IMG/VR virus record: IMGVR_UViG_3300027730_000051
Coordinates: 1-42,972 of that record
Length of the DNA stretch: 42,972 nucleotides
Origin: a virus
Strand: one strand, 5' to 3'
The notes beneath the pieces were generated by a model. That model made no database searches, was not told where the DNA came from, and saw only the letters and a list, made by a program, of their open reading frames with translations. A program made the position numbers and the translations under genes. Shown here one piece after another: positions 1-42,972 of this stretch (its first letter is position 1; every line of letters starts with the position of its first letter).

Positions 1-95
1 CCTTCAACTTAAAAAGGCCACCAAGAACCTTGAATTTTTCAACAGCATCCGTTTCGTACTTGCATAACGATTGCATCTGCACACCTATTGCATTT

Positions 96-192
96 GCAAC
101 TCTATTGCAACAACAACTCTATTGTAAATGCAACTCTATTGCTTTTGTAATTGGATTGTGAATGCAACTCTATTGCAACAACAACTCTATTG
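96..192. repeat. Direct repeats with TTGCAA words
   Basis: A 29-base unit at 96-124 is repeated exactly at 164-192, and its first 13 bases occur again at 130-142. The unit contains GCAACTCTATTG twice, so this dodecamer-like word recurs several times in about 100 bases. Spacing between the two full copies is 68 bases. Such iteron-like arrays are common at origins or regulator-binding regions; the role here is unknown. Confidence 0.75.
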
Positions 193-322
193 CTAGTGTA
201 TATCGTATGTTGTTGCAATACAGTTGCAACAACGATACCATTGCATATACAACGCCATTATGACAGTTGTAGAATGAACCTGTCAGAATGGCATGTCAGA
301 ATGGCAGTTGACTTTTGAAACG

Positions 323-353
323 AAAAAAGCCCGGTTGAATTATTCAACCGAGC
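323..353 (-). terminator. Rho-independent terminator of the 519-1437 operon
   Basis: On the minus strand a 12-bp stem (GCTCGGTTGAAT pairing with ATTCAACCGGGC, one G-U pair) is followed directly by six T residues. It lies downstream of the stop at 519 and closes the operon of four small genes. Confidence 0.85.
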
Positions 354-518
354 CTGGGTGTTAAATCCTTCAACCGACTTCCCAATCCGGTTGAATTATG
401 CAATGTTATAATCACTAATCCCCCCTTGCAATAGAGAATTAGCTAGCGTAATTGTACTCGGACTCTGGTTGTTATACTTACTTCCGATGGTATAGGAAAC
501 GCAAACCTGGATTGAATG

Positions 519-773
519 CTATTGCATAGGGTACTTCTTTGCGTAGTCGATGCACCATTGTTTGTAGTCTGATTGCATTTTGTTTGCTTTATTGGCTAGT
601 CTCATTAGCTTCGGGTTGATCTCACGATTGTATCGCAGAACCTGTTCTAGAAATGTACTAGAAAGCATTTGAGAACGCTTAGATAGACGTTCTAGCCGTT
701 GCTTCATTTCAACCGGAATCGCATACTCTCGGTGAACTCCGTTCTCTAGCGATATGATAAAAGCTTTCTTCAT
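519..773 (-). CDS. Hypothetical protein, 84 aa
   Basis: I do not recognise this protein. The ATG at 773 is chosen because AAGGA precedes it by about seven bases; a longer reading frame to 848 has no such support. The product is basic and mostly helical, starting MKKAFIISLENG, with a charged central helix (VEMKQRLERLSKRS) and a lysine-rich end. It is the last gene of a four-gene operon (1216-1437, 962-1216, 784-948, 519-773) that ends at the terminator at 323-353. The stop of the upstream 54-aa gene falls within the ribosome-binding site of this one, so translation is probably coupled. The N-terminal strand plus helix could be a small DNA-binding fold, but that is a guess. Confidence 0.6.
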   Translation of the reverse strand: MKKAFIISLENGVHREYAIPVEMKQRLERLSKRSQMLSSTFLEQVLRYNREINPKLMRLANKANKMQSDYKQWCIDYAKKYPMQ

Positions 774-783
774 TGTTGAATCC

Positions 784-948
784 TTAAAGGTTGAAGTCTG
801 AAATGGTGTTAGTGTCGTTCTCTCTAGGATCGTAACCAAGCAAGGCAACTGCTAGCCTAGTTCGTTCGTCCTGATTCTCACAACTTGCTAGCAACGCAGC
901 TACTAGCGTATTGCAAGCGTCTTGCCTAGTGTCGTCGTCGTAGTCCAT
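784..948 (-). CDS. Hypothetical protein, 54 aa
   Basis: This short frame fills the gap between its neighbours in the same direction. It starts MDYDDDTRQDAC and ends ISDFNL. The start is acidic, the middle (LVAALLASCENQDERTRL) is an amphipathic helix, and the TAA stop merges with the AAGGA of the next gene. The fit of the stop into the next ribosome-binding site and the clean spacing support translation. The site before its own start (GAAACGA) is weak. No family is recognised. Confidence 0.5.
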   Translation of the reverse strand: MDYDDDTRQDACNTLVAALLASCENQDERTRLAVALLGYDPRENDTNTISDFNL

Positions 949-961
949 TGGTCGTTTCAGG

Positions 962-1216
962 TTAGTATCCTAATGCGTTTCGAATGTCGGCCCAATTTCG
1001 GCAAGTGATGTCATCGCTGCCCGATTCTACGCTATCTTCCGTTAACCGTATCGTGTAAGGCATCTTGACAGTTACCATTAACATATCTAAGTAGCTGTCA
1101 TTGGTGGCCCGGAAACCGTGGGCATTGACATACTTAACGTAGTGATCCCCTAAAGACTTAACGTGTCGATCAATCGCAATTTGTTGCGTTTCGGTATCGT
1201 TTAACCAGTTCGACAT
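962..1216 (-). CDS. Hypothetical protein, 84 aa
   Basis: I do not recognise this protein. Its ATG shares bases with the stop of the preceding gene (TGATG), which indicates translational coupling. The sequence starts MSNWLNDTETQQ and has a helical first half with His and Tyr residues (HVKSLGDHYVKYV). An acidic patch (EDSVESGSDD) precedes the C-terminus. There is no signal peptide or membrane segment. It is the second gene of the small-ORF operon at the left end, so it may be an early, host-directed product, but only position suggests that. Confidence 0.55.
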   Translation of the reverse strand: MSNWLNDTETQQIAIDRHVKSLGDHYVKYVNAHGFRATNDSYLDMLMVTVKMPYTIRLTEDSVESGSDDITCRNWADIRNALGY

Positions 1217-1437
1217 CAGCAGAAACCCTTTCGAATATAACGGGCTGTCATTCCAATCAACGAAAACCGATGGCCCTCATCGGTGGTTGCAATGAATCCC
1301 AGAGAATCAATTGATACGATACCGACTTCGCAACCAAGCCACCGCACAATGAAGCCACAATTATTAGCTTCCATATATGCTTTCATCTTCGCGATCGTCT
1401 GTCGTGTAATTCTTTGTACTGTTGAAGTTCGTTTCAT
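1216..1437 (-). CDS. Hypothetical protein, 73 aa
   Basis: This is the first gene of the left operon. The ATG at 1437 follows GAGAG at suitable spacing; longer frames to 1719 run through repeat DNA and are rejected. The basic N-terminus (MKRTSTVQRITRQT) forms a helix. It is followed by beta-like segments (GFIVRWLGCEVGIVSI, GFIATTDEGHRFSLIG), which would suit a small barrel fold. No family is recognised. It lies directly behind a leader whose sequence recurs upstream of the 2022-3476 gene, so the two units may share control. Confidence 0.5.
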   Translation of the reverse strand: MKRTSTVQRITRQTIAKMKAYMEANNCGFIVRWLGCEVGIVSIDSLGFIATTDEGHRFSLIGMTARYIRKGFC

Positions 1438-1560
1438 GTTTGTTCTCTCGTTTCGTTTCGCGTTTTGTTCTGCCCACAATGGGAACCGTATTTGTATCGT
1501 CAGACTTAACAAGTTGATAGAGCAATTTAGAAGACTTATCGAAAGAAGATTTTGATTGAA
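1438..1560 (-). promoter_or_regulatory. Leader copy 1, homologous to 3724-3830
   Basis: The minus strand upstream of the 73-aa gene carries CAGAACAAAACGCGAAACG, which is repeated at 3730-3750. The wider leaders also share AAATTG, CAACTTGTTAA-like and CATTGTG words in the same order over about 100 bases. A TTGTTA word could be a promoter -35 element in both, but no convincing -10 is seen. The conservation with different downstream genes implies a regulatory role such as a shared promoter, operator or leader RNA. Confidence 0.5.
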
Positions 1561-1953
1561 CCATGAACTGTGAATAGTGAATCGGTTAACTTTGAACTGT
1601 TGAATACTGTACTGTTGAAATTTGAATCGGTTAACTTTGAACTGTTGAATTGTACCACCTTGAATTCTACCATGTTGAATAAGTCTACGGTTGAATCTTG
1701 AAACGGTTGAGAAATACAATGGGTGAATTTCACCACGTTGAAATCTGTGCTATTGAATTTTGAACGGTTGAATAATTAAAGGTGAATTACTCAAGTTGAA
1801 AAACTCACCGTTGAATTGCTCACGGGTGAAATCTTCACCCCCTCTCCTGGGGGAAGATGGTTGAATTGTTCAATACGCCTATATGGGCGAATCCCTGGGT
1901 TTTTTTGGTTGCATTTCTAAACCTGGGTTTTTTAACCGTGAAGAATTGAAACG
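1553..1953. repeat. TTGAA/TTCAAC-rich non-coding repeats
   Basis: This gene-free stretch is built from short words TTGAA, GGTTGAA, GGTGAA and their complements every 10-20 bases. A 28-base unit at 1578-1605 is repeated exactly at 1623-1650 (45-base period). Small inverted repeats pair GGTGAA with TTCACC near 1720 and 1825. Two CTGGGTTTTTT words (1895, 1924) and one TCCTGGGG site (1845) also lie here. Reading frames that cross the region are repetitive and unlike proteins. The same GGTTGAA word recurs at 330-395 and 3880-4000. Confidence 0.7.
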
Positions 1954-1987
1954 AAAAAAGCCTAGCATGGTTGAACATACTAGGCTT
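1954..1987 (-). terminator. Rho-independent terminator after the 2022-3476 gene
   Basis: A 12-bp stem (AAGCCTAGTATG pairing with CATGCTAGGCTT, one G-U pair) with a six-base loop is followed on the minus strand by a run of T residues. It begins 34 bases after the stop at 2022. Confidence 0.85.
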
Positions 1988-2021
1988 GAATTGTTGAACT
2001 TGTTGAACCGTGAAGGGTTAA

Positions 2022-3476
2022 CTATTCACCCTTCTTGGAACGGTTGATAAATCCTACGTCCCTTCCACCGAAACATCGGTATGCTGGGGAATATGTATCG
2101 TTTCGTCGAACATAAACCGTGTTGATACTGCTCTCAAAATCATCGGATTCAATGTTTTTAATAAGTTGAACCATCGATGACATCGAAGCTACGGATTGTG
2201 GCTTGTAGTCGTACTTCCTTCCGTCAGCATCGTATTTCTTCTTCTTCTGTTCTGCCAATTTAGCTAGTAGATTCCCTAACGGTCCACCACCTTCTTTGTC
2301 GGTTGATTGTTGCAACAATGTCAGAACATTGTCAGCAAGTTCAAAATCTATTCGAATTGGGGTTGAAGGACTCAACAATTGTGCCTTAACTTGTAACCTA
2401 TGTTCAGCCTTTTCTTCAATCGACATTTCAGGTGTGAAATTCAACTGAGATTCAAGTTGTTCATCGATGAATTTTTCATCATTCGATGCGAGAACAATTG
2501 CCGATGCGACAACCGCCGGGCTGAAATAGTTCTTTGCCCAAATTGAATCGATTTTGCCCGATTGTCCCCTTGCCGATGCGACAATTTTTGCAACCAAGTA
2601 GGACAATGCATTCATGTTGCATTCTTCCATCTCGATTGTTTCACTGGTGAATTTGTCAACCGTAACAATGTCGAACTTGGAAAGGGTTTCAAGTTCTTCA
2701 ATGGTCGTCATTTTTCCACCTGTAGGATAAATGTCTTGACCATTGAAACGTCGGTTGACGGTTTCAAGTACTTTCGACTGTACCGCAAGACAATCTGCAC
2801 GTTCTTTTTTGCGATTGCTTGGTTCAGTTGTCAACCCCGCAACATGCAAGTTAACCAATTGAATCCATTCGGATGGCATTAAAGAATCATCGCAAACATT
2901 GTCATCCTTGGAAGTTCGTCCCTTTGCTTTATCGGTCCAATCTCGCAATTGTGGTGGCATACCAAACGAACAAAGAATAAGCGGTAGAACTAAATCAGGG
3001 TTTGCGAGTTTTGCTCTTTTCATGGCATCGCAGCGATGTTGCAACGAAACCCCTTGGCCGTCCCAATTAACAGTGAGGGGGTCAGTAGGAATTGTCGCAA
3101 ACAACCCCCGAACCATAAGATTGACGTAACTACCTTCCTTGGATGCGTTCCCTACTCTCGATTCGCTTTTGTTTCGATTGTTGGCGTTTCTGTCGGCGGT
3201 ATAAGACTTGCCACCGTAAACAGCGAAGATACTATCTTCGGCAGTTGCCTCACGCAAACCAATCATCGTATCGATCATTCCCGGTACGTTAAAATCGACG
3301 AATGCGAATGCAACATGGTTTACAACGTAACTTGACAGAATTGTCGTCTCCTTAGCGGTAAGCAATTCCGCACGAACTTTACGAACTTCCGATGCTTCCG
3401 TTGTTCGTGGTCCTTTGCAGTAGTCTGCAAAAATTGCTTGCAATCCTTCAATAGTCGATACAGTAGAAATTGTCAT
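2022..3476 (-). CDS. DGQHR/ParB-like phage protein, 484 aa
   Basis: The start at 3476 is preferred over upstream ATGs because TAGGAAAG lies about nine bases before it. Around residues 145-160 the protein reads WDGQGVSLQHRCDA, resembling the DGQHR motif of ParB/Srx-like phage proteins. It is followed by a hydrophobic strand (LVLPLILCSFG) and DWTDKAKGRTSKDDN, which resembles the conserved D-x-G-x-x-R-x-x-D segment of that group. The rest is helical, with a basic region near residue 430. The family often acts on DNA or nucleic-acid modification, but no function follows from this alone. It is a single-gene transcription unit with its own leader and terminator. Confidence 0.5.
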   Translation of the reverse strand: MTISTVSTIEGLQAIFADYCKGPRTTEASEVRKVRAELLTAKETTILSSYVVNHVAFAFVDFNVPGMIDTMIGLREATAEDSIFAVYGGKSYTADRNANNRNKSESRVGNASKEGSYVNLMVRGLFATIPTDPLTVNWDGQGVSLQHRCDAMKRAKLANPDLVLPLILCSFGMPPQLRDWTDKAKGRTSKDDNVCDDSLMPSEWIQLVNLHVAGLTTEPSNRKKERADCLAVQSKVLETVNRRFNGQDIYPTGGKMTTIEELETLSKFDIVTVDKFTSETIEMEECNMNALSYLVAKIVASARGQSGKIDSIWAKNYFSPAVVASAIVLASNDEKFIDEQLESQLNFTPEMSIEEKAEHRLQVKAQLLSPSTPIRIDFELADNVLTLLQQSTDKEGGGPLGNLLAKLAEQKKKKYDADGRKYDYKPQSVASMSSMVQLIKNIESDDFESSINTVYVRRNDTYSPAYRCFGGRDVGFINRSKKGE

Positions 3477-3639
3477 AATACTAGGCTTTCCTAAAAACAT
3501 GGTTGAAAAACAAAACTCAACGACATTGTTGAGTTTTGAAACCATCAAACAACCGCTAGATCGAATGATAGTGATACAATTGAAACCGCAATTGTGACGG
3601 ATTAGTTAACACTATTTGTCAAAATTCTTTCCATATCGT

Positions 3640-3723
3640 TTAGCAGGTGGAAGTGCGAATATGGGGGAATCGACCAAGTGCCGAATTGAATTTGTCGCTT
3701 GTATCGTGTTGATTCAATTTCAT
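3640..3723 (-). CDS. Possible 27-aa leader peptide
   Basis: This short frame starts MKLNQHDTSDKF and ends directly after RTSTC. Its ATG lies just behind leader copy 2 at the same relative place as the 73-aa gene behind leader copy 1. There is no clear ribosome-binding site. If translated, it would be a leader peptide in front of the 2022-3476 gene. It may equally be chance. Confidence 0.22.
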   Translation of the reverse strand: MKLNQHDTSDKFNSALGRFPHIRTSTC

Positions 3724-3830
3724 CGTTCTACTTTCGTTTCGCGTTTTGTTCTGTCCACACAATGCTAACCGATAAACTGATCGGATAGTTAACAACTTGA
3801 AACAACAATTTTGGAAAATACTTCGTTCGC
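3724..3830 (-). promoter_or_regulatory. Leader copy 2, homologous to 1438-1560
   Basis: It shares the near-exact core CAGAACAAAACGCGAAACG and several flanking words with leader copy 1. It also contains an 8-bp inverted repeat (CCGATCAG/CTGATCGG-like around 3765-3785). It lies upstream of the 2022-3476 unit, which supports duplication of a control region. Confidence 0.5.
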
Positions 3831-3879
3831 CAAAATTCTTCATGCGAGAATAACGGAGTTGCACGCGACGCAACTATCA

Positions 3880-4235
3880 TACCAAAACTCTGTTGAATTG
3901 TTTACTATTGAAAAATTCATCGGTTGAAAACTGTACTGTTGAATCTTGAAAGGGTTGAATTTTGAAAGGAAAGAGTTGGTTGAAAGGTTCAACACAAGCG
4001 GTCGATAGAATCAGCCATACGTTCCAGGTGTGTACGTGTTTAGAAAATCTCTGGGTTTTTTGTGTAAAGCAAAAGCTGGGTTTTTTGTGTGTGAGAAATT
4101 TGTCTGGGTTTTTTGCTAGAGAAGAATAAAGAAACTATCGGTACGATAGGAGTTTTATTCAAGAAGCAACACGGTAAGAATGTCTGGGGAACACTCAGGT
4201 TCATGCGTGTTAGAAATTTGTCTGGGTTTTTTGTG
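3880..4235 (+). repeat. CTGGGTTTTTT(G) repeats and TTGAA words
   Basis: No gene is seen here. After a patch of TTGAA words (3890-3990), the word CTGGGTTTTTTG occurs at 4051, 4076, 4104 and 4222, always on the plus strand. CTGGGG occurs at 4184. Two more copies of CTGGGTTTTTT are at 1895 and 1924. The flanks (AGAAATTTGTCTGGG at 4094 and 4212) are also repeated. The CTGGG core matches the window-wide motif described separately. Confidence 0.7.
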
Positions 4236-4280
4236 CATCAAAAATAAGGACGGTTTTTGGATACGAACGTAGTAAGTACC

Positions 4281-4365
4281 AAAAACAAAAGGTAGATTAA
4301 CTTGTCGGTGAGGACCATTCACCCGTAAAGAGGAAAGCTGCTCTTTACTAACAAGTTAACCTACC
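4281..4365 (-). terminator. Three-way-junction terminator of the 53-aa gene
   Basis: Bases 4291-4365 fold completely: 4291-4305 pairs with 4351-4365 (15 positions, one mismatch). Inside lie a 6-bp hairpin with a bulge (4306-4325) and a 7-bp hairpin (TAAAGAG 4326-4332 with CTCTTTA 4341-4347), leaving only three unpaired junction bases. On the minus strand it is followed by a T-rich tract (TTTTGTTTTT), as for an intrinsic terminator. It overlaps the stop codon of the 53-aa gene. The elaborate fold may have another RNA function. Confidence 0.65.
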
Positions 4366-4517
4366 ATAGACAATGAACAATCTTCCTCAAATACAACTTG
4401 GACGTTGGAAGGAAGATTGTTGAGTAGTGTTTCGAGTTGATTTCCATTGATTGTTTGAGAACGAAAGCCTTGAACTACTTCGAATGTATCGTTTCCTAGA
4501 TCGATGATTGTTAGCAT
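4356..4517 (-). CDS. Hypothetical protein, 53 aa, in a highly structured transcript
   Basis: The frame starts MLTIIDLGNDTFEVVQG and is acidic near its C-terminus (VVFEEDCSLSMVG). It reads like a small alpha/beta protein; no family is recognised. Its ATG lies 28 bases downstream of the first of five operator-like palindromes. The gene forms its own unit, ending in the three-way-junction terminator. Within the coding region, AACAATCTTCC (4376-4386) and GGAAGATTGTT (4411-4421) form an 11-bp perfect inverted repeat. The ribosome-binding site is weak. The RNA rather than the peptide might be the active product. Confidence 0.45.
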   Translation of the reverse strand: MLTIIDLGNDTFEVVQGFRSQTINGNQLETLLNNLPSNVQVVFEEDCSLSMVG

Positions 4518-4962
4518 GATAATCTCATTTTGTGGGTAAGGAAGTTGTATCTTGGTACGATACTAAACTTTTGCGGTCACAATAAGATTATTACAATCTA
4601 GCGAACAAAGTAAATGGGACGATACAAAGAATTTTCAAAAAGTCTAAAAGAGTCTTTTGTTGTATCATAAAAAGATACTAACTCGCTTTTGCCTTAACCC
4701 TCTCTGTTTCCAAAATAGCGGTTTAATATCATGGTACGATACAAGATTTTGGCGACAACCGGAAACTACACCCCTAATCAGTCGCTAGATCAGCAAATTG
4801 GCACCATAGGCGAACGCTAGGGGGTTTCTTGACTATTCGTATGGTATGTCGCCGCGATGCGTTATAGGTCAAATGTCGATTTCTAGCATATCGTATCACG
4901 ATACAAAAATCAAGCGGATTTGTATCTCAATATGATACAAAGTTGTATGTTGTTAGTCAACT
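4518..4962. promoter_or_regulatory. Operator island: five TTGTATC-N7-GATACAA palindromes
   Basis: No gene fits in this 445-base gap. Five palindromes with a constant 7-base spacer occur at 4545-4565, 4660-4680, 4724-4744, 4886-4906 and 4920-4940. The arms are TTGTATC and GATACAA with small variations (AATATC, GATACTA). A half-site (GATACAAAG) lies at 4620. Several sites are followed on the plus strand by a TTTTGCG-like word. They sit upstream of the 53-aa gene and downstream of the 4963-5559 gene. The symmetry and constant spacing suggest binding of a dimeric regulator. A possible minus-strand promoter near 4590-4620 (TTTACT, 18 bases, TAATCT) is weak. Confidence 0.7.
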
Positions 4963-5559
4963 CTAATCGGTTGTTATCAACCCTTCTCTTTCCTGGGGAA
5001 GTTGGTTATCTAGCATCCATGATGTTATCAGTACACTCTCAACTATTGCAGCAATTCCCATACGAGTAATGTTGATTCGGTTGATTAGTGCTGCTTCATC
5101 TAACCACTGGACTATTGTTGAGAAGTTAGCTTGACAACCAGCCACACCCCAAGCATCCATCAATTGGGAACGATGTTCACAGTCACAGTCTGGTGGTGTT
5201 TCTATGAACCAAGCAAGCAATCTTTTTAGTCGAGTACCAGGACCATAACCTTTATACAATGGAGGTTTTCCTTGCTTGACTAAAAGTTCACTACTCTTTG
5301 CTCGTGTAAAATCATTCAGGGTTTTTGGTGGTGAACATTTATTACAGTTCTTGCAGTCTTGTTCCGTTGGGTAGACATGTTGGTTAGTTAGTTGATACAT
5401 AACCAAGCATATGCCTTCGTCTTTGTTATTACATTCCATATAACACATTCGGCTGACGATTAAGACCACAAAAAGAAAAAGCCAACCCACTACAGGCCGT
5501 CTACGGTGAACGACTACAATCCAGCTGTAGAATAACAGAAAATGATACAAGCTACTCAA
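4963..5559 (-). CDS. Cys-rich partner of the glycosyltransferase
   Basis: The listed start is TTG at 5559, overlapping the preceding gene by eight bases; an internal ATG (MCYMEC, about residue 38) is possible. With the long start, the first 40 residues hold a hydrophobic segment (VVGWLFLFVVLIV), which would anchor the protein in the membrane. A Cys cluster (CKNCNKC, C-x-C) follows. Near residues 105-150 there is a region of type GPGTRLKRLL, then CDCEHR and LMDAWG...C. I know this last signature as a small conserved module found beside glycosyltransferases in planctomycete-associated phages; its role is not known to me. It probably acts with the 5552-6673 gene. Confidence 0.5.
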   Translation of the reverse strand: MSSLYHFLLFYSWIVVVHRRRPVVGWLFLFVVLIVSRMCYMECNNKDEGICLVMYQLTNQHVYPTEQDCKNCNKCSPPKTLNDFTRAKSSELLVKQGKPPLYKGYGPGTRLKRLLAWFIETPPDCDCEHRSQLMDAWGVAGCQANFSTIVQWLDEAALINRINITRMGIAAIVESVLITSWMLDNQLPQEREGLITTD

Positions 5560-6673
5560 GCCAACCAGGTCTCCATGAGTTCATTATTTTACCAAGAACT
5601 TCATCGGATAGTTTAGTATTGCCTGATGCTAGTTCAGCTATAACTTCTACTCTTAGTTCTGCTGGATGACAACCGTTAACATGATTGCAGTAACTGGTTG
5701 ATAGATTTCTGTACCATTGTTTCCAAGGGAATCCATTGTTCCATGTTTCTGGGAGTGTAACAACATTAGCATTGTTTAGCATTAGTGCTTGGGTATGCCA
5801 GTGTTGTTCTGCACACCATACGTTAGGAACTCTCATCGGTGGTGGGTAGTAACACTCAATAGCATTACGAGGAGCTACTACTACTCCACTGTTCCAACAA
5901 GCAGGTATTCTAGTTTCTTCTACACCCCAATACCGTTGACATAGACGGAACTCAGAGACAAACCAATCTGTGTTTTCCATAACAGCTAGGTCATCTACGA
6001 GACCCCAACTTCCTGGGGGGACAGAATCAAATATATTTGGTGCTATTGGATTAACTATGACGTCAGTGTCTAACCATAAAGTTTGTTCCCATAAGTGAGC
6101 TATTTGACTGTAAGCATACTTATTACCACACTTGTGTGTTTGTTTTGATATCTTAGATATGACTACGAAATCAGCTTCGCAATTCTCTGCGTACAAACGC
6201 ATACGGTTTTCGGTGTATTTGAATTCGGCTCTCGATTTTTCATCAGGAACCAAAACTAGCACAGCCCTAGATTTTGTAGGGGTAGGAATAGGACTGAGTA
6301 TCTTAGGACGAATAAGCTGTACTAGCTTCTCGGTATCGTCTCCTGATGTAATTGCCTCGGCGTCCAAAACACCGTATTCGACTCTGTCTAGTTTTCTATT
6401 TACAAAATTATGACCTCTTACCGAATACTCAAACCAATTTTCGTATTCTGGAGGATTGTCTCTAATCCATTCTTCAAAAGAAAACTGACAACTGCAAAAT
6501 TTAGGTATCCTAGAAAGCCAATCTTTGATCCAACTTAAAGAGGGGTCTTTTTTACAATGCCATTCTTTCCACAGATTATTGAACAGTTGTCTATGATCAA
6601 CATTTTCTCGTCTTAAAAACTGATTTTTTTCTGTGTCGGTTTTTGATTTCGGATTAACGATGTAAATTTTCAT
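5552..6673 (-). CDS. GT8-like glycosyltransferase with N-terminal Cys module
   Basis: The protein is a probable glycosyltransferase of the GT-A fold. Residues 135-300 run from a Rossmann-like strand (SRAVLVLVP) through ADFVVISKI to the metal-binding LDTDVIV (D202, D204, the DXD motif). Later come CWNSGVVVAP and EQHWHTQAL, as in GT8-like enzymes. The first ~95 residues form a separate Cys- and Trp-rich module (IPKFCSCQFSFEEW). The substrate is unknown; sugar decoration of virion or host surface is plausible given its place at the end of the tail gene block. A TCCTGGGG site lies inside it at 6011. Confidence 0.7.
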   Translation of the reverse strand: MKIYIVNPKSKTDTEKNQFLRRENVDHRQLFNNLWKEWHCKKDPSLSWIKDWLSRIPKFCSCQFSFEEWIRDNPPEYENWFEYSVRGHNFVNRKLDRVEYGVLDAEAITSGDDTEKLVQLIRPKILSPIPTPTKSRAVLVLVPDEKSRAEFKYTENRMRLYAENCEADFVVISKISKQTHKCGNKYAYSQIAHLWEQTLWLDTDVIVNPIAPNIFDSVPPGSWGLVDDLAVMENTDWFVSEFRLCQRYWGVEETRIPACWNSGVVVAPRNAIECYYPPPMRVPNVWCAEQHWHTQALMLNNANVVTLPETWNNGFPWKQWYRNLSTSYCNHVNGCHPAELRVEVIAELASGNTKLSDEVLGKIMNSWRPGWLE

Positions 6674-6679
6674 TTTGTA

Positions 6680-7009
6680 TTAAAGAGGAAAAAATAGAGT
6701 GATCGGGATATGAAGGCATAATTCGATATCTTCGTAAGATACGCACTCAGTATCTACCGTTTTGCTGATATCGTTAGTGTCTAACTGTCTTTTACCGCAA
6801 CTACCAAAAAAATCCGTTAAACGAGGGTTAATTCTGCTTACATCACCGTTAATAGTGTATACTGTACGACTATAATTACACCATTGACCGTTAAACCTTA
6901 CGCTGTAATTGTCTGTTAGAGCGACATAAGGAGGAGCTGGTACGCTCTCGACGACTCCCGTTTTTCTTAAAGCCGATGGAACGCTTGAGCCAGATAAGGA
7001 CAACGCCAT
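6680..7009 (-). CDS. Short paralogue of the 7280-8317 C-terminus
   Basis: From residue ~32 onward this 109-aa protein repeats the C-terminal module of the 7280-8317 gene. The matching blocks are RFNGQ-x-C-x-YSRT, PRLT, S-x-CGKR-x-L, TVDTECVS-x-ED-x-ELCL and a final LFFP. The N-terminal 30 residues are unrelated low-complexity (SLSGSSVPSAL). GGAAG precedes the ATG. It is likely a duplicated tail-protein domain now expressed alone. A plus-strand gene lies between the two copies. Confidence 0.6.
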   Translation of the reverse strand: MALSLSGSSVPSALRKTGVVESVPAPPYVALTDNYSVRFNGQWCNYSRTVYTINGDVSRINPRLTDFFGSCGKRQLDTNDISKTVDTECVSYEDIELCLHIPITLFFPL

Positions 7010-7068
7010 CTGGCTTTACTTCCCACGTTACAAACCACTCCCATACAACGCACTAGGACTTGTCTAAC

Positions 7069-7443
7069 ATGGCAGCAGAAATACAAATCACAGCAGGAAT
7101 CAGCGTTCGCAAGGGCAATCTATCGTTCGAGGTGCCATCGACGACCTATTCCGTTGACATGACCGGAACTGGTGGACCGACACCAGGATTCATCAGCGTT
7201 GGAACGACTGAAGAAAGCACAAGCTTTTCAGAACTGACAACCGAGGGATTCTTCCGTTTTGGGTTCTCAATGTACTTTTTCATGGATCGATGGGAGGGAA
7301 GTACAAAGCAATCGCAGTTTGAAGGCACAACTCCTGATCTTCAAGCGAAACACATTCCGTGTCTAGCGTTCTGGCCGCTTGGTGCATACACAGTTTGCGT
7401 TTTCCGCAAGTTGAATAATACAATTCACCTATTGACCCTGTAA
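7069..7443 (+). CDS. Plus-strand virion-like protein, 3' end antisense to a tail gene
   Basis: This is the only plus-strand frame in the window that reads like a protein. AGGAC precedes the ATG by about nine bases. The first 65 residues (MAAEIQITAGISVRKG, then VGTTEES and LTTEGFF) resemble a small structural family I know from planctomycete-associated phages, in which the TTEE and T-x-G words are conserved. After residue ~67 the frame no longer resembles that family and runs antisense through the end of the 7280-8317 gene. The natural 3' end is therefore probably lost, and the gene looks like a truncated insertion. Function is not assigned. Confidence 0.45.
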   Translation: MAAEIQITAGISVRKGNLSFEVPSTTYSVDMTGTGGPTPGFISVGTTEESTSFSELTTEGFFRFGFSMYFFMDRWEGSTKQSQFEGTTPDLQAKHIPCLAFWPLGAYTVCVFRKLNNTIHLLTL

Positions 7444-8317
7444 GTCGTGGAGGAGGGTCGTTATCTATTGGGTATGGAGAAAAATACGTTCGGCTGTAGG
7501 TGCAGTCCTGGCCGTTAAATCTTGCTATAAAAACATCTGTATGTTCGTACATCGTTGTAGTCGAACAAATTGGGAATATTCCAAGGAAGTCCTCACCCTC
7601 AGATGCTGAACCAACAACACAAAGCCCATCGCAATTTGTCGCGCAAAACTTAATTGATTCGCAAGGTTCAAAACACCCATCTATGTTAAACTCATTATCG
7701 TCTGGGATGCTGTCGAAAATTTTGTTTGACCAAAATTCTCCGTGTTCTGGCGCGACCCAATAACCCACCCAGTAAGCTGGATCGTCCCAGTCAGGGGTGT
7801 AGCCGAGCGTTAGTGTAAAATCAACAGTGTTTGTTGCAACATCTGTTATTGTAGCTGAATATGTCCCGTAGTCTTGGATTGCTATCGCGCCTTTGTAGAG
7901 GATGTAATTACGAGTTGACACTATGATCTTTTCTGCCGGTTCCGCACTAGGGCACGTTATTCTGATCTTTTGAATATATACATCAACATATTGCAATTCG
8001 TAAAGCAAACCAAGTCTTTCGACCGAGTAAAAGTAAGATTCTCCTGTTGAGCTTTTGCAGTCGAACTGATTTGGGCAAACGAAAAAGTTATTCTCTACCT
8101 CGCGATAAATTTCTGTAAATGTTTCGTGCCAGGTCGATCTCTTCAAGTCTGTACTAATTACTTGTCTCGGTGGTAAAACAATGTAATCATATCTTCTAAC
8201 AAAACAACAATCAGATAAAGCTACCCATCCTCCGTCAGGCTCCATTCCTTCGATTTCGATATTAGGTAGTTCTTCTAATTTTAATTTGCAACAGCAATCA
8301 CAGAATATCTTTGTCAT
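7280..8317 (-). CDS. Cys-rich distal tail protein, 345 aa
   Basis: The start at 8317 is chosen because its ATG overlaps the previous stop (ATGA). The protein begins MTKIFCDCCC and is Cys-rich throughout, with Trp/Asp-rich beta-type sequence (DWDDPAYWVGYWVAPEHG). The last ~90 residues are the module copied in the 6680-7009 gene. It follows two tail genes with 4-base overlaps and so belongs to the tail operon. A virion surface or baseplate role is inferred from position. The family is not recognised beyond that. Confidence 0.6.
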   Translation of the reverse strand: MTKIFCDCCCKLKLEELPNIEIEGMEPDGGWVALSDCCFVRRYDYIVLPPRQVISTDLKRSTWHETFTEIYREVENNFFVCPNQFDCKSSTGESYFYSVERLGLLYELQYVDVYIQKIRITCPSAEPAEKIIVSTRNYILYKGAIAIQDYGTYSATITDVATNTVDFTLTLGYTPDWDDPAYWVGYWVAPEHGEFWSNKIFDSIPDDNEFNIDGCFEPCESIKFCATNCDGLCVVGSASEGEDFLGIFPICSTTTMYEHTDVFIARFNGQDCTYSRTYFSPYPIDNDPPPRLTGSIGELYYSTCGKRKLCMHQAARTLDTECVSLEDQELCLQTAIALYFPPIDP

Positions 8318-9051
8318 GGACAAATCTCCAATACTTCCCAAATACCACAAGTTGGTAGTAAGAATACGTTTCGGTCTATAGGAACACCACCGATGTTAGA
8401 AACACAAGGCATTTGTATTTCTGGGGTAGCCACTATACTGCTGTAGAGCATAGTCGGTATTTGCAACTTTACTAGCCCAGGAACACCAGAAACTAGGGGA
8501 GCGGTAAATGTCCGTCCTTTAAGAATCTGTTGAGTTTGACTGAGAACAACAATACTATAAGGTTTAGCTGGTTGATTGATTACTGTAGCTCTACCGTTGA
8601 AACCAAAATAAACGTATCTATCATACAAGTCAATGTATTGTAGATAGTTATTTGCTGTAGGTAATGTAAGGTTATCGGTATATAACTGACTAACACCAGA
8701 AATTAGTACAGGTGCTGACTTTGTTGTGGTAATCCAATCTTGAGCAATCCCCCAGATAAAACCGTATTTACCGGTTTCGGTGTAGTGATAACCTTTAGCC
8801 ATTAACTGTCCTGGATTATATGGAGAACTGTCAGGAGTAAAGAATGGTTCACCCCAGAACTTTACAATATCGTAAGGACGAACTTCAGCAACACTCGCAT
8901 CTGAGGCTAGCATTGTGTTTATACAAACATTAGAACTAAATGTACCAACAGAACTTTGAGTCGATACTCTAGGTTTTGGTGCAATGAGTGAGTTAAGGTT
9001 ATCACGAGTAAGAACATCTTTACGACGATCACCTGGGTTAATTCTTTTCAT
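8314..9051 (-). CDS. Tail/virion structural protein, 245 aa
   Basis: I do not recognise a named domain. The basic N-terminus (MKRINPGDRRKDVLTRDNLNSLI) resembles the opening of small virion proteins common in these phages, and the rest is beta-rich with many aromatic residues (YDRYVYFGFNG). It overlaps both neighbours by four bases, so it is co-translated within the tail block downstream of the tape measure. A distal tail or fibre-adapter role is inferred from gene order. Confidence 0.6.
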   Translation of the reverse strand: MKRINPGDRRKDVLTRDNLNSLIAPKPRVSTQSSVGTFSSNVCINTMLASDASVAEVRPYDIVKFWGEPFFTPDSSPYNPGQLMAKGYHYTETGKYGFIWGIAQDWITTTKSAPVLISGVSQLYTDNLTLPTANNYLQYIDLYDRYVYFGFNGRATVINQPAKPYSIVVLSQTQQILKGRTFTAPLVSGVPGLVKLQIPTMLYSSIVATPEIQMPCVSNIGGVPIDRNVFLLPTCGIWEVLEICP

Positions 9052-10160
9052 AATAGAAATTCTCGAAAGTCTAAAATAAAGGTTCTTGGTGGCATAAATA
9101 TCTTACGAATATCGGGTACACGAATCTTCGTTTTACTGCTTACATCAATCTGTTGTTTGTAGACATAATCAACGATAGCCCAACCACTATGAACACCAGC
9201 ACCAAGACCGTACCATGTTGTTGCTGTATCTGGAAAGTCTACGTCTCTAATTTGATCGAACTGATTAGTTGTATCTACTACAGTTAAACCATTAGGGAGT
9301 GTTTTATAGACATCTACAAGTGGAGCTGTTATAGCAAATGACGATAATGCTTGTTTGAACTTAATGTTTGGTTTGACTTCAAACTTAAGACTAACAGGAA
9401 CATTTTTGTAAACATCACCACTAGCACCAGCACCAACACAACGGACAGACCAGGGAGCAAAACCAAAGAAAGGTACACCGTTTAATGCTGTAACCATCTT
9501 AGCCAACCTACGGGTGTAGGCATAGGTTAATTTAGTTGGTGGCATGTACTGTGTGATTTCAAAACTAAAAGCTCTTACAGGATACTCTGATCCTTTAATT
9601 TCACTTTCAGTTTCACCAATGTAAGCTACGCCATTTACAGCGTAAGGATATCCACTTGTGTTACCTACTCGTCGTTGTGCTTCGATTAGATTACCTGTTT
9701 GACACGGTTCGTAGTTAACTGAACAATCAAAACTTACTTGAGTAAACTCAGTACTGTTAGCTTCACCAGCAGATGGTCCTGTTTCTGGACCACCACCACC
9801 ATATTTTTGACCGTTGTCTGGAAGAACTTCATAGCTAATGTCGATCTTCCATGTTTTCCAATTTAACTGTTCACCATCAAGTGTAGCAGCGTATAGAATA
9901 ACATAGTCAAAGTAACCACTACCGATAGCGAATCTATAGGTTAGTGGTACAGTACTCCAAAAGAATGGTATTAAGTATTGTTGCATGACTTCATCGTCAT
10001 AGATCAACTTACTCCCTAAGTCTCCTGGGAGAGTATCTTCAGTAGCGTAGTTGAGGAAATCTTCTGACTGTATAATGAAACTAATCTTTTTAGTTACACT
10101 ACCTTGACCGATAGAAAATCCTCTTGACTCTTTAGCTATTTCAATCCAATCAACGTTCAT
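9048..10160 (-). CDS. Distal tail / baseplate-like protein, 370 aa
   Basis: It is encoded directly after the tape measure and a 94-aa gene, where siphophages encode the distal tail or baseplate hub. The sequence is beta-rich (SFIIQSEDFLNYA, FDYVILYAATLDG, FSFEITQYMPP). A Gly-rich loop near residue 120 (QKYGGGGPETGPS) precedes the second half. No catalytic motif is seen. It ends in DFREFLL and overlaps the next start by four bases. Assignment rests on position and length. Confidence 0.55.
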   Translation of the reverse strand: MNVDWIEIAKESRGFSIGQGSVTKKISFIIQSEDFLNYATEDTLPGDLGSKLIYDDEVMQQYLIPFFWSTVPLTYRFAIGSGYFDYVILYAATLDGEQLNWKTWKIDISYEVLPDNGQKYGGGGPETGPSAGEANSTEFTQVSFDCSVNYEPCQTGNLIEAQRRVGNTSGYPYAVNGVAYIGETESEIKGSEYPVRAFSFEITQYMPPTKLTYAYTRRLAKMVTALNGVPFFGFAPWSVRCVGAGASGDVYKNVPVSLKFEVKPNIKFKQALSSFAITAPLVDVYKTLPNGLTVVDTTNQFDQIRDVDFPDTATTWYGLGAGVHSGWAIVDYVYKQQIDVSSKTKIRVPDIRKIFMPPRTFILDFREFLL

Positions 10161-10434
10161 AATTTACCTTTTCAATTTCTTGTGCAATATCTTCTAGAAA
10201 AGCCTGTCGTTCTTCTTTGTTGTAGAAGCCGTACTTTTCTTTAATAAATTCAATTGCTTTGACTCGGTCAACTCTAACGATACTTTGATCGCCAGAGAAT
10301 ATTTGTGTTGGTGGAACTTGACCAGCACTAAAGATAGATTCCCATTCACTCTTAAAAAAGGTTACAAACTCTTGTTTCTGCTTAGAAAGCATACATAAGA
10401 GATTGTAAACTTCTTGTGTTTCTCTGTCTTTCAT
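10150..10434 (-). CDS. Hypothetical protein between tape measure and tail protein
   Basis: The product of 94 aa is charged and helical (MKDRETQEVYNLL, KEERQAFLEDIAQEIEKV) with no membrane segment. AGGAAAAGG precedes the ATG; this site is itself part of a CCCAGGA motif (complement at 10441). It overlaps the next gene by 11 bases. Small helical proteins in this position may help tail assembly, but no family is recognised. Confidence 0.6.
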   Translation of the reverse strand: MKDRETQEVYNLLCMLSKQKQEFVTFFKSEWESIFSAGQVPPTQIFSGDQSIVRVDRVKAIEFIKEKYGFYNKEERQAFLEDIAQEIEKVNYER

Positions 10435-10488
10435 ACCTTTTCCTGGGTGGTATAGGTTGGTTACATACTTAGTGACATTAGATGAGAA

Positions 10489-13400
10489 TTACATACCCTG
10501 TGTTTTGACTACACTGATGAGTTGGTCTAGCTTCTTGTTAGTTGTTTGTTGTTCTTCTAGTTGTGTTGAAGTATCTTTCAATGCTTTATTGTTTACATTT
10601 TGGATACTAGAAACAACATTGTCTAGTTTGAACTGGAACATCTTTGCTGCTTCGCTAATTCCTCCCGCTCCTGGGGTGGTGCCTCGACGTGTTCCTTGTT
10701 GCATTTGTTCCGAAGCTAACAGGTCTTGTTGAGCTTGACGTTGTGCAGCACCTTGAGCTAAAACTTGTTCAATATATGCAGACGATTCTAATAATCTTCT
10801 AGAAGTCTGTTCTGAACGTGAGTTAGCTTTCGATTTCTCAAGAGTAGCTACAGTAGATAATTCTTCTGCACTTGTTTTTAGTGCGTCAACAATCTCTTTC
10901 TGTTGCTTGTCTCCACCTTGTTTAATTGCAAACAGAGCATCATTACGTCTACCTTGAGCAGCGTAGTTATCTGTTTCTGCTTCTATTCTAATCTTTTCAC
11001 CAGCTTTACCCATTCCTGGGATGGAACCAATGATGTCAGCAAACGCGAGTTTAAGATTAACAATAAAGTTATCTGTCCAGTACTGTAGTTTAACAAACAA
11101 GCTAGAAATAAAGTTGATTGCTGCGATAATACCAGTAGCAATACCAGTAACGACAGCGGCGATACTTCCTCCACCACCAGTGAAGAGTTCGGCAATAGGA
11201 CCAAGCTTTTCGGTTAAGCTACCAAACAACATACCGAAGTTTTGTACAATTCCTTCGAATAAGGCAGCACCTATGTTTTTCACAATAACCCAGATTTGGT
11301 TAAAGAAATTCCAAATGTGCATTGTCTTTTCTAGGAATGCGTTCCATGCAGCAGTTAATTGGTTTTGAATGATGTCAACTAAACCACTAAAACCGGCAGC
11401 TAGTGCTTGCATACCAAGCTCACCGTTACCGTCTTGGAATGCTTGGAAAGCTAAAGTAAATACTTTGATGGCAGGACCGGCATAGTTTGCTATCTTACCT
11501 AGTTCACCAAAAGCTGAACCAAGACCATCACCGAGAGCTTTGAATGCGTTGGCGATAACTGGAATTCTGTTACCGAATAGTAACAGAGCATTGATTGCAA
11601 GACCAACAAAGTTCCAAGAAAATACAAATCTACTAACCGACATAGTTAGTCTTGTAAAAGACACAGCTAAAGTAGCTACAGTTTTTGCACCTGATGCGAT
11701 TCCTGTAAATATTTTAGCAAAGGATGCCCCACCAAATAAAGCTCTACCAAATGAAGCACTACGCAAAGCTGTTCCAGCTCTTGAAATTCGAGCCGCACTT
11801 GCTGCTCCCTGGGCGGTAGATCGAGAAATAATTGCAGTTCTTTTTATGCTATTTGTAAAGTTAATTCTTTCAGCAACACCAATTTGATCTACAACCCTTT
11901 TTGCCCTACCTGCGTAGGTTGTCGATAGCTTAGTAGCTTTAAGGGATGCATTTTTAATAGCAGCAACACGTTTCTCAGCAGCGGCAATTCTTTCAGCAAC
12001 TCTTGCTTGCTTACCAGATTCAGTACTAATAAAGTTATCGAGCTGCATCCGTCGTTTGTTTCTTTCGATCTGAGCTGTTCTTTCTTTTTTCTGAGCAGGA
12101 GTCTTTTTTCTCATGTTTTCAGGTGCTATTGCTTCTTCTGCACCTAAATTAAATCGTTCGTGTCTGGCATTCATCATTGCCATTTCTCTAGCTTTGGTCG
12201 CATTTGCGGCTCTGGATTTGAGTGTATCTAATCCTTGTTGTGCATCTTTAGCTTTTTGATCTAATCTTACACCTTCTCGTTTGTAATGAATTGAAGCTTT
12301 TTGATACTCAACAGTTTTACCGATTCTTTCAGCTTCTTTAACAGGAGTGTCAACCACTTTGTCTAAAGCTAGTTTGTTCTTGCGAACTTGTTGTTCACTA
12401 AGAATTTTTTCTAGCTTAATCTGTGATTGAATTTCTCTACGTTCTGCTCTTGCTGTTAAGATACGACTTATTACACCAGGGCCTTTAGCTTTTTGAACTT
12501 GTTCTGGTGAAAGCATTCCTGCTTTAATACCAGCAGATAACATCGATTGTTTGGCTTCGGCAAGTCTCTGTACTTTTGGGCCAGCCATAACTTTAGCTGT
12601 TGCTTTGGCTTGTGATTCAGCAGTTTTCTTTGCAGCAGCAGTAGCTAATGCTTTATCTACTGAAAGTTGTGCACGAAGAACAGCTTCTTGCGACTTTCTG
12701 TATGCAGCTAGTTTCCCGGCTTTTACAGCAGATGAGGCTTTAATTCCTTGCTGTATTTGAGAAAACGTTCCTGTAACAGAACCACCAAGAAATTGGACCC
12801 CTTTAACTAAAGGTGATAGTAGTCGAAGAACTTGGACTACTCTGTTAAGGGCAAAAGACAGACCTAAGGCTCCTACAGCGGTCGCTGCTAGTATTCCTGG
12901 GGAGAGGATCAATAAGGCGATGAATCCTTTGTGTTGGTCGACTACGTTCTTTAGTCGTTCAACTAAGATTGTGGTGAAGTTTAAGAAGGCTTTGCCTGAG
13001 TCTTTGAAAACATAACCTACAGCTATATTTAAGGCTTCGAATGCACTGGTCGTTCTACGGAGTGCACCACCTAAACCAGATTCCATTGTTGCTGCTGCAA
13101 GTTGTGATTCATTGCCGGCACCAGCAATCTCTTTGATGAATCGTGCTACATTTTCCATTTCTTGAATGGATGAAACAAATCGAGCACCACGAATGTTAAA
13201 GATGTCTTGGAACAATTTAACTTTCGAAATGACATCCATTTTGTTCGTGAGTTGAGTTAAACTCTTAAACGTAGCGGCGAAGTCTAACTTTTTTGTTCCA
13301 TCTTCTGCAATCTCAAAGAACATTTGAAATGATGGAAGCTGTGCTTGCAATTGTTCTAGGTTGTTAACTAAGTTTTGTAGAGCAGTACCCATAGAAGTAC

Positions 13401-14112
13401 CAGCAAGACTAGCCTTAAGACCAGACTCGGATGCTTGAACAAGAAAACCTAAAACTGTTGCAAGACTACCACCTAAGTTGTTAGCTGTACCACCAACATA
13501 CTTTAAGGATTCTCTAAGGTCTTGGATTTCGACTGTACCAAGACGAGTAGCTTTAACGAACATAGATGAAATGTAGTTAACCTTTTGCATTCGTTGTTCA
13601 TAACTGTCGTCTTTGCTAAACAGATTAAATGTACGAATAGCGTTAGCCATTAAGTCTCCGGCTTCTCCCAGGGAATAGCCCGTTCCTCTAGCTAGGTCAA
13701 GAACACCTTTAAGACTTCCTTTGAGTTCGTCTGTTGTAAAGCCAGCTTGTGCTAAAGCAATAGCAGCATCAGCTACTTCTGCGGAAGTGTAGCTAGTAAC
13801 CATACCAAGATCGATAATTGTTTTGGTTAGGTCTTTGATAACCATGTCTTGCTTTTTGGAAGCAATACCAAAATAACCCAACTTCGCAGTTAGGTTAAGA
13901 ATTTTATCTTCAAAACTAATGAAGTTGTTGACAATACCTTTAACAGCAAAACCAGAAAGAAAAGCTCCACCTGCGGCGTTGGTACCAAGGTTACTCAATC
14001 CTTTAGAGATTTGAGTGATTCTATTAGTAATGCCCCTAAAACTAGCTGATGCTTTATCAACAACATCGACTAGAATTACTGCTTTACCTGCTTGAATACT
14101 ACTTCTTGTCAT
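10489..14112 (-). CDS. Tape measure protein, 1207 aa
   Basis: This is the longest gene in the window. The N-terminal ~350 residues resemble the TP901-type tape-measure domain: TNRITQISKGLSNLG, SFEDKILNLTAKLG, SYTSAEVADAAIALAQAGFT and the LGTVEIQDLRESLKYV region. Hydrophobic helices near residues 395-430 are followed by a long Ala/Lys/Glu/Arg-rich coiled-coil stretch (about 480-760) and further hydrophobic segments near 850-1040. Tape measures set tail length at roughly 0.15 nm per residue, giving a tail near 180 nm. The ATG overlaps the preceding stop (ATGA). Five motif sites lie within it (10669, 11014, 11807, 12896, and 13667 in reverse). Confidence 0.9.
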   Translation of the reverse strand: MTRSSIQAGKAVILVDVVDKASASFRGITNRITQISKGLSNLGTNAAGGAFLSGFAVKGIVNNFISFEDKILNLTAKLGYFGIASKKQDMVIKDLTKTIIDLGMVTSYTSAEVADAAIALAQAGFTTDELKGSLKGVLDLARGTGYSLGEAGDLMANAIRTFNLFSKDDSYEQRMQKVNYISSMFVKATRLGTVEIQDLRESLKYVGGTANNLGGSLATVLGFLVQASESGLKASLAGTSMGTALQNLVNNLEQLQAQLPSFQMFFEIAEDGTKKLDFAATFKSLTQLTNKMDVISKVKLFQDIFNIRGARFVSSIQEMENVARFIKEIAGAGNESQLAAATMESGLGGALRRTTSAFEALNIAVGYVFKDSGKAFLNFTTILVERLKNVVDQHKGFIALLILSPGILAATAVGALGLSFALNRVVQVLRLLSPLVKGVQFLGGSVTGTFSQIQQGIKASSAVKAGKLAAYRKSQEAVLRAQLSVDKALATAAAKKTAESQAKATAKVMAGPKVQRLAEAKQSMLSAGIKAGMLSPEQVQKAKGPGVISRILTARAERREIQSQIKLEKILSEQQVRKNKLALDKVVDTPVKEAERIGKTVEYQKASIHYKREGVRLDQKAKDAQQGLDTLKSRAANATKAREMAMMNARHERFNLGAEEAIAPENMRKKTPAQKKERTAQIERNKRRMQLDNFISTESGKQARVAERIAAAEKRVAAIKNASLKATKLSTTYAGRAKRVVDQIGVAERINFTNSIKRTAIISRSTAQGAASAARISRAGTALRSASFGRALFGGASFAKIFTGIASGAKTVATLAVSFTRLTMSVSRFVFSWNFVGLAINALLLFGNRIPVIANAFKALGDGLGSAFGELGKIANYAGPAIKVFTLAFQAFQDGNGELGMQALAAGFSGLVDIIQNQLTAAWNAFLEKTMHIWNFFNQIWVIVKNIGAALFEGIVQNFGMLFGSLTEKLGPIAELFTGGGGSIAAVVTGIATGIIAAINFISSLFVKLQYWTDNFIVNLKLAFADIIGSIPGMGKAGEKIRIEAETDNYAAQGRRNDALFAIKQGGDKQQKEIVDALKTSAEELSTVATLEKSKANSRSEQTSRRLLESSAYIEQVLAQGAAQRQAQQDLLASEQMQQGTRRGTTPGAGGISEAAKMFQFKLDNVVSSIQNVNNKALKDTSTQLEEQQTTNKKLDQLISVVKTQGM

Positions 14113-14327
14113 GACTTTTCTTCTTGTTCGTTAGTAAAATTGATTGTTCCTTTTTTCCTTACATAGTCAGCTAGTAAAGATGCTAAAGAAGTACAAACCA
14201 TAAGAACAATATCTTTTGTAACAAATCCTGTGCTATACAAAAATGTACAGCACATAAAGATTGTTATAGTAATTAACAGTTGGCTAAGTAGAGACCAAAT
14301 TGGATGATTTGGATCATGAATACTCAT
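14109..14327 (-). CDS. Small membrane protein, holin candidate
   Basis: The 72-aa product has two hydrophobic segments (SLLSQLLITITIFMCCTFLY at about 12-31 and DIVLMVCTSLASLLADYV at about 39-56). The tail is short and charged (NFTNEQEEKS). This is the layout of small class II-type holins. It lies between the tail chaperones and the tape measure with ATGA overlaps on both sides, which is unusual for a lysis gene, so a tail-associated membrane protein is the alternative. A second holin-like gene is at 23746-24093. Confidence 0.5.
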   Translation of the reverse strand: MSIHDPNHPIWSLLSQLLITITIFMCCTFLYSTGFVTKDIVLMVCTSLASLLADYVRKKGTINFTNEQEEKS

Positions 14328-14665
14328 TTTTTATCATAACCTCCTTTTTGTATAAGACGATTTACAACACCCTCAAGCTGAGCTTTCTCATTTCCTGGGG
14401 TGTCGATCTTAGGTAGCATGTCTGGGTTTTGTGCAGAACATGCCCAATTGGTTTTGTCTCTATTGGTAGCTGTGGTTTCTATGTCAAGAATTTCACCAAT
14501 AGTTAACTGGTCGACGTTGATTCCTCTTGAGAGGCATCTAATGACGAGTTCGTTGAGATCACGGAGTCTAGATCGAAACGTCTCAGGTCCTTCTTTAGTC
14601 TTCCCCAACTTTGGACGAGAATCTCCTTTAGTTGGGGACTGGAAAAAAGAACAACCGCAGCCCAT
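14324..14665 (-). CDS. Second tail assembly chaperone (gpT-like), overlapping frame
   Basis: This 113-aa frame lies in the -1 frame relative to the 14503-14955 gene and overlaps its last 163 bases, immediately upstream of the tape measure. That is the arrangement of lambda gpG/gpGT, where the second frame is made by ribosomal frameshifting. A T6 run (CTTTTTTCC at about 14646) sits early in the overlap and would allow P-site slippage; GGGGAAG further on is imperfect. The ATG of this frame has a modest AGAGAAG upstream, so independent initiation is possible. Residues 25-60 are helical (SRLRDLNELVIRCLS). Confidence 0.6.
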   Translation of the reverse strand: MGCGCSFFQSPTKGDSRPKLGKTKEGPETFRSRLRDLNELVIRCLSRGINVDQLTIGEILDIETTATNRDKTNWACSAQNPDMLPKIDTPGNEKAQLEGVVNRLIQKGGYDKK

Positions 14666-14955
14666 ACAGCTTCTCTGAATGGATCAAGTGCTGCTGCTGT
14701 TTCTAGTTTCTCGTAAAGCTTTTCTTTGTCTCCTTGAAACTTATCTTCAATGAAGAACCAAAGAAGATTGATCGTGAACTCGTTGTCCATAATCAACCGC
14801 ATCATTGCTTTCTCTGTCTTTTGTTCATCCATAAACAGAGTGATGATGTTCCAGTCAAACTTGTCGGCTATCTTATAACCTAACATCCAATTGAGTTTAA
14901 CTGTAAAGATTTGTTCACCGATCTTAAATGTCGGCCATTCAATGATTGTTGCCAT
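14503..14955 (-). CDS. Tail assembly chaperone (gpG-like), 150 aa
   Basis: It sits between the tail-tube candidate and the tape measure, the standard place for the gpG-type chaperone that binds the tape measure during tail assembly. The protein starts MATIIEWPTFKIGEQIFTV, a beta-type opening, followed by helices (KEKLYEKLETAAAL). It ends in a Ser/Thr-rich tail (SQEESTSTS). The long out-of-frame overlap with the next gene supports the assignment. Sequence similarity to a named family is not recognised. Confidence 0.6.
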   Translation of the reverse strand: MATIIEWPTFKIGEQIFTVKLNWMLGYKIADKFDWNIITLFMDEQKTEKAMMRLIMDNEFTINLLWFFIEDKFQGDKEKLYEKLETAAALDPFREAVWAAVVLFSSPQLKEILVQSWGRLKKDLRRFDLDSVISTNSSLDASQEESTSTS

Positions 14956-15057
14956 GATTCTCTGGGTGTTGGAATATTAGAATACTTAGACTGTGTTACT
15001 GTAACACGATCTTTCTTAAAACTATCTTTATGTATTGCTGGAATTGTAAGAGTAGAC

Positions 15058-15116
15058 AAAAAGAAACCTACACCTACTAAAACAGCCCAGCTCTGTCTAT
15101 TCGGTGTAGGTTTCTT
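15058..15116 (-). terminator. Strong hairpin terminator after the tail-tube gene
   Basis: A perfect 14-bp inverted repeat (15061-15074 with 15103-15116, AAGAAACCTACACC) encloses a 28-base loop with a further ACAG/CTGT pairing. On the minus strand it ends in TTTCTTTTTG. It would reduce read-through from the abundant tail-tube message into the chaperones. A smaller hairpin (ACACCA/TGGTGT, 15125-15141) precedes it. Confidence 0.75.
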
Positions 15117-15195
15117 AGATTGAAACACCAGCTAGTGGTGTGGTATTGTAAAGATAAATTTGTGTTTAGCTAGTAGGTGGGTCTACAGGCTTGCA

Positions 15196-16245
15196 CTAGT
15201 TTGCTGGATCAACAGGCTTTACAACCGGTGACTTAACAACTACCGGAGCAGATGCTACAGCAGCAGGAGCTACAGGTGTGGTTCGTGTGATGAACGATGG
15301 ATGGTCTTTGAACTCAGAAGTTGTGTTCTTCATGAATCGTGGAGTCATGTATTTATGGTCCTTTGTCAAAGGATCATTACCAATGATTTCACGGAACGCA
15401 GCCAACAAAGAACGAACATCAAAACCACCAAAACCTTTTGGTTCGATAGCTAGTCGTCGAGCAGCAGGACTTGGATTCTCTGGTAGAGGAACTACAACTT
15501 CAACCAAGTTGGACAACATAGCATCGACTTCGTCAACACTAAGTAGTTGAATAACAGGTCCGATGTCTGTGTACATGTACAAGTCATCTTCTCCTGGGGA
15601 AGGTTCTGTGTTGTATGCTCCACGCATCGCTGCACTAGCTACAATACGTTCAGCTAGAGTTGGTTCAGCAGATAAGCCTTGACCAATTCGAGCACCTAGA
15701 CTGAGTGTCCATACACCTGGGTCGTAAGTAGCTGCTGTATTGGCAACGGCTACTTGTATAGGCTGAATACGACAACCAGCACGAACACAAGCAGCAGGAC
15801 GTAGTTTGAACTGAGAACCAAGAGCACCACCTTGTGGACCTGCTTTGGTACGATCAAAGTTACGCATCTTACCTTTAACACCAACTGCACCAACAGTCGA
15901 GATTCGTTGAGTCAATGCAAGAATGTTACGGGCATAAGATTCGTAACGCATCGACTCAAGGTAACGCCAACCATCGTATTGTGTATCGAGGATCAATTCA
16001 CCAGAAACTTCTAGTTCTGGCATCGATTCCATATATTGTTTGTACTTGATGTCAGGATCACGAGAAGTGCGTTCGTTCTCAGATTCTGTTTCATTAATGT
16101 TCATGTCACCTGTTATGGCTTTGTTGAACACCCAAGTTGGGGTAGTACACTGACTACCGCCTGCGTAAGATGGATCATCTGCTGTATCATAGTACAGAGA
16201 CATCTCATTTCCGTTAGCTTCGCATTGTACAAGTTCTGTACCCAT
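15196..16245 (-). CDS. Probable major tail (tube) protein, 349 aa
   Basis: The gene has a strong AAGGA before its ATG, stands alone between a non-coding gap and a strong terminator, and precedes the tail chaperones. This is the position and expression pattern of the major tail protein. The N-terminus (CEANGNEMSLYYDTADDP, then VFNKAITGDMNIN) is acidic and beta-type. The region SGELILDTQYDGWRYLESMR fits a tube-protein core. The C-terminal ~30 residues are Ala/Val/Pro-rich (VAPAAVASAPVVV), probably an exposed tail. Assignment is by context; similarity to a known family is not certain. Confidence 0.55.
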   Translation of the reverse strand: MGTELVQCEANGNEMSLYYDTADDPSYAGGSQCTTPTWVFNKAITGDMNINETESENERTSRDPDIKYKQYMESMPELEVSGELILDTQYDGWRYLESMRYESYARNILALTQRISTVGAVGVKGKMRNFDRTKAGPQGGALGSQFKLRPAACVRAGCRIQPIQVAVANTAATYDPGVWTLSLGARIGQGLSAEPTLAERIVASAAMRGAYNTEPSPGEDDLYMYTDIGPVIQLLSVDEVDAMLSNLVEVVVPLPENPSPAARRLAIEPKGFGGFDVRSLLAAFREIIGNDPLTKDHKYMTPRFMKNTTSEFKDHPSFITRTTPVAPAAVASAPVVVKSPVVKPVDPAN

Positions 16246-16380
16246 AGTTAATTCCTTACTAAATTGTTAAAAACAAACAAACGGAAATAGATCATTTCCA
16301 GTGATACAACCTATCGCTCTGGTACGATTGTTGTTTGACGAACGTGGACGATTGTAACTATAGCAAATCTTCGATTTGTT

Positions 16381-16812
16381 TTAGTTAAATAGTCGAGCCA
16401 TTGTAGCTGAGAATCGTCTGTTGATTCTGTTGCCAGCTTGAAGTTGTTTCAGAGTTCTGTGCATGTACGATCGTTCAGGGTATCTCCAAATACCTGTTAG
16501 ACCGTAGAATGTACCACCGAACTCGTGAATGTGTGGAACAGGTTTATCGAAAAAGTTACTTGTAGGAAATTTAACTGGACCTATGATTGCTCCATTCCTA
16601 TAAATAGCTGCTTCAATAATGCGTAATCCTCCTCTCGTTTTTGCAAACGGAGGATTCCCTGGGGAGGAAGTTCTTTGGGATACTCTTAGTGTTCTTTTAC
16701 ATGCACCGGCAATGAATAGTGCTGTACTTTGTAAACCAGCTTTCTTTGCTTTGTCTTTTGTGTAGTCAAACTTCTGTAAGTAGAAGTATCCTTTGAATAG
16801 AAACTTGAACAC
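16381..16812 (-). CDS. HK97-gp10-like head-tail/tail completion protein
   Basis: The 143-aa product begins with GTG right after the previous stop. It has a basic helical N-terminus (DYTKDKAKKAGLQSTALFIAGA). Then follow LRVSQRTSSPGNPPFAKTRGGLR and HIHEFGGTF, with YPERSYMHRTLKQL near the end. The order SxPGxPP, HEFGG, ER-x-[YF]-M resembles the HK97 gp10-like proteins that join head and tail. The next two upstream genes fit the same connector module. Confidence 0.6.
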   Translation of the reverse strand: MFKFLFKGYFYLQKFDYTKDKAKKAGLQSTALFIAGACKRTLRVSQRTSSPGNPPFAKTRGGLRIIEAAIYRNGAIIGPVKFPTSNFFDKPVPHIHEFGGTFYGLTGIWRYPERSYMHRTLKQLQAGNRINRRFSATMARLFN

Positions 16813-16813
16813 A

Positions 16814-17305
16814 CTAGCACCTGATTGTGTCGTATTGGTAATCTGTTACACACATAAACACTCGTTCATTTAGTTTCAGATCAAGTGGTTCTTCTGCTTC
16901 TGCGTTGGTGAGTCTATAACCAAAGTTTGTTGTGATTATATGACGTTCAAGTTCTTCTCTTAGATTAAGAATCTTTTTTATCTCAGCCCAGGAAGAAACA
17001 TCCCCCTCAGCAATCTCTGTGAATGGTGTCACAATGATTGATGAAATGACTAAAGACTTAGAGAAGTGTCTGATTGGTTGACCACCACGATTGCCTGTTA
17101 TTACACTTAAGTCATACTTAGGAACAATAGGCATGATGAAGATTTTTCGTGTCTTGCACTTTATAACTTCATCTGGATCGAGTGTGTTAACTATTGGAAA
17201 GTCAACTGTATCACCAATCACTGTGTTGGGCTTAATTAGCCCCCATTTTTCTGAGGGAAGACCAACTAAGTAGTTCTTGATAGTTTCAGCTAAGTCAGCT
17301 AACAT
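16814..17305 (-). CDS. Tail terminator/connector-like protein, 163 aa
   Basis: No named domain is recognised. The sequence begins with a helix (MLADLAETIKNYLV), continues as beta strands (RKIFIMPIVPKYDLSVI, SLVISSIIVTPF) and ends with YDTIRC. This is the fold pattern of tail-terminator/minor capsid proteins found between the gp10-like gene and other connectors. It overlaps a 32-aa membrane peptide at its start. The role is inferred from order: DUF2190, 113 aa, 32 aa, this gene, gp10-like, tail tube. Confidence 0.5.
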   Translation of the reverse strand: MLADLAETIKNYLVGLPSEKWGLIKPNTVIGDTVDFPIVNTLDPDEVIKCKTRKIFIMPIVPKYDLSVITGNRGGQPIRHFSKSLVISSIIVTPFTEIAEGDVSSWAEIKKILNLREELERHIITTNFGYRLTNAEAEEPLDLKLNERVFMCVTDYQYDTIRC

Positions 17306-17393
17306 AATAACCTATTCCAAAACCAATAAAGAATACGATAGTAAGTACAATGATTGTTAAGTAGTAGATTGGTTTGTCGATTTTAACTAACAT
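17295..17393 (-). CDS. Putative 32-aa single-pass membrane peptide
   Basis: A frame of 33 codons starts MLVKIDKPIYYL and is hydrophobic to its end (IIVLTIVFFIGFGIGYYVS). It bridges the gap between 17387 and 17305, overlapping both neighbours by a few bases, as expected in this tightly packed operon. The ribosome-binding site is poor. If made, it would be a single transmembrane helix of unknown role. Confidence 0.38.
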   Translation of the reverse strand: MLVKIDKPIYYLTIIVLTIVFFIGFGIGYYVS

Positions 17394-17728
17394 TCTAGTA
17401 ACTTACAGGTGATTAGTGTTCGGTAGTTGTACTGTTCTTCTGGTGACCGGATTCCTTCGTTGTCTATTACAACTTCGAAGGTTCGTTTACCTTGAATGAT
17501 TTTTGTACCACGAATAATCTGTACTTGTTTTTCTTCTAACTGTTTGGTTGGAATTAAAACTTTGTACTTGTTTGAAGTGATTTTAACACCAGAACTATTA
17601 AACACGGGAGCGGCAGCCACAAGTGTACCTCGAACTTTAATCTTCGAAGTACCTATGTACAAATCTTCATCAGTGTGGTTTTCCATCTTTTTGTTTAGAT
17701 GTACTATTGCTGCTTCTAGTCTGTTCAT
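17387..17728 (-). CDS. Head-tail connector-region protein, 113 aa
   Basis: The protein is a mix of helix (MNRLEAAIVHLNKKMEN) and beta strands (GTSKIKVRGTLVAAAPVF, KYKVLIPTKQL, RTFEVVIDN). No family is recognised. It follows the decoration-protein gene and the tRNA-like island, and opens the connector cluster. A head-completion role is inferred from position only. Confidence 0.5.
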   Translation of the reverse strand: MNRLEAAIVHLNKKMENHTDEDLYIGTSKIKVRGTLVAAAPVFNSSGVKITSNKYKVLIPTKQLEEKQVQIIRGTKIIQGKRTFEVVIDNEGIRSPEEQYNYRTLITCKLLEC

Positions 17729-17747
17729 AGTAGTTCTTGTGTAAGAG

Positions 17748-17841
17748 GTTAGTGTAGGATTTACACCTACAGGAATTCTGTGTCTAGTTAGAACACAATT
17801 TACCTATCTATAGATTATAGACTGAACTAATGTTCCTAACC
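17748..17841 (-). other. Possible degenerate tRNA-like sequence
   Basis: On the minus strand GGTTAG pairs with CTAACC at the two ends. Near the 3' end GTAGG-TGTAAAT-CCTAC forms a 5-bp/7-base arm at the T-arm position, and GTGTT-CTAACTA-GACAC forms a 5-bp/7-base arm that would read AAC as anticodon. The D-arm region is about twice the normal length (38 bases) and the T-loop is atypical. It lies in the same gene-free gap (17729-18147) as the 18001-18078 element. The remainder of that gap shows only short hairpins. Confidence 0.3.
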
Positions 17842-18000
17842 GAAAAGATTATGTCGGAATTGCACTAACAACTTCATCTATCGCGTTAACAGGTAGACTC
17901 ATCAGAGAGTATTTATTATTACGATTATGAACTAATCTTCGGTGGTTGAAGAACCTAACCGTTAAGTGCACCAAGCTTAAAGTTAGTCTCAGAAGGCAGT

Positions 18001-18078
18001 CTGCTTGAAGGGAGTTGAACCCTCATCTACTGAGATAGGATTAGCTAGTCAGTTGCTTTACCGTTAAGCTACAAGCAT
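18001..18078 (-). tRNA. tRNA-like element with oversized anticodon loop
   Basis: Read on the minus strand: the acceptor ends ATGCTTG/CAAGCAG pair at six of seven positions. TA occupies positions 8-9, the D-arm is GCTT-AACGGTA-AAGC, and the T-arm is GAGGG-TTCAACT-CCCTT with a standard T-loop. Between them ACTGA pairs perfectly with TCAGT, the normal anticodon stem, but the loop is 15 bases instead of seven, so no anticodon can be read with confidence. Explanations are an 8-base insertion, a degenerate tRNA, or an alternative class II fold with ATCT-CAGT-AGAT as variable arm. CCA is not encoded. Confidence 0.5.
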
Positions 18079-18147
18079 AGTCAGATCAAGTCTAACAGGT
18101 AACATTTAGTAGTGTGCCATAGGCAGAATGAATTTATTAGTTGAGAA

Positions 18148-18654
18148 CTAATTAAAGGCAGGTACAGTACCAATCGCAACGGCTGCGGCTTCTTGGTTAA
18201 CAACTCGAACATACATGTCACCAGCAGCAGCACAGATTGACTTGTTTGAACCGTCAACACGAGCAGGGATACGACCGTCAGTTGATGCACGACCAAGCAA
18301 GAAACCGTTTGTTGGAACAGTACGAACCGCACCACCAACACCGGCAACAACTGTAGTTACGTCATAAGACCACCACACTTGATCGTTGGCAAGGATGTTT
18401 GCAGCAAGAGCCGGATCAACACGGAAGTCAGCAACCCAGTCAAGGATAACTTCACCGGTTTCGTTTGGAAGAATAACAGCAGCACAAAGACCAATACGAT
18501 CACCGATCAAGACCGGTTCTCCCTGGAGGAGAGTGCTACCTGTCTTGTTGTAGTAACGTACTTGTAGCTCACCTGCGTGTCGGATTACAGCTGGTGGGCT
18601 GTAGCTTTCCAACATTTGAGGTTGTGCATTTCGAATGGGAGTTGACACTGGCAT
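18148..18654 (-). CDS. DUF2190-like capsid decoration protein
   Basis: The 168-aa protein follows the capsid gene, as DUF2190 proteins do. It matches that family's look: an open N-terminus, then YYNKTGSTLLQGEPVLIGDRIGL, a repeating VxL.xGEpV strand pattern and GEVILDWVADFRV. It ends with an Ala/Val-rich strand (QEAAAVAIGTVPAFN). Such proteins trimerise on the capsid surface. AAGGA precedes the ATG. A TCCCTGGAGG variant of the window-wide motif lies inside at 18521. Confidence 0.65.
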   Translation of the reverse strand: MPVSTPIRNAQPQMLESYSPPAVIRHAGELQVRYYNKTGSTLLQGEPVLIGDRIGLCAAVILPNETGEVILDWVADFRVDPALAANILANDQVWWSYDVTTVVAGVGGAVRTVPTNGFLLGRASTDGRIPARVDGSNKSICAAAGDMYVRVVNQEAAAVAIGTVPAFN

Positions 18655-18683
18655 AGAACAGATTCCTTATGGAAGGTTGTGTT

Positions 18684-19118
18684 TTAGAAAGGTTTTAGCT
18701 TAACTGTTTGACCAGCTAGCTTGTGAGTACTGTCAGTAAGAAATGAAATGTTTCCATTTCTTATAAAACTATGACAAACACCATTGTGCACTAATTGGTT
18801 GTCTATATAGTTTGGTAGGTGAGTAACAAGTAGGCTAGGAGAAACCGTCGGAGAATCCATGTTACCATCGAAACTCCAACGGTCATTCCAACCATGACAA
18901 CAGTTGCATCCAGGACAGAAGATTAAATACTTTGCACTATTCTGTCCTGGATTGGCTACTGTGTGAACTACTCTCTTTACGTCTTGTAAAGATAAATCTT
19001 TACTAGATTCCAAGCTGCTGTTATCGCAACGAATCGAAGATGAATCTCCGATACATTTTGATGAGTTATGCTCGGTATCGACCGATTGCGAGTCGTTCTC
19101 GTTCGTTGATTTCAACAT
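18684..19118 (-). CDS. DUF6527-like protein, 144 aa
   Basis: The C-terminal half carries the features I know from DUF6527 proteins: CPGCNCCHGW, WSFDGNMDSPTVSPSLLV, CHSFIRNGNISFL and THKLAGQTVKL. The Cys/His spacing suggests a zinc site. The family is common in phages, and its function is not established. The ATG at 19118 overlaps the capsid gene by 53 bases in another frame and has only a weak GAGG upstream. The N-terminal 40 residues are Ser/Asn-rich and may not all be translated. Confidence 0.65.
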   Translation of the reverse strand: MLKSTNENDSQSVDTEHNSSKCIGDSSSIRCDNSSLESSKDLSLQDVKRVVHTVANPGQNSAKYLIFCPGCNCCHGWNDRWSFDGNMDSPTVSPSLLVTHLPNYIDNQLVHNGVCHSFIRNGNISFLTDSTHKLAGQTVKLKPF

Positions 19119-21354
19119 CCCAATAACCTCGTACTCCGAAGCCGAGCATGTTTTCAGGAAGTTCAACTGTTTCAACAGTCGGACGTTTCTGACCACGCAA
19201 GTAAGTAATGCTGTAAGGGCTGAATTGCTTAGCCTTAGGCCATAGCATCCAAGTACCGGAGCTAACAAACGGACCTGCACCAAACAAGCTGGTGTTAGCC
19301 ATTTGATTGAACTTTTCCAAGTCCATCTTGTTGAACCAGTAGTTCTTGTCACCGGTCTTGGTGTTAGCTGTAGTATCGTTAACAATACGATCTTGCTTGA
19401 TGATGTCCCAAGCAGTTTCTTCGAGTTCGATTGAAGTCAAAAGAATCCATCGATCTTCGATCAATTGAACAAGGTTCTTGCCTCGGTCTTCGTTGTATGT
19501 TCGAAGATCGTTGTAGGCTGTGCTCAAGTTTGCTCGGGTAAGAGCAAAGCTAGTACGGCTGTTGTCTGTGTTAACCCAGAAGGTGCTGGCAGCAGAAGCT
19601 TGTACAAGCATCTTGAAACCAAGCTTGATGTCAGGCACAACCATTGCACCTTCAACCATAGCCATCAACAGTTCAGAGATAACGTCGAGTTCATCATTGA
19701 TGACAACTTCCCGTGGGAAGATAGCCAACTGACCGACAGTATCGAGAACGGTTGTATAAGCTTTTTCAGTACCAAACTGAGTCATTGGAAGCTTACCTCC
19801 ATTGGCCTTAAGCTGTTCCCAAATTTCTCCCCCACCTGGACGGATACGTTGAGTAGGCTTGAAGTTTTGGTTAGATTCTTCCTTGAGGAATCGAGTAGCA
19901 AACGGTGGTTGTAGTGCCCATCGTTCTTCAAGTTTGAACTCGCTAACACGCTTGAACATGTTAGGCATATCGATTGCACTTACCGAGGTATTTTTGATAC
20001 CGATCAAGCTTCGTCGATTGCTGTTCTTGATTTCGTCCATCATGTACTCAACGTCGGAGAAACCGGTGAATCGTTTCTGTCCTTCGTTGTTGTTGGCGAT
20101 GTTGACCATCGACTCGATAAAACTCCAACGTACTTGGGAGTTAGCATTATCGATCAGTTTACGATCATAACCTTTCTTCTCCAAAGTTTCTGGGGTAACA
20201 CCGAACGATAGTGCGAAGTTGATTTCGATGTTCTGTGTAGCAGAGCTAGCAGTCGAACTATCTTTCATTGCAGGAACTTTAGCAAGACCGTTTTCCCATC
20301 GATGAAGCTTGATAGCTTGTTCGATTTCGTCAGTGGTCTTACCTTGTGCCAAACCATTCTCGATGATGTCCATGTTTTCACTGTAGATAGACATCAACTT
20401 GCTCAACTTGAACTGTTCCAACAAAGCATTGCCTCGTGGAATAGACAGTTGTTGTTGACCAGGATTCGGTGCAACTGGCGGCGTTGGTTGTTGAATCGGA
20501 GGAACTACCGGTGGAGTTGAATTCTGCAAAGGTGCAGGAGTTGAACCCAAAGGCAAACCAGAAGGACTTACTGGTGGGTTAGCATTCTGTAGAGGAGCAG
20601 GACTTCCTACAGGCGGAGTACCTCCTTCTCCTGGGGGAGTACTGTTGTTGATTCTTGTGGCACTGTTCTTTAGCATAATTGCTGCTGCTCCATTGAGTAA
20701 AGTAAAAGAAGTTGAGTTGTCCCTACCTGACATTGTTATGGTCATTTCTTCCATAAACGATCGATTACAAATGTAGCAGGGACCTACTACATTTCTACCA
20801 TTGACGAGACGTGTCTGTCCTTTTGCAAGGAATTCAATGTCTTCATCATTTTCTACACGCAGACCCATGCTGGCTTGGAATGGGAACCCATTGTCTAGTG
20901 CTTCGATAACCTTTGAACGAGCTTCACTGGGAAAGGAAGGAACTCCTTCACCTGATAGCTGTGTGGTTGTTTTTGTTACTGTGGTTGTATGACCAAGCGG
21001 TGTCCAGTGTTCGTAAAGAATAGGTACTTTGCTAAGGTAGGTAATACCGGCAATGTTGTAGTACATGTCGTACTGCATACCGTAGTCTCGAAGCTTGACA
21101 GGACCACCGTTGTATCCTTCAAAAGCTAAGAGTCGTTCTTCACCATTCTTTTTACCTGTAGCAGTAGTTGATAGATTGAAGATTGCACCATCAGTAGATG
21201 GTTTGAAGTTCATCAATTCATCAACGGTTGGTTCCTGAACTGAGTTATTGATAAGATACTTACCAGGAACACCAAGTGGTTTAGCTGCATTTTGTTTCAC
21301 AGCTTGTTCGAAGTTAGCAAACTTGTTTGTTGGTTTACTGTTTTTTAACGTCAT
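19066..21354 (-). CDS. Prohead protease-linker-major capsid fusion, 762 aa
   Basis: A single frame encodes three parts. Residues ~1-230 look like a prohead serine protease: a Leu/Tyr-rich strand leads to YEHWTPLGHT (H116/H122), and FPFQASMGL (S162) is the probable nucleophile site. Residues ~238-300 are Pro-rich with a repeated PAPLQN-x-x-PPV unit. Residues ~365-762 are the capsid: helix QVRWSFIESMVNIANN, then DVEYMMDEI, FKLEERWALQPPFATRFL and YLRGQKRPTVETVELPENMLGFGVRGYWD. Self-cleavage would release protease/scaffold from capsid. It overlaps the portal stop by 20 bases. Confidence 0.75.
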   Translation of the reverse strand: MTLKNSKPTNKFANFEQAVKQNAAKPLGVPGKYLINNSVQEPTVDELMNFKPSTDGAIFNLSTTATGKKNGEERLLAFEGYNGGPVKLRDYGMQYDMYYNIAGITYLSKVPILYEHWTPLGHTTTVTKTTTQLSGEGVPSFPSEARSKVIEALDNGFPFQASMGLRVENDEDIEFLAKGQTRLVNGRNVVGPCYICNRSFMEEMTITMSGRDNSTSFTLLNGAAAIMLKNSATRINNSTPPGEGGTPPVGSPAPLQNANPPVSPSGLPLGSTPAPLQNSTPPVVPPIQQPTPPVAPNPGQQQLSIPRGNALLEQFKLSKLMSIYSENMDIIENGLAQGKTTDEIEQAIKLHRWENGLAKVPAMKDSSTASSATQNIEINFALSFGVTPETLEKKGYDRKLIDNANSQVRWSFIESMVNIANNNEGQKRFTGFSDVEYMMDEIKNSNRRSLIGIKNTSVSAIDMPNMFKRVSEFKLEERWALQPPFATRFLKEESNQNFKPTQRIRPGGGEIWEQLKANGGKLPMTQFGTEKAYTTVLDTVGQLAIFPREVVINDELDVISELLMAMVEGAMVVPDIKLGFKMLVQASAASTFWVNTDNSRTSFALTRANLSTAYNDLRTYNEDRGKNLVQLIEDRWILLTSIELEETAWDIIKQDRIVNDTTANTKTGDKNYWFNKMDLEKFNQMANTSLFGAGPFVSSGTWMLWPKAKQFSPYSITYLRGQKRPTVETVELPENMLGFGVRGYWDVEINERERLAIGRYRA

Positions 21355-22747
21355 CAGACGACTCCTGTGGGTCTTGTACTTCGAGGTTACGAATTATTTG
21401 AAGAACACTAGGGCTACGATTAACTAGGTAGATATCTACAAGTTCTTCGTAAGTTTTACCTAGGGTTTGAGCTTCACGTTCAATTAACCTTCGAGGATTA
21501 ACACCTTCTTGGGTATGGTATTGAGTGAGCGTAGTTGCTCCACTGATTAGATCAGTAAACAAACTGTTTGACACCTTCTGTGGGTCAGGGTGTTTGAAAG
21601 GACTCTTAAACGACATTGAGTAAGAAAGTTGTTTCTTACGAATGAGTTGTTTAGTTGCTGGACTAAAGTAGTCGGGTACTAATGAGCCACCTTCTAACCA
21701 CAGCTTAACAATCTTAGAAATAACAGGCATGAAGTCTGTTCGTTCTAAGATTAAGTTTTCTTTCCAAGGACCAAGATCGACTTGACTGCTAGCCATGTTG
21801 TAAAGACTACTGTCACCAGTAGCTAAGTTAACCGGCATGTTAATCGATCTTGCTGATGAACCAATCATTAGTCGAAGGTTCTCAGATGTCTCTTGTGAAG
21901 TAATACTGTATGGTATTCCTTCCAGTTTTGTTCCAGGTGGTAGTGTAGGAATTGTTCCTGGTTCGAATGGGAATTTACCTTTTGGTAGGTTGATGTTGTT
22001 TGCTTGTACTGAGTCTTTACCCCAGATCAGTGGATCGAGTGTAACAGCTAGAGGAATAGCTGCTCTAAACTCTGCTGATCGAATGATACTGTCTAAGTAT
22101 CGTCTAACGCTAGGTAAAACGCAAAAAGCACTACTGCACTCAGGAATACCAGCAAGGCGTAGTTCATCTTTCTTTTTCCACCACATAATGATGTCATCGA
22201 TGTCGTATTCTTCACCTGTGTCTAGGTAAATCTTAATTGGTTCCCAGTTCTCGTCATATTCGATTCCTTCGAATATCCGATCTTCGATCGTTCCTCCTGG
22301 GGGATTGGCTAGCTTTTCTGACGGTACAACCCGTAAACCTAGCTTAACATCGTTACCTGATCGTTTCTTATATGGAATCAGAATACAGATACCACTTCTG
22401 GCTGCTGCTCGTCTTGCTAGTCGAATCTCTGTACCGATTGAATTGTCGTTACAGAACTCCATCCATTTATCTTCAATGTTAGAGTTAACTTCTGGAACTG
22501 CTGTTTGACCAACCATAATTGGACAAGGTCCAATGATATGGTTAGATAAAGTGTTTAACATCCCGTGATAGTGTGATCCTTCGATGTCTAACTCCAGTGA
22601 AGTTAGGTATAGAATCTTTCTAGCTAGAGGATGTCTAACTAGAAGATTCATTGCCTGCCTAGGAATTTCATTTGCAGGCACATTTCTATAGCCGCTATTC
22701 TGGTAGAATAGACTAGCTAGTTTTTTAAGTGGTGCAAATAAATCCAT
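21335..22747 (-). CDS. Portal protein, lambda family
   Basis: The 470-aa protein forms the dodecameric ring at the capsid vertex through which DNA enters and leaves. Supporting features are the N-terminal LVRHPLARKILYLTSLELDIEGSHYHGMLNTLSNHIIGPCP region, WKKKDELRLAGIPECSSAFCVLPSVRRYLDSI and MASSQVDLGPW, all typical of the lambda-type portal. Position next to the protease/capsid gene agrees. The ribosome-binding site is weak. A CCTGGGG site at 22297 falls in PPGG codons. Confidence 0.85.
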   Translation of the reverse strand: MDLFAPLKKLASLFYQNSGYRNVPANEIPRQAMNLLVRHPLARKILYLTSLELDIEGSHYHGMLNTLSNHIIGPCPIMVGQTAVPEVNSNIEDKWMEFCNDNSIGTEIRLARRAAARSGICILIPYKKRSGNDVKLGLRVVPSEKLANPPGGTIEDRIFEGIEYDENWEPIKIYLDTGEEYDIDDIIMWWKKKDELRLAGIPECSSAFCVLPSVRRYLDSIIRSAEFRAAIPLAVTLDPLIWGKDSVQANNINLPKGKFPFEPGTIPTLPPGTKLEGIPYSITSQETSENLRLMIGSSARSINMPVNLATGDSSLYNMASSQVDLGPWKENLILERTDFMPVISKIVKLWLEGGSLVPDYFSPATKQLIRKKQLSYSMSFKSPFKHPDPQKVSNSLFTDLISGATTLTQYHTQEGVNPRRLIEREAQTLGKTYEELVDIYLVNRSPSVLQIIRNLEVQDPQESSDDVKKQ

Positions 22748-22776
22748 AGTAAGTGTCTAGGTAAAAGAACAGAAGA

Positions 22777-22847
22777 TAAAAACTTGGTTGAGTACCAACG
22801 CGTTAGGTAAGGTAAGCTATAGTTTAGAAAGCTATAGTCAACCAAGT
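22777..22847 (-). terminator. Long-stem terminator after the 22851-23075 gene
   Basis: A perfect 10-bp inverted repeat (ACTTGGTTGA 22782-22791, TCAACCAAGT 22838-22847) is followed on the minus strand by TTTTTATC. The 46-base loop contains a 10-base direct repeat, AAGCTATAGT at 22814 and 22829. It lies four bases past the upstream stop and before the portal gene, so it may limit read-through into the head genes. Confidence 0.6.
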
Positions 22848-22850
22848 GTG

Positions 22851-23075
22851 TTAGCAATCACAATCGTTTGTAGGACACTTGTGTACACAATGGTATCCTA
22901 CAGGATGTGCAACAGACGCACCGAATGTATGAAACATCGGAGAGACTGATTTTGATTTCTCATTCAATCTTTCCAATGTGTTTAGATCGTGTTCTGTTGT
23001 TTTGATGTCTGGTGTTTCAATTGTCTTAGGACCAATTGTGTCTGCGATTGTTTTGATGTCGTCAGCTAAAGGCAT
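22851..23075 (-). CDS. Small protein with Cys/His C-terminus, 74 aa
   Basis: I do not recognise this protein. AAGGA precedes the ATG. The first 45 residues are charged and helical (MPLADDIKTIADTIG, LNTLERLNEKSK). The end (VGYHCVHKCPTNDCDC) has four Cys and two His residues and probably binds zinc. It is encoded just upstream of the portal, where lambdoid phages place a head-tail joining protein, but no similarity is seen. A terminator follows. Confidence 0.55.
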   Translation of the reverse strand: MPLADDIKTIADTIGPKTIETPDIKTTEHDLNTLERLNEKSKSVSPMFHTFGASVAHPVGYHCVHKCPTNDCDC

Positions 23076-23167
23076 GATTGTTCCTTAAAAGTTATGATAG
23101 TAAGAATAACACTACCGTATTACAAAGTAAATAGAACAACCACAATATCCAGAATATGAGTAGTTGT

Positions 23168-23749
23168 TTAGATTGCTGCATATTTCATGATTGCCGGACC
23201 GCTTACAATTAGTCCGTTGTCAGATTGTTTTCGAATCGACCAACGATAATTGCATGGTTGTGTTGTGTAAGTGATTGCTGGAACATTTACATTCAAAGCA
23301 TTAGTTGCTGAGTTTAGTCCAGTAACCGTTGCTAAGTTAGCACCTAAGTCATTCTCAAGAATAAACTTAAGGTTAACACCACCAAATGTTCCATCGATCA
23401 ATGTAAACAAAATTGTTTTTGGATCGGAGTTATACAGAACAAGTTCGTTGTCTTGTACTTCATCGTTATCGATGTTAACAAAAGCTTGAGGACAAAGAAC
23501 AACGGCATCAGGAGCAATTACTTCGCCTATCTGCTCAGCCCAATTTCCTGGGGGAGTTGATCCGATGAATAGTCCCCATTGTTTGGAGATTGTTTCATCG
23601 TAAGTTATTGTGTACAATCCTTTGTTTGGTGCAGAGGATTGAGCACAAAGAACTGTAGGACCAGCATCTGTGTCCCAAGTTGCTAAGTTGGGTCTTGGGT
23701 GAGCATAGATAACAAGGTCGATTTCTTCTGTAAATGTTTCAGTTATCAT
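23168..23749 (-). CDS. Virion/fibre-associated beta protein, 193 aa
   Basis: The start at 23749 is chosen because its ATG overlaps the previous stop (ATGA) and GGAAAG precedes it; the longer GTG-initiated frame lacks this. Two parts are visible. Residues 1-100 (EIDLVIYAHPRPNLATWD, GLYTITYDETISKQWGLFIGS, WAEQIGEVI) resemble a virion-associated domain common in these phages. Residues 105-193 (ILFTLIDGTFGGVNLKFILENDLG, YRWSIRKQSDNGLIVSG) resemble the BppU-type immunoglobulin-like N-domain. A baseplate or fibre role is inferred. Confidence 0.5.
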   Translation of the reverse strand: MITETFTEEIDLVIYAHPRPNLATWDTDAGPTVLCAQSSAPNKGLYTITYDETISKQWGLFIGSTPPGNWAEQIGEVIAPDAVVLCPQAFVNIDNDEVQDNELVLYNSDPKTILFTLIDGTFGGVNLKFILENDLGANLATVTGLNSATNALNVNVPAITYTTQPCNYRWSIRKQSDNGLIVSGPAIMKYAAI

Positions 23750-24093
23750 ACTGTGTCTTTCCACTTACAGGAGAGTTTGTCCATATGCTCTCTAAAATAG
23801 TGACGTTCATATGCAAGTTGGTCTTGATATGCTTTACGTTTTTCTTCAAGAGCTTTAATGAATTGAGCTTCTGCTTCTATTCTTTCAGCTTTATGCTCTG
23901 CTTGCATTTTAGGAATAGTCACAGTTGTGTGATGTATCACTAACCACACAGCAAAAGCAAGACCACCAAAGTGTGGAATTAACTGTGCCCAACTAGGTAG
24001 TAGTACCTCAGCTTGAGCAAAGATTCCTAGTCCCGAAAATAGTAAGGCTAACGTACCTAACAAAAGTTCAACTCCATCTTCTAATAGTCTCAT
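23746..24093 (-). CDS. Holin-like membrane protein with coiled coil
   Basis: The 115-aa protein has two hydrophobic segments (LLLGTLALLFSGLGIFAQ at about 10-27 and IPHFGGLAFAVWLVIHH at about 39-55). A charged coiled coil follows (MQAEHKAERIEAEAQFIKALEEKRKAYQDQ is one continuous helix, cited in part as AEHKAERIEAEAQ). The layout fits a holin or a membrane-anchored lysis accessory. It lies near the metalloprotease and fibre genes, a plausible lysis or entry region, though no endolysin is seen in the window. Confidence 0.5.
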   Translation of the reverse strand: MRLLEDGVELLLGTLALLFSGLGIFAQAEVLLPSWAQLIPHFGGLAFAVWLVIHHTTVTIPKMQAEHKAERIEAEAQFIKALEEKRKAYQDQLAYERHYFREHMDKLSCKWKDTV

Positions 24094-24108
24094 TTTGTTT
24101 TCGTGTTC

Positions 24109-24288
24109 CTAGAGTGTAGATTCAGTAGGTTGGACAGGTTCAGGTTTTGCTTTTTTACGGTTCATCAAAACTTGGTTGATTTGACTAAAGTTTTGATTAA
24201 GTAATTCAATCTGTGCCATAACGTCATAAGCTAAAGCTTTGAGTTCTACATCAGACATGTCGTTTAGGTTAATTTCTGTAGCAGCCAT
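24109..24288 (-). CDS. Small helical protein, 59 aa
   Basis: The ATG at 24288 is chosen because CCCCCAGGAAATC lies directly before it, a strong ribosome-binding site that is also a copy of the window-wide motif. A longer frame to 24420 has no such support. The product is a helix (VELKALAYDVMAQIELLNQN) with a Lys-rich patch and a Pro/Thr tail (KAKPEPVQPTESTL). No family is recognised. Confidence 0.6.
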   Translation of the reverse strand: MAATEINLNDMSDVELKALAYDVMAQIELLNQNFSQINQVLMNRKKAKPEPVQPTESTL

Positions 24289-24311
24289 GATTTCCTGGGG
24301 GAGGTTTTGGG

Positions 24312-24509
24312 TTAATCTTGAATTCCGTCGAAGTTCTCTACTTCGAATCGGTAACAGTCTCGGCAATGGTTTTCGCCAAATATCATATCGAGCACCTTCA
24401 TTACCACAAACCAGTTGCATCGATACGATCTACTCGAAAGCATTTCGTAACGCTTCCCATCAAGCAAAGCATTGATTAGGCAACTGGTTGCAACAAATAC
24501 GGTGTTCAT
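24312..24509 (-). CDS. Hypothetical Cys-rich protein, 65 aa
   Basis: Its ATG overlaps the stop of the 24506-24772 frame (ATGA), which supports translation. The sequence starts MNTVFVATSCLINALL, is aromatic and Cys-rich in the middle (SYRCNWFVV, CRDCYRFEV) and ends NFDGIQD. No family is recognised. It belongs to a segment (about 24.3-26.8 kb) that lacks strict TCCTGGGG sites and appears less AT-rich by eye. Confidence 0.5.
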   Translation of the reverse strand: MNTVFVATSCLINALLDGKRYEMLSSRSYRCNWFVVMKVLDMIFGENHCRDCYRFEVENFDGIQD

Positions 24510-24772
24510 GTTATTTGACTTGCAGCAAAAAATGCTGCATCCATTTGTTCACTAGTCAATCCTAGTGATGCTCCCATTTGTTGCACCAACGGATCATCAC
24601 GCAGCACTACTAGGCCATATTCCCATCGTACTTGAGCAATCTTTCGAGTTGTCTCATCTGGTATTGCCTGGATCATGCCAGCAACGGTTTCTAGGTCGAT
24701 ACCGTTGGACAGTAGCCAATGTTGGCCCCTAGGTCGAAAGCTAGTGCTGGTGTTATACCCAAGGTGTAATGC
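24506..24772 (-). CDS. Open frame without AUG start, 88 codons
   Basis: This frame reads like a genuine protein: FRPRGQHWLLSNGIDLE, then MIQAIPDETTRKIAQVRWEYG and a helical end (GLTSEQMDAAFFAASQIT). Its stop overlaps the next ATG. The protein-like sequence starts well before the first ATG (24676, which would give 56 aa). No ATG, GTG or TTG precedes that point in frame after the stop at 24773-24775. It overlaps the end of the metalloprotease gene by 20 bases, in the +1 frame. Frameshifted translation from the upstream gene, a rare CTG start, or a recent frameshift mutation are possible. Confidence 0.5.
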   Translation of the reverse strand, partial: ALHLGYNTSTSFRPRGQHWLLSNGIDLETVAGMIQAIPDETTRKIAQVRWEYGLVVLRDDPLVQQMGASLGLTSEQMDAAFFAASQIT

Positions 24773-25340
24773 TCAAGGATTGCTTGATAGCTGTAACCCA
24801 GTCCCTTGAACAATTGCAAACATGACTATCTAGCATATCCTCAGATTCGAAATCAGACGCCATTAAAGCGTTTACGCTTTTAGGTGCAACTGCATAGGCA
24901 TCTCGCATTGCGTTAGATTGTTGCCAAGGTCTCGTTGCATTCACCCAAGCATAGGCACGCATGAAGTTGCAATCTTGCTGCGTGAAGTTGCCTGCGGTGC
25001 CTCCGTTAGTTGCCATAATGTGCGGCTGTCCCAAGTGAGACGGACCCCCGGCCAAGTGCATGAACTCATGGCATAGTAGGCGACATTGTTGGTAGCTACT
25101 ACCGAAACGGAAGTAACTGCTGATCTGAATGATCCTATTGCCTATGTCGGCTTGCATGACTGCTGCTCGGGAGGTATTGAGCAGCTTAACCCTAGCACTA
25201 GCATAATCCGTTTGCCGGACAAACTTGATTGCCCAGTACCGTGACATGCAGTCGAAGTGCCGTTGCACTTCATTAAATCGATAGGTTGGGTTGTACCCAA
25301 CATTGCGATCAGTTGCTAGTGACCATGTTATTGTTCTCAT
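24753..25340 (-). CDS. Metzincin-like metalloprotease, 195 aa
   Basis: The core CHEFMHLAGGPSHLGQPHIMA carries a zinc-binding HExxH (H91, E92, H95), a Gly, a further His (H102) and IMA (M109), which matches the metzincin/matrixin Met-turn. The spacing HExxHxxGGPSH is one residue longer than the usual HExxHxxGxxH. The N-terminus (TITWSLATDRNVGY, RYWAIKFVRQTDYASARV) fits the family's beta sheet. There is no signal peptide, so it is probably virion-bound and acts on a host surface or maturation substrate. It overlaps both neighbouring frames. Confidence 0.75.
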   Translation of the reverse strand: MRTITWSLATDRNVGYNPTYRFNEVQRHFDCMSRYWAIKFVRQTDYASARVKLLNTSRAAVMQADIGNRIIQISSYFRFGSSYQQCRLLCHEFMHLAGGPSHLGQPHIMATNGGTAGNFTQQDCNFMRAYAWVNATRPWQQSNAMRDAYAVAPKSVNALMASDFESEDMLDSHVCNCSRDWVTAIKQSLSITPWV

Positions 25341-25852
25341 TCCGGCACCCGATAAGCTTCTTCTCGTGTGGCGTCTCGCATGATTTCGGTGACTTCATCG
25401 GCATCGAACACACCCGATTGCAGAACGTAGCCAACGAGTTGCTGGAAGTCTGTCGAATCGAGAATCACCGGCCACTCAACGTGATTCTTTCGGTACAGTT
25501 CAATGGTCTTTCCAACTGTCACAAGCTGCGGATTGTCCGAAGTCAACAGCGTCACCATATCTTCTTTTGAAACGCGGCTATAGAACGCTTCACCATCGAG
25601 CCAACGCGGGTTGTATGGTCGGTACTGTTCTAGTGATTCAATCGTCGCTTGCAGCGTTGCAATGGTTGCAAGTCGTTGCAGTAAGTCGTTTTCCAACTTG
25701 TTTAACGCTTTTTCGTGTTCGGTCTTCAACTCTGCAATAGCTTTAGCATGATCGGCAAGAGCCTTTTGGTTCTCTTTGTATAGCTGGTCATTCGATGCTA
25801 CCAAAGCATTGCGGCTATTGGTCATTGCTTCTAGTTGTTCTTCGATTGTCAT
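25337..25852 (-). CDS. Coiled-coil protein, 171 aa
   Basis: Residues 1-80 form a long coiled coil (LYKENQKALADHAKAIAELK, LENDLLQRLATIATLQATIE). A globular part follows (PYNPRWLDGEAFYSRVSKE, FQQLVGYVLQSGVFDADEV). The globular half resembles small proteins often encoded beside tail fibres. The ATG follows directly on the fibre gene, and the stop overlaps the metalloprotease start. It may be a fibre chaperone or a trimerising adapter, by position. Confidence 0.55.
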   Translation of the reverse strand: MTIEEQLEAMTNSRNALVASNDQLYKENQKALADHAKAIAELKTEHEKALNKLENDLLQRLATIATLQATIESLEQYRPYNPRWLDGEAFYSRVSKEDMVTLLTSDNPQLVTVGKTIELYRKNHVEWPVILDSTDFQQLVGYVLQSGVFDADEVTEIMRDATREEAYRVPE

Positions 25853-25854
25853 AG

Positions 25855-26796
25855 TTAAAATGCCCTCTTGACTGATACGTTGTCGATGGTTCCGGTAAAT
25901 GCTGCCCCGCCCCTAAACAGAATTGTTCTTATTGTGTCCGCAGGGCTTTTGTGATGAAGAAAAGAATATGTACCGCTTCCGTTGATTGTGGTTACTGCGC
26001 CTGGGCCTGAACCACTTGAGCCAAGAAATACCTGTACTGATCCACTCGTGAGGGATACGCTAAAACTGATAATGTACGTTCTGCCCAATTCAACGGCAGG
26101 AAGGTTTTGTTGAATGTCGCGAAAGGACACCACACCAGTAGCAACAGCAACCCCACCGCTAATGCTCCAACCAACTCCCATGGCCCATCCAGTGCCTACC
26201 GAAAAGTCACCATTGGTTACGAGTTCGGGGAAAACAAGTGAGCCAGTGTAGGAAAGTGTTCCGGTGATTGCTACAGCACCTGACGTTACTCCGACAACAG
26301 AGACATTTGCAATAGATATAGACGCCCCTCTACCACTTGCGGCGTTCAGAGCACTATCTCCTTGAGACGATTGATAAAATCCCGTATTGGCCGCTGTCTC
26401 AGCAAGCGTGCCGTTACGCAAAGCCACATAGGAAATGTCCCAAGATGGGCAATTTAGAACACCTCGAAGCGAACCTCCTGCTGCTTGCAGTAATCGAATA
26501 CCTTGGTTGGTGACTGTCCCGCTAGCAGTCAAAGCCCCATTGATCGTCTGCCCACCAGCAGTGGTAATGACTTTATTGCCGTTGAAGTCTAAACCGGTAT
26601 TGTCGGCAGAAAGGAAGTAGTCGCCGTCACCTACAGAATCATAAAGAATTACACCACCAACACGAATCGACATTGATCCACTATCTAGTAGTGCGTAGTC
26701 AGCCAAGATACTTTTTACCCACTCAGTGTTAGCAATACGAGTGTTATTGCTATTTGATGGTGCAGTAGGTGAGTATCGAGGTCGTGTTGTTATCAT
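25855..26796 (-). CDS. Tail fibre with carbohydrate-binding-like C-terminus
   Basis: The 313-aa protein begins with a fibre attachment-type segment (TEWVKSILADYALLDSG). It continues with Gly/Ser/Ala/Thr-rich fibre sequence (ITTAGGQTINGALTASGTV, GAVAITGTLSYTG) and ends in a jelly-roll-like module. That module starts NGDFSVGTGWAMGVGWSISGG and ends GTIDNVSVK, the pattern of CBM4/9-type carbohydrate-binding domains. It probably recognises a host glycan. ATGA links it to the preceding gene. Confidence 0.7.
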   Translation of the reverse strand: MITTRPRYSPTAPSNSNNTRIANTEWVKSILADYALLDSGSMSIRVGGVILYDSVGDGDYFLSADNTGLDFNGNKVITTAGGQTINGALTASGTVTNQGIRLLQAAGGSLRGVLNCPSWDISYVALRNGTLAETAANTGFYQSSQGDSALNAASGRGASISIANVSVVGVTSGAVAITGTLSYTGSLVFPELVTNGDFSVGTGWAMGVGWSISGGVAVATGVVSFRDIQQNLPAVELGRTYIISFSVSLTSGSVQVFLGSSGSGPGAVTTINGSGTYSFLHHKSPADTIRTILFRGGAAFTGTIDNVSVKRAF

Positions 26797-27110
26797 ATGT
26801 CTTCAAGTACTAAATCGAAGGTTTTGTTTGTTTCTGTTGAACCGGTTTTAATTCTTATCTGTCCTGCCCCTCTTGTGATTTCTGGGGGGATTGGAACCGA
26901 TATGGATGGTACCACTGTTAGTGAGAATGCTGTCCCATCTTCTTTTCTAGCTGGAAGATAGACCGTAGCATCTATACTTAGTTCGAAAGAGATTGTTGTT
27001 GAAACAAGTCCGGCAGGAATGTTTAACCGAGAAAGGAATCTACCTCGACAGTTAACTGAACCCGAAGTTGTGCCTGATGCAATTTCAGCTTGTGTATTGA
27101 ATGGTCTCAT
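26793..27110 (-). CDS. Small beta-rich virion protein, 105 aa
   Basis: The ATG at 27110 is preferred because it overlaps the previous stop (ATGA). The product starts MRPFNTQAEIASGTTSG, is beta-rich (FELSIDATVYLPARK, FSLTVVPSISVPIPP) and ends FDLVLEDI, with no signal peptide. It sits between a secreted protein and the tail fibre in a chain of 4-base overlaps. It may be a capsid- or fibre-associated protein. No family is recognised. Confidence 0.55.
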   Translation of the reverse strand: MRPFNTQAEIASGTTSGSVNCRGRFLSRLNIPAGLVSTTISFELSIDATVYLPARKEDGTAFSLTVVPSISVPIPPEITRGAGQIRIKTGSTETNKTFDLVLEDI

Positions 27111-27811
27111 TTGAGGCAATCTTTGCAAAGGGTTTCAGTTAGTGCTTTGATTGCTTCACGGTATTGTGCTTCTGGAATCAAAGCTAGTTCTTTGTCGACC
27201 GGTACTCTCCACAAAGAATACCAAGAATTTTTATACAAGTCACTTGGTCTGTTACCAAAAACAATTCCAACTGTATTTTTTACAGCCATTTTTGTTTCAG
27301 CTACAGATAAGTTTCTTGTAGCTTCTAAAGCAGACAATAAAGAAGTTCTAAGAGCTTCTGTTGTTGTTGGGTCTTGTAAAGCTTTAAGACCCATTGTCGA
27401 TGCTTTACGAAGTTCATTGTAAGAAGGATCAACCGGAGTTGGAACAGGAGTCGGTGTTGGAGTAGGTGGAGTAATTATTGGAGTAGTTGGTGGTGGAGTT
27501 AAACTCTTAACAACTACTTTATGAAAAGCATACTCGATGTTGGCATTCTTGTCTGCGACAATTAAACCGAACGAGTACGTTCCTGGGGTGGGAATAGAGA
27601 AGAAGATGTTCGATGCACAAGATGCTGAACTCGACTTTAGTTCTTCTGGAATGATCCAGACCTTATTGTCTCCTACAGCATCTTCATGAGAAAGAAACAG
27701 TAAGGTGCCAGCAAGAACTTCTGTTGGTCCTTTGATGATTGCTTTTGTTTGAGCAAATGTTTGGTTACAGAAAGCAAGCAACAAACTTAGAGATATTACA
27801 AAGTTTTTCAT
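27107..27811 (-). CDS. Secreted PKD-like protein with Pro/Thr linker
   Basis: A clear signal peptide (MKNFVISLSLLLAFCNQTFAQ) is followed by a beta domain at ~22-105 (GPTEVLAGTLLFLS, PGTYSFGLIVADKNANIEYAFHKVVV) like a PKD/immunoglobulin fold. A Pro/Thr linker (TPPPTTPIITPPTPTPTP) comes next. The helical C-terminal domain (~128-234) has Trp residues and CKDC near the end. Export from the infected cell is expected, which is unusual inside a virion gene block. A role at the cell envelope, or as an unusual virion component, is possible. Confidence 0.65.
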   Translation of the reverse strand: MKNFVISLSLLLAFCNQTFAQTKAIIKGPTEVLAGTLLFLSHEDAVGDNKVWIIPEELKSSSASCASNIFFSIPTPGTYSFGLIVADKNANIEYAFHKVVVKSLTPPPTTPIITPPTPTPTPVPTPVDPSYNELRKASTMGLKALQDPTTTEALRTSLLSALEATRNLSVAETKMAVKNTVGIVFGNRPSDLYKNSWYSLWRVPVDKELALIPEAQYREAIKALTETLCKDCLK

Positions 27812-27846
27812 GATACACCTGGGATAAGTTATGAACTAAAGAAAGA

Positions 27847-27874
27847 CTAGACTAAAAAGGTATTCTTAGCCTAG
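27847..27874 (-). terminator. Possible weak terminator
   Basis: On the minus strand CTAGGCTAA pairs with TTAGTCTAG (9 bp, one G-U) and is followed by TCTTTCTTT. It lies between the 27915 stop and the 27811 start. The T-tract is interrupted. Confidence 0.35.
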
Positions 27875-27914
27875 CCGATAGTAAAAGCGTAATCGATAAA
27901 CCGCTTAGACTAAG

Positions 27915-28385
27915 TTATGAAACTCGTGGAGTGATTGTAGGTTTTACAACTGAAGGAACGTGACTTGAATGTCCGCTCTTGTCTGTATCAAGGACAGTAG
28001 AATCTACCATCTTTGGTTGCTTTCTCTTGTCGATCAAGAATTTGATGATTTCAAGAATGATTGGAATGTAGATTGACCAATTTTTGCTCTTTGGGTCGTC
28101 TCGAAGAACTTGAATAGATGCTTCGGTGACTTCACCTTCTTCATCTTTGAATGCACCTTCAAGCTTGGTAACGAGGTCTTCGTATTCAAGTTCGGAAAGG
28201 ATTCCGGTTTGATCGAGGGTAACACCAACTGGATCGAAGCTTGAAATTAAAGTACCGGATAACCACAAGGTGTCTTGTAGTAGCGACATCGATACACCGG
28301 AGTTAGGTACTTCTCGGAGTCTACCGATAAGTGCAAACAAGCAAGTGAATTCAAACTTTGGAGGAAATTGTGCTGTGCAGGACAT
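27915..28385 (-). CDS. Hypothetical protein, 156 aa
   Basis: I do not recognise this protein. It starts MSCTAQFPPKFEF and has a helix-rich middle (LSELEYEDLVTKLEGAFKDEEGEV is one acidic stretch, cited in part as YEDLVTKLEG). A hydrophobic helix follows (YIPIILEIIKFLIDKRK), possibly membrane-associated. It ends in a Ser/Pro/Thr/Val-rich tail. It is followed by a possible weak terminator and then the secreted protein gene. Confidence 0.55.
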   Translation of the reverse strand: MSCTAQFPPKFEFTCLFALIGRLREVPNSGVSMSLLQDTLWLSGTLISSFDPVGVTLDQTGILSELEYEDLVTKLEGAFKDEEGEVTEASIQVLRDDPKSKNWSIYIPIILEIIKFLIDKRKQPKMVDSTVLDTDKSGHSSHVPSVVKPTITPRVS

Positions 28386-28413
28386 TTTACAAAACTTTCT
28401 GGGAAGAAGGAAA

Positions 28414-28614
28414 CTAGACTACAATGTTTTCAATGTTGACGGGTGTTTGGTTTTCGTTGAGAACAACAACAACTTGACCACCACCAAGAACGTAAGCTTC
28501 GGCAGAGATTGTTGCTTCTCTACCATTGTACATTACTTTGCTACCGATGTCGTGTTGTTCATTAAATTCATTAGCTCTTTTCCAAGCTAAGAACATTACT
28601 TGACTGTACTTCAT
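28414..28614 (-). CDS. Small SH3-like conserved phage protein, 66 aa
   Basis: A short helix (KYSQVMFLAWKRANEFNEQH) leads into a beta unit: IGSKVMYNGREATISAEAYVLGGG, VVVVLN, NIENIVV. The order G-x-x-V-x-Y, A-x-V-L-G-G, V-V-V resembles a small SH3-like protein I know from many phages with planctomycete-like content. Its function is unknown. CCCCAGAAAATCCCAG precedes the ATG, so the motif core again occurs next to a start. Confidence 0.55.
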   Translation of the reverse strand: MKYSQVMFLAWKRANEFNEQHDIGSKVMYNGREATISAEAYVLGGGQVVVVLNENQTPVNIENIVV

Positions 28615-28673
28615 TTCTGGGATTTTCTGGGGAAGGAGACAAGAAACAGTTATGGCATAAATGGAGGATGTAT

Positions 28674-29606
28674 CTATATGTGCAGCAGGTCAGCAACCAT
28701 TGCTTTGACAAGATCAAGGCTGTTAGGCATCCCTACACCCCAGAAATCGTCACGACCAGTTGGTCCTTTGTCTGTGCTGTACTTGACAAGAAGGTTTCGA
28801 ATGTCTTGTAGAGTAAGACGAGCTTTACCTTCTCGTTTGTTACGAGAGTTTAGCAAAGCACAAAGACCAGCAAAGAATGGTGTAGCCATACTTGTACCGG
28901 ACATTGATCGATAACCATTGGTTGTTGAACAAGAGACAATGTCTTCACCTGGACAACAAACATCTAGTTCACGACCACCGGAAGAAAATCCAGATCGTTG
29001 ACCGTTTTTGCTGTAAGCACCAATACACAAACCTTCTTGAATGTATCGGCCAGGGAATCCAATTGTATTACGAGTGCCATTGAAACCGGAATTGCCGGCA
29101 GCACTAACGACGATGATGCCTTTAGAGACAGCTAGTTCCATAGCTTTTCTCATAGGCTCATATGGAGAACCAGAACCAAGAGACATGCTAATGATGTCAA
29201 CATCTTGTTCGATTGCCCATAAAATACCGTCAGCAATTCCTTGAGAAGAACCGCTACCGGAGTTGGAAAGAACTTTTCCAACATACAACTTAGCATTAGG
29301 AGCTACACCTACGTTGGTACCTAAGACAGTACCTGCACAATGTGTGCCATGAGAATTGCCGTCTCTCCAATTTTCACCACGGATGAAAGATTGAGCAGCG
29401 TCGGGTTCAGGTAGTTCATCGTGACTATTCATGCCTGTATCGAGAACAGCAACTTTAGAAAAGTCACCTTTCTCAATTTCATGAATTTGTTGAAACAAAT
29501 CTTTTGGTCGGTGCCAAAGATTGGTTGGTGTTGCATAGATACCAACTTCAGATTTTAAGTCTGGTGGTAATTGTACAATCGGTGAGCCGTCTAATGCTAA
29601 GTCCAT
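28674..29606 (-). CDS. Subtilisin-like serine protease (S8), 310 aa
   Basis: All catalytic elements of the S8 family are present. They are VAVLDTGMN (D56), NSHGTHCAGT (H86), AAGNSG (oxyanion N172) and SGTSMATPFFAG (S239). The full domain runs from about residue 45 to 300, and the ~45-residue N-terminal segment is too short for a usual pro-domain. There is no signal peptide, so it acts in the cytoplasm or virion. It sits just behind a bracketed sigma-70-like promoter and before the head genes. Maturation of virion proteins or attack on a host protein are both possible. Subtilisin genes are uncommon in phages. Confidence 0.9.
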   Translation of the reverse strand: MDLALDGSPIVQLPPDLKSEVGIYATPTNLWHRPKDLFQQIHEIEKGDFSKVAVLDTGMNSHDELPEPDAAQSFIRGENWRDGNSHGTHCAGTVLGTNVGVAPNAKLYVGKVLSNSGSGSSQGIADGILWAIEQDVDIISMSLGSGSPYEPMRKAMELAVSKGIIVVSAAGNSGFNGTRNTIGFPGRYIQEGLCIGAYSKNGQRSGFSSGGRELDVCCPGEDIVSCSTTNGYRSMSGTSMATPFFAGLCALLNSRNKREGKARLTLQDIRNLLVKYSTDKGPTGRDDFWGVGMPNSLDLVKAMVADLLHI

Positions 29607-29680
29607 AGTACTACCTAATTAGTTAGGCAGAACTTTTTGTTTACAACTTACAAAGTTGTCAAGCTAAAACTCACTAGAGT

Positions 29681-29792
29681 TGTATCTTGGTAGGATACAA
29701 AAAGTCTGCGACCTGCAATACATTATACGCAAGAGCGAATAAAAAAGCAAGGATAATTTTCCGCAGAATTATTGTATCACGGGAAGATACAA
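29681..29792 (-). promoter_or_regulatory. Sigma-70-like promoter between two palindromic operators
   Basis: On the minus strand TTGCTT (29745-29750) and TATAAT (29722-29727) are separated by exactly 17 bases, a near-consensus bacterial promoter. One TTGTATC-N7-GATACAA palindrome lies upstream (29772-29792) and one downstream (29680-29700) of it, close to the expected transcript start near 29715. These match the five palindromes at 4545-4940. The arrangement suits repression by a looping dimeric protein. The promoter drives the subtilisin-like gene and the genes behind it. Confidence 0.75.
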
Positions 29793-29832
29793 ATGCTGGT
29801 GTTTACTATTCTTCTAATATTATACTAACAAA

Positions 29833-30063
29833 TTATTTGATAGCTTGTTTCTTTCTTATGTTCATGAATTCGTTTGTTAGTATATGGATTTCAGAATTGA
29901 TATCTTGCATTTGTTGATTCATTTCATCACTACAAAGACCAGCGGCAGGACCGTATTTTATTCCTAGTTCTGTTAAAGTTTTGTGTGCTTTCTTAATACT
30001 GTTCAATGCTTCAATTGTTTTGATTGAATCTTCAAAAGTGTATCTAGTAGTTGGCTTGCTCAT
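29833..30063 (-). CDS. Small helical protein after terminase, 76 aa
   Basis: The ATG at 30063 follows AGGA by about eight bases and overlaps the terminase stop by 20 bases; the longer frame to 30099 is not supported. The protein is almost wholly helical (YTFEDSIKTIEALNSIKKAH, EMNQQMQDINSEIHILTNEF). No family is recognised. It closes the terminase operon, in front of the operator-promoter island. Confidence 0.55.
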   Translation of the reverse strand: MSKPTTRYTFEDSIKTIEALNSIKKAHKTLTELGIKYGPAAGLCSDEMNQQMQDINSEIHILTNEFMNIRKKQAIK

Positions 30064-32206
30064 TAAGGTAGTCCTGAATGTTTGTTGTTTGCTTTTCATG
30101 TTTCTTTCTACGGCTTACACCTAGTTTGAATAACATGGCTGTTGCTCCAACTAGATTATCAAAGTATTCGTTGTCTCGTTCTCTATACTGTTCCCATTCT
30201 AATACAACTCTTTCTTCTTTAATGTTAACATGCTGAGTAGGGTATTCAGCATTACAGTGCTGAGCTAATAAATTGTGTTCTCCATATTCTGTTGGTTTGT
30301 ACAACCGATATGACCCCATATCTCCTGGGGTGGTAAGGAATCCTCTATGTACCAATGTCTTTAGATGGTTGATGTCCATTCTAAGGATTGATATAGTTTT
30401 GTCAGAAGATGGGCTAGTGTAGCAATGGTAGTGTATTTCTCTGTCAGGAGAATTCGTTAATTCCATCAACGGTCTGTCTTTGTGACCAAAGTACAAACCT
30501 TGAGTTGGAATTAGAAATGCACGAACATCACTTTCACGAATTGCTCTAAGCATATCGTCTGTTTCATATCTAGCATCAAAACCGATGAGTCGGTTTTGGA
30601 GTGAAACTCCATCTTCCCTGGGGTAGTTGGTATTGACGAGTATCTTTGAGAAGTCGATGATTGCTCTGTAGAATAGTGCACCGATGTCTCCTTTAGATAT
30701 TTCTGGGTAAACATCATAGAGTGTTTTGACTAAGTCTTTCTTTTTCCATACAGATGTTGGTTGTTGTGGGTAAGTCCCATAATCGATCACGAATGGTCGA
30801 TACACTGTGTCACAACCAAGTGTAACGTATGTAAGAATTTCGTGGTTCATGTCAACGTGTGTTACAACTGTTTTAACTTCTTGAGGTAATTGTCTTTTGT
30901 ACATATTAGATGTACGAGAGATAATTAGATCAGGTGGAGCGATAACTTGTTGTTCATCGTTTTTAGGGATTATTAACTTACACTGGCATTCACAATCAAA
31001 AGCTTCTGGGCCTTCTTCGTAGTAGAATGTCATTGCGTGGTGTAGTGCAGAGATTTCGATTGGATCGTCTACGTCCCATTCATAACACCAATCCCAAGCA
31101 ACTACGGCACCTTCGTGCATTGGAGCATAGTTTTCTTCTAAAAATGCTCTTGCTCGTCTTTGTGCTTTTTCTCTTTCACCTTCACGATATTTGTCAAAGT
31201 TAAGGAGAATTCTACCAAATTGATCCCATAAGTCCATACGTGTAGGCATAGACTTTAGCATGGAGTATGTAGCTACTTCCCATGACGGTTCTTTAAGAAC
31301 AAAATGGTGAGCAACGTCATTCTCTTTCTGGGGTGTGATGGTCATTATAGCACGAACTTTACGGCTGTGAGAACCACCAAACAAGGCAGCTTTTTTAATA
31401 GTCTGTACAATGGTGTTAGACATTGTAGGAGACTTAGCGTCTTTGTCTGTTTGAATATCATCTAGCAAAACAAAGTCGGGACGTAGAACTTTACCTGCAT
31501 CTTCACCAAATGTAATCTTTTTGGATAGTCCTCGAAGATTATCCTTAGTACGAACAAGTAGAATAACTCCGGAGGACTTCTCCCCTGGGAGGATAGGAAA
31601 ACGGATTTCATCTGTTCTCCAAGTGATATGAGTCTTTTCACCGTTGTAGGTTTGATTCTCATACTTTTTGAACTTACCGTCACCGTGTTGGAAGCAAGAG
31701 ATAACTCTTGGATACAATCGATGAAGTTCTTCATTAGACGTAAGTTCGGTCTGTATTTGATCCATAATTTCTTCTGATTTACTAATTTCAGAAGATACGA
31801 TAAGACCAAACTTGATGTCTCCTTCTAAAGCAGCAGCAACCATTTGGTTAACTGCTCTACTTGTTTTTGCAAAACCACGAGGTTCAAGTTGAACTAACTT
31901 AGCACCACGACCCTGTAAACAGATATTGTTGAATCGACGAATAGCTGTTTCTTGATCTTCACCAAACGGTTTAATACCGGTACTAGACTTGTATAAGTTT
32001 TGGTGAAGCTTAACATAATCTCTACGATAGAGGTCACGTTCAGCCAGTATTTCTGGGGAAGGATCTTCGACAGCCGGTACGTCGTTCTTGATGTCTTGCT
32101 TACGTTTAACACGCATATTACTCTGAGTAATTTTGTATTGCTCGTAGAAGTCACCACTAACGTCTTCTGATTCGTCAAATTCTCCAAAAATATCTCGTAT
32201 GGGCAT
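30044..32206 (-). CDS. terL: Terminase large subunit, 720 aa
   Basis: This is the DNA-packaging motor and nuclease. The ATPase has a phage-type Walker A (LEPRGFAKTSRA, residues 108-118) and Walker B with catalytic acid region (FVLLDDIQTD, LLDD at 247-250), followed by MTITPQ coupling-like sequence. The C-terminal nuclease region shows HVDMN near residue 455 and FDARYETDD near 575. The 720 residues are longer than usual because of extra N-terminal (~75 aa) and C-terminal sequence. The ATG overlaps the primase-helicase stop (TAATG). No small terminase was recognised. Four motif sites lie within it. Confidence 0.85.
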   Translation of the reverse strand: MPIRDIFGEFDESEDVSGDFYEQYKITQSNMRVKRKQDIKNDVPAVEDPSPEILAERDLYRRDYVKLHQNLYKSSTGIKPFGEDQETAIRRFNNICLQGRGAKLVQLEPRGFAKTSRAVNQMVAAALEGDIKFGLIVSSEISKSEEIMDQIQTELTSNEELHRLYPRVISCFQHGDGKFKKYENQTYNGEKTHITWRTDEIRFPILPGEKSSGVILLVRTKDNLRGLSKKITFGEDAGKVLRPDFVLLDDIQTDKDAKSPTMSNTIVQTIKKAALFGGSHSRKVRAIMTITPQKENDVAHHFVLKEPSWEVATYSMLKSMPTRMDLWDQFGRILLNFDKYREGEREKAQRRARAFLEENYAPMHEGAVVAWDWCYEWDVDDPIEISALHHAMTFYYEEGPEAFDCECQCKLIIPKNDEQQVIAPPDLIISRTSNMYKRQLPQEVKTVVTHVDMNHEILTYVTLGCDTVYRPFVIDYGTYPQQPTSVWKKKDLVKTLYDVYPEISKGDIGALFYRAIIDFSKILVNTNYPREDGVSLQNRLIGFDARYETDDMLRAIRESDVRAFLIPTQGLYFGHKDRPLMELTNSPDREIHYHCYTSPSSDKTISILRMDINHLKTLVHRGFLTTPGDMGSYRLYKPTEYGEHNLLAQHCNAEYPTQHVNIKEERVVLEWEQYRERDNEYFDNLVGATAMLFKLGVSRRKKHEKQTTNIQDYLNEQANY

Positions 32207-34296
32207 TACATGATCCTATCAAGTTGTTGTGCCAAATCACTTCGTAGTTTGAACTTAAATGCCTGTCTGCCAGGAGCACCTGTACTACCTTTGGTGTGTT
32301 CAAGTAATCGTAAAGCAACCAAGTCTGTCAATTCAGTAGTGACTCGATCATCGGATATGTTCTTTCCTAATCCGTGATAGATTTCGTCTCTACTGAGAAA
32401 GTCGTCTTTAATCAAGTGGCAGATTCTTGCCCTGGGGGAAGTAGTATCGATGATGTCACCAGCTAGTTTGCGTACTAACTTGTGAACATCTTCATTGGGT
32501 CGGCTAAGACCTAGAACTTGTGATGCACAAATAAATACTTTAGATAGCTGGCCGATTAGTCGAGCAGGTACTTCGATAACGGGAGTAAAAGTCAAATCTT
32601 TTTCACCAAACTTTTCTCGATCTACTTTGGTTCGCATACAAGCACAAAGTCTTGCATAAGCTAAAATATTGTCTCTTTCTCTTTCACCCAGGATAACGGG
32701 ATTCTCTCTTGCCATTAAATGCTCGATGAATCCTTTAGCTGCTGCAATCACCGGTGTTTCTGGTGGTTGATTGTTGCTATTGAGTGCAGCACCTAAAGAT
32801 CGATTAAGCATTCTGTTTTCGATTGCTTCTCTATCAGCATCGGATATGAGTAGTTCGAAATCCAAGAAGCGTTCTCCAAGGAAGGCATTGTCTGATCGTC
32901 TAAGGGCATTAGTACCACACAAGATCATGGTTGATCGAATGTTATTGTACTTATGGTGAACACCGTGTCTGTAGTGAACTGAACTGTCTTTGTCATAGAA
33001 GTCACGAAGTTCAGACATAATCTGTTCGATGTTCTTCTGTTTAAGCAAAGCATCAGCTTCTTTAACTATGAGCGTTTTACCAGCAATCAGTGGAATAAGT
33101 GAAGCATCTTTAGGTTCACCCTTAGCACTATCGTCTCTCCATCCTGAAAACAATCCTGTAAAGGTTGATAGTAGAACTACTTGTTCAGAACCACTAACAC
33201 ACTTCGCGATAGTCGTTTTACCGGATGAAGGTGGACCAATCATACGAATCCAAAGTTGTTCTCCTTCTACTTTGATTGAATAGATTGATGATAGTACAAG
33301 TAACAATCCTTGACGAATACTTTCTGTTGTGTGATAAACAGATTCGAACTTAGCTATTAGTTTCTCGAATGTATCACAACTACGGTCAGCAGCAATAGTT
33401 TCTGTAGTCGTTTTTACAACTACAACACTATCGGGACTGGTGTAGGGTTTGATGTATTCTGTTGCTTTGGTTAGTGCTAGTCTACCGTATTCTCGGTAGA
33501 GATCGTTCATGTCGTAACCGTCAGGTTTAGCTTCAACATGTTCAGCTTTACCTTCAACCTTTTCTTGTTCAGTTAATTGCTTAGGCCAAGCAACATAACG
33601 AATACTCTTTGGTTTGAACTGAGAACCAGCAAGGTGTTTTATGATTACTTGTTGAAATCCAGACTGTCCTGCTTTGTCATTATCATAACAAAACACAACG
33701 TCTTTACCATCGAGTAGTTCACACCAAGTTGGTTTCCAAACACCGGAACCAGGAACACCTAATAAACCTATTCGGTGTTCACCTACAATTGCATTAGCAG
33801 CAATACGATCCCAGTGTCCTTCCAGGACCCATACTTCCTGGGGGAGTTCTTCTTCCCAACTCATTATTGTGTGATCTATTCCAGGACTACATAACACTTT
33901 GTTGAATGACTTCCAAGAACCATCCTTCTGCTTCTCGTTAACCTTATCGACTTTGTACAGGTTGTTAATCTGTCCGTGTTTGAATGTAGGGATAATCAGT
34001 GTGTTGTTAAGTGTGTTAAGCTTAACTCTAGCTTTACTAGCTGTACCTACAGGAATGTCACGCATTTCTGCAACCATTCTAGCAGCTACAACCAATGTAT
34101 CGAATTCATCGTAAAGTTTACGAATGAATGTATATTGATTACCGTTAGCATGACATACTTTACAGTCGTACTGTAGAGTTTGTGGATCATAAAAGAACTT
34201 CTTTTCTTTACCACAAAACGGACAGTCTATTAGCATTTGATTGCTAGATTCTTCTGCCTCATAACCTGTATGAAATTCAAAAATTGATATAGCCAT
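32206..34296 (-). CDS. Primase-AAA+ helicase fusion, 696 aa
   Basis: The N-terminus has a primase-type zinc ribbon (C25-C28, C45-C48). A TOPRIM-like region follows: WVLEGHWD near 157-163 and CYDNDKAG near 203-210. The C-terminal half is a P-loop ATPase with IGPPSSGKTT (354-362) and TLIVKEADALL as Walker B-like. Sensor-like LCGTNALRR and LGERFLDFELL come next, as in MCM/AAA+-type phage helicases. The protein would prime and unwind DNA at the fork together with the adjacent polymerase. TAATG overlaps join it to both neighbours. Confidence 0.8.
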   Translation of the reverse strand: MAISIFEFHTGYEAEESSNQMLIDCPFCGKEKKFFYDPQTLQYDCKVCHANGNQYTFIRKLYDEFDTLVVAARMVAEMRDIPVGTASKARVKLNTLNNTLIIPTFKHGQINNLYKVDKVNEKQKDGSWKSFNKVLCSPGIDHTIMSWEEELPQEVWVLEGHWDRIAANAIVGEHRIGLLGVPGSGVWKPTWCELLDGKDVVFCYDNDKAGQSGFQQVIIKHLAGSQFKPKSIRYVAWPKQLTEQEKVEGKAEHVEAKPDGYDMNDLYREYGRLALTKATEYIKPYTSPDSVVVVKTTTETIAADRSCDTFEKLIAKFESVYHTTESIRQGLLLVLSSIYSIKVEGEQLWIRMIGPPSSGKTTIAKCVSGSEQVVLLSTFTGLFSGWRDDSAKGEPKDASLIPLIAGKTLIVKEADALLKQKNIEQIMSELRDFYDKDSSVHYRHGVHHKYNNIRSTMILCGTNALRRSDNAFLGERFLDFELLISDADREAIENRMLNRSLGAALNSNNQPPETPVIAAAKGFIEHLMARENPVILGERERDNILAYARLCACMRTKVDREKFGEKDLTFTPVIEVPARLIGQLSKVFICASQVLGLSRPNEDVHKLVRKLAGDIIDTTSPRARICHLIKDDFLSRDEIYHGLGKNISDDRVTTELTDLVALRLLEHTKGSTGAPGRQAFKFKLRSDLAQQLDRIM

Positions 34297-34595
34297 TACT
34301 TTGCATTGTACCTTGGAATGAGTTGTAATTCTTGTATAAGTTCGAAGTTTTCTGATTGTATTAGCACATCAATTGAGTGGTACATTATGTTATATTGAAA
34401 TGCTACAATCTTCCAGTTTTTCTGTTCTTCTTGATCGTATGGACAGGTTTGTGGACCAAGATAATCATATCGGGCTAAGATATTAGTTAACTCTTTGATA
34501 GCTCTTTCTTGAGACATATCGTTGATGTATTTTGTAAACCAATTAAAGAATCTTTGTCTGTCTATTGCGTAGATGCGGAGTCGTCTGTTGTCCAT
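34296..34595 (-). CDS. Hypothetical protein between helicase and polymerase
   Basis: The 99-aa product is aromatic and helical (RFFNWFTKYINDMSQERAIK, FELIQELQLIPRYNAK) with a lone CPYD. Its ATG comes one base after the polymerase stop and its stop merges with the next ATG, so it is co-translated with the replication proteins. No family is recognised. Confidence 0.55.
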   Translation of the reverse strand: MDNRRLRIYAIDRQRFFNWFTKYINDMSQERAIKELTNILARYDYLGPQTCPYDQEEQKNWKIVAFQYNIMYHSIDVLIQSENFELIQELQLIPRYNAK

Positions 34596-34596
34596 G

Positions 34597-36540
34597 TTAC
34601 ATACCTGGAAGAAGTTTCTGTTTTGGGGTCCAAGGATCTAAAAGTGGATTGTTCTGGTCTTTTTCATTGTACATTAGTTTGTAACTAACGTCACAAGTTG
34701 GGATGTATTTTTTACCTGCATTAGAGATAATTTCTAGTTTGGTTCTGATGATATAGTCAAGTTCTTCACAGATCGGTACTTCGGTGTCTAACCCGTCGTG
34801 TACTTGTGAGTTCATACCACAATCAAAACCATCGTAGACTGGATGATTATACCAATCAACCATAGCTTCTCCCATGATTTGTCCTGCTGTACCTTGAATG
34901 TAATAGTTACAAGCTTTGAACGGTTCGTTAATAGGAACGTCAAGTCTGTAACCACCCATCGTCATTACAGCAAACACACCTTGGTTCTTCAAGTTTACAT
35001 AACAAGATTGTGCAATTCGTTTCATAAACTCTTTGATACCAGGGAATCTAGCATCGATTAACGAACAGTAGTCAGGTGCATTTTTAGCACCATGATATGT
35101 TTCGTTTGTTTTCTTATCTGTAGCACCATAGATACGAGAGAAGTTACCGTTCTTAGTTCTACCGTACATATCGAATATACGTTGAAGTTCAGGAGATAAT
35201 TTTTCGTATGCTTGGTTCTTGATGGCTTTATAGATTTCAGCTTCCTTAGGGAAGATCGTTTCCATAACCATCATGTGAACTGACTTACCAAGTTCGAATG
35301 CTTCAATCAGTTCTTTGTTACCGACACTGTAAGCCCATATCCGTAACTCGATGTTAACTAAGTCGGTACAAATCCATACATATCCTGGGGGTGGTTGGAA
35401 TAGGAATTTAAGTTGCTTATGAACATTCTGGTCATTTGGTGCACTAGATGATTGTCTAGTTTCACGAGTACCTGTTACGTTAAGGTTAGAGTGAGTACGA
35501 CTACCTAAGCACCAGTTAGAGATACTACGAATATCTCTACGACGTTTGTTCTTTAGTTTGAGTTTCTTGAGTTCAACAAGTGCTGGATGCTTGTAACGAT
35601 CAAGGTAATGTTGGATTGTGACTTTGTCTGTTGCAGGTTGAGGTTTCTTACCTTTGGTATAAAACTCAACTGGAATGCCACACCGTTCGTGAATGAGAAG
35701 TTTAAGGTGATTCTTTTTCTCATGGTCGAAGTGGTGACTGATCTTTGCAATCTTACGAATGTTGTAAGTGTGTTCTTCGATGTCACTATCGAGTTTAGAT
35801 AACAAAGAGTTAGCTGTTTCTAAATCGAAATGTCTACCGAATGTTTGCATATCATATGCGACATGTAGTAGGTCCATGCGTTTACGGTATACTGGGTACA
35901 GATCGTAGTTAAGTATTTCTTTCTTAAATATCTTCCATAGTTGCCAAGTTCGTTCAGCATCTAGTAGACCATACTTAAGACAAGGTTCTGGTGCTAACCA
36001 GTAATCCATTTTCCAAAACTCTGTACCTTGCTTTGGAATTGCAGGAAAGTGTTTGTGTCCTACTCTAGCATAACACCACTGTTCTTCTGGGGGTAGTCTC
36101 TTGATTTGTGCGATCTTATGCTTGACTGCTGTTTCAAGATCGAGTTCATCTTCGTTGTCGATATCAAGATACTTGATACACAAGTCTTTTAGATTGTGGC
36201 TATCACCAGAACATATTAAGTGTGAAGCTACTAGAGTATCTTCTAACTTACTACGAATGAGTTTGTGCCAAGGTTCTGAATCAATACTGTTGTCTTCAAG
36301 AACAGCACAGATCATTCGAATATCAAAATTACCGTTCTGTGTAACAATCGTATCCGCTTGTTTACACAGTAGAAGAAATTCGTAAATATCTTCCATTTCC
36401 CATGTAACTTCTCTAGTCCATGGGTTAACTCTACCCCACCAGTAAAAATTCTTGATACTGTTGCAGGCGGTTATAAGGAACGGACGACAACCATGAAATG
36501 CGTCCGTTCCTGTTGTTTCAGTATCAAAAGCTAGTATCAA
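34597..36540 (-). CDS. DNA polymerase, family A, with 3'-5' exonuclease
   Basis: The exonuclease motifs are AFDTETTG (D6, E8), NGNFD (D73) and YGLLDAER (D194). The polymerase motifs are CTDLVNIELR (motif A, D393, E398), RTKNGNFSRIYG (motif B, K463, with F467 at the position equivalent to E. coli 762) and QVHDGLD (motif C, D582). Motif C reads HDG where HDE is usual, and motif A reads DLVNIELR instead of DYSQIELR. At 647 residues it is compact, like T7-type phage polymerases. The start codon is TTG within a TTGA overlap with the preceding gene. CCTGGGG sites lie at 35384 and (CTGGGG) 36088. Confidence 0.9.
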   Translation of the reverse strand: MILAFDTETTGTDAFHGCRPFLITACNSIKNFYWWGRVNPWTREVTWEMEDIYEFLLLCKQADTIVTQNGNFDIRMICAVLEDNSIDSEPWHKLIRSKLEDTLVASHLICSGDSHNLKDLCIKYLDIDNEDELDLETAVKHKIAQIKRLPPEEQWCYARVGHKHFPAIPKQGTEFWKMDYWLAPEPCLKYGLLDAERTWQLWKIFKKEILNYDLYPVYRKRMDLLHVAYDMQTFGRHFDLETANSLLSKLDSDIEEHTYNIRKIAKISHHFDHEKKNHLKLLIHERCGIPVEFYTKGKKPQPATDKVTIQHYLDRYKHPALVELKKLKLKNKRRRDIRSISNWCLGSRTHSNLNVTGTRETRQSSSAPNDQNVHKQLKFLFQPPPGYVWICTDLVNIELRIWAYSVGNKELIEAFELGKSVHMMVMETIFPKEAEIYKAIKNQAYEKLSPELQRIFDMYGRTKNGNFSRIYGATDKKTNETYHGAKNAPDYCSLIDARFPGIKEFMKRIAQSCYVNLKNQGVFAVMTMGGYRLDVPINEPFKACNYYIQGTAGQIMGEAMVDWYNHPVYDGFDCGMNSQVHDGLDTEVPICEELDYIIRTKLEIISNAGKKYIPTCDVSYKLMYNEKDQNNPLLDPWTPKQKLLPGM

Positions 36541-36833
36541 CCTTGTTGCTCCCTTATTTTGTTAAGCCATCGTCTGTAAGCTACAGTAGATACCCAACCT
36601 TCTGGTTCGTCTACTGTAGCTTTAGTTGGTCGGTATACAGTATGCTTATACATATTCAGAGGATTTTCTGGATATGTAAGAGTGAAGTTTTCTGGAAGTG
36701 GATGGTCGTGTCTAGCTTTAAGGTAGACTAAAGTTACAACAGGGCTAGTCTTCGACTTCTCTGGGGGAAGATCTGATTCGTTGGATGAGTTCGTCGTATT
36801 TGTATTTGTAGTCATGTTTGGTCCATAGTTCAC
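36537..36833 (-). CDS. Hypothetical protein before the polymerase
   Basis: The first ~28 residues are Asn/Thr/Ser-rich and translation may start at the second Met (about 36815). The remainder (VVTLVYLKARHDHPLPENFT, YRPTKATVDEPEGWVSTVAYRRWLNKI) is compact with a helical end. It overlaps the upstream zinc-ribbon gene by up to 89 bases in a different frame, and its TGA forms the TTGA overlap with the polymerase. No family is recognised. Confidence 0.5.
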   Translation of the reverse strand: MNYGPNMTTNTNTTNSSNESDLPPEKSKTSPVVTLVYLKARHDHPLPENFTLTYPENPLNMYKHTVYRPTKATVDEPEGWVSTVAYRRWLNKIREQQG

Positions 36834-37029
36834 AGAGTACAGTTAAACAAGAACGAGCTTCTGAGAATCGTCTGTTGTTGATGAGATTGATAATGTAATC
36901 TTTCTGTCGAACAAGAACGCGATCATTCTCTTGTTCTTTCTCACAGAATGGACAAAGAACTGAGTCATGATCGCGTTTACAATTAGGACATTGAGTTAGC
37001 AACTGATCTTCTCCAAGAAAGTTTTCCAT
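36745..37029 (-). CDS. Zinc-ribbon small protein, 94 aa
   Basis: Residues 15-35 hold CPNCKRD and CPFCEKE, two CxxC pairs ten residues apart that form a zinc ribbon. A helical, basic region follows (KDYIINLINNRRFSEARSCL, WTKHDYKYKYDELIQRI). It overlaps ThyX by 34 bases and the next gene by up to 89. A nucleic-acid-binding or replication accessory role is a reasonable inference from the neighbours. Confidence 0.55.
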   Translation of the reverse strand: MENFLGEDQLLTQCPNCKRDHDSVLCPFCEKEQENDRVLVRQKDYIINLINNRRFSEARSCLTVLCELWTKHDYKYKYDELIQRIRSSPREVED

Positions 37030-38159
37030 TCGTTGTCTGTCATTCCGTGGTCTGGATTTTTAGTAATTGCGTTGTCGTCGGCTAAGAATTGTTGATACAT
37101 ACTATGTATGATTTTCATTTCCATTCTGGAGAATTTGACTGCTTGAAGAACGTAGTCTTCAAAGGCTTCACAAGCAATAGGGCATACTTGTTTGATGATG
37201 TCGTACATTGCTTGTGCATAGAGACGAATCTCTAGTTGAGCATGTTTGTCAAGACGTAACCGAAGGAAATTGAAGATGTTGTGTAAACTACATCCCCAAT
37301 AAGCTTCTGTATAAGTCGAAAGAGGTAAGTCTTTACGAGCTTGTTCACGAGCAACACCAAGTTGTAATCGGATACGATAAATTTCTTGAGCATATTCGAT
37401 TAGTTGAGTTTCTAAATGACTAAGCAATTGTCCTGGTGTACATTGTTTATCTTTGTCACCATCGATGTAAAACTGAGAACCAGCAGCTTCTGTGTTATCG
37501 AGAAGTCCATTGACAACCCAATAACGCAGCTCGTCGTCATACCAAACCTTAACTTGACAGTCTTCTGGCCATTGTTCTAGGAATCCAGAACTTCCTTGTT
37601 TGTTGTCCTTAGACTGTAGTCTCCATTCTCCTGGGAGAGTAACTTGTTGGGAGTCAATTGCTTCTGAATATCGAGTAGAGTATTCATTAACATCTGCTGT
37701 ACGATGACGAATCCATTGTCTCCAACAATCCATTGGAACACGAATAAGGAATTCGAACTTTACTTTCTCGAATGGAGAAGTATGTCCGTCATTCATAAGA
37801 CGACGAATAAGACCTCGATCTTTCTTTTGTTGTTTTACAAAATAGTTCGGAAGGTCTCTCCATACGTTTCTTTCAGCTTCTGTTTCAATATATTCTTGTA
37901 CGGTTCCGTCTGCATAGTATTTAAGACATACAGAACTTCCGGGTGCTGTTGCATGATAATCAATTAGATTTTCTTTGAAGTGTTCGCTAAAGAGTTCAGC
38001 TCTAATTGATTCGTCCGTACTTTCTCTCTTATCTTTGCCGTAGCTTGTTCTGGCTGCTTGTACGATTCGGTCATCGTTGCCCATTACGTCTACGAGACAG
38101 ATGAATCCGTCGTTGAGTACAGGAGTCTTTTTCCATTTTAAGTTTTCTACTACGTTCAT
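36996..38159 (-). CDS. thyX: Flavin-dependent thymidylate synthase, 387 aa
   Basis: ThyX makes dTMP from dUMP using FAD and methylenetetrahydrofolate. The signature RHRTADVNEYSTRY (RHR at 151-153, with the family's RHR-x7-S spacing) is clear. GHTSPFEKVKFEF (H126) and FLRLRLDKHAQLEIRLYAQ at the C-terminal end also match. The protein is longer than many ThyX enzymes (about 220-300 residues), with extra sequence around 50-115 and 170-260. GAAAG precedes the ATG. Neighbouring DUF1599-like and MazG-like genes point to phage control of the nucleotide pool. Confidence 0.93.
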   Translation of the reverse strand: MNVVENLKWKKTPVLNDGFICLVDVMGNDDRIVQAARTSYGKDKRESTDESIRAELFSEHFKENLIDYHATAPGSSVCLKYYADGTVQEYIETEAERNVWRDLPNYFVKQQKKDRGLIRRLMNDGHTSPFEKVKFEFLIRVPMDCWRQWIRHRTADVNEYSTRYSEAIDSQQVTLPGEWRLQSKDNKQGSSGFLEQWPEDCQVKVWYDDELRYWVVNGLLDNTEAAGSQFYIDGDKDKQCTPGQLLSHLETQLIEYAQEIYRIRLQLGVAREQARKDLPLSTYTEAYWGCSLHNIFNFLRLRLDKHAQLEIRLYAQAMYDIIKQVCPIACEAFEDYVLQAVKFSRMEMKIIHSMYQQFLADDNAITKNPDHGMTDNEWKTFLEKISC

Positions 38160-38265
38160 ATCGTGCTTTCTTTGCTAAGTATTGCTGGCGGTTAAAACGT
38201 GAATTGTATTTTCGTTGTTGGAACTTGTTTGTGTCATTCCAACTTTTACGGTTTGGGTTATTCAC
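38071..38265 (-). CDS. Small basic protein with GTG start, 64 aa
   Basis: The frame begins with GTG at 38265, overlapping the previous stop as GTGA, and follows AGAAGAAG. It ends 89 bases inside the ThyX gene in another frame. The product is very basic (RKYNSRFNRQQYLAKKARYE, then QRRIHLSRRRNGQR), suggesting nucleic-acid or ribosome binding. Without it there would be an unexplained ~100-base gap before ThyX. The final residues, within ThyX DNA, may be of little importance. Confidence 0.45.
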   Translation of the reverse strand: MNNPNRKSWNDTNKFQQRKYNSRFNRQQYLAKKARYERSRKLKMEKDSCTQRRIHLSRRRNGQR

Positions 38266-38492
38266 AACTTCTTCTGTTGTGCACAAACTGCAAGTAAACA
38301 ATCAAGTTGCCACTTTTTAAGTTGATTACGAAGAACAGCGGACCGTTCTTCCTGGGGTGTTAGTCTACCTTCAAAGTATATACAATGAGGTCGTTCAACA
38401 TGTTTACCAATTGTTTTAGTAATACCTCGAACATTGCCGAGGTATTTAACAATCTTTACAGAACCGTCTGAGAAGTAGAAGAATGCTTTCAC
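38262..38492 (-). CDS. Small paralogue of the 38656-39327 N-terminal domain
   Basis: The 76-aa product starts with GTG inside a GTGA overlap. Its first 50 residues align with the N-terminus of the 38656-39327 protein: FYFSDGSVKIVKYL against FTWSDGWSCIKKYP, then VRGITKTI against VRGMFKTI, RP, and FEG against FNEG. A C-terminal Trp/Cys helix (KKWQLDCLLAV) also has a counterpart (AKWKHNCYHQL). The domain's function is unknown to me. The two are separated by one small gene. Confidence 0.6.
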   Translation of the reverse strand: MKAFFYFSDGSVKIVKYLGNVRGITKTIGKHVERPHCIYFEGRLTPQEERSAVLRNQLKKWQLDCLLAVCAQQKKL

Positions 38493-38659
38493 TTCTCTTC
38501 TAACTCTACAAGTCTACGACGAAGGTTAAGAACAAGTGTTTTAATTATTGCTTGTCTTTCTTCATCTGGGTTAGTGTGCAGTTCTGATTCGTATTCGTAG
38601 ATTTCTGTTTTGAGTCTACGAAGGGTGTGTTTGTGAGCTTCTCGTTGGTCTGAATTCAA
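38489..38659 (-). CDS. Coiled-coil protein with TTG start, 56 aa
   Basis: This frame fills the gap between two paralogues. TTG at 38659 overlaps the previous stop (TTGA) and follows AAAGGAAAAC by about eight bases. Its own stop overlaps the next GTG (GTGA). The product is a charged coiled coil (SDQREAHKHTLRRLKTEIYE, ending RRRLVELEEK). No family is recognised. The two exact 4-base overlaps make translation likely despite the rare start. Confidence 0.6.
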   Translation of the reverse strand: MNSDQREAHKHTLRRLKTEIYEYESELHTNPDEERQAIIKTLVLNLRRRLVELEEK

Positions 38660-39327
38660 GATTTGTTTTCCTTTTCAATAAGTACAGCAACCTTTCGTAG
38701 TAAACAGTAGCTACCAAGATCGTCGTAAGTGTCGTCAATAGATTCTGAAACAACTTCTGCTTTAGCTGTTTTTAGATTTTGTATTCTAGCAATTTTGTCC
38801 GACATACGAACATCAATTGCCGAAGTCGTTGGCATTCCTGGGGCGAGAATAGGTTCTTTGAATACTGATGAACCGTAATCAGCATTCTTCTTGAGAAGTG
38901 TTGTGATCCAAGCTAAACCTACTTGTGCAATAAGTTGTTGGTGATGACTACGACTATTGTCGAGTGCAGCAAGAAATAGATTCCGATCAGATAGTGGAGG
39001 ACAACTAACCGTAGTTTTTTGTCCGTTAATGTATTCAATTTGTAGATTTCCTTGTGGCATAATTTGTTCTTGTGATTTAGGTGGATGATATTGAGGCACG
39101 GTTTTTTCTTTCTTAGTAGGGTTGTTTTTAGCGAGTTGGTGATAACAATTATGTTTCCATTTAGCAAGGTCTATATGGTATTCTACTTCTCCTTCATTAA
39201 AGAATTCTACCCATTCAGGTCTTTCTGACATTCCTCGAATTGTTTTGAACATACCACGAACATCGTCTGGATATTTTTTAATACAAGACCATCCGTCAGA
39301 CCAAGTAAATACTGCAACAAGTGACAT
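38656..39327 (-). CDS. DUF1599/Nmad1-like protein with extra N-terminal domain
   Basis: Residues ~135-223 (ITTLLKKNADYGSSVFKEP, IDVRMSDKIARIQNLK, ESIDDTYDDLGSYCLL) match the pattern of DUF1599, also called nucleotide modification associated domain 1. The family is all-helical and related in look to NTP pyrophosphatases (KNADYG, R-x-x-DK-x-x-RI, E-x-x-x-DT-x-x-DL-x-x-Y). The first ~65 residues are the domain shared with the 38262-38492 gene, followed by a polar linker. The family is linked to phage nucleotide or DNA modification; the actual reaction here is unknown. AGGAGAAAATT precedes the ATG. Confidence 0.65.
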   Translation of the reverse strand: MSLVAVFTWSDGWSCIKKYPDDVRGMFKTIRGMSERPEWVEFFNEGEVEYHIDLAKWKHNCYHQLAKNNPTKKEKTVPQYHPPKSQEQIMPQGNLQIEYINGQKTTVSCPPLSDRNLFLAALDNSRSHHQQLIAQVGLAWITTLLKKNADYGSSVFKEPILAPGMPTTSAIDVRMSDKIARIQNLKTAKAEVVSESIDDTYDDLGSYCLLRKVAVLIEKENKS

Positions 39328-39352
39328 AATTTTCTCCTGGGTTAGAATAAAA

Positions 39353-39438
39353 AGGCTGAACGGGAATTAAACCCGTAGTCTAGGTAAGAAGCATAGTCGA
39401 CTTTACTCCTTACCACACACAGTCCTAGCTGTCAGCCT
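39353..39438 (-). tRNA. tRNA-like element with abnormal anticodon region
   Basis: On the minus strand a perfect 7-bp acceptor stem (AGGCTGA/TCAGCCT) and a perfect T-stem (ACGGG/CCCGT, loop TTTAATT) are present. Between them GGTAAG pairs with CTTACC, but the loop is 20 bases (or 14 if three inner pairs form), and the D-arm is reduced to CAG-CTAGGA-CTG. Total length is 86 bases. No anticodon can be assigned. It occupies the gap between the DUF1599-like gene and the secreted-protein gene. It could be a degenerate tRNA, a class II tRNA with unusual folding, or a tRNA mimic. Confidence 0.45.
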
Positions 39439-39460
39439 ATGTCATTATAGTCTGACTAGA

Positions 39461-40102
39461 CTAGCGAATACAGGTAGAGTACCAACCGTCTCTACCACGA
39501 ACTACTGCACAAGTTGCAGAAGTTTGACCAGGAACACCAAGACAAGTTCTTGGATTAGGATTGCTTGTAGAAAATCCAACGCCAGAAGAACTACGACCTG
39601 CCCTCCTAAGAGCATCACCTTGAAGAAGTTCTCCACGAACATGTCCTTTAATCCCATTAGCTGCTCGGTATTGTGCTGATGCAAGTGCTCGACTGTATGC
39701 ACTAGAGTCTGTAGCTGAATAGCTTACCGAAGCTGCACTTTCACAAGCACTACAAGCTGGACAAGGAACTTCTACAGGAACTGGTGCAGGTGCTGATGGT
39801 AGAACACTCGTTCCACAAGAAGATTGGACAGTCCCACAAGAAGCTACAGCACCACAAGACTTGACAGAAGAACCACACGATCGGGTAGAACTTCGAATCT
39901 TTTGTAGAACTCCTACAGGAGCTGCAACAACACGAGTAGCTGCTGCTACGGTATTACGAACAGGAGTTCGACAAACACCATTAGCACAACCTGTTGTTGT
40001 TTGGTTCGTAGAACCATACAAGAACACTTCCTGAGCTTGAACTTGGGCTGTGATTGCAAAGAATACTACAATCATCCATGGTAAAACAAATCGCTTAATC
40101 AT
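39461..40102 (-). CDS. Secreted Cys-rich protein, 213 aa
   Basis: The ATG at 40102 is chosen because GGAG lies nine bases upstream and a signal peptide (MIKRFVLPWMIVVFFAITAQ) then starts cleanly. The mature part has a Cys/Ser-rich repeat region (RSCGSSVKSCGAVASCGTVQ), a CPACSAC cluster and a C-terminal domain. That domain runs from SRALASAQYRAANGIKGHVR to VVRGRDGWYSTCIR. The end, with RG-x-DGWY, resembles a secreted family I associate with Planctomycetes. It may have been taken from a host. Transcription is followed by the tRNA-like element. Confidence 0.65.
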   Translation of the reverse strand: MIKRFVLPWMIVVFFAITAQVQAQEVFLYGSTNQTTTGCANGVCRTPVRNTVAAATRVVAAPVGVLQKIRSSTRSCGSSVKSCGAVASCGTVQSSCGTSVLPSAPAPVPVEVPCPACSACESAASVSYSATDSSAYSRALASAQYRAANGIKGHVRGELLQGDALRRAGRSSSGVGFSTSNPNPRTCLGVPGQTSATCAVVRGRDGWYSTCIR

Positions 40103-40140
40103 ACTAACTATCTCCATAAACAGAAACAAACAAACAAACA

Positions 40141-40183
40141 AAAAGTAACTGTTCAATAAATGTTAATTTGTTGAACAGTTACA
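40141..40183 (-). terminator. Rho-independent terminator after the 40236-41045 gene
   Basis: A perfect 12-bp stem (GTAACTGTTCAA 40146-40157, TTGAACAGTTAC 40172-40183) is followed on the minus strand by TTTTTG. A smaller hairpin (GCCTCAC/GTGGGGC, 40185-40211) precedes it. Confidence 0.85.
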
Positions 40184-40235
40184 AGCCTCACCAACACACT
40201 GTTAGTGGGGCAACTAACTTGCTAACAATTGAATG

Positions 40236-41045
40236 TTAGACCGTCATTTTGACTTCGAACTTTGGAACGATCTTCTCGAAAGAAGGATCGTCAACGCCTT
40301 TGACTTGAACCTTGCTGGTGAAGGCTTCAACAACTTTGCATTGTTGATCAAGGTAAGTAACCAAGTCACCTACTTTGTAATCAACAGGAGCAGAAGCAGC
40401 AGTAACTTCACTGGTTGCAGCAGGAACAACACCACCAGAAGCAACTTCACTACTAGAAGCTGTAGACGCTGATGCTTCTTCCTTCTTCCTGGGAGGAGGT
40501 ACTACATCATCTGTCTGTGGTACGACATCTTTCGGTTGTGAAAGAACAAGACGCTTGCCTTCGTTGTAAGCTGTTGTGTTCTTCTCACTTTCAGCTTTAA
40601 TCTCGAACTTGATGCTGTGGTCGTTCTCTTGGAACCATTGACCAAGCTCACGTGGGTGGTTGTGGTTCTCACGAACTTCTCGTGGTAATCCAAACCGATT
40701 TTCAAGGTCGTCGAGAAATGCCTTGAAGTTTTCTGCACGACGGGTCTTGTCGTTTTCCCAGAACCAGTAAGTGTGTTGGATACGCTTACCTTCATGGATT
40801 GGGTGGTCAACAACCCGGAAACCAACTCGACAGTATGGACATCCCTTCTTGGTGATAACATTCGACTTGTCAACTTGGTTAGGAGTTGCATCGAATGTCA
40901 TGTCAGTAACCACAAGGATACCGGATTCACCAATGTCAAAAGGAACGTCTGAAGTTCTTGCTTCCTCGTGCTTTACCTTTTCGATTGCTTCTTGTTCTTT
41001 GGTGTAGAAGGAATCGAATGCGTCTGATACTTTAGTTTCGGCCAT
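40236..41045 (-). CDS. DUF669-like ssDNA-binding/recombination accessory protein
   Basis: The 269-aa protein follows the Sak4-like ATPase, as DUF669-type proteins do in many phages. Residues 40-165 hold a beta-rich domain (ESGILVVTDMTFDATP, RIQHTYWFWEND, FKAFLDDLENRFGLP) with CPYC near residue 69. A Ser/Ala/Val-rich linker (~195-225) leads to a small SH3-like C-terminal domain (YKVGDLVTYLDQQCKVVEAF). Single-strand binding or annealing in replication is the likely role. A motif site (CCTGGG) is at 40487. Confidence 0.5.
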   Translation of the reverse strand: MAETKVSDAFDSFYTKEQEAIEKVKHEEARTSDVPFDIGESGILVVTDMTFDATPNQVDKSNVITKKGCPYCRVGFRVVDHPIHEGKRIQHTYWFWENDKTRRAENFKAFLDDLENRFGLPREVRENHNHPRELGQWFQENDHSIKFEIKAESEKNTTAYNEGKRLVLSQPKDVVPQTDDVVPPPRKKEEASASTASSSEVASGGVVPAATSEVTAASAPVDYKVGDLVTYLDQQCKVVEAFTSKVQVKGVDDPSFEKIVPKFEVKMTV

Positions 41046-41141
41046 GAGCTAACACCTTATAGGTATGTAGGTAGTTGTGTTTTCTCGGCACTGTGCTGAG
41101 AATAACGAGAAGAAAAGACTCTGAGTGAAATTATCGCTGTG

Positions 41142-41396
41142 CTAACTAGAAGATGATTCCTCGCTTTCTTCGAACGCATCAATTATCAAAGTTGATAAGT
41201 GTAACAACTCAGTAGCACTTAGTGAAGCAACAGGCTTTGGTACTAATTGCAACTTATTGATTGTTCGTTCGAATGGTTGTAAACTTTTATGTAGGCTCGT
41301 TAATGATGTGCAAAGATTCTGTCTAGCAATCCTTACTTTATCAATGTTTGTTAGTCTAACGGTTATTTCTTGTAGCTGTCTGGGACGTATTTCCAA
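41142..41396 (-). CDS. Hypothetical helical protein, 84 aa
   Basis: The reading frame starts with TTG at 41396 and overlaps the Sak4-like gene by 34 bases; there is no ATG in frame. The protein is helical (LTNIDKVRIARQNLCTSLTS, ELLHLSTLIIDAFEES) with an acidic Ser tail. No family is recognised. The 96-base gap to the next gene holds an imperfect 10-bp hairpin (41080-41100). Confidence 0.42.
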   Translation of the reverse strand: MEIRPRQLQEITVRLTNIDKVRIARQNLCTSLTSLHKSLQPFERTINKLQLVPKPVASLSATELLHLSTLIIDAFEESEESSSS

Positions 41397-42130
41397 AGGT
41401 TGTCAAAAGCTATCTTGGGTGTTTTACCCATCGATATTTTCTGGGGAAGGTTCCATCGATTTTTAGCTTCATGAGCAGGACTGGTTGTTGTGTAAATCCA
41501 ACGACTGTCTTGATCTTCTGCTTTACCTTCGACGGTAGTAGCATTGTTGCCTTTACCTTGCACTTCTGTCTTGATACTGATTTGGATACTCATGTTTAGC
41601 ATGAATACAAAACCAGCCCATGACCGAACAACTTCACGACATTCTTTGTGCATAAGAATAACGTGAGACAAATAGTCAGCACCAAGGGTATTAGGTACAG
41701 AAGCTGTGCTCATGTGACCTAAGAAAATTGTGTGAACACCTTGCGAGTTCTTCTGCGTACAAAGATCGAGAAGGTTTTGAAATACCGGTGGTGCGTATTT
41801 GTTTGGACCTTCTGACCAAGCATTGAACTTAGAGAAATCTCCATCGAAATACTTTCTGAGTACATAATCGAATACGAGCTTCTGAATTCCTTTCAAACCA
41901 TCGAACAAGAGTGTACCAGAAGTACATTTTTTGATACGATCAACAAGTTGTTCGAAAGTTATGATTTGAATGTCAATACTATCTTGTGGAACAGCACCGA
42001 CATCTTCAAGATATTGATAACCATTCTCACCGATAGAAAGACACGTTACTGGTCCAGGAAATTGTAAACCAAGACTGGTTTTACCCATCCCTTCTTTACC
42101 GTAGATTACTCCCGCTAAACCTCTAGCCAT
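41363..42130 (-). CDS. Sak4-like RecA-fold ATPase (AAA_24), 255 aa
   Basis: A Walker A motif (YGKEGMGKTS, residues 10-19) and a Walker B-like strand (TLLFDGLKG, 73-81) lie within a RecA-type core: FPGPVTCLSIGENG, then THTIFLGHMST-like sequence (HTIFLGHM). The C-terminal NLPQKI is also typical of phage AAA_24/Sak4 proteins. These support single-strand annealing or strand exchange in recombination. The gene stands directly before the DUF669-like protein, its usual partner. The ATG overlaps the previous gene by eight bases. Confidence 0.75.
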   Translation of the reverse strand: MARGLAGVIYGKEGMGKTSLGLQFPGPVTCLSIGENGYQYLEDVGAVPQDSIDIQIITFEQLVDRIKKCTSGTLLFDGLKGIQKLVFDYVLRKYFDGDFSKFNAWSEGPNKYAPPVFQNLLDLCTQKNSQGVHTIFLGHMSTASVPNTLGADYLSHVILMHKECREVVRSWAGFVFMLNMSIQISIKTEVQGKGNNATTVEGKAEDQDSRWIYTTTSPAHEAKNRWNLPQKISMGKTPKIAFDNLWKYVPDSYKK

Positions 42131-42362
42131 TGTGAAATCCGATTGTTTGAGTGTTTGAATCGTTAATGTGAGCTTGAACTAAATTTTCAGCAAACCAAGC
42201 TTTATATCTAGTTGCTTCGTTCCACCATTCAACTTCGTAAGTGATCTTGTCGAACTGGATAGAAACTTGTAAAACTGTACCTTTAATAGTTTGCTCTGTG
42301 TTGTGCAATCTAAAAAGGTAAACAGTAGAACCACACGCAATAACTTTAAGAGTTTTCTTCAT
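42123..42362 (-). CDS. Small SH3-like protein, 79 aa
   Basis: The product is a small beta barrel by pattern: GSTVYLFRLHNTEQTIKGTV, VSIQFDKITYEVEWW, then an aromatic helix and NLVQAHIND. This G-x-V, GTV, Y-x-V-x-W order is seen in small SH3/KOW-like proteins of many phages. Its role is unknown. It overlaps both neighbours in the recombination gene cluster. Confidence 0.55.
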   Translation of the reverse strand: MKKTLKVIACGSTVYLFRLHNTEQTIKGTVLQVSIQFDKITYEVEWWNEATRYKAWFAENLVQAHINDSNTQTIGFHNG

Positions 42363-42642
42363 TTTTCTTTCTTGAAAGTTTAATTGTGTGAAGGACAGAT
42401 CGAAGACGAGTTTGGAGTTTACGAAGAGCCGGGGTTGGAATTAAATCAGGATCTTTCCAAGTTGTAATTGGACGTAGCTCTAATTCAACTAAACCCAAAA
42501 TTGCTTTCATTTCATCTTCTGTGAGTTGAAATAGTGAGCTATACAGATTATCTTCTTTTGTGCTTTCAAGAATAATCGGTACATGGCCACAAACCGGTGT
42601 AGACTTAAACTTAGGAGTTGTTGTCTTTCTTTTCTCTGGCAT
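42346..42642 (-). CDS. Hypothetical protein, 98 aa
   Basis: The ATG at 42642 (MPEKRKTTTPKFK) is used; a longer frame starts with TTG and lies inside the preceding gene. The region STPVCGHVPIILESTKED precedes a helical half (TEDEMKAILGLVELELRPI) and a basic tail (LSRKKNEENS). The C-terminal LQTRLRSVLHTIKL is a second helix. No family is recognised. The ribosome-binding site is weak. Confidence 0.45.
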   Translation of the reverse strand: MPEKRKTTTPKFKSTPVCGHVPIILESTKEDNLYSSLFQLTEDEMKAILGLVELELRPITTWKDPDLIPTPALRKLQTRLRSVLHTIKLSRKKNEENS

Positions 42643-42972
42643 CGTTGCTGTCAAACTTTCCTTTAGGGTATCGTTTTTGAAGTTTGGTTTTGTTTTGGAG
42701 AATGAAGTACTCAAGTGGTTTACCTACAGTGTAGGCAAAGTATTTGATTGCAGGAAGCAGTTTGTAACCTAGACCGTTGAAGTCTATGTCTTGATGTCGA
42801 TAGAAGATTTGTCGCTTGACAAGATCAGCTATGTCTTCAATGATCTGTTGTGCGTGTTGTTTGCTTTCACAAACAATAATTTCGGACACCCTCACTGTCC
42901 CTGGGGTGGTTAGGTTGTGCAACATAAACGCATAGTAGCACATGTCTCCAATCTCTTTCTCTACTTTCTTTT
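42611..42972 (-). CDS. MazG-like NTP pyrophosphohydrolase, 5' end outside window
   Basis: Reading upstream of the first ATG (42943) to the window edge stays open and gives KKVEKEIGDMCYYAFML. This contains the E-x-x-D-type metal site of MazG-like enzymes (here E-I-G-D). The end of the protein, EYFILQNKTKLQKRYPKGKF, matches the conserved MazG-family tail (N-x-x-KL-x-x-RYP-x-G). The gene therefore probably continues beyond base 42972. The enzymes hydrolyse NTPs or dNTPs to monophosphates. With ThyX and the DUF1599-like protein it suggests control of the nucleotide pool. Confidence 0.65.
   Translation of the reverse strand, partial: KKVEKEIGDMCYYAFMLHNLTTPGTVRVSEIIVCESKQHAQQIIEDIADLVKRQIFYRHQDIDFNGLGYKLLPAIKYFAYTVGKPLEYFILQNKTKLQKRYPKGKFDSNDAREKKDNNS

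Follow-up and report, generated by a model that had tools for sequence, protein, structure and literature searches.

Several palindromes of one type lie close together at 4.5–4.9 kb of the viral DNA analysed here, and they raise the question of what they control and which protein would bind them. The window, as we call the whole 42,972-base stretch, is a single IMG/VR virus record, a contig that incompletely covers the genome of a tailed, uncultured phage, with genes nearly all on the minus strand and a coding fraction of 87%. The original prediction saw in it a cluster of five palindromic operators for a dimeric protein, with two further copies at 29.7 kb, and proposed a principal regulatory centre or an origin-linked control region.

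The phage and its relatives

Genes for tape measure, capsid/protease, portal, terminase, primase/helicase, DNA polymerase A (PolA), Sak4, ThyX and subtilase were identified in the window. Along the minus strand, the replication genes and terminase are followed by the subtilase and structural genes, then by the palindrome cluster and the c33 gene. Compared with its relatives, the window is short by several kilobases at the early end, where the ligase, UvrD, UDG and c31 genes are absent.

Searches with PolA returned one nearly identical contig (G001) and about 20 relatives; among annotated phages, the polymerase and terminase have distant matches only and the cluster region has no nucleotide match. 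Grouped into lineages at 80% PolA identity, the palindrome-bearing set comprises about nine, between which PolA identity is 49–83%; G003 is a duplicate contig of G005. The divergent pair G011/G012 carries degenerate sites only, and the most distant PolA relatives (G013, G014, G016, G018, G019 and G021) have no clear sites. The phage group is virulent-looking. A host search with PolA in bacterial genomes gave distant matches only, and a secreted phage protein had no match in 199 genomes from the phylum of a Planctomycetaceae MAG or in 200 genomes from the phylum of a Sphingomonas genome.

Elsewhere in the window, a tRNA match (18000–18078, minus strand; Rfam, 56 bits) lies among the structural genes, where ARAGORN reports none. 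The ThyX gene product (36996–38159, minus strand, 387 aa) matches a 191-position profile over residues 22–328, a span that suggests an insertion of about 115 residues, and it is only 84% identical to its counterpart in an otherwise ~100% identical contig. The late-region gene at 25855–26796 (minus strand), shorter and locally divergent relative to its counterpart in the near-identical contig G001, is perhaps a variable receptor-binding gene.

A palindrome with a fixed spacer in intergenic DNA

At up to two mismatches, the 21-bp palindrome TTGTATC-N7-GATACAA occurs six times in the window (4545–4565, 4660–4680, 4724–4744, 4920–4940, 29680–29700 and 29772–29792), against a chance expectation of 0.25 ± 0.48 in dinucleotide shuffles, 0 of 100 of which reach six. 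These are four of the five cluster copies originally proposed and both of those at 29.7 kb, and all six are intergenic, as had been claimed. The fifth cluster copy (4886–4906), near the outermost site of the relatives, matches with three mismatches, and a threshold this loose also admits chance matches (11 observed, 3.2 expected). When the whole window was scanned, as the original prediction had proposed, matches inside genes were found only at three mismatches (4 of 5 such sites, about chance level), and the non-specificity that equally good matches in coding DNA would have indicated was not seen.

The constant 7-base spacer was borne out: of the exact GTATC...GATAC pairs in the window, five have spacing 7, and the distances 2, 24 and 27 each occur once; in the intergenic DNA of related phages, spacing 7 occurs 26 times and no other value between 0 and 30 more than once. 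In the coding DNA of these phages the spacing distribution is flat, with no preference. The shuffle counts, the excess at spacing 7 and the confinement to intergenic DNA led us to reject a chance origin of the palindromes. The group consensus is about TAGTATCATnnnATGATACTA, with a core of TATC-N7-GATA. Across relatives, AT/AC...GT/AT is favoured inside the arms, so that the spacer, described earlier as variable in sequence, is not wholly free, and the 7-base arms lie 14 bp apart centre to centre rather than the 18 bases first given. In G006, G009, G017 and G020, variant arms (TTATC or ATATC) occupy the same late-promoter positions. Both in the window and in relatives, operators of the cluster and of the late promoter often have a GCG or CGCGG motif 6–9 bp to one side.

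Paired operators at the late promoter

29772–29792, no strand: upstream operator of the late promoter, centre about −68
29722–29750, minus strand: late promoter, TTGCTT-17-TATAAT
29680–29700, no strand: downstream operator of the late promoter, centre about +24
28674–29606, minus strand: subtilase gene (Peptidase_S8, E 1.7e-47), first gene of the late operon

The 29.7-kb pair brackets the promoter of the late operon, a near-consensus sigma-70 promoter, which the original prediction had missed. The arrangement is kept in 11 genomes of 8 lineages, where the two centres lie at −68 to −72 and +24/+25, 92–96 bp apart, and where the promoter before subtilase reads TTGACT/TTGCTT/TTGCCT-16/17-TATAAT.

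A four-position array upstream of c33

4920–4940, no strand: operator A1, a perfect palindrome, TTGTATCTCAATATGATACAA, 196 bp from operator B
4886–4906, no strand: operator A2, weaker, with core TATCGTATCACGATA, 162 bp from B (site A of relatives lies at 156–157 bp)
4724–4744, no strand: operator B, with conserved flank GATATTAAACCG on the minus strand
4660–4680, no strand: operator C
4587–4614, minus strand: candidate promoter TTTACT-16-AATAAT between C and D, with TG before the −10
4545–4565, no strand: operator D, downstream of the candidate C–D promoter
4356–4517, minus strand: 53-aa ORF, the first gene past the cluster, with homologues after the cluster in six other genomes
2022–3476, minus strand: c33, ~484 aa, candidate regulator; its ORF opens at 3548 (508 aa), with a likely start at ATG 3476

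The array A–B–C–D stands upstream of the conserved ~55-aa gene and the c33 gene. The A–B spacing is 156–157 bp in 8 of the 8 relatives measured, the B–C spacing is 64–66 bp (64 bp in the window), and the C–D spacing is 103–148 bp, with a promoter in between that is weak in the window and clearer in relatives. The centre of D lies at +33 to +35 in relatives and nearer +25 than +35 in the window, while the operators upstream of this promoter are centred at −68, −78, −101 and −110 to −113. Operator A2, with its three mismatches, is at chance level on sequence alone. The cluster itself is free of genes, as first described, but the conserved 53-aa ORF starts about 30 bp past the last site. Three imperfect direct repeats with TCTGGGTTTTTTG lie at 4025–4235, between the cluster and the c33 gene.

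RNA hairpins were rejected as an explanation of the palindromes: folding scores for the A–B and C–D regions gave no consistent sign of RNA structure (z between −2.9 and +1.3), and copies of the palindrome that lie upstream of promoters are not part of the transcripts of those promoters. A tight array with a nearly constant A–B spacing in relatives and a conserved B–C core is also how a replication origin with iteron-like palindromes might appear, but the same type of palindrome also stands on either side of the late promoter, at a distance of 25 kb, 7 of 8 cluster regions lack any DnaA-box-like sequence (the eighth genome has one), no AT-rich unwinding region exists at the cluster, where AT content is ordinary, and neither a clear GC-skew switch nor a phage initiator was identified. 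The proposed link to an origin is thus unsupported and we consider it very improbable, a phage-specific origin at the cluster keeping a small residual probability.

A composite element shared with the early region

4660–4744, minus strand: composite B–C element, 85 bp, two operators 64 bp apart and a conserved core (nhmmer E 4.5e-17)

The middle two cluster sites form a composite element that is repeated elsewhere, which had also gone unnoticed. The window copy is a training member of the profile; untrained copies were found in the early region of G004, G007, G002, G015 and G005 (E 3e-14 to 3e-7), and the duplicate contig G003 carries one as well. These early copies share the inner core (in G004, GGTAGGGGTAGTTCC), are inverted relative to the cluster copy and stand beside early genes. 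Only the operators account for weak profile matches at the late pairs. In G002 and G015, the near operator of the early copy overlaps the start of a 94-aa family gene, and in the early region of G002, G004 and G005 an operator lies roughly 30 bp past the start of a TTGACT...TATAAT/TAAAAT-type promoter, with the c31 gene after it; G007, G006, G009 and G017 have a similar arrangement with weaker elements.

Another conserved segment (CCGCGTCTCATTTTGAGAC, with close variants) comes directly after the early operator in G002, G004, G005 and G007. The right ends of G002, G004, G006, G009 and G017, which are independent assemblies, share a similar AT-rich sequence with ATCCC about 150–300 bp upstream of the early operator, possibly a real genome end or packaging site.

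Helical phasing and a model for repression

Judged by sequence context, the sites bracket the predicted late promoter and the candidate promoter of c33 and the small ORF, and lie downstream of the predicted early promoter in relatives. They are inverted half-sites at fixed spacing, over-represented, placed at promoters, and conserved in sequence and position across related genomes, as expected of operators of a dimeric regulator. Because the same layout is kept in about nine divergent lineages, it is most likely the binding pattern of one master regulator. The palindrome itself points to a dimer, and the dimer binding originally proposed appears well supported, since sequence, 7-bp spacer, position and inter-site spacing persist in divergent phages. 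The idea of a principal regulatory centre has likewise held up well, the conserved sites always lying at promoter regions.

At 10.5 bp per turn, the mean spacings correspond to about 9.05 turns for the late pair, about 14.9 for A–B and about 6.2 for B–C; the phasing of C–D is not significant (p about 0.1), and the shared ancestry of the genomes limits the independence of the late-pair phasing. The late pair has the arrangement required for looping of the GalR/LacI type, two operators in helical phase around a promoter. The phasing of the late, A–B and B–C spacings suggests contact between paired sites, although the geometry of the promoters, instead of a loop, could account for the conserved spacing.

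Our favoured mechanism, proposed from sequence and layout, combines a loop with a roadblock. Dimers on paired operators would touch, with the promoter DNA between them bent into a small loop, and RNA polymerase would meet a block in the dimer bound downstream (+24 to +35), so that the promoters would stay repressed until the level or activity of the regulator changes; the B–C pairs may serve as high-occupancy nucleation points that help to fill the remaining sites. Repression is suggested by the flanking sites, because near-consensus promoters should not need an activator, and also by the downstream operator. We give a probability of roughly 0.58 to the reading that the palindromes are operators of one dimeric, sequence-specific regulator that represses promoters via paired-site looping and a downstream block.

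Class I activators bind at about −61, −72, −82 and −92. The upstream centres observed here (−68 to −72 at the late promoter; −68, −78, −101 and −110 to −113 at the C–D promoter) fall roughly in that register, and a dual or activating factor could therefore contact the RNA polymerase alpha subunit from about −70, with negative feedback from the downstream operator yielding a timed pulse of transcription. We consider this rather unlikely, as the late promoters are near consensus (TTGACT-17-TATAAT), so that activation should be unneeded, and the downstream operator is the more strictly placed at both promoters.

Candidates for the regulator

The regulator of the favoured repression model is most likely phage-encoded and is possibly novel. 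Its best genomic candidate is c33, which is present in 7 of 7 genomes containing its stretch and is encoded about 1 kb from the cluster. The c33 gene probably starts further in than its ORF, at ATG 3476. Right where the 508-aa ORF begins (3511–3538, minus strand) is an 11-bp stem-loop followed by a T run, resembling an intrinsic terminator. Searches with the protein gave no PDB sequence match, no match to ParB, Pfam or NCBIfam and no recognised DNA-binding domain, and its low-confidence AF2 model (pLDDT 65.8) gave no PDB fold match. A protein of ~55 aa lies directly downstream of the cluster in seven genomes, followed by c33, and a profile of this family found the held-out G007 member at E 1.6e-19. 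The 53-aa protein is modelled with confidence (pLDDT 87.7) as a beta-beta-beta-alpha-beta fold, for which structural matches are weak and none is DNA-binding.

The c31 and 94-aa proteins were rejected as regulators: neither has a homologue found in G010, which keeps the operators, c33 and the small ORF. Three possibilities are left: the shared local candidates (c33 and the 53-aa protein), an early protein that is widely conserved, and a host factor. Among 113 small proteins from the early and c33 regions of seven genomes, HTH_3 or winged-helix proteins occur in single genomes only (G007 and G010), and no helix-turn-helix protein is common to the group. That absence would also be expected if a host repressor bound the sites and the phage used it as a sensor of host state; yet the sites track phage gene order in every lineage, and a novel phage DNA-binding fold would be missed equally by profile searches, which makes a host repressor doubtful.

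Proximity to the cluster and presence in all seven genomes would also fit c33 as a clamp of the ParB/KorB type, loaded onto DNA at the palindromes and silencing distant promoters by sliding, in which case the site spacing would not need looping. Relatives carry an (S/A)GQHR/SAQHT motif resembling DGQHR/ParB-like segments, together with a weak match to Mycobacterium phage DeadP gp52 (E 8e-3), itself a weak match to GmrSD_N (DUF262; E 0.12). We hold such a clamp to be improbable given the lack of ParB, Pfam, NCBIfam or PDB fold matches, the absence of a ParA partner among the proteins scanned, and the fixed distances of the sites from promoters, which a sliding clamp does not need. A broader proposal is that an undescribed class of phage DNA-binding protein (c33 or the 53-aa protein) binds the sites and joins the early, c33 and late control regions in a multi-site nucleoprotein hub, as the only transcription switch of a virulent phage family; this is possible, if decidedly tentative.

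Once the binder is named, a new DNA-binding family could come to light, and also a timing switch independent of lysogeny genes. The operator map of the early, c33 and late promoters describes an uncultured phage group for which no close cultured relative was found here, and in which operator pairs nine helical turns apart have stayed around promoters through deep divergence, with no recognisable repressor.

Comparison with known systems

No published system matching this one was found in the literature. Lambda CI, like the regulator proposed here, uses multi-operator arrays at phage promoters, with a long-range OR/OL loop, and its half-site TATCAC resembles the TATCAT found here. Lambda sites are 17 bp long, with arms 5 bp apart, and directly adjacent, whereas here the TATCAT arms are 3 bp apart and the sites 64–156 bp apart; no CI/Cro-type repressor or integrase was found among the proteins scanned, in a window that lacks part of the early region. 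Lambda-type operators were rejected because geometry and position differ. The stoperators of mycobacteriophages L5 and Bxb1 also give one regulator several sites per phage genome, but they are asymmetric and spread over the genomes of temperate phages (PMC6550527, PMC9283540), and they were rejected since the sites here are palindromic and confined to promoter regions. KorB of RK2, with OB sites near several promoters of one replicon as here, slides up to 1.5 kb from them to silence promoters (PMC11790492); it is a ParB-family CTPase acting by sliding, and c33 resembles ParB at the motif level only.

The best precedent, by analogy of layout, is GalR at the gal operon of E. coli, where operators at −60.5 and +53.5, 113 bp (11 turns) apart, repress both promoters by looping (PMC4693257). 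In both cases two palindromic operators (OE and OI in gal) bracket the promoter or promoters, one upstream near −60/−70 and one downstream of +1, about whole helical turns apart. No LacI/GalR-family protein was found among the window and relative proteins scanned. The pairs here are 92–96 bp apart rather than 113 bp, and the setting is viral, with several promoters sharing the operator. The operator network formed by these palindromes is real and conserved, and it places a familiar type of arrangement in a new setting.
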